Source: a virus. Taken from it: a DNA stretch of 30,236 nt. Within the stretch, counting starts at the first letter, position 1; each line of letters starts with the position of its first letter. The notes under the pieces were generated by a model. That model had not been told where the DNA came from. It was given only the letters and a program-made list of their open reading frames with translations, and made no database searches. The stretch lies in IMG/VR virus record IMGVR_UViG_3300010354_000382, positions 1 through 30,236 of that record, one strand, 5' to 3'. Shown piece by piece: positions 1 to 30,236 of the stretch. A program made the position numbers and the translations under genes.

Positions 1-1059
1 ACCATTCTCTACCAAAAAATCATTCATTGGATTTGTTATCTCTAACCATTGTCTACCGGTAGACCATGCGGAATTTGTGTAAACATCTGCAATGTTTATT
101 GCCATGATACCACCAACTCTCAATGAAGGTATAATATTTCCAAGCGTCTTGTGTAGAAAATCTTTATTCCACATATCAATTCCTTTATATCTAACCCAAC
201 TTTGTGTATCGGATTGAGAATACTTCTCAACATTGAAATATGGTGGCGATGTAAATACCAAATCAAAATGTTCTGGATACTGTGAGAAATCAAAATCTTC
301 TGCTGGTGATTGATAGAAATTTGTTTTCTTCTTACCCTCAAAGAAACCTAAATTCTTTTCATAAAACTGGACTTGTTCATCATATATCGGATGATTTTCT
401 ACTCTTGGATCCAATCCAACATAATGTTCGGTGCAAGATGCTGCGTAAAATCCAGCAAGTCTGTCACCCCATCCCATAGAAAAGTCCAATACATTTTTTG
501 CACCTAACATTTCATACATACACTTTGCAACATTAGGTTTGAACTGTGAACAAATGTATTTACGCAATCCTAACATTGTTCTTAATTCTGATTTACCAAG
601 TGTTTCCATTTTAAGAGAATACATAGAACCCATAAGTGACTTCATAAACTTATGGTTTTGCCATGTTCTAGCAGGACCTGGTGATACGGATGCATCAACT
701 TCCCAACGATTCTTTTGTTGGAAATAGTTTGATGCATCGTTACCAGTATTAAGACGACTGAAATATAACTGTTTTCCATCATAAGTCAAAGCATATTTTG
801 GTTCGGATGCTTTTCTTGGAAACCACTCACCTTCTTTTAGGATTTCATTCCAACGAATACCTTTCAATTTTAGAAACTCACTTTGAGCGCTTTCAATTGT
901 AATATCCGCATAAGGTAGTGGATATGTCATTGCTATTTCAGCCAGACGGTCTTTGACATATTCTTTATCAAAGTTTTCTTTTATGTATGTTATTTGTTCG
1001 GCAGTTATTGATAAATACGGATCCATTCCGTAAAATTGTTGGAAATAATCTTCTTCCAC
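1..1059 (-). CDS. DNA methyltransferase (N4-cytosine/N6-adenine type), 3' end outside window
   Basis: The open frame runs leftward off the window edge, so the C-terminus is missing; 353 codons are visible. It carries the two signatures of SAM-dependent amino-methyltransferases: motif I as LDFSMGWGDRLAG (residues about 191-203, SAM-binding loop) followed by GLDPR, and catalytic motif IV as FTSPPYF (about 269-275; SPPY is the DPPY/SPPY variant). The first 180 residues do not match a target-recognition domain I know. The start is uncertain: GTG at 1059, 13 bp after the preceding stop, or ATG at 1026; neither has a strong SD. Likely role is modification of phage DNA against host restriction, or methylation for regulation. 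An RNA substrate cannot be excluded. No companion restriction gene is visible. The methyltransferase fold is clear; target base and site are unknown. Confidence 0.8.
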   Translation of the reverse strand, partial: MEEDYFQQFYGMDPYLSITAEQITYIKENFDKEYVKDRLAEIAMTYPLPYADITIESAQSEFLKLKGIRWNEILKEGEWFPRKASEPKYALTYDGKQLYFSRLNTGNDASNYFQQKNRWEVDASVSPGPARTWQNHKFMKSLMGSMYSLKMETLGKSELRTMLGLRKYICSQFKPNVAKCMYEMLGAKNVLDFSMGWGDRLAGFYAASCTEHYVGLDPRVENHPIYDEQVQFYEKNLGFFEGKKKTNFYQSPAEDFDFSQYPEHFDLVFTSPPYFNVEKYSQSDTQSWVRYKGIDMWNKDFLHKTLGNIIPSLRVGGIMAINIADVYTNSAWSTGRQWLEITNPMNDFLVENG

Positions 1060-1072
1060 AAAACACCATTTG

Positions 1073-1366
1073 TTAATCTATTGAATAAAAACTTCCTATT
1101 CTATCTCTCATATCATATACTATTCTGTACTTTGTCACAAATTCTTTTTGTGAACAAACAATTGGTTTACCATCAATCATAAGAATATAATCTCCTGGCA
1201 TAACAACAGAACCATCATTGAAAATTATTTTATAGTCTACCCCACCATCAACATTTGATGTTATACCATCCCACTTATCAATTGCTTCCAATGCAGATTC
1301 TCTCGTTCCATCAAAATGATAGGCGGAAAGTTTTGTATTTATTGGTTCAACCATCATAAAATTCAT
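1073..1366 (-). CDS. Small phage protein of the PGDWI type
   Basis: A 97-residue protein. It resembles a widespread family of short phage proteins that begin with a ...A..FDGT.ES...I motif and contain PGD(W/Y)I followed by a final F...Y segment. Here these appear as YHFDGTRESALEAI (about 16-29), MPGDYILMIDGKPI (about 56-69) and EFVTKY. The family has no assigned biochemical function that I know of. The upstream gene ends 5 bp before this start, and its last codons overlap a GAGGAAA SD, suggesting translational coupling. A second ATG three codons in is an alternative start. Family assignment is by recognition of the motif pattern only. Confidence 0.75.
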   Translation of the reverse strand: MNFMMVEPINTKLSAYHFDGTRESALEAIDKWDGITSNVDGGVDYKIIFNDGSVVMPGDYILMIDGKPIVCSQKEFVTKYRIVYDMRDRIGSFYSID

Positions 1367-1371
1367 AACAA

Positions 1372-1656
1372 TTATTTCCTCATAATTTTTGTTTTAACTT
1401 CTTTCATAAATTCTGTATCATCATCACGTATTATTGGATCAATATACGTTTTACCGTCTTTTGATGCAGTCCAAGTGTCAGATACTTCTTCTTCTTTTGG
1501 CATCATAATTTCTTCCAATAATTCCAAATCACCGTGAGTAGAAGTAATATGATCTCGAATTTGTTTTCTTGTCTTTCTGTGAGCATGAACTTTATCGTAC
1601 TTTTCAGAAGTTCCAGCATTGCCTATTATAGGATTTTTTCTATATGAACGGCTCAT
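1372..1656 (-). CDS. Conserved phage hypothetical protein (SRSYRK family)
   Basis: A 94-residue, highly charged protein. The N-terminal half is basic (MSRSYRKNPIIG, then HAHRKTRKQIR) and the C-terminal half is acidic to mixed. It contains no cysteines, membrane segment or enzymatic motif. Short phage proteins starting SRSYRKNP are familiar from other large phages but have no known function; the basic patch would suit nucleic-acid contact (inference). The start is supported by TGAGGT seven bases before the ATG. It lies between the DUF3293-like gene and the PGDWI-type gene in one tight run. Confidence 0.7.
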   Translation of the reverse strand: MSRSYRKNPIIGNAGTSEKYDKVHAHRKTRKQIRDHITSTHGDLELLEEIMMPKEEEVSDTWTASKDGKTYIDPIIRDDDTEFMKEVKTKIMRK

Positions 1657-1673
1657 AATATAACCTCATAAAA

Positions 1674-2321
1674 TTAAAGTTGAATATCTTTCCAGTCTCT
1701 TTTTACAGTTGTTTTCATTGCCCATTTGCCCATGTTATTTGCAACATCATAGTAGTTGTATACACCAGTTTGTTCTAACATAGTATCTTCAAATATAAAT
1801 GGTCTTCCTTTTACCTTTGTCATAAATTCCCCACCCTTGCCCATGTTTCTATCGTTATAGGTTTGTGTCTTGTGATAACCTGGAAAAGAATTAGGACATT
1901 CATTTGTACCAATTAACATTGAACCTTTGCCACCTTTTGGTATAAATAAAATAGAATCTTGCATATATTTTTCACCAAGTCTCATTAAATCAGTTTTTAA
2001 TGTTCCCTTATCTTTTAAATCAACAACAAAGTAAACATCTTCTTTTACTTCTTTTGCATCTTTTGTTCCAAAGTTTTCAATATAAGCACCATCAACTCTT
2101 GTTACACCGTATCCAAGAACTTCAAGGTTTGCATACAACTGTCTATTTCTTTTTTTATTATCATCCAAAGAATATTCTGCGGAATCTTCACCACCACATC
2201 CTTCTTTTGATCGAAATGCAGTTATTGTTCCACAATCATGTTCATCCATATGTTTTGCTAAACGAGAAAGACCACTCTCGTTCATAGATTTTTTTGGTAA
2301 TAAGTCTTTTAACTTTGCCAT
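1674..2321 (-). CDS. DUF3293-like protein with possible capsid-targeting N-terminus
   Basis: A 215-residue protein. The core (about residues 30-145) has the order of features I associate with DUF3293 and related phage proteins: an opening TITAFRS strand, then LYANLEVLGYGV, a GAYIENFG turn, DVYFVVDL, and LGEKYMQDSILFIPKGGKGS. No catalytic residues are evident and the family has no established function. The N-terminus (MAKLKDLLPKKSMNESG) resembles the MxxLKxLLxE starts of two other proteins in this window, comparable to T4 capsid-targeting sequences. Its SD is AGAGAGA and it follows an intergenic spacer holding a 7+7 palindrome and a degenerate copy of the recurrent ATATTTATATG motif, so it may head a transcription unit that includes the next three genes. 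Confidence 0.65.
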   Translation of the reverse strand: MAKLKDLLPKKSMNESGLSRLAKHMDEHDCGTITAFRSKEGCGGEDSAEYSLDDNKKRNRQLYANLEVLGYGVTRVDGAYIENFGTKDAKEVKEDVYFVVDLKDKGTLKTDLMRLGEKYMQDSILFIPKGGKGSMLIGTNECPNSFPGYHKTQTYNDRNMGKGGEFMTKVKGRPFIFEDTMLEQTGVYNYYDVANNMGKWAMKTTVKRDWKDIQL

Positions 2322-2338
2322 TTTTATTCTCTCTGTTA

Positions 2339-2353
2339 TGTAAACTGTTTACA
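2339..2353. promoter_or_regulatory. Perfect palindrome TGTAAAC-T-GTTTACA, operator-like
   Basis: In the 45-bp spacer between dUTPase and the DUF3293-like gene there is a perfect 7+1+7 inverted repeat. Its central spacer is too short for a stable RNA hairpin and no T-run follows, so a protein-binding site is more likely than a terminator. It lies between the motif at 2352-2361 and the SD of the downstream gene, a typical operator position. No regulator gene is identified in the window. Confidence 0.4.
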
Positions 2354-2361
2354 ATAAATAT
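2352..2361 (-). promoter_or_regulatory. Degenerate copy of the recurrent ATATTTATATG motif
   Basis: The coding strand reads GATATTTATTGTAA, one base shorter than the four intact copies (7143, 18299, 18743, 25030). Like them it sits in an intergenic spacer just after a stop codon, here 31 bp before the start of the downstream gene. Promoter function is inferred from recurrence and position only. Confidence 0.35.
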
Positions 2362-2366
2362 CAAAA

Positions 2367-2864
2367 TTATTTCTTATCGGTTGAACCGAAACCACCTTCG
2401 CCTCTATTACTATCTGATAATTCTTGCACTTCTTCCAAGTAAACTTTTGGATATGGAATAACTAATAGTTGAGCAACTTTGTCACCAACAACTGGAATAA
2501 TACCATAGGGTTTTATACCGGGATAAGGCAATTCAAACCTAACAAGAATTTCACCACGATAATTTGAGTCAATGACACCAACTGAATTTTTTAGTGATAC
2601 TCCTTGTGGTGCCTTTGTTATTGAACTTCTTGGAAAAAGTAATCCAACATGACCATACGGAATTTCTACTGCGATGCCTGTTCCGTATTCCATGAAAGTT
2701 TCGGTTATTCTAAAAGATGTTGCCGTCAAATCCATACCAGCATCACCGTCTTGAGCATATTGTGGTGTTACTGCTTCTGAAACTAATTTACGAAATTTTA
2801 CGGTTATATCCAAATCTTTTTTATATTCTACCGTAACATTAGGATTCGATGTATGCCAATCCAT
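2367..2864 (-). CDS. dut: Deoxyuridine 5'-triphosphate nucleotidohydrolase (dUTPase)
   Basis: A 165-residue trimeric-type dUTPase that hydrolyses dUTP to dUMP and pyrophosphate, keeping uracil out of DNA and feeding dTMP synthesis. All five family motifs are present in order: DAGMDLTA (motif 1), PRSSIT (2), GVIDSNYRGEI (3, with the catalytic Asp), GDKVAQLLV (4) and RGEGGFGST (5, the mobile C-terminal arm). The length is normal for the family, with roughly 20 extra N-terminal residues. The SD AGGAGG is embedded in the last codons of the preceding PLP-enzyme gene, whose stop lies only 1 bp upstream of this start, so the two genes are probably translationally coupled. Function is as certain as sequence alone allows. 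Confidence 0.96.
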   Translation of the reverse strand: MDWHTSNPNVTVEYKKDLDITVKFRKLVSEAVTPQYAQDGDAGMDLTATSFRITETFMEYGTGIAVEIPYGHVGLLFPRSSITKAPQGVSLKNSVGVIDSNYRGEILVRFELPYPGIKPYGIIPVVGDKVAQLLVIPYPKVYLEEVQELSDSNRGEGGFGSTDKK

Positions 2865-2865
2865 T

Positions 2866-3615
2866 TTAACCTCCTACATTCCAAAATAATGCATCTTCCG
2901 ATGCGTGTTCTTTAATAAATGACCAAACTTTTGAATCATAGTAATCCGAAGAAGGAAACGGTGGTTTCTCTACGGTTTTACATTTTTGTTCAAATTTATA
3001 TTTTGATATGAATAATTCTGCTCTACCCCTCTCTCTGTCTGTTGTATTATGGCCAACCCTAACCCCATACACTTTAGCATCTGGCCACGCCTTCTGCAAT
3101 CCCCTGGACAAAACACCTGAACTTATACAAGACCAAACTTCTTTGGGTTTGATTGACAATTGGCTAGCAATTCTAGCAGCTTCATCAATGATAATAGGAT
3201 GGTCAAGACCAAACGGTAGTAATTGTGCACCGGGTGTTTCTACTGCATACTTTTTAGCAACATGCTGAATATGGGTTAGGAATCCCATAGGAACTTCTAT
3301 AATGTTTGCACCAATAGATAGTGCCTCTACGGTTAGTGGTAAATGTTTTCCCTTTGGAATAACTACGGTTGCCTTCAATCCTAAATCTTTACAAGCATAT
3401 GCAAGTGCAACTTGAGCATAGCCAACTCTTGGTGAAGCATATACCCATTCAGTTACATGAGACTGTGATTGAAGATACCGATAAAGGAAGCGTCTTTTTG
3501 TTCCACCCGGAAGTAAATCATCACGAACTACCCAAATGTTTTCGTGTTTTTCGATAACAACATCTGGAAGATTTACAGTAACTTCTTGTATGGGGTATTG
3601 GAAAAAATCGGACAT
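2866..3615 (-). CDS. PLP-dependent enzyme of the ACC deaminase/D-cysteine desulfhydrase fold (tryptophan-synthase-beta family)
   Basis: A 249-residue protein. The N-terminal RDDLLPGGTKRRFLYRYL (about 31-48) matches the RxDL...GGNKxRKLE signature of ACC deaminases, placing the PLP-binding lysine at K40. It is followed by the YACKDLGLKATVVIPKG stretch typical of the cofactor domain, and a Ser/Gly-rich SSGVLSRGLQ (about 165-174) where the phosphate-binding loop is expected, then VYGVRVG. The usual SNH(T/A)R substrate motif after the first domain is replaced by ASPRVGY. At 249 residues it is shorter than cellular enzymes (about 320-340). Substrate is unknown. It is cotranscribed with dUTPase and sits 26-33 bp downstream of a clear promoter; the ATG has no SD, unlike its neighbours. 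Fold assignment is fairly firm; reaction is open. Confidence 0.75.
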   Translation of the reverse strand: MSDFFQYPIQEVTVNLPDVVIEKHENIWVVRDDLLPGGTKRRFLYRYLQSQSHVTEWVYASPRVGYAQVALAYACKDLGLKATVVIPKGKHLPLTVEALSIGANIIEVPMGFLTHIQHVAKKYAVETPGAQLLPFGLDHPIIIDEAARIASQLSIKPKEVWSCISSGVLSRGLQKAWPDAKVYGVRVGHNTTDRERGRAELFISKYKFEQKCKTVEKPPFPSSDYYDSKVWSFIKEHASEDALFWNVGG

Positions 3616-3647
3616 GACGGTATTAAGTTTATTAAATAAGTAACCCT

Positions 3648-3676
3648 AATATACTAATTTTATATTTAACAAGCAA
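3648..3676 (-). promoter_or_regulatory. Promoter TTGCTT-17-TATATT before the PLP enzyme gene
   Basis: The coding strand has TTGCTT (3676-3671), a 17-bp spacer and TATATT (3653-3648), giving a predicted transcript start near 3641, about 26 nt before the ATG. The same two hexamers with the same 17-bp spacing recur at 16386-16358, and the flanks are also alike (TATATTAG in both). The -10 region TATATTAG also approximates the Bacteroidota -7 box TAnnTTTG. It follows immediately after the divergence from the 932-residue gene's end at 3685. Confidence 0.75.
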
Positions 3677-3684
3677 GCAATTTA

Positions 3685-6483
3685 TTAAATAGACAGTCTA
3701 ACATCCAGTAATAATTCTCTTTCCATTGTTTTCTTTAATGGTTTGCTTAACTTCCCTATGGCAACCAAATTTTCATTATCATCATATAATCCAACGGTTG
3801 TTACATAAGTAGTTGGCTCTATGAAAAACTTTTTATTCTTTATCTTTCCTTTACCAACCGCAGAATGTGCAAATGTTGGATTATTTGAATAGTTGGCATG
3901 ATGTGCGGGAACTCTAATGAAATAATGTGTTACGGTATCTTTAAAAGTATTTCTACTAAAAAACGGATAACCATTTTGAGCTGCAATTTTTATTGATTCA
4001 AATAATTGCAATTCATTTTTAGCATCAACATTACTGTCCGTGTCTACAACAAAATTTAATTCACTAACAAATTTATTGGTATCAAATATTATTATGCCCA
4101 TATTTGGATATATTTTTCCATAAGTTTTGTACGTAGAATTTGTATCTGGAGTTCCAATACCCGTTGAATGTAGTCCTGTTAATAAACTTCCACTAACCAA
4201 ATCAAAAGAATAATATGGTGATTCATCAAAGTATTTGGTATTTGTTGGATCCTGTGACGTATCTATGAGTGTTATTAAAGTTGTAGGATTTGATGGATCA
4301 CATAGAGTTATTTGTAAATTACCAGCATCAATTCTATCTTTCATAGAATCTTTATCAAATTTCATAATGTATACATGATCTGATTCCGATGACAATATAC
4401 CATTTGAATAAAAAGAAAATGAAGAATTATCATCTCTTGTAAATAATTTATATTGTGAATAGTTTATTTTTGATGTAGTATCTTTTGCTCTTTCTCCAAC
4501 CTTTAAAGAACCTGAGCCAGAAATGTTAGCATATAATAATGAAAACTGTGTAATATTTTCTTCATCTACTATATCGGTGTAGTATTTTTTAGTATCACCT
4601 TGCATAGAACTTGTATACATAATACTCATTGATGCGTTACTATTGAAAGATCCATCTGTTTTTATTATATTCAATCCATTCAACATATCTTTTTCAAATG
4701 CAAGTTTATGAAATACTGCGGGTTTAGACATATCGTGACAGTTTGTTCTATCTATGTGTCTTATTTCCAATCTTGTTGGGATTGCATTTGGTGGTACAAT
4801 TCTATTTTCATAATAGTAATTACCGTCATCTGGACAAACTGTAAAAATTGTGTCCGTATGTAAAACATCACACTCTTTTAAATCATTTGGATCTATGTAT
4901 GGAGGATTTTGTATAGAAACTTCTATGCATTCACAAGTCTTGTCAATAGTGTTTCTTATTATGTTTTCCCATTCTACTAAAACTTGTGAAGAAGAAACTA
5001 TTTCATATTTATACTTAATAGTTCTTGATCCATAAACTCTACCATCTTCTCCTATTTTTCCATCAAAACATTCTTTACTTGATGTGTGTTCATAATGTAT
5101 AACGGCATCATAAGTTGCTGGTAATCCCTGATAACACGGTTTTCCTGGTATTGGATAAAACTTTGAAGTATCTTTTGATATTAGAGTGTATTTATCTAAA
5201 TCGTTTCTTCTCTTTGCATCAGTAACAACAAACGGTAATTTTGAACAATCATCGCTTGGTAATTTCTCAACACACTTTGTTTTACCTCTGCAAATATTTT
5301 CATAACCATCATCGTCAAGTCTCGTACTTACTCTCAACCATTTCGACTTTCTCGGAATATAATATCCATCGGCAAAATCAGACTGTAACGGGAATCCATC
5401 GGCTTCTAATGCTAACATTATTCCATCATAATAATCTTTACCATCATCTAATCTTGGATTCGTTGGATCTATACTAATATTATCGAATTTATATCCCATC
5501 CACGTTTTCCAAATAGTTTGCCAAACTATATTTTGTGTTATAGGATTATCATGTGTTTCCGTTCCACCATTTTCATTTATTCTAATATCGTTTGAATCCA
5601 GTGTAAAGCCATCCCAAGTAATCATTTCCCCATTATTATTTACCGAAAATTCTCCAGCTTCGGAAACAACGCCTCTACCTTTTGGAACAACACCTCTCTT
5701 TACAAGTGGAACCATTTTCTTGTAAAAAGGTTTATCTGGTAAAACTGGCGGTTGTACTATATCAAATATTATAGGTTGTTCTAATTTTACATCTTGTGGT
5801 TGGGGTCTTTCTTGTTTCAATCTTTGAACCAAATCAACATCAGAATCAGTTGTATTTGATTTTTGTTTAAAATCTAATCCGGATAAAGATTCAATTTCAT
5901 CTACTGAAAATTTGTAATACCAACTTATTTGATTTGTATTTACTATTCCGGATGATATATTGTTTGTAAATGGGAGAAACGGAGAAGATGTTAATGGTGC
6001 CTGTGTTGCGTTTATACAGTCTTCTATTTTATATTCAAGTTGTCCAGAAGCAAGTAACACATCACTTTTTAATATACCGGACATAACTTCTTCAATCGGC
6101 GTTTGACCAATAGAATTTATTACAACTTTTCTTTTTAAGTATAAGTAAATATCCGCAACCAAATCCCATCTACCAGGTATAACATTACCAGCAATAATAG
6201 TTGTTAATCTAGTATTTGATTCATCATAGATTGGTACAAGTCTTATATCTCTTATTGCATATGCAATCTGATTATCTTCAAACTCACCTTTTTCTCCGAA
6301 TAGATTATTATACTCTGGTAAAATTCCGTCATCAGAAGACGACTTAAAATATAAACGCCAATCTTGTAATTTATTACGAGTTCCATCCTCGTTCAAAACT
6401 GGACTATATCTTGTTTCATCTTCCGGAACACGTATATTTGTGCGTGGTACTCCACCGAGTTTATTTCCGTAGGTAAGTCTCAT
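3685..6483 (-). CDS. Large virion structural protein (baseplate/tail-associated, predicted)
   Basis: A 932-residue protein with no enzymatic motif, no membrane segment and a beta-rich, Asn/Ser/Thr/Asp-rich composition typical of phage tail proteins. The C-terminus (FIRVPAHHANYSNNPTF, then PTTYVTTVGLYDDNENL and IGKLSKPLKK) resembles the end of large structural proteins in other T4-like phages, as I remember them. The middle (plus-strand 4735-5290) is unusually rich in cysteine, with about eleven in some 190 residues. The start has only a weak SD (AAGAATAAAATAAATA before ATG) but there is no better alternative in frame, and the N-terminus MRLTYGNKLGG looks natural. It is followed by the promoter of the PLP-enzyme operon. 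The exact place in the virion is not determinable here. Confidence 0.6.
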   Translation of the reverse strand: MRLTYGNKLGGVPRTNIRVPEDETRYSPVLNEDGTRNKLQDWRLYFKSSSDDGILPEYNNLFGEKGEFEDNQIAYAIRDIRLVPIYDESNTRLTTIIAGNVIPGRWDLVADIYLYLKRKVVINSIGQTPIEEVMSGILKSDVLLASGQLEYKIEDCINATQAPLTSSPFLPFTNNISSGIVNTNQISWYYKFSVDEIESLSGLDFKQKSNTTDSDVDLVQRLKQERPQPQDVKLEQPIIFDIVQPPVLPDKPFYKKMVPLVKRGVVPKGRGVVSEAGEFSVNNNGEMITWDGFTLDSNDIRINENGGTETHDNPITQNIVWQTIWKTWMGYKFDNISIDPTNPRLDDGKDYYDGIMLALEADGFPLQSDFADGYYIPRKSKWLRVSTRLDDDGYENICRGKTKCVEKLPSDDCSKLPFVVTDAKRRNDLDKYTLISKDTSKFYPIPGKPCYQGLPATYDAVIHYEHTSSKECFDGKIGEDGRVYGSRTIKYKYEIVSSSQVLVEWENIIRNTIDKTCECIEVSIQNPPYIDPNDLKECDVLHTDTIFTVCPDDGNYYYENRIVPPNAIPTRLEIRHIDRTNCHDMSKPAVFHKLAFEKDMLNGLNIIKTDGSFNSNASMSIMYTSSMQGDTKKYYTDIVDEENITQFSLLYANISGSGSLKVGERAKDTTSKINYSQYKLFTRDDNSSFSFYSNGILSSESDHVYIMKFDKDSMKDRIDAGNLQITLCDPSNPTTLITLIDTSQDPTNTKYFDESPYYSFDLVSGSLLTGLHSTGIGTPDTNSTYKTYGKIYPNMGIIIFDTNKFVSELNFVVDTDSNVDAKNELQLFESIKIAAQNGYPFFSRNTFKDTVTHYFIRVPAHHANYSNNPTFAHSAVGKGKIKNKKFFIEPTTYVTTVGLYDDNENLVAIGKLSKPLKKTMERELLLDVRLSI

Positions 6484-6502
6484 TATTTATTTTATTCTTA
6501 AA

Positions 6503-6880
6503 TTAAAAACAACTTGTTAATAGTGCCAATTCTTTATTATTGAATTTGTTTTTTGCATAAACAAGAAGGGCAACTTTGATAGATTCTGTATATTTTGTTA
6601 AATACTGTGCATCAACTACAATTAAAGCATCTTCTTCAAACTTTTCATATTGTTTATGAATATCTTTTATTGAATTTAATATAGAAGTATACTCTTTTTG
6701 ATCCACTAACTTGGATAGTTCAATCAAAGCAGAAACTACATCACCTTTTTCTGTACACACTTCTTTCATTTTTTTAACAGCGTTTTCTACTTTTGTATCA
6801 ACGCCTTCTGTTTCTTCTTTAATTATTCCAAGCAGTTTCTCTGCATCTTTCATTAACTTAACTCTTGATGAAATGCTCAT
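6503..6880 (-). CDS. Small alpha-helical protein of unknown function
   Basis: A 125-residue protein predicted to be almost entirely helical, rich in Lys/Glu with heptad-like spacing (RVKLMKDAEKLLGIIKEE, then VENAVKKMKEV). The start at ATG 6880 is chosen over an upstream TTG at 6925 because GGAGGAAAAG lies directly before it. It starts 13 bp after the small membrane protein gene ends and ends 19 bp before the 932-residue structural gene begins, so the three probably form one transcription unit. No recognisable domain; a chaperone or scaffold role for the following structural protein is conceivable but only from position. Confidence 0.7.
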   Translation of the reverse strand: MSISSRVKLMKDAEKLLGIIKEETEGVDTKVENAVKKMKEVCTEKGDVVSALIELSKLVDQKEYTSILNSIKDIHKQYEKFEEDALIVVDAQYLTKYTESIKVALLVYAKNKFNNKELALLTSCF

Positions 6881-6893
6881 CTTTTCCTCCGGT

Positions 6894-7097
6894 TTATTTA
6901 CGGGATAATAAAAAATAAAGTCCAAAAAAGAACAGCGCTACCGAGTAGAATATAATATCGGTAACGATGTAACTCTTTGTAAGTTTTGTTACTAAAGCAA
7001 AAGCCGCATCGAATCCAAGCGGATTGAAGAAAGTCCCTAGTATTAAACATACTTTTGCCAACACATTTTTGTAATCTTTTAGTTTTCTTTCTGACAT
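6894..7097 (-). CDS. Small membrane protein with two transmembrane helices
   Basis: A 67-residue protein with a charged N-terminus (MSERKLKDYKN) and two hydrophobic segments, roughly residues 15-36 and 44-63, ending in SRK. The size and two-helix layout would fit a small holin or another inner-membrane phage protein, but no lysin gene is adjacent and no family was recognised. The start at 7097 is preferred over ATG 7145 because the latter is the last three bases of the recurrent intergenic motif and has no SD; the SD at 7097 is also weak (GGGATGG). It follows directly after a strong terminator, so it is probably the first gene of the unit leading to the 932-residue structural protein. Confidence 0.65.
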   Translation of the reverse strand: MSERKLKDYKNVLAKVCLILGTFFNPLGFDAAFALVTKLTKSYIVTDIIFYSVALFFFGLYFLLSRK

Positions 7098-7142
7098 TAC
7101 GCCATCCCATTTGATTGCCTTGTTGTGAAAAATACTATTGTA

Positions 7143-7153
7143 CATATAAATAT
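7143..7153 (-). promoter_or_regulatory. Recurrent intergenic motif ATATTTATATG (copy a)
   Basis: The coding strand reads ACATATTTATATGT, a 6-2-6 palindrome, located just after the terminator of the heat-shock gene and 46 bp before the membrane protein start. A promoter is expected exactly here because the upstream unit is terminated at 7161. Other copies are at 18299, 18743 and 25030. Confidence 0.5.
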
Positions 7154-7160
7154 GTTGGAA

Positions 7161-7190
7161 ATAAAAAAGGGTGATGTTTCCACCACCCTT
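7161..7190 (-). terminator. Intrinsic terminator after the small heat-shock gene
   Basis: The coding strand forms a 10-bp stem (AAGGGTGGTG with CATCACCCTT, one G-T pair) closed by a GAAA tetraloop, followed directly by TTTTATT. It starts 18 bp after the hsp20 stop codon. This is a textbook rho-independent terminator in the direction of transcription. Confidence 0.9.
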
Positions 7191-7207
7191 AATTTGAACA
7201 TCTAATC

Positions 7208-7603
7208 TTATTTTACTTTGATTGTTATTTCTTCTGGTTCCGTTGGTTTTTCATACGGAACTGAAATATGAAGAATACCATCCTCAACACTAGCAGTAAT
7301 TCCTTTCAAATTATATTTGATTTTACCGTTTGGTAATTCAAATCTCAATTCGATTATTTTTTCACCAAAGATGTTTGCAAACTTTCTGTGACCTGTTACA
7401 TTAAGGATATTATTTTTTACCGTAATGTTAATATCCTCTTTTGCACATCCAGGAACTTCCGCATAAATGTTACGAACTCCATCCACGTCTTTAACTAACG
7501 TTTGTGTATTAAAACGAGGCAAATCAAAATGTGTATTTGACAACTGATTTACAACATCATCCCACAAATTGTCTCTACGAAGAATAGAATTTAGCGTTAC
7601 CAT
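7208..7603 (-). CDS. Small heat-shock protein (Hsp20/alpha-crystallin family)
   Basis: A 131-residue ATP-independent chaperone. The alpha-crystallin domain covers about residues 40-131: AEVPGCAKEDINITVKNN and LNVTGHRK early, then FELPNGKIKYNLKGITA and the A.VEDGILHISVP segment, which is the family's conserved G(V/I)L motif region. The C-terminal EEITIKVK supplies an I-x-I/V-type tail. The ATG at 7603 has GGAGG five bases upstream; an upstream in-frame TTG lies before the SD and is rejected. Small heat-shock proteins are common in T4-like marine phages and are thought to protect virion or host proteins during infection. It follows the histone-like gene and ends at a strong terminator. Confidence 0.93.
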   Translation of the reverse strand: MVTLNSILRRDNLWDDVVNQLSNTHFDLPRFNTQTLVKDVDGVRNIYAEVPGCAKEDINITVKNNILNVTGHRKFANIFGEKIIELRFELPNGKIKYNLKGITASVEDGILHISVPYEKPTEPEEITIKVK

Positions 7604-7633
7604 AATAACCTCCAAATAATTAAAATAAAAAAG

Positions 7634-7819
7634 TTAATTAGATGATTTAGCAGCTTTTGCTTCGGCAACAGATGCTTGATTATATGGTGTAATCAATTTC
7701 TTAATTGCACTTGCTGCCTTACGAGCAACTGCTGCGTCTTTCTTTTTTGTTGAATTATGTGCAACTGTGAACTCATTAAACAAGTTTGCCAATTGTGTAT
7801 AAATTTCTTGTTTAGCCAT
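7634..7819 (-). CDS. Histone H1/Hc1-like small basic protein
   Basis: A 61-residue Lys/Ala-rich protein. The stretch AVARKAASAIKKLITPY followed by NQASVAEAKAA matches, in my recollection, the pattern ARARKAS.EL.KL.K.FR..SVEASK of the Hc1-like histone H1 proteins encoded by Bacteroidota and Chlamydiae, which bind and compact DNA. The leading helix (EIYTQLANLFNEFTVAH) corresponds to the family's first helix. The SD is strong (CAGGAGG, five bases before ATG). The neighbours are the nucleotidyltransferase gene upstream and hsp20 downstream. A role in organising phage or host DNA is inferred from the family. The similarity is short and should be tested by profile search. Confidence 0.6.
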   Translation of the reverse strand: MAKQEIYTQLANLFNEFTVAHNSTKKKDAAVARKAASAIKKLITPYNQASVAEAKAAKSSN

Positions 7820-7839
7820 AAAAACCTCCTGTGTATAAA

Positions 7840-8715
7840 TTAAATTATTTCAGGTATCGGTAGTTTTGCCTTCGTTATACTATCTATAAATAACTTACGG
7901 ATTAAATCTTTTACTTCCGAAACCTTACTTGGTTTATTAAAAACAATATCGTACAATTTTTCAAACGAAGATATATCGTCTGGTGTATATTCTTTTCCCA
8001 AAAAGAAATCAACAACTTCTTCTGGTGTTTGTGTTAAGAACTTTTCACCACCTGGAATTGTTTTGCCGGCTTTTATTATACTACCCTCCTTTCCTGCAAA
8101 ACTTTTTGTTAATTGATAAACTCCTCTATCGTGACGTAATGAATACTTACGAACTTCTATTGGAACGCCCTTTTCTGATTTTTTCAATATTTCGTATTCA
8201 TAACCAGAAATTACAGCGGCCAATAAAAAATTTCTATATGCAGATTTATATTTAGATTCTCCCTTTGAATAATCTGGAGATGAATAAACAAATTTAGTCC
8301 AATTTAAATTATTTGATAACATAAAATCAACTTGTACGGATTCATCCGTTACTCTGCCTTCTATCGGGAATGGTATTGAAACTTGTGAAAATCCACGAAG
8401 GGGCTTTGCCTCATATCCCATTTCTTCTAATTTTTTTATTAACCAATCTAATACTTGACTTAATTTTAAATTATTAGCAGATGCAATTTGATCCATAGAT
8501 ACACCAATATCCAAATCACCTGATAGTTGTTCTTCTGGTTTCTTTCCTGCACTACCGAGTATGAAACAGTCTGTTCCAAAACCAATGAGACCTATTTCTT
8601 TTAATACAACTGTCTCAATTTTTGAGACAGTTGCCGGTATCTCATTTTGTTTGATACCAACTGTATCGGGAAACATATTCCCACCCTCTGCCAATAATTT
8701 CTTTAATTTAATCAT
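7840..8715 (-). CDS. Nucleotidyltransferase-fold protein with capsid-targeting-like N-terminus
   Basis: A 291-residue protein of the DNA polymerase beta-type nucleotidyltransferase superfamily. The signature is GSAGKKPEEQLSGDLDIGV (about 54-72): the GS pair, then the metal-binding pair D67/D69, and a third carboxylate D130 in VQVDFML. The full catalytic triad is therefore present. The spacing between GS and DxD is the long form seen in phage and archaeal members. The N-terminus MIKLKKLLAEGGN looks like a T4-type capsid-targeting sequence with an LAE-G cleavage site for a gp21-like protease, suggesting packaging in the head (inference). Residues 28-37 are encoded by a perfect 12-bp inverted repeat (8607-8633). 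The SD is weak (GGTAAACA). Substrate unknown: it could add nucleotides to RNA or proteins, or act as a toxin. Confidence 0.75.
   Translation of the reverse strand: MIKLKKLLAEGGNMFPDTVGIKQNEIPATVSKIETVVLKEIGLIGFGTDCFILGSAGKKPEEQLSGDLDIGVSMDQIASANNLKLSQVLDWLIKKLEEMGYEAKPLRGFSQVSIPFPIEGRVTDESVQVDFMLSNNLNWTKFVYSSPDYSKGESKYKSAYRNFLLAAVISGYEYEILKKSEKGVPIEVRKYSLRHDRGVYQLTKSFAGKEGSIIKAGKTIPGGEKFLTQTPEEVVDFFLGKEYTPDDISSFEKLYDIVFNKPSKVSEVKDLIRKLFIDSITKAKLPIPEII
8607..8633. repeat. Perfect 12-bp inverted repeat with 3-nt loop inside the nucleotidyltransferase gene
   Basis: CAACTGTCTCAA, TTT, TTGAGACAGTTG. On the mRNA this forms a 12-bp hairpin beginning 82 nt after the start codon. No T-run follows, so it is not an intrinsic terminator. 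It encodes residues ATVSKIETVV. Confidence 0.85.
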
Positions 8716-8754
8716 TGTTTACCAAAATTGTTCAATAATAACTATATGTTATTT

Positions 8755-10608
8755 TTATTTTATTTCACAAGCACCACCGGCACAAGCCAATTCGCCAGTC
8801 AAATCTGTATTATCTTCCATTTCAATAACATTACTCAAATCAACATCGTGTAATGTTTCCATCAACTTATTATACTTCTCTTCATCAATATCTTCAAAAG
8901 GTGCCTGTATGTATGTTCCACCGTCATAAGGCAATACTGAAAGACCATTGAAGTGTTCTTTATTTTCCCACATCCAATTACCAACTGCATCCCATTCATG
9001 TTCACGGATAGAAACTGTTGCAGATATGTTGTGAGTATTCATACCTGTTCTGTGACCGGGTTTAATCCAATTCTGATTGAACCATTTTACTCGTTCCAAC
9101 AACTGCAAAGGACTTTCACTACGAAGTATTGAACCATCTGGTGACTTTTGTGGAACACCAATGACAGCAGTATCATGTGGGCGGAAGTATTCATCTTCTA
9201 CCAATTCAGGATGATTTATCATAAGATAAGTATAAATTGCCTCATTCTTACCAACACGAACACGGCGTAAATAGAAATCATTGTGCCATGCATGAATGCC
9301 AGATGAACAACCCAATGTCAATGATGATGTACCAGCAGGTTTAATAGTTGTTGTTCTTGCAGATTTATTTATACCAATTATTTCTGCAATCCTTTCGTTT
9401 TCTTCTCTTGATGCCTTAGCAGAAGCTTTCAAATCCAACTTCTGAACTTTACCTGATCCTATACCTGTCATACCAACACCGAGAAGTGCATCCTTTTCAG
9501 TTGTTCTTTGCCATATCGGGCGAAGATAATGAAAATCTGTATAACCAGCTTGTAATGTTCCGATGAAAGTGGCAGCACGAACTCTGGCTTCCAAATCCTC
9601 TTGACTTTCAACATCCGAAACATTTACCTCACATAAGTTACAGAATTGGAATGGTCGAAGTGCAATCTCACAACAAGGATTTGTTCCCCAATCTTTATCG
9701 TTAGAAAGATAAATACCTGGCTCACCTGCATTTGATAACTCTATTTTCTTCCAAAGTGATTTGAAAAATTCTTCTGTTACCTTACTACGAAGAAGAACTG
9801 CCGAGTTATTAGCTCTGCCTCTTTGTGGATTAAGTTCCCACCAATTTCCAAATTTACATGAAATCATATCATCATCATCAGCAGAGAAAAGAGAAATAAG
9901 AGCAGCACGGCGAATACCACCGGCAAGAACTGCATCTGCAATATGACAAACAATATCGTGAACTTCAATAGATGATAATTGTTCACCGTCATTTTTAAGG
10001 TCAAGTATTGCCCTAATTTTTTCAATACAAATACGTAGTGGCTCTGGACCTGGTGCCTTACCACCACTTGTGATAAGTCTTGCACCTTTGTGACGAATAT
10101 CTGAATAATCAAAACGAATAGATGAACCACCGGTGAAATATGATTTCATTAGGGCTTTAATGGCATCTGCCCAACCTTCGATTGAATCACCGATAAGGAA
10201 TCTTCTTTCTTTTGATTTAGGTCTGTGAATTGGTGGCAAACTTTCTACATGATGTTTTTGAACTGAATATCCTACACCGGTTCCACCAAGAAGAAGAAAC
10301 ATCACTTCACCGAAAGCACGCCAGTCATCTATTGGCAAATAAGCACAGTTGTAAATTCTATTTGGAGAAATCTCAATTGGTTTACCACCAAACTGCAAAG
10401 AACGCATTGATGGTAAAACTTTTTTATCATATACCATTTTATAGACATTTTCAATTTCATCTTTCAGTTGTGGGTATTTTCTTTGGTGCATTTCTTTATT
10501 TCTTGTTACCAATTCTTCCCAAGTTTCCCTACGATTTTTTTCGGGAATGAAACGAGCATACTTCATGTAAACTGTAATTTCAGACAAAATTCTATTACTA
10601 ATGTCCAT
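8755..10608 (-). CDS. Adenosylcobalamin-dependent (class II) ribonucleotide reductase, monomeric type
   Basis: A 617-residue enzyme reducing ribonucleotides to deoxyribonucleotides using a B12-generated thiyl radical. Residues align well with Lactobacillus leichmannii RTPR: C88 in NCAYLPIDD (RTPR C119) and C323 in QFCNLC (C419) as the active-site redox pair; C312 in NPCCEI (C408, the radical cysteine) with N310 and E314; and the C-terminal shuttle pair C609/C614 in CAGGAC (C731/C736, CX4C). The N-terminal VLPSMRSLQFGG and GGTGVGYS segments are also typical. It is about 120 residues shorter than RTPR (739), and I have not located the missing part. There is no intein. ATG 10608 has TGGAGAAA as SD. 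An upstream terminator isolates it from the 193-residue gene, so it needs its own promoter, which I could not identify. Confidence 0.95.
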   Translation of the reverse strand: MDISNRILSEITVYMKYARFIPEKNRRETWEELVTRNKEMHQRKYPQLKDEIENVYKMVYDKKVLPSMRSLQFGGKPIEISPNRIYNCAYLPIDDWRAFGEVMFLLLGGTGVGYSVQKHHVESLPPIHRPKSKERRFLIGDSIEGWADAIKALMKSYFTGGSSIRFDYSDIRHKGARLITSGGKAPGPEPLRICIEKIRAILDLKNDGEQLSSIEVHDIVCHIADAVLAGGIRRAALISLFSADDDDMISCKFGNWWELNPQRGRANNSAVLLRSKVTEEFFKSLWKKIELSNAGEPGIYLSNDKDWGTNPCCEIALRPFQFCNLCEVNVSDVESQEDLEARVRAATFIGTLQAGYTDFHYLRPIWQRTTEKDALLGVGMTGIGSGKVQKLDLKASAKASREENERIAEIIGINKSARTTTIKPAGTSSLTLGCSSGIHAWHNDFYLRRVRVGKNEAIYTYLMINHPELVEDEYFRPHDTAVIGVPQKSPDGSILRSESPLQLLERVKWFNQNWIKPGHRTGMNTHNISATVSIREHEWDAVGNWMWENKEHFNGLSVLPYDGGTYIQAPFEDIDEEKYNKLMETLHDVDLSNVIEMEDNTDLTGELACAGGACEIK

Positions 10609-10654
10609 TTATTTCTCCATTGATTTTTTTATTGAAAACGTTGATTTGCGTGTA

Positions 10655-10689
10655 TAAAACAAAACGGTATAGCAATAACTATACCGTTT
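10655..10689 (-). terminator. Intrinsic terminator before the RNR gene
   Basis: A perfect 11-bp stem (AAACGGTATAG / CTATACCGTTT, 10662-10689) with a 6-nt loop. On the coding strand it is followed by TTTTGTTTTAT. It lies 36 bp after the stop of the 193-residue gene. A-rich sequence on the other side means it could also act for transcripts from the plus strand, though no plus-strand gene is seen. Confidence 0.85.
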
Positions 10690-10724
10690 GAAAGAAAAAA
10701 ATTGGGTTTTGCTAAATTATTTTT

Positions 10725-11306
10725 TTAAGAGTTTCCCACATTCCAAGATTGGCCATCCCACCATTCAAAGTTGGGATAATGTGATTTGTAAAAAAATTGT
10801 TCATACCATTCACCAATATAAAGATATGGATAAGTATGGCCTAACAATTCATTTATGAAAAAATAACAAGTCATAGGAGTTATACCTTCTCTACGCAACT
10901 TTCCACCAACTACAAGTGAAAAATATGGTATATCACCAAACCAATTAAGAACACCAAATACACTATTGTTAAAATAATATATTTCGTGATCAAACGATAA
11001 AACCGTGTCTAAAAAATCTTCTATGATTGGATCATAAAGATACTTTGACTTTTCAAAAATTTCTTTGTAGTCACCAGATTTACTAATTCTAATCTTTGCA
11101 AGTTGAAATTTTCTTCTTGCTGAAATAGGTTTAATCTTTACTCTTGATGATCTACATTGATACCATTCTTCATTTGAATATGGCAACCAACCATTTTCAA
11201 AAAGATATTGTGGTGTTTCGCCATCTGGCGTACAAAACAGTTCACATAAATCAGAATGATTGGTAATATCATACTGACCGTTCTGATGACTGATTCGTAT
11301 TTTCAT
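10725..11306 (-). CDS. Conserved phage protein resembling arginyl/leucyl-tRNA-protein transferases
   Basis: A 193-residue protein. YLFENGWLPYSNEEWYQCRSSRV (in two parts, about 34-56) recalls the ...GYLPY....WYQCRSSR region of aminoacyl-tRNA-protein transferases, and the C-terminal TYPYLYIGEWYE, then NFEWWDGQSW, recalls the PYYYLGYWI...Y.....P.E...G..W ending of that GNAT-fold family. The protein is shorter than cellular enzymes (about 230-250), and the N-terminal cysteine cluster is reduced to C21, C25 and C51. If active it would attach Arg or Leu to protein N-termini, marking them for ClpAP degradation. Function here is tentative. ATG 11306 has GAGAGG upstream and overlaps the preceding gene by 38 bp. 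Confidence 0.5.
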   Translation of the reverse strand: MKIRISHQNGQYDITNHSDLCELFCTPDGETPQYLFENGWLPYSNEEWYQCRSSRVKIKPISARRKFQLAKIRISKSGDYKEIFEKSKYLYDPIIEDFLDTVLSFDHEIYYFNNSVFGVLNWFGDIPYFSLVVGGKLRREGITPMTCYFFINELLGHTYPYLYIGEWYEQFFYKSHYPNFEWWDGQSWNVGNS

Positions 11307-11991
11307 TTAACCTCTCGTTATAGTGCTTTGACCGTTCTTCGTTGGATTCACCGGCATCCAAATCAGTATGGTCATAATTCATGTTTTCCGTGTCCGGCGT
11401 AACCCATCGGTGATTCCGTTCAGCTGTCCACAGAGTATTGTTATACATTCTGTCTACTACAAGTTCTTGTTTTGTAGTGAATGCTGGATCATGAAGCAAA
11501 AAACGATTATTAGGTTGTATGGCAAAATTGCCGTTATCCATCATTATTACGTGTCCGCATTTATGTTGTGATGGATATTCGGAGAATAAATAATTTGTAT
11601 CTCCAGAATCCGTGCTAGCAGCCCAATCTAACGTAAATAAATATCTACCTTTGTATTCTTTTCTTCGTCTTGAAATAAATTTTACAACTTTATTTTTTAA
11701 GTATGGAAATTCTGTTGCGGATACATGATAAGAAAATGAATCCCACAAAACTAATTCATCTAATTCTTGTTGTGGTGTATCTTCTTTCCAACAAAAAGCA
11801 TGAATAGGCATTCTCCACCATACACCACCATCTTCCATAACGAAATGGAATAATGGTGCTTGTCCAGGAATAGATGACATACCTATAATAAGACACGGAA
11901 ATTTTTTATCAAATAAATCTTTTTGGTCTCTTAAAAAATTACCACGAACATATGCATCTATAATTGGTATAGGTGTATTCAAATATGCCAT
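11269..11991 (-). CDS. Conserved phage hypothetical protein
   Basis: A 240-residue protein, aromatic-rich, with conserved-looking blocks HFVMEDGGVWWRMPIHAF (about 49-66), SFSYHVSATEFPYLK and SEYPSQHKCGHVI followed by MDNGNFAIQPNNRF. Proteins with these blocks are familiar to me from T4-like phages of marine bacteria but without function. No catalytic motif is evident. The C-terminal 40 residues are charged and Asn/Glu-rich, probably disordered, and overlap the next gene. The start shares one base with the helicase stop (TAATG), preceded by GAAGGA, so translation is coupled to the helicase; a role in replication is possible from position only. Confidence 0.65.
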   Translation of the reverse strand: MAYLNTPIPIIDAYVRGNFLRDQKDLFDKKFPCLIIGMSSIPGQAPLFHFVMEDGGVWWRMPIHAFCWKEDTPQQELDELVLWDSFSYHVSATEFPYLKNKVVKFISRRRKEYKGRYLFTLDWAASTDSGDTNYLFSEYPSQHKCGHVIMMDNGNFAIQPNNRFLLHDPAFTTKQELVVDRMYNNTLWTAERNHRWVTPDTENMNYDHTDLDAGESNEERSKHYNERLNENTNQSSERSV

Positions 11992-13343
11992 TAGAATCCT
12001 TCCAATTCTTTAAACTTTTGTGAAAGAGCTTTCTTAACATTAACATCGCCCTTCATTGTGATTGAAACACTTTTACCCATATCGGATGATGGTTCATATA
12101 TCTCAATGTGTCCAGTCATTGTATTTATTTTACTTGGGAATGTCATTCCATCTGGACCGAAACGATTTTTGATAATATGCCATCTGCCCGTTCCACCAAC
12201 TTTATCATTTAGTTTTCTTGATAGAGACATAATGAAATCTGCGATCATAATTTTATTATATGATTCTGAAACTTTGCCTCCTTCAATAACATCATCTTCC
12301 AATGATGAACGATTCGCTTGTGATGCAGTCCAAATAGGTATTCCATAAGTTCCACCAATACCACGCAAGTCTTCGTAAATATCATTCAATTCCAATCTTT
12401 TATCACCAGCTTTTGCAGGTCTAATCAAATCCGCATAATCAATAATAACTAAATCTGGTGCCTTGCCTTGACTGATACATTTTTCTATATGTGATGTTAT
12501 AGTATTTATACTTGCAGTTTTAGTTGGATAATATTTTACAATCAAATCACCCTTTAGCGTTTCCATAGTTGAACGGATTTTTTCTTGAGCGTGTTCTTCA
12601 TTCAAATTTTGAAATGCAATTTTTGTAAAGTAAGCATCAAATCTCCTTGCAACGTAAAACTGATTTAATTCAAGCGTATAGTAAATAACTCTTTTACCTG
12701 CCCTAATAGCTTCAGCTGCAATACTAACCAATCCCCAAGACTTACCACCACCGGCAGGAGCAATAATAACACCCAATTCACCAGCAGCCAATCCACCATT
12801 TGTAATATCATCAACAACATTCCATCCCGTAGGAACACAAGTTCTTGCTCCTTCTTCATAACGAGAAATAATATCAACAATATATTCGTGACCAATATCC
12901 TTGTCTGTTCCGGCTTTTAATGCAGTATCAATTTTCTTTTTAATAAGATCATACTTACCACTCTTAAGCAAATCAACAGACTCTATGATTGCAACTTTCA
13001 TTTTTTGATTTTTACAAAACTCCAAAGTTGCATTCTTCACATAGTCCGCATCGGAACTATCTCTATATTTTTTTGTTTCCGTTAAAGAATCAACGATAGT
13101 AGACTTTAAAACTTTATCATCTACTGCCAAAATTTCAGACTTAAAAACTTCTTGTGTTGGTGCACTTTTGTAAATATTGTAATATGATATTATCTTTTCA
13201 ACAATCCAAGTATTTGCCTGCGATTCAAAATAATTAGGTTCTATTATATCGGAAACTTGTTGTAAAAATAATCTATCGGATAGTAATGCAGTTATTACTT
13301 TTGTTTGAAATGTATGACCAAATTGTGATAAATTATCCTGCAT
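11991..13343 (-). CDS. Replicative DNA helicase, DnaB/T4 gp41 type
   Basis: A 450-residue hexameric 5'-3' helicase. The N-terminal about 150 residues form the helical domain (LFLQQVSDIIEPNYF near 25-39 is typical). The RecA-like motor holds Walker A APAGGGKS (195-202), the TLE motif (223-225, catalytic Glu), and Walker B LVIIDYADLI (298-307, D302), followed by the Gln/sensor region WTASQANRSS and an arginine-finger candidate near FGPDGMTFP. Length is close to DnaB and gp41. It would unwind the fork ahead of the polymerase. The SD is AGGAATAAAA before ATG 13343; the gene overlaps the 5' nuclease by 11 bp. It is not the short Twinkle/gp4 type because no primase domain is fused. Confidence 0.93.
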   Translation of the reverse strand: MQDNLSQFGHTFQTKVITALLSDRLFLQQVSDIIEPNYFESQANTWIVEKIISYYNIYKSAPTQEVFKSEILAVDDKVLKSTIVDSLTETKKYRDSSDADYVKNATLEFCKNQKMKVAIIESVDLLKSGKYDLIKKKIDTALKAGTDKDIGHEYIVDIISRYEEGARTCVPTGWNVVDDITNGGLAAGELGVIIAPAGGGKSWGLVSIAAEAIRAGKRVIYYTLELNQFYVARRFDAYFTKIAFQNLNEEHAQEKIRSTMETLKGDLIVKYYPTKTASINTITSHIEKCISQGKAPDLVIIDYADLIRPAKAGDKRLELNDIYEDLRGIGGTYGIPIWTASQANRSSLEDDVIEGGKVSESYNKIMIADFIMSLSRKLNDKVGGTGRWHIIKNRFGPDGMTFPSKINTMTGHIEIYEPSSDMGKSVSITMKGDVNVKKALSQKFKELEGF

Positions 13344-14379
13344 TTTTATTCCTAATCATGTTTAATTGTGTAAAATTCTTTTTTAGCCATTCTTCCCAAT
13401 CTGCTATTATCGAATGTAATTTATCTTGTAAATATAATTTGTTCAACTCTACTGTATTCATTCCATCTATTTCACCATCAACCAATCTTCGTATGGTTGA
13501 TTTGTGACTTTGTGAAATATCAACATCATGTAATTGCATGATGTCATAATTTTTTTGTAATTGATTTGTGCTGTGTTTTAGAGTTTGAAGTGCTTTTAAT
13601 TTACCATCATACAATTTACAAAATTCTACGAAATTTTCCAAATTTATTTTTTCTTTTTTTGATAGTTGTGGAAAATGTTTTTTTATAGTTGTTTCGCCAA
13701 CTCCGTGAATACCCGCAACATTGTCACTCTTGTCACCCATGAGTGATTTGTATATGATATAATTCTCACACCATATACCAGTTTCTTCCAAAAGATTTTC
13801 TGGATTATACATTTTCTTTTTAGTTGGCAAATAAACATTAACCCTATCTGAAACTAATTGTAAAAAGTCTCGGTCATTGGAAAGTATTACAACTTTTTCT
13901 TTGAAATATGATGATAGGTAAGCGATAACATCATCGGCTTCAATGTTATCAATCATTATTATAGTTACCGGCAGATTTTGTAAATAAGAAAACACTCTAA
14001 CCATTTGATGTTTCATCGCTGCTTGTTCATCATCAATATCTTCAAAACCAGCAACTCTATTTAACTTTGATGTTATTGCTCGTCTTTCTTTATAGTTTGA
14101 GTATATTTTTTTTCTTCTATGTGAACCACCTTTACCATCAAAGACAACAACAACCCGCGTGGGATTTACCATGCGGATTGTTGCTCCAAGTGACTTTAAA
14201 AAACCAGACAGTCCACCGACATGAGTACCGTCTTCGTTTAATGTTGGGATGGCGGAAAATGTGCGTATAAAAAGATTCATCCCATCTACAATCAAAACCT
14301 TACTATCACGATGATAGTTCTCTTGTTCGGTTTTTTCTGTTTCTATTTCTTGTAAAAGTCTTTGATATTTGTTTTTCAT
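13333..14379 (-). CDS. 5'-3' exonuclease/flap endonuclease (T4 RNase H-like, FEN family)
   Basis: A 348-residue nuclease that removes RNA primers and 5' flaps. The acidic metal-binding residues are present: D32 (VDGMN), D81 (VVFDGKGG), E147/D149/D150 (IEADD), D169/D171 (SNDRD) and D216/D219 (MGDKSDN), followed by the helix-hairpin-helix GIHGVGETT (about 223-231). The helical arch carries RRKKIYSNYKERR. The first 25 residues are a charged extension not needed for the fold. The start overlaps the recA-like stop as ATGA. In this phage the nuclease is separate from the polymerase, unlike bacterial Pol I. Confidence 0.93.
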   Translation of the reverse strand: MKNKYQRLLQEIETEKTEQENYHRDSKVLIVDGMNLFIRTFSAIPTLNEDGTHVGGLSGFLKSLGATIRMVNPTRVVVVFDGKGGSHRRKKIYSNYKERRAITSKLNRVAGFEDIDDEQAAMKHQMVRVFSYLQNLPVTIIMIDNIEADDVIAYLSSYFKEKVVILSNDRDFLQLVSDRVNVYLPTKKKMYNPENLLEETGIWCENYIIYKSLMGDKSDNVAGIHGVGETTIKKHFPQLSKKEKINLENFVEFCKLYDGKLKALQTLKHSTNQLQKNYDIMQLHDVDISQSHKSTIRRLVDGEIDGMNTVELNKLYLQDKLHSIIADWEEWLKKNFTQLNMIRNKNAG

Positions 14380-15524
14380 ACTTCATCTTGTAATAATGGT
14401 TCATCAGAAAGTGTTACATCATCAATTCTTGCTTCATCGAGTTTCTTATATTTCATAATTACTTTATCAGCAATTTCATCATATATTATCTCATACAATT
14501 CAGGATTACTCATTATCTTTTCAACAAATTCTTTGGATTGAAATTTTATTACCTCTCCAGTTCTTTTGTCTGTCCATGAGTACCATGCACCTGATTGTGA
14601 AACAAGATTGTGTTCCTTCATAACAGTTAGCCATGAAGAATAATCATCTATACCACTATCAAAATAAACTTCATATTCACACTCACGAAGCGGTGGACCT
14701 ACTCTGTTCTTTACCAATTTCGCCTTAACTCTTGAACCAACGATTTCATCACGACCTTCTCTCTTTGCTTTGATAGCACCGATTGAAGAAAGACGAAGAC
14801 GAACAGAAGCATGGAAAGGAATACCTTTACCACCAGGTGTTGTCCAAGGATCAGAGAATGCTGGAGCATTGAGTTTCTGACGAAGTTGGTTTGTAATAAT
14901 CAAACAAATACGCTCTCTACCGATAAGGTTTGTAATTTTCCTCATTGCCTTTGAAATGATAAGTGCCTTTGCCGTAGCATAACCATCCTTATCAAAGTCC
15001 GCAGCCATTTCTGTTTTAGTGGATGCACCGGCGATTGAATCAACTACTATCGTTACCAACCTATCTTTATCGGATGAACGAACCTTGTCAATGATAACAT
15101 CAACAGTTTCAAAAATATCTTCTACTGTTTCCAATGGAATGTATAACATATCTTTTAAGTTCAAACCAATTGCAGTTAGATATTCGGTTGCGATTGCATT
15201 CTCGGTATCAATATAAACTGCAAGACCGCCTTTCTTTTGTGTGTTGAGAAGGGCATGGGCTGCCAACAATGATTTACCAGATTGTTCGAGACCTGTTATT
15301 TCAGATACACGACCAACGGGAAAACCACCATACTTACGATTGGAAATAGCCAAGTCTAACATAGTTGAGCCAGTTCCTACCCATTCTTTTACTATCGTAG
15401 GTGCATCACTATCACCTTCAAGAAAGTAAGCGGTCTTAACATTTTGTGTTTTGAATTGTTTGTTTATAGTTTCGGCAATGAGCCCACCGAGTTCATCGGA
15501 AAGATCACTCTTTGATTTTGCCAT
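14376..15524 (-). CDS. RecA/UvsX-family recombinase
   Basis: A 382-residue ATP-dependent strand-exchange protein. Walker A is GLEQSGKS (78-85), the catalytic Glu is in YIDTENA (E108), and Walker B is IVVDSIAG (D162). The L2 DNA-binding loop region has NQLRQKLNAPAFSDPWTTPGGKG, written here in parts as NQLRQKL and TTPGGKGIPFHASVRLRL, closer to bacterial RecA (NQxR...TTPGGxALKFYASVRLDI) than to T4 UvsX. The C-terminal tail is acidic. It would drive recombination-dependent replication and repair with the SSB encoded 12 bp upstream. The SD is AAGGGTGAG. Confidence 0.92.
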   Translation of the reverse strand: MAKSKSDLSDELGGLIAETINKQFKTQNVKTAYFLEGDSDAPTIVKEWVGTGSTMLDLAISNRKYGGFPVGRVSEITGLEQSGKSLLAAHALLNTQKKGGLAVYIDTENAIATEYLTAIGLNLKDMLYIPLETVEDIFETVDVIIDKVRSSDKDRLVTIVVDSIAGASTKTEMAADFDKDGYATAKALIISKAMRKITNLIGRERICLIITNQLRQKLNAPAFSDPWTTPGGKGIPFHASVRLRLSSIGAIKAKREGRDEIVGSRVKAKLVKNRVGPPLRECEYEVYFDSGIDDYSSWLTVMKEHNLVSQSGAWYSWTDKRTGEVIKFQSKEFVEKIMSNPELYEIIYDEIADKVIMKYKKLDEARIDDVTLSDEPLLQDEV

Positions 15525-15536
15525 AACTCACCCTTA

Positions 15537-16292
15537 TTAAAATAAATCATCAAATGTAACACCTGCATCTTCTGGAGATGTAGTGGTCTTAACTGTATCT
15601 GCCTTTTCTTCTTTGTAGTTCAAGTCTTCGGCAGGTTCTTCTGATTTACCTAACCAAGTTTGTAATTGTATTTTCAATTCATCATAAGTTGGTTCTGGAT
15701 AAAGTTCAGTAATCTTTGATTGTTCTTTTATTTTTTCAACCACAGATTGATCTTCAGTAACTACTGTTTCTTTTGGTTTAATACGGATAGTTGTTTCGGT
15801 ATAATCTCGGCCAGTTTCTTCTGGTGATTTTACAGTAACAACAATATCACGGCCGGTTTTGACATCGGATAAATCTCCGTAATCAGGATCAGCAAAGAAG
15901 CCGAGAAGTTCTTGATAAAGTTGTTTACCGAATCCCCAAAACTTTACTCCCTCATTTTCTTGACCACGAATGATAACTGGAACATATACACGCATTTTGG
16001 GTTCTAACTTTCTACCCATAACCCAATCACTCTTATCGCCTGTTTGCTTCAATTTTTCAGCAAAATCTACAATAGGATCAGGTCTTCCAAATGAAACTGG
16101 AGAAAGAATTGAACGTTTGCCAAGATTGTAATGAAAATACAATTCCAAGAATGGATTGTCTCTGTTGTGTACATAAGGTACAATTCGGATTTGGTGTTCA
16201 CCCGGTTCGGGTTTCCAAATGTTAGATGTGCGATTGTTTGCGTTTTTTAAAGAGTTCAAACGACTCTTGATTGCATCTAGGTTAATAGCCAT
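15537..16292 (-). CDS. Single-stranded DNA-binding protein, T4 gp32-like
   Basis: A 251-residue protein. The N-terminal MAINLDAIKSRLNSLKN resembles the gp32 cooperativity region, followed by an OB-fold core beginning WKPEPGEHQIRIVPY with LYFHYNLGKRSILSPVSFG. The zinc-finger Cys/His set of T4 gp32 is absent, as in many gp32 relatives. The C-terminus is acidic and ends DAGVTFDDLF, a typical SSB protein-interaction tail. The SD is AGGAG seven bases before ATG. It heads the operon SSB-recA-FEN-helicase and lies about 58 nt downstream of the predicted start of the promoter at 16358-16386, in keeping with high early expression. Confidence 0.88.
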   Translation of the reverse strand: MAINLDAIKSRLNSLKNANNRTSNIWKPEPGEHQIRIVPYVHNRDNPFLELYFHYNLGKRSILSPVSFGRPDPIVDFAEKLKQTGDKSDWVMGRKLEPKMRVYVPVIIRGQENEGVKFWGFGKQLYQELLGFFADPDYGDLSDVKTGRDIVVTVKSPEETGRDYTETTIRIKPKETVVTEDQSVVEKIKEQSKITELYPEPTYDELKIQLQTWLGKSEEPAEDLNYKEEKADTVKTTTSPEDAGVTFDDLF

Positions 16293-16357
16293 GATGTAAC
16301 TCCTAATGTGTAATAAAAAATAGATGAACTATTAAAGTTCAATGTTTAATGTGTACT

Positions 16358-16386
16358 AATATACGAATTTAATGTCTAATAAGCAA
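16358..16386 (-). promoter_or_regulatory. Promoter TTGCTT-17-TATATT before the SSB operon
   Basis: The coding strand shows TTGCTT (16386-16381), 17 bp, then TATATT (16363-16358); the predicted start is near 16351. It is identical in both hexamers and spacing to the one at 3648-3676. Read as a Bacteroidota promoter it gives TTTG, 20 bp, TATATTAG. The leader to the ATG is about 58 nt and contains a small GAACT/AGTTC hairpin (near 16326-16340). Confidence 0.8.
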
Positions 16387-16389
16387 ATT

Positions 16390-17229
16390 TTATTTTATTT
16401 TTTTATATGCCAACACATCTTTTAACTTCATGCCAATCGATTCAGGAAGTTTTTCAGTATTGGTTGCCTTGTCTTTCCAGTTTGGTGCATCATCAGTTTG
16501 TGGCATTAGTTGTCTTTCTGGTGCATTTGCAACTGGTTCGTTTTCTTTTTGCATTCTTTGAACATTACCCCAAATATATGAGGCAATTTCTTCTGGTGTG
16601 CCACCTTTATTATATTTCTTAAATACATCAACTACACGGTCTTGAATACGGTCTGTGATATATTTTTTTAATACATCTTCCGTAACCGTAAATAAATTTA
16701 CGCCACCACCTTCTGCTGTTGGTATTTCACCTAATTCTGCACCTATTCCTATTTGGGTGGCTTTTAATGCTTCAAATGGATTTCTTATATCGGTTAAATC
16801 AAGTGCTTTTATTTTTGCTTCTGGATTTATACAATATAATTGTGACCAACGATGATGTCCGTCTATAATAAATTTACCACCACTACCAGTAACTATTGGT
16901 CTTTTATTTACAGTAACCACACCACCTTTCAAAAAAACTTCACATATTGTTGGATCCTTTAACGGATAACTCAAAGATTTATCCATAACAACTTCTTTTT
17001 GAGTTGGTTTTAATTTATCAACCGGAGGAGCAATATTTGTAGTTCTTACTGGTGCAGAACTTGATAATGACTTTATAGCACTTAAAAACTTTGGATCAGT
17101 TATATTATTACCCAAATCTCTAACAAAGGATTCATAATCTTTTTTTAGTATTCTTTTTAATTCATCCTGCGTTTCATCTTCGTTAATATGAATATTTATT
17201 TCACTTAATATATTTTTTAATGATAACAT
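16390..17229 (-). CDS. ParB/sulfiredoxin-fold protein with capsid-targeting-like N-terminus
   Basis: A 279-residue protein. PTQKEVVMDKS (about 75-85) and PIVTGSGGKFIIDGHHRWSQ (111-130) match the ParB-like N-terminal fold, with DGHHR as its most conserved box, which in this superfamily binds nucleotide or phosphate (CTPase, nuclease or kinase activity depending on the member). There is no helix-turn-helix after it, so plasmid-type partition is unlikely. The N-terminus MLSLKNILSEINI resembles the MxxLKxLLxE starts of two other genes here, and the C-terminus ends in another such block (MKLKDVLAYKK). The segment between is Asn/Pro/Gln-rich. ATG 17229 has GGGAAA upstream. It is followed by the SSB promoter. 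Activity unknown. Confidence 0.65.
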   Translation of the reverse strand: MLSLKNILSEINIHINEDETQDELKRILKKDYESFVRDLGNNITDPKFLSAIKSLSSSAPVRTTNIAPPVDKLKPTQKEVVMDKSLSYPLKDPTICEVFLKGGVVTVNKRPIVTGSGGKFIIDGHHRWSQLYCINPEAKIKALDLTDIRNPFEALKATQIGIGAELGEIPTAEGGGVNLFTVTEDVLKKYITDRIQDRVVDVFKKYNKGGTPEEIASYIWGNVQRMQKENEPVANAPERQLMPQTDDAPNWKDKATNTEKLPESIGMKLKDVLAYKKIK

Positions 17230-17241
17230 ATATTTCCCAAT

Positions 17242-17928
17242 TTATTTTTTCATAAGACTTGATAATTTTCTATCTGTTAAACTTCGTCTTACCATTTCTT
17301 TTATTTTTTTACGCAATCTATTTGAATGATATTTACTTATACTGTTTTCTTTTTTAACTGGTTCTAATTCTTCTTCCGATGGTTTTTCTGTATCTTTTAA
17401 TTCAGGTTCTTCTGTTGGTACGGATTCTTCTTCAGATTCTTCTTCAGATTTCATACTTGCCAAAAGTTTTGATTCTATTTTATCTTCTATTGATTGGGTT
17501 GCAGATTCTAGTGGTGGAATCATCTTTTGTATAGTTTGATTATCTTCGTCTGTTAATTTTTGTTTTATGTATATCCCTATTTTTTTAATAAGTTTTTTTA
17601 CATCTTTATCTCTGGCTGCCTTTTCAGGTTCAGTATATGGTTCACTTAATAACGTGTTTAGAGAACGATATAATAATTTCAATGTACCATCGCCATGAAA
17701 TCTAGAATTTATTGCTTCAAGTTTACTTCTATCTTCTTTCTTTTGATATTCTTCTGATTGTGCAAATGTATCGTTCCAACCCAAAAGTTTATTCATCTTT
17801 ACTTCTGGAAAAATATAACCCATCATACTTCTATTATTTTGTAATATTTCTGTTGAATCTATTACCGCAAAATAGTTTAAAAAATTTTCATTTGATGATT
17901 CAATTTCTTCTTTTAGTCTTTTTCTCAT
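17242..17928 (-). CDS. Unknown protein with acidic low-complexity linker
   Basis: A 228-residue protein, not recognised. Residues about 1-155 look helical and mixed-charge (for example VKKLIKKIGIYIKQKL). About 158-195 is a Glu/Ser/Pro-rich acidic stretch (MKSEEESEEESVPTEEPEL and on), and the last 30 residues are strongly basic (NRLRKKIKEMVRRSLTDRK). The acidic-linker/basic-tail layout recalls scaffolding or DNA-bridging proteins, but this is only composition. The SD TGAGGAT lies seven bases before ATG and overlaps the stop of the previous gene. It lies between two other small genes of unknown role and the ParB-like gene. Confidence 0.65.
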   Translation of the reverse strand: MRKRLKEEIESSNENFLNYFAVIDSTEILQNNRSMMGYIFPEVKMNKLLGWNDTFAQSEEYQKKEDRSKLEAINSRFHGDGTLKLLYRSLNTLLSEPYTEPEKAARDKDVKKLIKKIGIYIKQKLTDEDNQTIQKMIPPLESATQSIEDKIESKLLASMKSEEESEEESVPTEEPELKDTEKPSEEELEPVKKENSISKYHSNRLRKKIKEMVRRSLTDRKLSSLMKK

Positions 17929-17937
17929 GGTAAATCC

Positions 17938-18264
17938 TCACGGTACAAGTGATATTACATTTTTTGGTTGTGTTACGTACAAACTAATACTTGTTTCTTT
18001 ATTGAAAAAATGTAACTTATTACCCATTGCCTTCTTATATTCATATCCCATATTCTTTAATACATCAACTATTTGTTTTTCAGTATAATAACTGGCATCA
18101 ATTTTATTATCCGGAAGAATAGAAATCTTTTCAAGACCAGTTTTCAGTTCTTGAAATATTGTATCAAATCCGTTTCCTTCTGAAACTTCTAACTTTTCCA
18201 TTAGTTTTTCCATAACACGATTTGTTATTTCTTCTACTAACATATTATACTTATTTTTACTCAT
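17938..18264 (-). CDS. Small unknown protein
   Basis: A 108-residue protein, not recognised. The N-terminus (MSKNKYNMLVEEITNRVMEKLMEKLEV) is an amphipathic helix similar in sequence to the start of the 5' nuclease in this window (MKNKYQRLLQEIE), which may be chance. The C-terminal half is likely a small alpha/beta domain (YYTEKQIVDVLKNMGYEYKK, then KLHFFNKETSISLYV). No SD is obvious. A copy of the recurrent intergenic motif ends 35 bp upstream. Confidence 0.6.
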   Translation of the reverse strand: MSKNKYNMLVEEITNRVMEKLMEKLEVSEGNGFDTIFQELKTGLEKISILPDNKIDASYYTEKQIVDVLKNMGYEYKKAMGNKLHFFNKETSISLYVTQPKNVISLVP

Positions 18265-18298
18265 AATTCAATCTTTATTGTTGATAAATTAAAATATA

Positions 18299-18309
18299 CA
18301 TATAAATAT
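18299..18309 (-). promoter_or_regulatory. Recurrent intergenic motif ATATTTATATG (copy b)
   Basis: The coding strand reads TATCACATATTTATATGT. It lies between the 129-residue gene's stop (18320) and the 108-residue gene's start (18264). It shares TATCAC(AT) upstream with the copy at 25030. Confidence 0.5.
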
Positions 18310-18319
18310 GTGATAGGCA

Positions 18320-18709
18320 TTAAAATGTATAAACTTTAAGTAGTATTATTTTAACTACTTTGAATCCGTCTTTGTTTTTCAGTAACGCACAATTTCTGTA
18401 GCGTTCCCATTCGATAGGATATGTTTTGTCCAATATACCATTATTTAAGTTCATAATTAGTTCATTCAATGCATTTATAGTGTATATCGTGTTTGTTTCA
18501 CGTTTTTGATGAACCATTATTGAGTTTGGGAGGAATTTTTTGTAACTATCCATTACAACATTGTAGGATAATATACAATCTTCTTTTAGATCAAATGTTC
18601 TAAAAAGAAAAACTTTATTATTTAAAATTGAAAATGTATTTTTTATATCACTAATTGTATTGTCTATTTGGTGTTTGCGTGTGAACGTACATACTAATTG
18701 TGTCTTCAA
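18320..18709 (-). CDS. Conserved hypothetical protein of T4-like phages
   Basis: A 129-residue protein. VCTFTRKHQIDNTISDIKN (about 6-24), then QKRETNTIYTINALNELI (about 68-85) and PIEWERYRNCALL (about 98-110), form a pattern I recognise from small conserved proteins of marine T4-like phages, with no function assigned. The start is TTG at 18709, preceded by an AGAGAGAGG purine run; an in-frame stop just upstream leaves no alternative. A copy of the recurrent motif lies 34 bp upstream. No catalytic residues are evident. Confidence 0.65.
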   Translation of the reverse strand: MKTQLVCTFTRKHQIDNTISDIKNTFSILNNKVFLFRTFDLKEDCILSYNVVMDSYKKFLPNSIMVHQKRETNTIYTINALNELIMNLNNGILDKTYPIEWERYRNCALLKNKDGFKVVKIILLKVYTF

Positions 18710-18742
18710 TACCTCTCTCTCTATTTTTGTAAAATTTCATTA

Positions 18743-18753
18743 CATATAAATAT
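18743..18753 (-). promoter_or_regulatory. Recurrent intergenic motif ATATTTATATG (copy c)
   Basis: The coding strand reads AATGATATTTATATGTAATG. It begins 5 bp after the DNA polymerase stop codon and lies 34 bp before the TTG start of the next gene. Confidence 0.5.
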
Positions 18754-18757
18754 CATT

Positions 18758-19972
18758 TTAAATTTGCAGAATACTACCAAAAGTGTCTCCCGTGTAAATT
18801 TTTACTGACATATTATCTGTCTCAAACGCAGACTTCAAAACATCAATTAAATCCGTTTCTTCTGGATGAATATCAAATATGAACGCATCATAAAGATACA
18901 TCATAAATACAGACTTCTTATTTTTCAAATAAGGTAAAATACTTTTTATCTTACGGACATTGTATTCGGTTTCTAATGATTGAAGAACATAGTTGAATAC
19001 TTTATTTGGTGTTATGTCTTTAATATCCATAAATAGTTTTTCATAAAACCAAGAATTAACTACACCGTTTGTTTCATATCTATGATACATTTCATCAATA
19101 AGTGCCTGCACAGATTGAAAGAATGGGTGATTCATAAACTCTGGTGTTATATTTCCATATATGTTCTGAAATACTTTACCTTTGAATTGATCATAGTCCA
19201 TATCTATTCCCAAATCTTTCTGTATTTGTTCGTAAGGATGATATTCAAATTTATATTCTAATATCTTTGCCAATATTTTTATATGGAAAGCATCGTAATC
19301 AAATTGAACAATCTTTCCACTATCAAACCGTGAACGAATTTTATCTCTACTACCATCTTTCTTATTCATTGCAGAGAAGTTAAACCCACCCCAAGCATTA
19401 CTTGGTCTGCCTGTTGCCGTATACCACATATAATTTTGTTTCTTCCATTCGTCACCAACAAGAATATCATTTTTTTCAATCTCATGGAATACATTTATGA
19501 AATCATTACAATAATCTATACAATTTTGACTAATTGGATTATCTTCATAAACCTTCATAACATATCTTGCGATTTTTCTTGCCCATTCCAATTGTTTTGA
19601 AAGTGGTATCACTTGACCTAAATCTTCTATTTTGTAAAATTTGTTTGCAAGTATTTCCATTCCTTTCGGATAAAATTCATGGGGGTTTATGTTGTCTGAT
19701 ATGTAGTAATGAAGATATGAATTTATATCAATACCATCGGTTATATTGTTATACACCAATACCTTTTTATTGAATACAAGGGTTTTGGAGTGTAAACGAA
19801 TATCATGTAAAACAATATCACTATGGATTTCATCTGGATGTGTAAAGTTAATATATTGTTCTTCACCATCCGTAAAAAGAAAATACATACCGATAACGCC
19901 AACTGCAGATTGGTGTTTGTTTGGATTAGTTGTAATTGGAATGCAAACCGAAGGTTTTTCTTGAAAAATCAT
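18758..19972 (-). CDS. Family A (Pol I-like) DNA polymerase, polymerase domain only
   Basis: A 404-residue replicative polymerase. Family A landmarks are in order: TATGRPSN (185-192, the TxxGR box), motif A IVQFDYDAFHIKI (221-233, metal ligand D225 = Pol I D705), motif B FKGKVFQNIYG (263-273; K264 = K758, F268 = F762, Y272 = Y766) and motif C LYDAFIFDIH (360-369; D362 = D882). Deviations: the steric-gate Glu (E710) is His (H230), the motif C HDE is YDA, and R754 is Tyr. The N-terminal about 120 residues lack the DxE of a 3'-5' exonuclease, though VGVIGMYFLFTDGEEQYINF hints at a remnant fold. The family norm with exonuclease is about 600-700 residues. Rhodothermus phage RM378 has a comparable split. 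It starts right after the 218-residue structural gene. Confidence 0.85.
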   Translation of the reverse strand: MIFQEKPSVCIPITTNPNKHQSAVGVIGMYFLFTDGEEQYINFTHPDEIHSDIVLHDIRLHSKTLVFNKKVLVYNNITDGIDINSYLHYYISDNINPHEFYPKGMEILANKFYKIEDLGQVIPLSKQLEWARKIARYVMKVYEDNPISQNCIDYCNDFINVFHEIEKNDILVGDEWKKQNYMWYTATGRPSNAWGGFNFSAMNKKDGSRDKIRSRFDSGKIVQFDYDAFHIKILAKILEYKFEYHPYEQIQKDLGIDMDYDQFKGKVFQNIYGNITPEFMNHPFFQSVQALIDEMYHRYETNGVVNSWFYEKLFMDIKDITPNKVFNYVLQSLETEYNVRKIKSILPYLKNKKSVFMMYLYDAFIFDIHPEETDLIDVLKSAFETDNMSVKIYTGDTFGSILQI

Positions 19973-19975
19973 AAA

Positions 19976-20632
19976 TTATACATCATACACGGTATATTCA
20001 AAAAAGTCTGTGATTATTTCTGCTAATCTAGGAAATTTCTGTGAATGCCGCAAGACAATTCTTTTATTTGTATCAAATACTCCGGGCTGAACTAATAAAT
20101 CATTTTCATAAACATCAAATTGTGGACCATCCAATTTCCACTTAAATTCTAACAAACCATATAGACTTTGATTTATTCCGGCATTATTAGCATTGTAAAG
20201 TTCTGTTTGTTGCTTACTAACCTCAAACATTACACGTTTTGGTTCATTTCTTTTGTAAATAAAATATCTATCCATAACACCTTTTAATAATTCAGCATCA
20301 GTAGTTTTTCTTTTTACTGCTCTTGGTGCACGGTATCTATTTGAATTAAAAACTCCACCACCTATTATTTCTTTTTTTTCACCATTAGATTTTATGTAAT
20401 TTTTAGTATCAATATATTTGAAATACATTTCATCTCTTGGTCTATATCTTACTAACTTTTTTGAAGTTTTAGCATTCCATTCAGGTTGTGTAAATGTTTC
20501 TCCTGTAATATATCGGTGATAATAACCACGATACTCTTGCCAATCATCAAGAATCATCCATTCTTTACCTTGGGTGTAAAGATTTTTTTCTATCTGACTA
20601 TCAGGATAATATAATTTATTACGGCGATTCAA
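19976..20632 (-). CDS. Probable tail/baseplate-associated protein of unknown fold
   Basis: A 218-residue protein, rich in Tyr, Arg and Lys, without membrane segments. It contains EWMILDDWQEYRGYYHRYITG (about 25-45, given in part) and a conserved-looking PRDEMYFKYI; the end is FPRLAEIITDFFEYTVYDV. No family was recognised. Placement 21 bp after the baseplate-hub-like gene and 3 bp before the polymerase gene suggests it is the last gene of the tail module. The start is TTG at 20632 with TGGAG about ten bases upstream; no in-frame ATG gives a sensible N-terminus. Confidence 0.65.
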   Translation of the reverse strand: MNRRNKLYYPDSQIEKNLYTQGKEWMILDDWQEYRGYYHRYITGETFTQPEWNAKTSKKLVRYRPRDEMYFKYIDTKNYIKSNGEKKEIIGGGVFNSNRYRAPRAVKRKTTDAELLKGVMDRYFIYKRNEPKRVMFEVSKQQTELYNANNAGINQSLYGLLEFKWKLDGPQFDVYENDLLVQPGVFDTNKRIVLRHSQKFPRLAEIITDFFEYTVYDV

Positions 20633-20653
20633 TTTGTTTTACTCCAATTATTT

Positions 20654-23600
20654 TTATCTTTTATTTTCTTCTGGATTTGGTCCGTAAATTTCACCTCTAG
20701 GACCAGGAGTTCCTTTCTGTATTCCTATTGGATCTGATCTGTCTGACATTCCAGTTAATGGGCTATCTAAACTCAATCTAGCAGCTGTATTCAAAGTGGT
20801 TTCCCAAGTTGAAGGTGTTACCTTATGTAAAATTTTTGTTACTGTGAAAACAATATCCCAATCAATATTATAGTGTCTTGGAGTCATTGTTGTTTTTAAT
20901 ACATCGCCAAACTTAAATCCATTTATTCCATCTATTGTTACTGTAAAATCAACAGGATATATTGCCCTATTCAACCATTGTGCACCAACTCCAATACTCC
21001 TATTACTTGAATATGGTGCTTTTGTTGCAAGACGTTTATATTTTGTTAAAAGAGTTCTATAATTATCACACCACTCCTGTGTAAATCCAACATTACCAAC
21101 TTCGCCTTCTTCTGTTTTTTTATCTTTATTATTTTGTTCATTTGCTTTGTCATATTCGGCTTGATTTCTTTCAATTGGTTGAGTTAATGATGCATCAACA
21201 CTGGATGGTTTTGCTTTTCCTGAAAGTTGATTTGTTCTGAAATCACCACTTGTTGCGTTTGCTCCTCTGCCTCTAGCTGCGATATAAGCAGAAAATGCCA
21301 ATTCTTTTGGTGGTTTTGACGAAAGACTTACATTTTTTATTAAAGGTTTAAATATTGTTGCTTCAAATACAAACGGTGTCACCGAATAAATATCATCATT
21401 TAGTTTAATTACTGCGGAATCATCAGCAAATTTATCTCCATATAAAGTATTATCTGCTTTAACAGTTTGAGAATGTTTCCTCGCAATATGTGTATCTTCG
21501 ATGGATAAAACAGCTAATTTGTTCTTCGATGATTCTCCTATTTGTTCTGGAATAATTTGATTTGGTTTCAAAGTTTCGGGTTCTGTGAATATGTGTGAAA
21601 CTAATTGGTACGTATCACCTGAAGCTGCGTTTACTTCTTTTATTATTTGATCAAAAAAGTTTGTAATATTTTTGTAAGAAATGTTCGTAGCATTATCAAT
21701 AATAAAACTTCTGTATACTTTTATTATTAAATTTATACCTATCAATATATTTCCTATGTTGATAACATCATCTTCTACTCTAACCAAATCATCATTATTT
21801 TTTTTAACATTTACACCTAATTGTTCAATAGGTAGTGATTTAAGATCGGGATCATTTATATGAAATGTTCTTAAAAAATCAGAATATTCATTATCATAAA
21901 AAGGATTGAATGTTTCATATCCACCCATACTAATATCAGGAAAATAAACATTCTGTGGATATGCAGACTTTATATCTGGTTGATATTCCGCTTCATTATT
22001 TTCACATTGTATTCTAAATTTTTGAAATTTAAGATTTTCATTATCTTCTTCAAAATTTTTAATAAGTTCTTGATTTGCAAATTCAACCAAATCCTTTAAT
22101 GTAACATACCAATATGTTTGTCCTATTACATGTGATTGGTATTGTTGTGTCATTCCTGGATCAGTTCCCGTTCCATCTGATCCTCCGCCCGTATCACCCC
22201 CAACACCTCCACCCGTATCACCTCCATTTTGTGCATTTGCATTATTTAAACTTTCTTGATATGCGGGTGATTTTATTTTTAGTAAATCTTTTGCTGTATC
22301 TTTTCCAGTTTTCTTCTGTTCTTCTTTAGCATCTATTAACTTTTGAACAAATGCAGTAGCAGTTTGTGATTTTTTTGCTGCTATAAGATTTGCAGGAACT
22401 CCTGTGTAATCAACCCCAACCAACCAATTGTCAGTTATAGTTTTAACATCTATACCACCAACAAATTTTTCATTTGGATATTTTGCAATCCAATCTTTTT
22501 TCTTTTGATTATCTGTTGGCATAAAAACATCAGCACTTGAAGAAGCAGACTGAAACTCTTTTAGTTCTGAAATTTCTTTATCTAATTTTTGTTTTTCTTC
22601 ATCACTTATCGCCTGTTTTGGAGTTTTTCCCGTATCATCGCCTTTTCCATCTCCTAATTTTGATCCTTTTTTTGGAACGGGTTTTCCATTTGAAGCAAAT
22701 CTTATAGCATAATTTATCAAAGTATTCAATCTCTGATCTAATGCATTTTTAGGAGATTGAAGATCATTAAGCAAATCTTGTCCTGTTTTTCCTGATTTTT
22801 TTATTACCCCAATTGGTCCATTATCTACTAAATCTTGTCCTAATTTTATTACACGATCTGGGCTTCCTTCTGTTGCATCTGATATATGAAATTCTAAATT
22901 ATCAGGCCAAAAATATTTATCTATTCCGACTTCGTTTGTTTTTTTATCAAGATAAAAACATTGCATCAAACGAGTATTCTTTTTTCCCAATCTACCATCA
23001 GAATTTCCAATTTTATGATATAATGCTGCTATTTTTAATTCCTCCAATTCAATAGAAGCGAGTTGAGCCATTTTTCTTTTTATGAATAAAACTTGTTCTT
23101 CCTGTGATTTTTTTTCTGCCAATTTAGATATAAATTCATTCAAGTCCTTAACTGTTAGATCTGAAATTTGAAATGTAAATGTATCACTTCCATCCGTAAA
23201 TGATCCCATATTTGCATAACTACCATGCAGTGATGCATTTGAAATCCAAGCACCATCTTTAAATCCATTATCTTTATAGTCTGGTTTCCAAACATATCTT
23301 CCCATTGATTTTTTTGAATATGTATTTATCCATCCTTGTAACCAAGCTGGAGTTTTACCTTCTGCATCTTTTAATTGATATTGATTGCTTTCAAATTCTC
23401 TTAAAAAATAAAATAATTGTTCAGATGCGGTTGGTCTTTTTATTGCGGATTCTTGATTGTTCCAAGGAGTTGTTGTTGCTCCTGTTCCAGCTTCATCATT
23501 TGGTGAAATATCAGATTGCTCTAATGATGCTCCTGTATTTCCGGAGAATACCGCAGCGGATGTTCCTTCTTCATCGGTTGTTGTTCCTGCATCTACTATT

Positions 23601-24661
23601 GCCTGTACTGCATCCTGTTGTTCTTGTGCTCTCTCTTCCGCAGTCATAGCCAATCTAGCAGCAGATGCATCTTCAAAAGAACTACCTATAACTGTTGGTA
23701 AACCTATTTTAAAATAATTAAATCTGTCTGAAGCAGTTTCTTTTTTGGGTAAAAATTCAACAACTCCTGTTGCAGATACTTGTATTCCCGAATCTAATTT
23801 ACTTCTTAAATCTTTTTGTATAATATTTAAAATGTTTGTTTCTTTTGGTAAAGGTCTATCTGTTGGATCTTTTAAAATTTTATCCTCTTCTGGTTCTGTT
23901 TGAAATAGTGTCTGTTCGCCCGATAATCCTATTGCAAGAGTTGACGGAGCAACAACTTGAACCTCTGCTGTTATTGACGTGTTTTGATTAAAATTCCAAT
24001 TAAATCCATATATTATACCAGTAAACTCTAGTTTGTTTACTCTTGTGTCAAATGCTGAAATAGACCAACCAAAACCAATATTTACTTCATTTCCAGGTGT
24101 AAAAAATATTCTTTGTATTGCTTCCAACTCAAATCCACTTGGTAACATCTTTGGAAAAAATGTAAAATTAAATTTTCCTTTTAATAACGCACCTCGTTGT
24201 CCTTCATTTGAAATTTCTATTGCAGTTAATAGTGGATATTTTGGAACATTTCTTGCAGACTCATAATAGTCTCCTTGCGTTTCGTACAAGGTAAGATTTC
24301 CATTTTTATCAGAATTTGTTGTTGGTTCATAGGTTAAATTTCCGTCTTTATCTAGAAATTCTCTACCAGTAATAACACTATCTTTTGTTCTGTCAGTATC
24401 AAATCCAAGAACTATCAACTTGGGTTTTGCAGTACCGTCTGTTGTAGTTTCAAAATACTTTGCAGTAACAGTTGCCCAAGGCATTTTTCTATATGGCCAA
24501 TCTATTGTATTTGATAATCCTTGATGTATAGGACTATTTATTCCAGTTTTTGTTCTTGCTCCATAGTATTGAGCACGGGCATACATTTCTCCACGAACAG
24601 TTGGGTTTACATCAAGATAATAGGGGTTAATATATGTGTCCAAATTATCAAAATAAGGCAT
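20654..24661 (-). CDS. Baseplate hub-like structural protein
   Basis: A 1335-residue protein. N-terminal region: PYLLTAIEISNEG-like strands with LKGKFNFTFFPKMLPSGF and FTPGNEVNIGFGWS, then FTGIIYGFNWNFNQNT, a pattern of tail-tube/hub beta-barrels in which GNEVNIGFGW is typical. A Gly-rich linker (GGDTGGGVGGDTGGG) lies near plus-strand 22175-22215, flanked by charged coiled stretches. The C-terminus has VDFTVTIDGINGFKFGDVLKTT and WDIVFTVTKILHKVT followed by WETTLNT, matching the closing domain of phage hub proteins (gp27/gpD-like). No lysozyme or peptidase motif was found. ATG 24661 has GGAGGTAAT directly before it, the SD lying in the last codons and stop of the LysM gene; this is preferred to an upstream start at 24706. 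Role inferred, not proven. Confidence 0.7.
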   Translation of the reverse strand: MPYFDNLDTYINPYYLDVNPTVRGEMYARAQYYGARTKTGINSPIHQGLSNTIDWPYRKMPWATVTAKYFETTTDGTAKPKLIVLGFDTDRTKDSVITGREFLDKDGNLTYEPTTNSDKNGNLTLYETQGDYYESARNVPKYPLLTAIEISNEGQRGALLKGKFNFTFFPKMLPSGFELEAIQRIFFTPGNEVNIGFGWSISAFDTRVNKLEFTGIIYGFNWNFNQNTSITAEVQVVAPSTLAIGLSGEQTLFQTEPEEDKILKDPTDRPLPKETNILNIIQKDLRSKLDSGIQVSATGVVEFLPKKETASDRFNYFKIGLPTVIGSSFEDASAARLAMTAEERAQEQQDAVQAIVDAGTTTDEEGTSAAVFSGNTGASLEQSDISPNDEAGTGATTTPWNNQESAIKRPTASEQLFYFLREFESNQYQLKDAEGKTPAWLQGWINTYSKKSMGRYVWKPDYKDNGFKDGAWISNASLHGSYANMGSFTDGSDTFTFQISDLTVKDLNEFISKLAEKKSQEEQVLFIKRKMAQLASIELEELKIAALYHKIGNSDGRLGKKNTRLMQCFYLDKKTNEVGIDKYFWPDNLEFHISDATEGSPDRVIKLGQDLVDNGPIGVIKKSGKTGQDLLNDLQSPKNALDQRLNTLINYAIRFASNGKPVPKKGSKLGDGKGDDTGKTPKQAISDEEKQKLDKEISELKEFQSASSSADVFMPTDNQKKKDWIAKYPNEKFVGGIDVKTITDNWLVGVDYTGVPANLIAAKKSQTATAFVQKLIDAKEEQKKTGKDTAKDLLKIKSPAYQESLNNANAQNGGDTGGGVGGDTGGGSDGTGTDPGMTQQYQSHVIGQTYWYVTLKDLVEFANQELIKNFEEDNENLKFQKFRIQCENNEAEYQPDIKSAYPQNVYFPDISMGGYETFNPFYDNEYSDFLRTFHINDPDLKSLPIEQLGVNVKKNNDDLVRVEDDVINIGNILIGINLIIKVYRSFIIDNATNISYKNITNFFDQIIKEVNAASGDTYQLVSHIFTEPETLKPNQIIPEQIGESSKNKLAVLSIEDTHIARKHSQTVKADNTLYGDKFADDSAVIKLNDDIYSVTPFVFEATIFKPLIKNVSLSSKPPKELAFSAYIAARGRGANATSGDFRTNQLSGKAKPSSVDASLTQPIERNQAEYDKANEQNNKDKKTEEGEVGNVGFTQEWCDNYRTLLTKYKRLATKAPYSSNRSIGVGAQWLNRAIYPVDFTVTIDGINGFKFGDVLKTTMTPRHYNIDWDIVFTVTKILHKVTPSTWETTLNTAARLSLDSPLTGMSDRSDPIGIQKGTPGPRGEIYGPNPEENKR

Positions 24662-24662
24662 A

Positions 24663-25004
24663 TTACCTCCGGGAGTTGTAATCAAATAACAAGGAAGATA
24701 TACCATCGACTGTTTCGTATGGTATTATTATGGGTATTCCAACTTGAATGCTAAGACTCCCTTTTCCCAAATTGTTTGCCCTAGCAATAACAAACCAAAG
24801 TCTTTCATCACCATAAAATTCTTTTGCCAACAAATCTAATCTATCGCCATCTTGTGCAATTATTACAGTTCCTGTTCCAGAACCCCCACTAATAAAATTT
24901 GGATATAACGTTGTTGATCTTCTTCTAACTGTTTTAACCGTACCATCAGCTTCTATTTTTTTAGCATCGGTTATTATGTAACTATTATCTTTATATCTAT
25001 TCAT
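24663..25004 (-). CDS. LysM-domain baseplate protein (T4 gp53-like)
   Basis: A 113-residue protein. The C-terminal 60 residues form a LysM domain: VIIAQDGDRLDLLAKEFYGD (about 45-64), ERLWFVIARANN, then IQVGIPIIIPY. LysM modules bind glycan chains in peptidoglycan; in phage baseplates such as T4 gp53 they connect wedges and hub. The length fits the small P2 gpX/T4 gp53-like group. The neighbours are both large tail proteins, supporting a baseplate role. The start is ATG 25004 with a weak GGAAA SD; a copy of the recurrent motif ends 26 bp upstream. The final codons TCC CGG AGG TAA serve as SD for the next gene. Confidence 0.85.
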   Translation of the reverse strand: MNRYKDNSYIITDAKKIEADGTVKTVRRRSTTLYPNFISGGSGTGTVIIAQDGDRLDLLAKEFYGDERLWFVIARANNLGKGSLSIQVGIPIIIPYETVDGISSLLFDYNSRR

Positions 25005-25029
25005 TTTTTAATTTCCATTATATTCATAT

Positions 25030-25040
25030 CATATAAATAT
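25030..25040 (-). promoter_or_regulatory. Recurrent intergenic motif ATATTTATATG (copy d)
   Basis: The coding strand reads TTATCACATATATTTATATGATATG, in the 49-bp spacer after the giant tail gene and 26 bp before the LysM gene start. Confidence 0.5.
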
Positions 25041-25053
25041 ATGTGATAATTTA

Positions 25054-28000
25054 TTATACCTCAATACCATCAAGTTCTCCGGGTAATAATGAACCACGAT
25101 GTTTAGGGTTAATTGTAAACGTACCAAATCCACCATTTTTAATATATTTTCTTCTTGTTTTAACAGTCTTTCCTTGAGAGTTTGAATCAACAGGAGACCA
25201 TCCTGTTAAATTATCATCTATCGCATATCCAGCAACTCTATACGCCTTGGTATTCCATTTTGTTCTCCAAGATTGAGCAACAACACTTGTATATGGATCT
25301 TCCACTGGAAACCACCAGGTTCCGTTTACTTTTTCTGATACCGCTTCTAATTCAGGAGTCATTGGTCCGTCATATGATTTTGTGAAATATCCTGGACCAA
25401 CTAACCAAAATTGTGATCTATCTCCTATATCTTTTCTATGACCTTGTGTTAAAGGAGAACATTTTGTATTGCCCAAACATTCGGTTGATATTTTAATACA
25501 ATCCTTTGCATCACCTTCTGCATTATCTATTCTAATCTCTATTCGTATATTTTTTGGATCAGATGCACTATCTACTCCTTGCATTTTTTGCTCATACCCT
25601 TTACCCATAACATTTATTCTTTTTGGATCTATTCCATATTCTTTTTCTAAAATAAGTTTAATCGTTTCAGCTCTAGCAAGACTTAATCTTTTATTGTAAG
25701 CCGCATCTCTACTTTTTTCATCACCTGTCATATAGTTTTTATTTTTTTTATCTTTTATATCCAAATTTGGATTTGATCTATTAGCATGACCAATTAGTGT
25801 TATTCTTGCACAATCACAAGTTTCATTTAACCATTTTGCCAATTCTTTTATTGAATTTTCAGATTCAGGTGTTACATATCTATCTTCATCAACATAAAAG
25901 TTTATAGGACACAAACATTGTGTTGGTGGTGTTTTCTTTTCTTGTACAACTTCTTTTGGTTTAGTTTCTGGCTTTTTTTCCACCGGTTTTTTAGGTGGTT
26001 CATTTCTATCTATAATTGCACATAAACCACTATTCATTATATGAGAAACGGGTAAATCATCAAATGTTCTGAAATAATTTACTCTATCATCATGCATTGG
26101 AGCCAATCCTGTTTCAAGTGAACCATCTCCACTTTCATCATCAAAGAGAGAATAAAATACACAGTCCCATTCTGGACGATACATATTAAATGTTACAAAT
26201 GTACATTGAACATTTATTGTTTTTGGTAACTCCAATACACCGGGCATTGATAATGCTTTATCAAAAACATCACCAAAATTTTGGTCTTCTTTTAATTTTG
26301 CAGTCTCCCACGTTGTTTGTGTATTATCGAATGTATATGTTAATGTAGATAGAAAACCTGGAAACTTCCTATAAAGATTTCCCAAATTTAATCTAATAAC
26401 AGGAGCACGCATAAATCCGTTTGTTGTGTATTCGGGTGCAGTCCATGACGCTAACATATTTAATTTACGCCATGTTGCTTTCATTTCATCGCGTGAACCG
26501 ATATGAACTGTAAATCCAAAGTTTATATCTCTTTCATATCCATCATAAGAATAAACTGGATCAGCACGACCAATATATTTTATAGGAGACCACGATGGTT
26601 TGTGATTATCTACAATAGTATCTATGTATGCCCTAAACACAAGTGCTTCTGTTGGATTAAATTCGGAACCCTTCAATCTAGCACCCGTAAAATAAAATTG
26701 TATTAAATCCTCTGCTCCACCAATAGAATCCGCTGTACTTTGTGCAGAATTTTTTACTTTTTCATAAACAAATGCAGAACTCAAATCTGTGGTAGAACGC
26801 TTCCAATCTATTATATTTATTCTATCACCTCTAAACGTTGGAATATCAAATGTTTTTGTAGTTTGAGTATTCGTAGTACCTGAGCCAGGTTCTACTTCAC
26901 CAGTTATAGGATTTATTACATCGCCTTGGTATCTTTCTTGTTCTTCTTTGGTAACTTTTAGTCTCTTTGGTTTTTGAGTTGGGTACGCTGCATATTTGTA
27001 ATTAGCCAAAACATTTTCAGTTGTTTTAACAGTTGGATCACTATTTTTCTCGTTTGGTAGTAAAGATGAATACTGTACTGTACTAACATATGGTCTACTT
27101 CTATCATTTCCTGGATCCCCAGCAGAACCAATACCAAATCTATATTCCAAATTGTTTTGTTTGAAGTTAATTACTTTTGGACTTGAAATAAATGTTTGTG
27201 TAGTTTTTTTACCAGCAAAACTAGATCTAAAATCTCTAAATTTTACAGAGTCTCCTATATTACTAAATCCACCATCTCTTTTTGTAGTTAAGTCTTCATA
27301 TCCTGCTGTTTCATACGATTTTCTTGGATCAGTATCTTTATCCAGTTGATTTCTATTTAACATCTCATTAGATTGTATTCCGCCTCTCAATGTTGATAAC
27401 GATTCACCTGATATGTTTCTTAACCTTTCGGATGGATTGGGGTGTTTCCATTGGGAAAATCCTGCTCTAAATAATCTCCTTGCAGTTATTTTTTGCATTC
27501 CATATGGAGTATCTGGATCAATTGTTGGATTATTTCTATCTTCGGTTGCATCATCTCCGGTTATTGGTAAGTCTTTAATATATTGTCTTAAAGCTAATAA
27601 TATACCACTAAATTCTATACCACCAGAGCCATCGTCTGGTTCAATTGTAGCATTTTGTACGAACTCTGAATATTTTTTATACGTACCTGCTGCAGAATCT
27701 TCTTCGGTTGAACCCCAAAATACTTCTCTATCCTTTCCATCTCTTATGTCTTGTGCTTTTGGAAAATAACCAGTAGAATTTATGCCCTTGTATGGATGTG
27801 TTGATCTGTTTATAGTTGTTCCAAACAATCCTAAAAATGATCCAGGACCACCAAAAAATGTTGACAATCTTTTTATTTCAGTTGATGTGTCTGGTGTAGG
27901 CATATCTTTTGTTAATAAAATAGGTCTATACGAATCTGGCAATAATTCTTTTGTAAGAGAGACCAATCTATTATAGTCACTTGTTCTGTTTAATGATCCG

Positions 28001-30236
28001 GGTGAAGTAAAATCTTCAAATTTTCTATTATCTGTATTTTCTTGACGAGTTACGGCAATATCTTCGTATGCTCCTTCGCCATACATCAATACACCATGTC
28101 TAGCGAGTCTTAATCCTAATATACCAGCTCTACCCGCAACATTTAATGGAACTGACAATGGGTTGTATATGTTTGTCCAATTAACACCTAATACTCCACC
28201 AGGTAAACCCAATGCACCTGCAATACCTAATAATCCCGTTCCTGTATCTACCATTGGATTCATAAATTGTAATCCAATTTGTTTTGCATTCCAAAGCAAA
28301 CCTTTTGGTGACAATAAGAATTTTGTAATACGTTTAGTATCAAGTAATGCCCTAATAGTATTTTTTATTATACCACCTCTAACTATACCGTCATCAAATG
28401 ATTGGGCTTTATCAATAAAAGATATTGCCTGATTTATGCTATTTTTTACACTACTTAAATCAAATGTTCCTGAACCAGGAAGGGAAACGGTATTTGGTAA
28501 ATTAACAGCAGACCTTAAAGCAGCAAAAACATCTCTATCTTCTCCGTTCAAAGATGTATCAACAAATGGTTGTGGGTATGTTGTAGATGTATTGAATGAA
28601 TCTTTTACTAAATTATACTTTGAATATTGATAGTCTATATGTGATTTATACAATACACCATTGTAATATGGTAAACCATTAAATGATCTATTTAAAGCAA
28701 CAACTTCTGCAGCGGTTAAAACTGGTGTTCCAGTTGTTGTAAATGTTTGAAACGCAGCGTTTACATCACCGGAATTTGCCCATATTGCCATTTGACCATC
28801 TACAAAAGTTGGCTGTGTATCAACTCCACCACCTAATGTGTATCTATTAACATCCATAAATGGAAGAACTCTGGCAGGATTTATCACAAATGTTGAACCG
28901 TTTGTTTGATCAACTAATTGTCCTACGGTTTTACCACGTCTTCTGTATCCTGTTATATTAAATCCATATTTCTGAACATTAACAACCGGCGATTGATTGT
29001 CAAGTGTTGCTTTAAATCCAGATATACTCTTTCCACCAAAACTTAAAGGAGCAAACTGTTCTAAATTATTTGTTTGTAACGGTTGTAATATTTGTCTAAA
29101 CAAAGATAATGCAAATCTTTGTGCCTTCTGTGGAACAGATGCAAGATTTAATATACTTGCATTGAATTGTGGTGTTATTATTGGATATGCAGTACCATCC
29201 AATTGAGACATATTCACCATAAAACCAAATCTGTTTGTTTGGGTGAATCCAAAAAATCTAGTTGTTCTCATACCATAAGGATCTGTACCATCCCAATCAA
29301 AATCAGATGTTCCCACTCCTTGAGCACCACCAATCAAAGATACGCCACCAGCATTTATAGGTTGTCCTTGATTAGTATTTGTATATGAAGTTGGTTCCAG
29401 TGGTCTTGCCTGAATGTGAAAACCTCTGAATGTAAATCTGTTGTTTGGATCGAAATAATTAACAGCAGGAGCAACTTGTGAAGTAGTTGCACTAAACTGT
29501 GATCCACCGCCATCCCAATCAAGATCAGAAGTACCGGCACCCAATGCTCCACCCAAAAGGAATGTACCAGGTCCTGTTATAGGTTGATTCTGATTATTAT
29601 TCGTATATGAAGTTGGTTCCAGTGGTCTTGCCTGAATGTGGAAACCTCTAAATGTAAATCTACCGTTTGCATCAAAGTAATTTACAGCAGGAGCAACTTG
29701 TGAAGTAGTTGCACTAAACTGTGCTCCAGCACCATCCCAATCTAGATCAGAACTACCTGCACCTAATGCTCCACCCAAAAGAAATACACCACCAGAAGTT
29801 ATAGGTTGTCCTTGGTTTGTATTGGTATAAGAAGTTGGCTCAAGCGGTTGTGCTTGAATGTGAAATCCTCTAAAAGTTGCTCTGTTATTTAAATCAAAGT
29901 AATTTACAGCAGGAGCAACTTGTGTTGTATTCGCACTAAATTGTTGTCCATCGCCATCCCAATCAAGATCAGAAGTACCAGCACCTATACCTCCTCCCAA
30001 AAGAAATACACCACCAGCAGTTATAGGTTGTCCTTGATTTGTATTCGTGTAAGACGTTGGTTCAAGTGGTTGTGCCTGAATGTGGAAACCTCTAAATGTA
30101 AATCTATTTGTAAAATCAAAATAGTTTACTGCAGGTGCAACTTGTGATGGTGACGGATTAAACTGTTGACCTCCACCATCCCAATCAAGATCAGAAGTAC
30201 CGGCACCCAATGCTCCACCCAAAAGAAATACACCAC
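25054..30236 (-). CDS. Giant tail/baseplate protein with tandem repeats and OmpA-like domain, 5' end outside window
   Basis: The frame is open to the window's right edge, so the true start is outside; the visible part is over 1720 residues. Domains from N to C: at least four 74-residue repeats (29289-30236) with GAGTSDLDWDG, QVAPAVNYFD and FRGFHIQA..LEPTSYTN; a long beta-rich middle; a Gly/Leu-rich hydrophobic stretch (about 28060-28260); a baseplate-type module (plus 26250-26720: YIGRADPVYSYDGYERDINF, DEMKATWRKLN, FPGFLSTLTYTFDN); a Pro/Lys linker (KPVEKKPETKPKEVVQEKK); an OmpA-like peptidoglycan-binding domain (about 25520-25925: LIGHANRSNP, NKRLSLARAET, VMGKGYEQ); and a 130-residue C-terminal domain. 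Followed by the LysM and hub-like genes. It probably forms part of the baseplate and touches the cell wall. Confidence 0.75.
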   Translation of the reverse strand, partial: GVFLLGGALGAGTSDLDWDGGGQQFNPSPSQVAPAVNYFDFTNRFTFRGFHIQAQPLEPTSYTNTNQGQPITAGGVFLLGGGIGAGTSDLDWDGDGQQFSANTTQVAPAVNYFDLNNRATFRGFHIQAQPLEPTSYTNTNQGQPITSGGVFLLGGALGAGSSDLDWDGAGAQFSATTSQVAPAVNYFDANGRFTFRGFHIQARPLEPTSYTNNNQNQPITGPGTFLLGGALGAGTSDLDWDGGGSQFSATTSQVAPAVNYFDPNNRFTFRGFHIQARPLEPTSYTNTNQGQPINAGGVSLIGGAQGVGTSDFDWDGTDPYGMRTTRFFGFTQTNRFGFMVNMSQLDGTAYPIITPQFNASILNLASVPQKAQRFALSLFRQILQPLQTNNLEQFAPLSFGGKSISGFKATLDNQSPVVNVQKYGFNITGYRRRGKTVGQLVDQTNGSTFVINPARVLPFMDVNRYTLGGGVDTQPTFVDGQMAIWANSGDVNAAFQTFTTTGTPVLTAAEVVALNRSFNGLPYYNGVLYKSHIDYQYSKYNLVKDSFNTSTTYPQPFVDTSLNGEDRDVFAALRSAVNLPNTVSLPGSGTFDLSSVKNSINQAISFIDKAQSFDDGIVRGGIIKNTIRALLDTKRITKFLLSPKGLLWNAKQIGLQFMNPMVDTGTGLLGIAGALGLPGGVLGVNWTNIYNPLSVPLNVAGRAGILGLRLARHGVLMYGEGAYEDIAVTRQENTDNRKFEDFTSPGSLNRTSDYNRLVSLTKELLPDSYRPILLTKDMPTPDTSTEIKRLSTFFGGPGSFLGLFGTTINRSTHPYKGINSTGYFPKAQDIRDGKDREVFWGSTEEDSAAGTYKKYSEFVQNATIEPDDGSGGIEFSGILLALRQYIKDLPITGDDATEDRNNPTIDPDTPYGMQKITARRLFRAGFSQWKHPNPSERLRNISGESLSTLRGGIQSNEMLNRNQLDKDTDPRKSYETAGYEDLTTKRDGGFSNIGDSVKFRDFRSSFAGKKTTQTFISSPKVINFKQNNLEYRFGIGSAGDPGNDRSRPYVSTVQYSSLLPNEKNSDPTVKTTENVLANYKYAAYPTQKPKRLKVTKEEQERYQGDVINPITGEVEPGSGTTNTQTTKTFDIPTFRGDRINIIDWKRSTTDLSSAFVYEKVKNSAQSTADSIGGAEDLIQFYFTGARLKGSEFNPTEALVFRAYIDTIVDNHKPSWSPIKYIGRADPVYSYDGYERDINFGFTVHIGSRDEMKATWRKLNMLASWTAPEYTTNGFMRAPVIRLNLGNLYRKFPGFLSTLTYTFDNTQTTWETAKLKEDQNFGDVFDKALSMPGVLELPKTINVQCTFVTFNMYRPEWDCVFYSLFDDESGDGSLETGLAPMHDDRVNYFRTFDDLPVSHIMNSGLCAIIDRNEPPKKPVEKKPETKPKEVVQEKKTPPTQCLCPINFYVDEDRYVTPESENSIKELAKWLNETCDCARITLIGHANRSNPNLDIKDKKNKNYMTGDEKSRDAAYNKRLSLARAETIKLILEKEYGIDPKRINVMGKGYEQKMQGVDSASDPKNIRIEIRIDNAEGDAKDCIKISTECLGNTKCSPLTQGHRKDIGDRSQFWLVGPGYFTKSYDGPMTPELEAVSEKVNGTWWFPVEDPYTSVVAQSWRTKWNTKAYRVAGYAIDDNLTGWSPVDSNSQGKTVKTRRKYIKNGGFGTFTINPKHRGSLLPGELDGIEV
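29289..30236 (-). repeat. Tandem 222-bp (74-residue) coding repeats
   Basis: The marker string catcccaatc recurs at 29289, 29511, 29733, 29955 and 30177, exactly 222 bp apart each time. Some units are nearly identical in DNA (for example the stretch around 29383-29418 and 29601-29640), which suggests recent duplication or gene conversion. Left of 29289 a decayed unit is traceable (FFGFTQTNRFGFMV against NYFDFTNRFTFRGFHI). The array continues past the right edge, so the copy number is unknown. Confidence 0.95.

Follow-up and report, generated by a model that had tools for sequence, protein, structure and literature searches.

A small family A polymerase with histidine at the steric-gate position, probably an accessory second polymerase of T4-like phages

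According to PMC4882331, E710 and Y766 of E. coli Pol I are conserved universally among A-family polymerases, and replacing them with Ala yields mutators. The literature also sees in the gate Glu (E710) the basis on which ribonucleotides are excluded. Among phage enzymes, Thermus phage vB_Tt72 PolA is a family A polymerase that carries Ser, a non-acidic residue, at the E883 position and is active, its Ala variant being 76% active (PMC9324360). Unlike the protein described here, which we call miniPol, it retains Glu at the gate (E389) and has strong 3'-5' exonuclease activity (PMC9324360).

MiniPol belongs to a known polymerase class, of which GenBank already contains members: one carries a family A annotation, the other is entered as a hypothetical protein. 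The former is gene 1 of Flavobacterium phage immuto (QQO91919, 441 aa), which is 28% identical to miniPol, has the same His gate, Tyr at R754 and YDA motif C, and is followed by the genes for SSB, UvsX, FEN and DnaB. As its second polymerase, immuto encodes a PolA of 777 aa that includes an exonuclease domain, and not a PolB. The latter is WWT39333 of Microcystis phage Mel-JY01, which is 47% identical and lies in the same gene order; the complete Mel-JY01 genome also encodes a PolB, a clamp loader and a primase-like gene. The large fragments of Taq and Bst Pol I superpose on miniPol over the whole fold and likewise have an exonuclease domain that is present but inactive (KlenTaq). However, they are larger, are only 12-15% identical to miniPol, and keep the gate Glu and the motif B Arg. 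Rhodothermus phage RM378, a Far-T4 phage, likewise has its FEN-like gene (p012) separate; its polymerase gene (p024) has a family B exonuclease domain (DNA_pol_B_exo1, 2.7e-14). As the RM378 polymerase belongs to family B, the analogy with RM378 drawn in an earlier note on this DNA provides no precedent for miniPol.

The window, that is, the whole 30,236-nucleotide stretch of viral DNA that was analysed, contains the miniPol gene just upstream of the genes for SSB, UvsX, FEN and the DnaB helicase:

19976..20632, minus strand: conserved 218-aa protein, 3 bp upstream of miniPol (open reading frame and locus conservation)
18758..19972, minus strand: miniPol, a probable accessory family A polymerase of 404 aa (profile alignment and structural model)
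18320..18709, minus strand: conserved 129-aa protein, downstream of miniPol and before SSB (conservation)
15537..16292, minus strand: single-strand DNA binding protein, SSB (PHROG 1192, E 2.3e-16)
14376..15524, minus strand: UvsX/RecA recombinase (Pfam RecA, 5.6e-50)
13333..14379, minus strand: 5'-3' exonuclease/FEN, a Pol I-type 5' nuclease (Pfam 5_3_exonuc_N, 2.5e-34)
11991..13343, minus strand: DnaB/gp41-like replicative helicase (PHROG 19, 6.7e-76)

In loci long enough to be scored, miniPol was linked to SSB in 97/100, to UvsX in 81/84, to FEN in 70/72 and to DnaB in 64/67; this linkage may mirror a general replication cluster and not a joint pathway with the FEN. A homologue of the 129-aa protein was present at 179 of the relatives' loci. 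Its model was of high confidence (pLDDT 92.7), but neither Foldseek (E<0.001) nor VIA (Z of at least 8) returned a match. Between the window and locus L031, the 129-aa protein was 97% identical and the adjacent miniPol only 76%, a contrast suggestive of a recombination junction lying between the genes. DnaG-like primases are annotated elsewhere in the complete genomes of Mel-JY01 and immuto, with weak Pfam support, and the possibility that miniPol is a missing primase was set aside on this account.

Other regions of the window contained an S-adenosylmethionine lyase domain (1674-2321; PF23780, 6.7e-11), which also occurs near the miniPol of Mel-JY01 in WWT39336 (4.4e-10), and a pyridoxal-phosphate dependent enzyme (2866-3615; PALP, 3.6e-10), unusual among phage genes. 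Domain matches to a B12-dependent (class II) ribonucleotide reductase were identified at 8755-10608. Four tandem repeats of 222 bp (74 aa) at 29340-30236 lie in a large open reading frame (25054-30234) and reach the window end.

Searches with the window protein alone against Pfam, PHROGs and PDB sequences were empty or returned noise; a weak match to phrog_24055 (E 0.005) was dismissed as chance. A single-sequence query identified 51 IMG/VR loci with miniPol relatives, and conserved-motif queries derived from the alignments returned at least 315, at least 565 and at least 565 candidate relatives, in overlapping sets. Matches in annotated phages were those of Mel-JY01 and immuto and a 31% identical protein of LR756508, an uncultured phage of 484 kb. 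The scan of bacterial and archaeal genomes gave only four relatives, all weak and all in metagenome-assembled bins. A diverse alignment of 99 sequences was compiled, with relatives 24-89% identical to the window protein. The miniPol profile matched a profile of the E. coli, T7, Twort and immuto PolAs with 98.2% probability (E 5.5e-14, hhalign). Pfam DNA_pol_A (PF00476) was matched individually by 67/99 of the diverse miniPols, the window protein giving no match, and the immuto miniPol exceeded the Pfam cut-off (4.6e-11).

The AlphaFold2 model built from the 99-sequence alignment (pLDDT 95, pTM 0.91) showed a palm-fingers-thumb fold preceded by an exonuclease-like domain. It matched Klenow in Foldseek (E 1.4e-14), with Pol theta and Pol nu also among the matches, and aligned with KlenTaq over model residues 1-402 (336 residues, Z 27.6, rmsd 3.6), KlenTaq being entered at residue ~300. 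By the model, miniPol keeps the whole Klenow architecture in reduced form. The earlier view that this is a small family A polymerase is supported by both the profile match and the end-to-end superposition. Neither a gate Glu nor an intact exonuclease domain, the two results that the earlier note would have taken as refutation, was found by profile alignment and model. The subdomains are:

19607..19972, minus strand: degenerate 3'-5' exonuclease-like domain, residues ~1-122, without the DEDD set (KlenTaq alignment, conservation)
19475..19603, minus strand: thumb-like helices, residues 124-166 (model secondary structure; subdomain name inferred from position)
18761..19474, minus strand: palm and fingers, residues 167-404 (model, structural match, profile alignment)

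The thumb-like region of the model is far shorter than the Pol I thumb. Since the model matches KlenTaq end to end, the N-terminal domain corresponds to the exonuclease domain. The residues conserved in it are H20, H45, K69, K70 and D82, and no conserved DEDD-type acidic set was found in this domain across the 99-sequence alignment; in contrast, the immuto full PolA has the DTE, HN..FD and Y...D motifs. The absence of a working 3'-5' exonuclease, as first read from the sequence, is thus upheld in a modified form: the domain is present in the model and its conserved acidic residues are missing. These findings support a vestigial, proofreading-dead exonuclease domain.

Residue equivalences to E. 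coli Pol I were taken from the profile alignment and from the model superposing on KlenTaq, with side-chain positions inferred from the alignment ranges. The equivalences were D225=D705, H230=E710, H245=H734, Y260=R754, K264=K758, F268=F762, Y272=Y766, Q331=Q849, Y361=H881, D362=D882 and A363=E883. The Pol I residues kept in miniPol are D705, H734, K758, F762, Y766, N845, Q849 and D882. Both catalytic aspartates are retained, as are most of the residues that bind nucleotide or primer. The three polymerase motifs were located by conservation and profile alignment:

19283..19300, minus strand: motif A, D-Y-D-A-F-H, with D225 (D705) and the gate His230 (E710)
19154..19195, minus strand: motif B, Y260-xxx-K264-xxx-F268-xxx-Y272-G, with Tyr260 for R754
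18884..18892, minus strand: motif C, Y361-D362-A363, with Ala for E883

The substitutions were shared by the clade. Where family A has the gate Glu, His was present in 99/99 sequences, and in place of the motif B Arg there was Tyr in 98/99 and Met in the remaining one; in an overlapping set of 161 sequences, the gate His and Tyr260 were each present in 161/161. At position 363, 51 sequences had Ala and 48 had Ser. The catalytic aspartates of motifs A and C (D225, D362) and the O-helix residues K264, F268 and Y272 were invariant (99/99 each), as were D227, H245, Q331 and Y361, although the loci were retrieved partly by motif A and motif C patterns and invariance there was somewhat favoured by the search. 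The later motif A patterns stopped short of the His, and one of the six patterns from the single-sequence search touched the start of motif B. The alignment by eye in the earlier note had proposed His at the gate, Tyr for R754 and Ala for E883, with D705, D882, K758, F762 and Y766 kept, and each of these assignments was reproduced. Ten catalytic or substrate residues of Pol I were invariant in the miniPols, and 12/14 mapped Pol I functional positions fell within the 25 invariant columns (hypergeometric p ~1e-14). The invariance of the catalytic Asp pair and of the K758, Y766, H734, Q849 and N845 equivalents reached relatives of ~25% identity.

The Glu and the Arg are retained in the full PolAs of miniPol genomes and in those of E. 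coli, T7 and Twort, while motif C varies among full PolAs (HDQ in the immuto full PolA, HDE, and HDS in Twort). Because the E883 position varies in full PolAs, and because the Tt72 PolA has Ser there and is active as the Ala variant, loss of E883 is unremarkable; the unusual changes, which set the clade apart, are E710H and R754Y. With a widely conserved Glu and Arg both replaced, miniPol is a divergent branch of family A and not an ordinary Pol I. Losing R754 means losing a contact to the triphosphate, which could severely impair catalysis in the absence of compensation. The gate His might either maintain contact with the Y766 equivalent and keep the 2'-OH out, or relax that exclusion; altered ribonucleotide discrimination is plausible.

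A second polymerase was found in 21 of 24 genomes of relatives, family B in 12 and a full-length PolA in nine. PF00136 (family B) was matched in Mel-JY01, LR756508, G001, G003-G006, G012-G014 and G016, and a PolB protein query added G021 (the record of locus L003), the nearest long relative, with a miniPol 89% identical to that of the window and a PolB that has polymerase and exonuclease domains. The immuto group is without PolB and has a PolA of ~780 aa (W02, G008-G011, G015, G017-G019). None of the genomes searched for both PolB and full PolA had both. Exonuclease domains were confirmed in the second polymerases of the three phages examined, Mel-JY01, immuto and G021; among the relatives' records searched, DNA_pol_A_exo1 was found only in immuto, within its full PolA. 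In Mel-JY01, annotated clamp-loader genes lie beside the PolB. The L031 contig (G004:53000-56700, L283) has its PolB broken into two open reading frames, corresponding to Mel-JY01 PolB residues 1-554 and 556-847, with a 215-aa open reading frame between them. No Rfam intron was found in this split PolB; the break could stem from a split intein, from an insertion or from faulty assembly.

Neither PolB (by protein query) nor full PolA was found in G002, G007 and G020, which have at most 16.9 kb downstream of miniPol. Over all genomes the distance from miniPol to the downstream PolB is 15-23 kb, and it is 20-23 kb in the group to which the window belongs; these three contigs end before its expected position. 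No second polymerase was found within the window itself, which has 18.8 kb downstream of miniPol, the record being a 30-kb fragment. Since the group's PolB would be expected beyond this edge, the window's genome very probably has one there. As the relatives carry a complete second polymerase, miniPol is most likely accessory. The earlier note had suggested that fidelity would depend on a separate exonuclease and had proposed a search for a DnaQ-type gene; an RNase_T/DnaQ match was found in only one of ten relatives' records, the 484-kb one, and the proposal is better replaced by that of a second polymerase, with an exonuclease domain in those examined.

Taken together, miniPol is probably a second, accessory, non-proofreading polymerase of Pol I fold (family A) in a T4-like (Far-T4) phage, its activity being suggested by the invariant catalytic set and its role by the gene context. 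The enzyme is predicted to be catalytically active and to make short, non-proofread stretches of DNA. It may fill gaps at Okazaki junctions once the FEN has removed the primers, or alternatively may extend 3' ends during UvsX-driven recombination; against the former, T4 is not known to need such an accessory polymerase for Okazaki maturation. Together with the separate FEN, it would amount to a Pol I split into two proteins, and the best reading is that it works with the adjacent SSB, UvsX, FEN and DnaB. Less certainly, the His gate may give a different, probably looser, selection of sugar or base than in ordinary Pol I.

Other roles were considered. It is very improbable that miniPol is the replicative polymerase of the phage, proofread in trans by a separate exonuclease. 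The lack of an active exonuclease domain and the location within a replication gene cluster would suit such a role, but PolB or full PolA was present in all 21 informative genomes (the window's own genome being a fragment), separate exonuclease matches were rare, and in Mel-JY01 it is the PolB that the clamp-loader genes adjoin. An inactive fold, retained in the replisome for a structural or DNA-binding function, seems hardly credible. Both R754 and E710 are replaced and the exonuclease domain is already dead; however, the catalytic and substrate residues are invariant across distant relatives, and an inactive fold would not need them. A translesion polymerase, in which the lack of proofreading, the reduced thumb and the altered nucleotide pocket would serve damage bypass during infection, is improbable. 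An accessory polymerase with a dead exonuclease would be apt for this, and the Foldseek matches included Pol theta and Pol nu, family A enzymes that perform translesion synthesis. On the other hand, miniPol is smaller than the polymerase domains of these enzymes, with no room for their inserts, and the cluster has no damage-response context beyond UvsX.

The use of ribonucleotides for synthesis of RNA or mixed strands, for example by extension of RNA primers or as ribonucleotide patches, with the His gate lifting the block on the 2'-OH, is rather unlikely. The gate Glu is replaced in all members, the small motif C residue (YDA/YDS) recalls the HDS motif C of single-subunit RNA polymerases, and the Bst gate mutant E658A has been crystallised with rCTP (titles of 4dqr and 4dqq). 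However, His is not a small residue and may still block the 2'-OH, and DnaG-like primases exist in the complete genomes. Single-subunit RNA polymerases also retain the motif B Arg; of the Arg and Lys expected of a T7-type enzyme, miniPol keeps the Lys and has Tyr for the Arg. A dedicated second polymerase with a site rewired by His and Tyr, which accepts ribonucleotides or extends RNA primers before handing over to the replicase, is unlikely as well. If the ribonucleotide or RNA-primer reading were true, labour would be divided in a Pol alpha-like or gap-patching manner that is not known to have been described for phages.

The dN/dS of miniPol against near relatives was 0.09-0.15, indicating purifying selection. 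In a 27-sequence tree, all miniPols fell into one clade; the branch that divides them from the full PolAs is 2.2 changes per site long and has 100/100 support. This tree lends no support to a descent of miniPol from the immuto full PolA, as the two lie on opposite sides of that branch, though its deep relations are uncertain owing to the long branches. The clade comprises hundreds of environmental phage contigs and at least two isolated phage lineages. In a literature search of incomplete coverage, neither the clade nor its signature was found described, nor was its association with a second polymerase.

A widespread natural clade has thus swapped the gate Glu for His and a nearby Arg for Tyr, with the remainder of the active site retained, and it provides a natural test case for the rebuilding of sugar selection. 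The replaced residues could change which nucleotides miniPol accepts. That miniPol is constantly paired with a second polymerase of replicative type, from one family or the other, points to a division of labour between two polymerases in Far-T4 phages.
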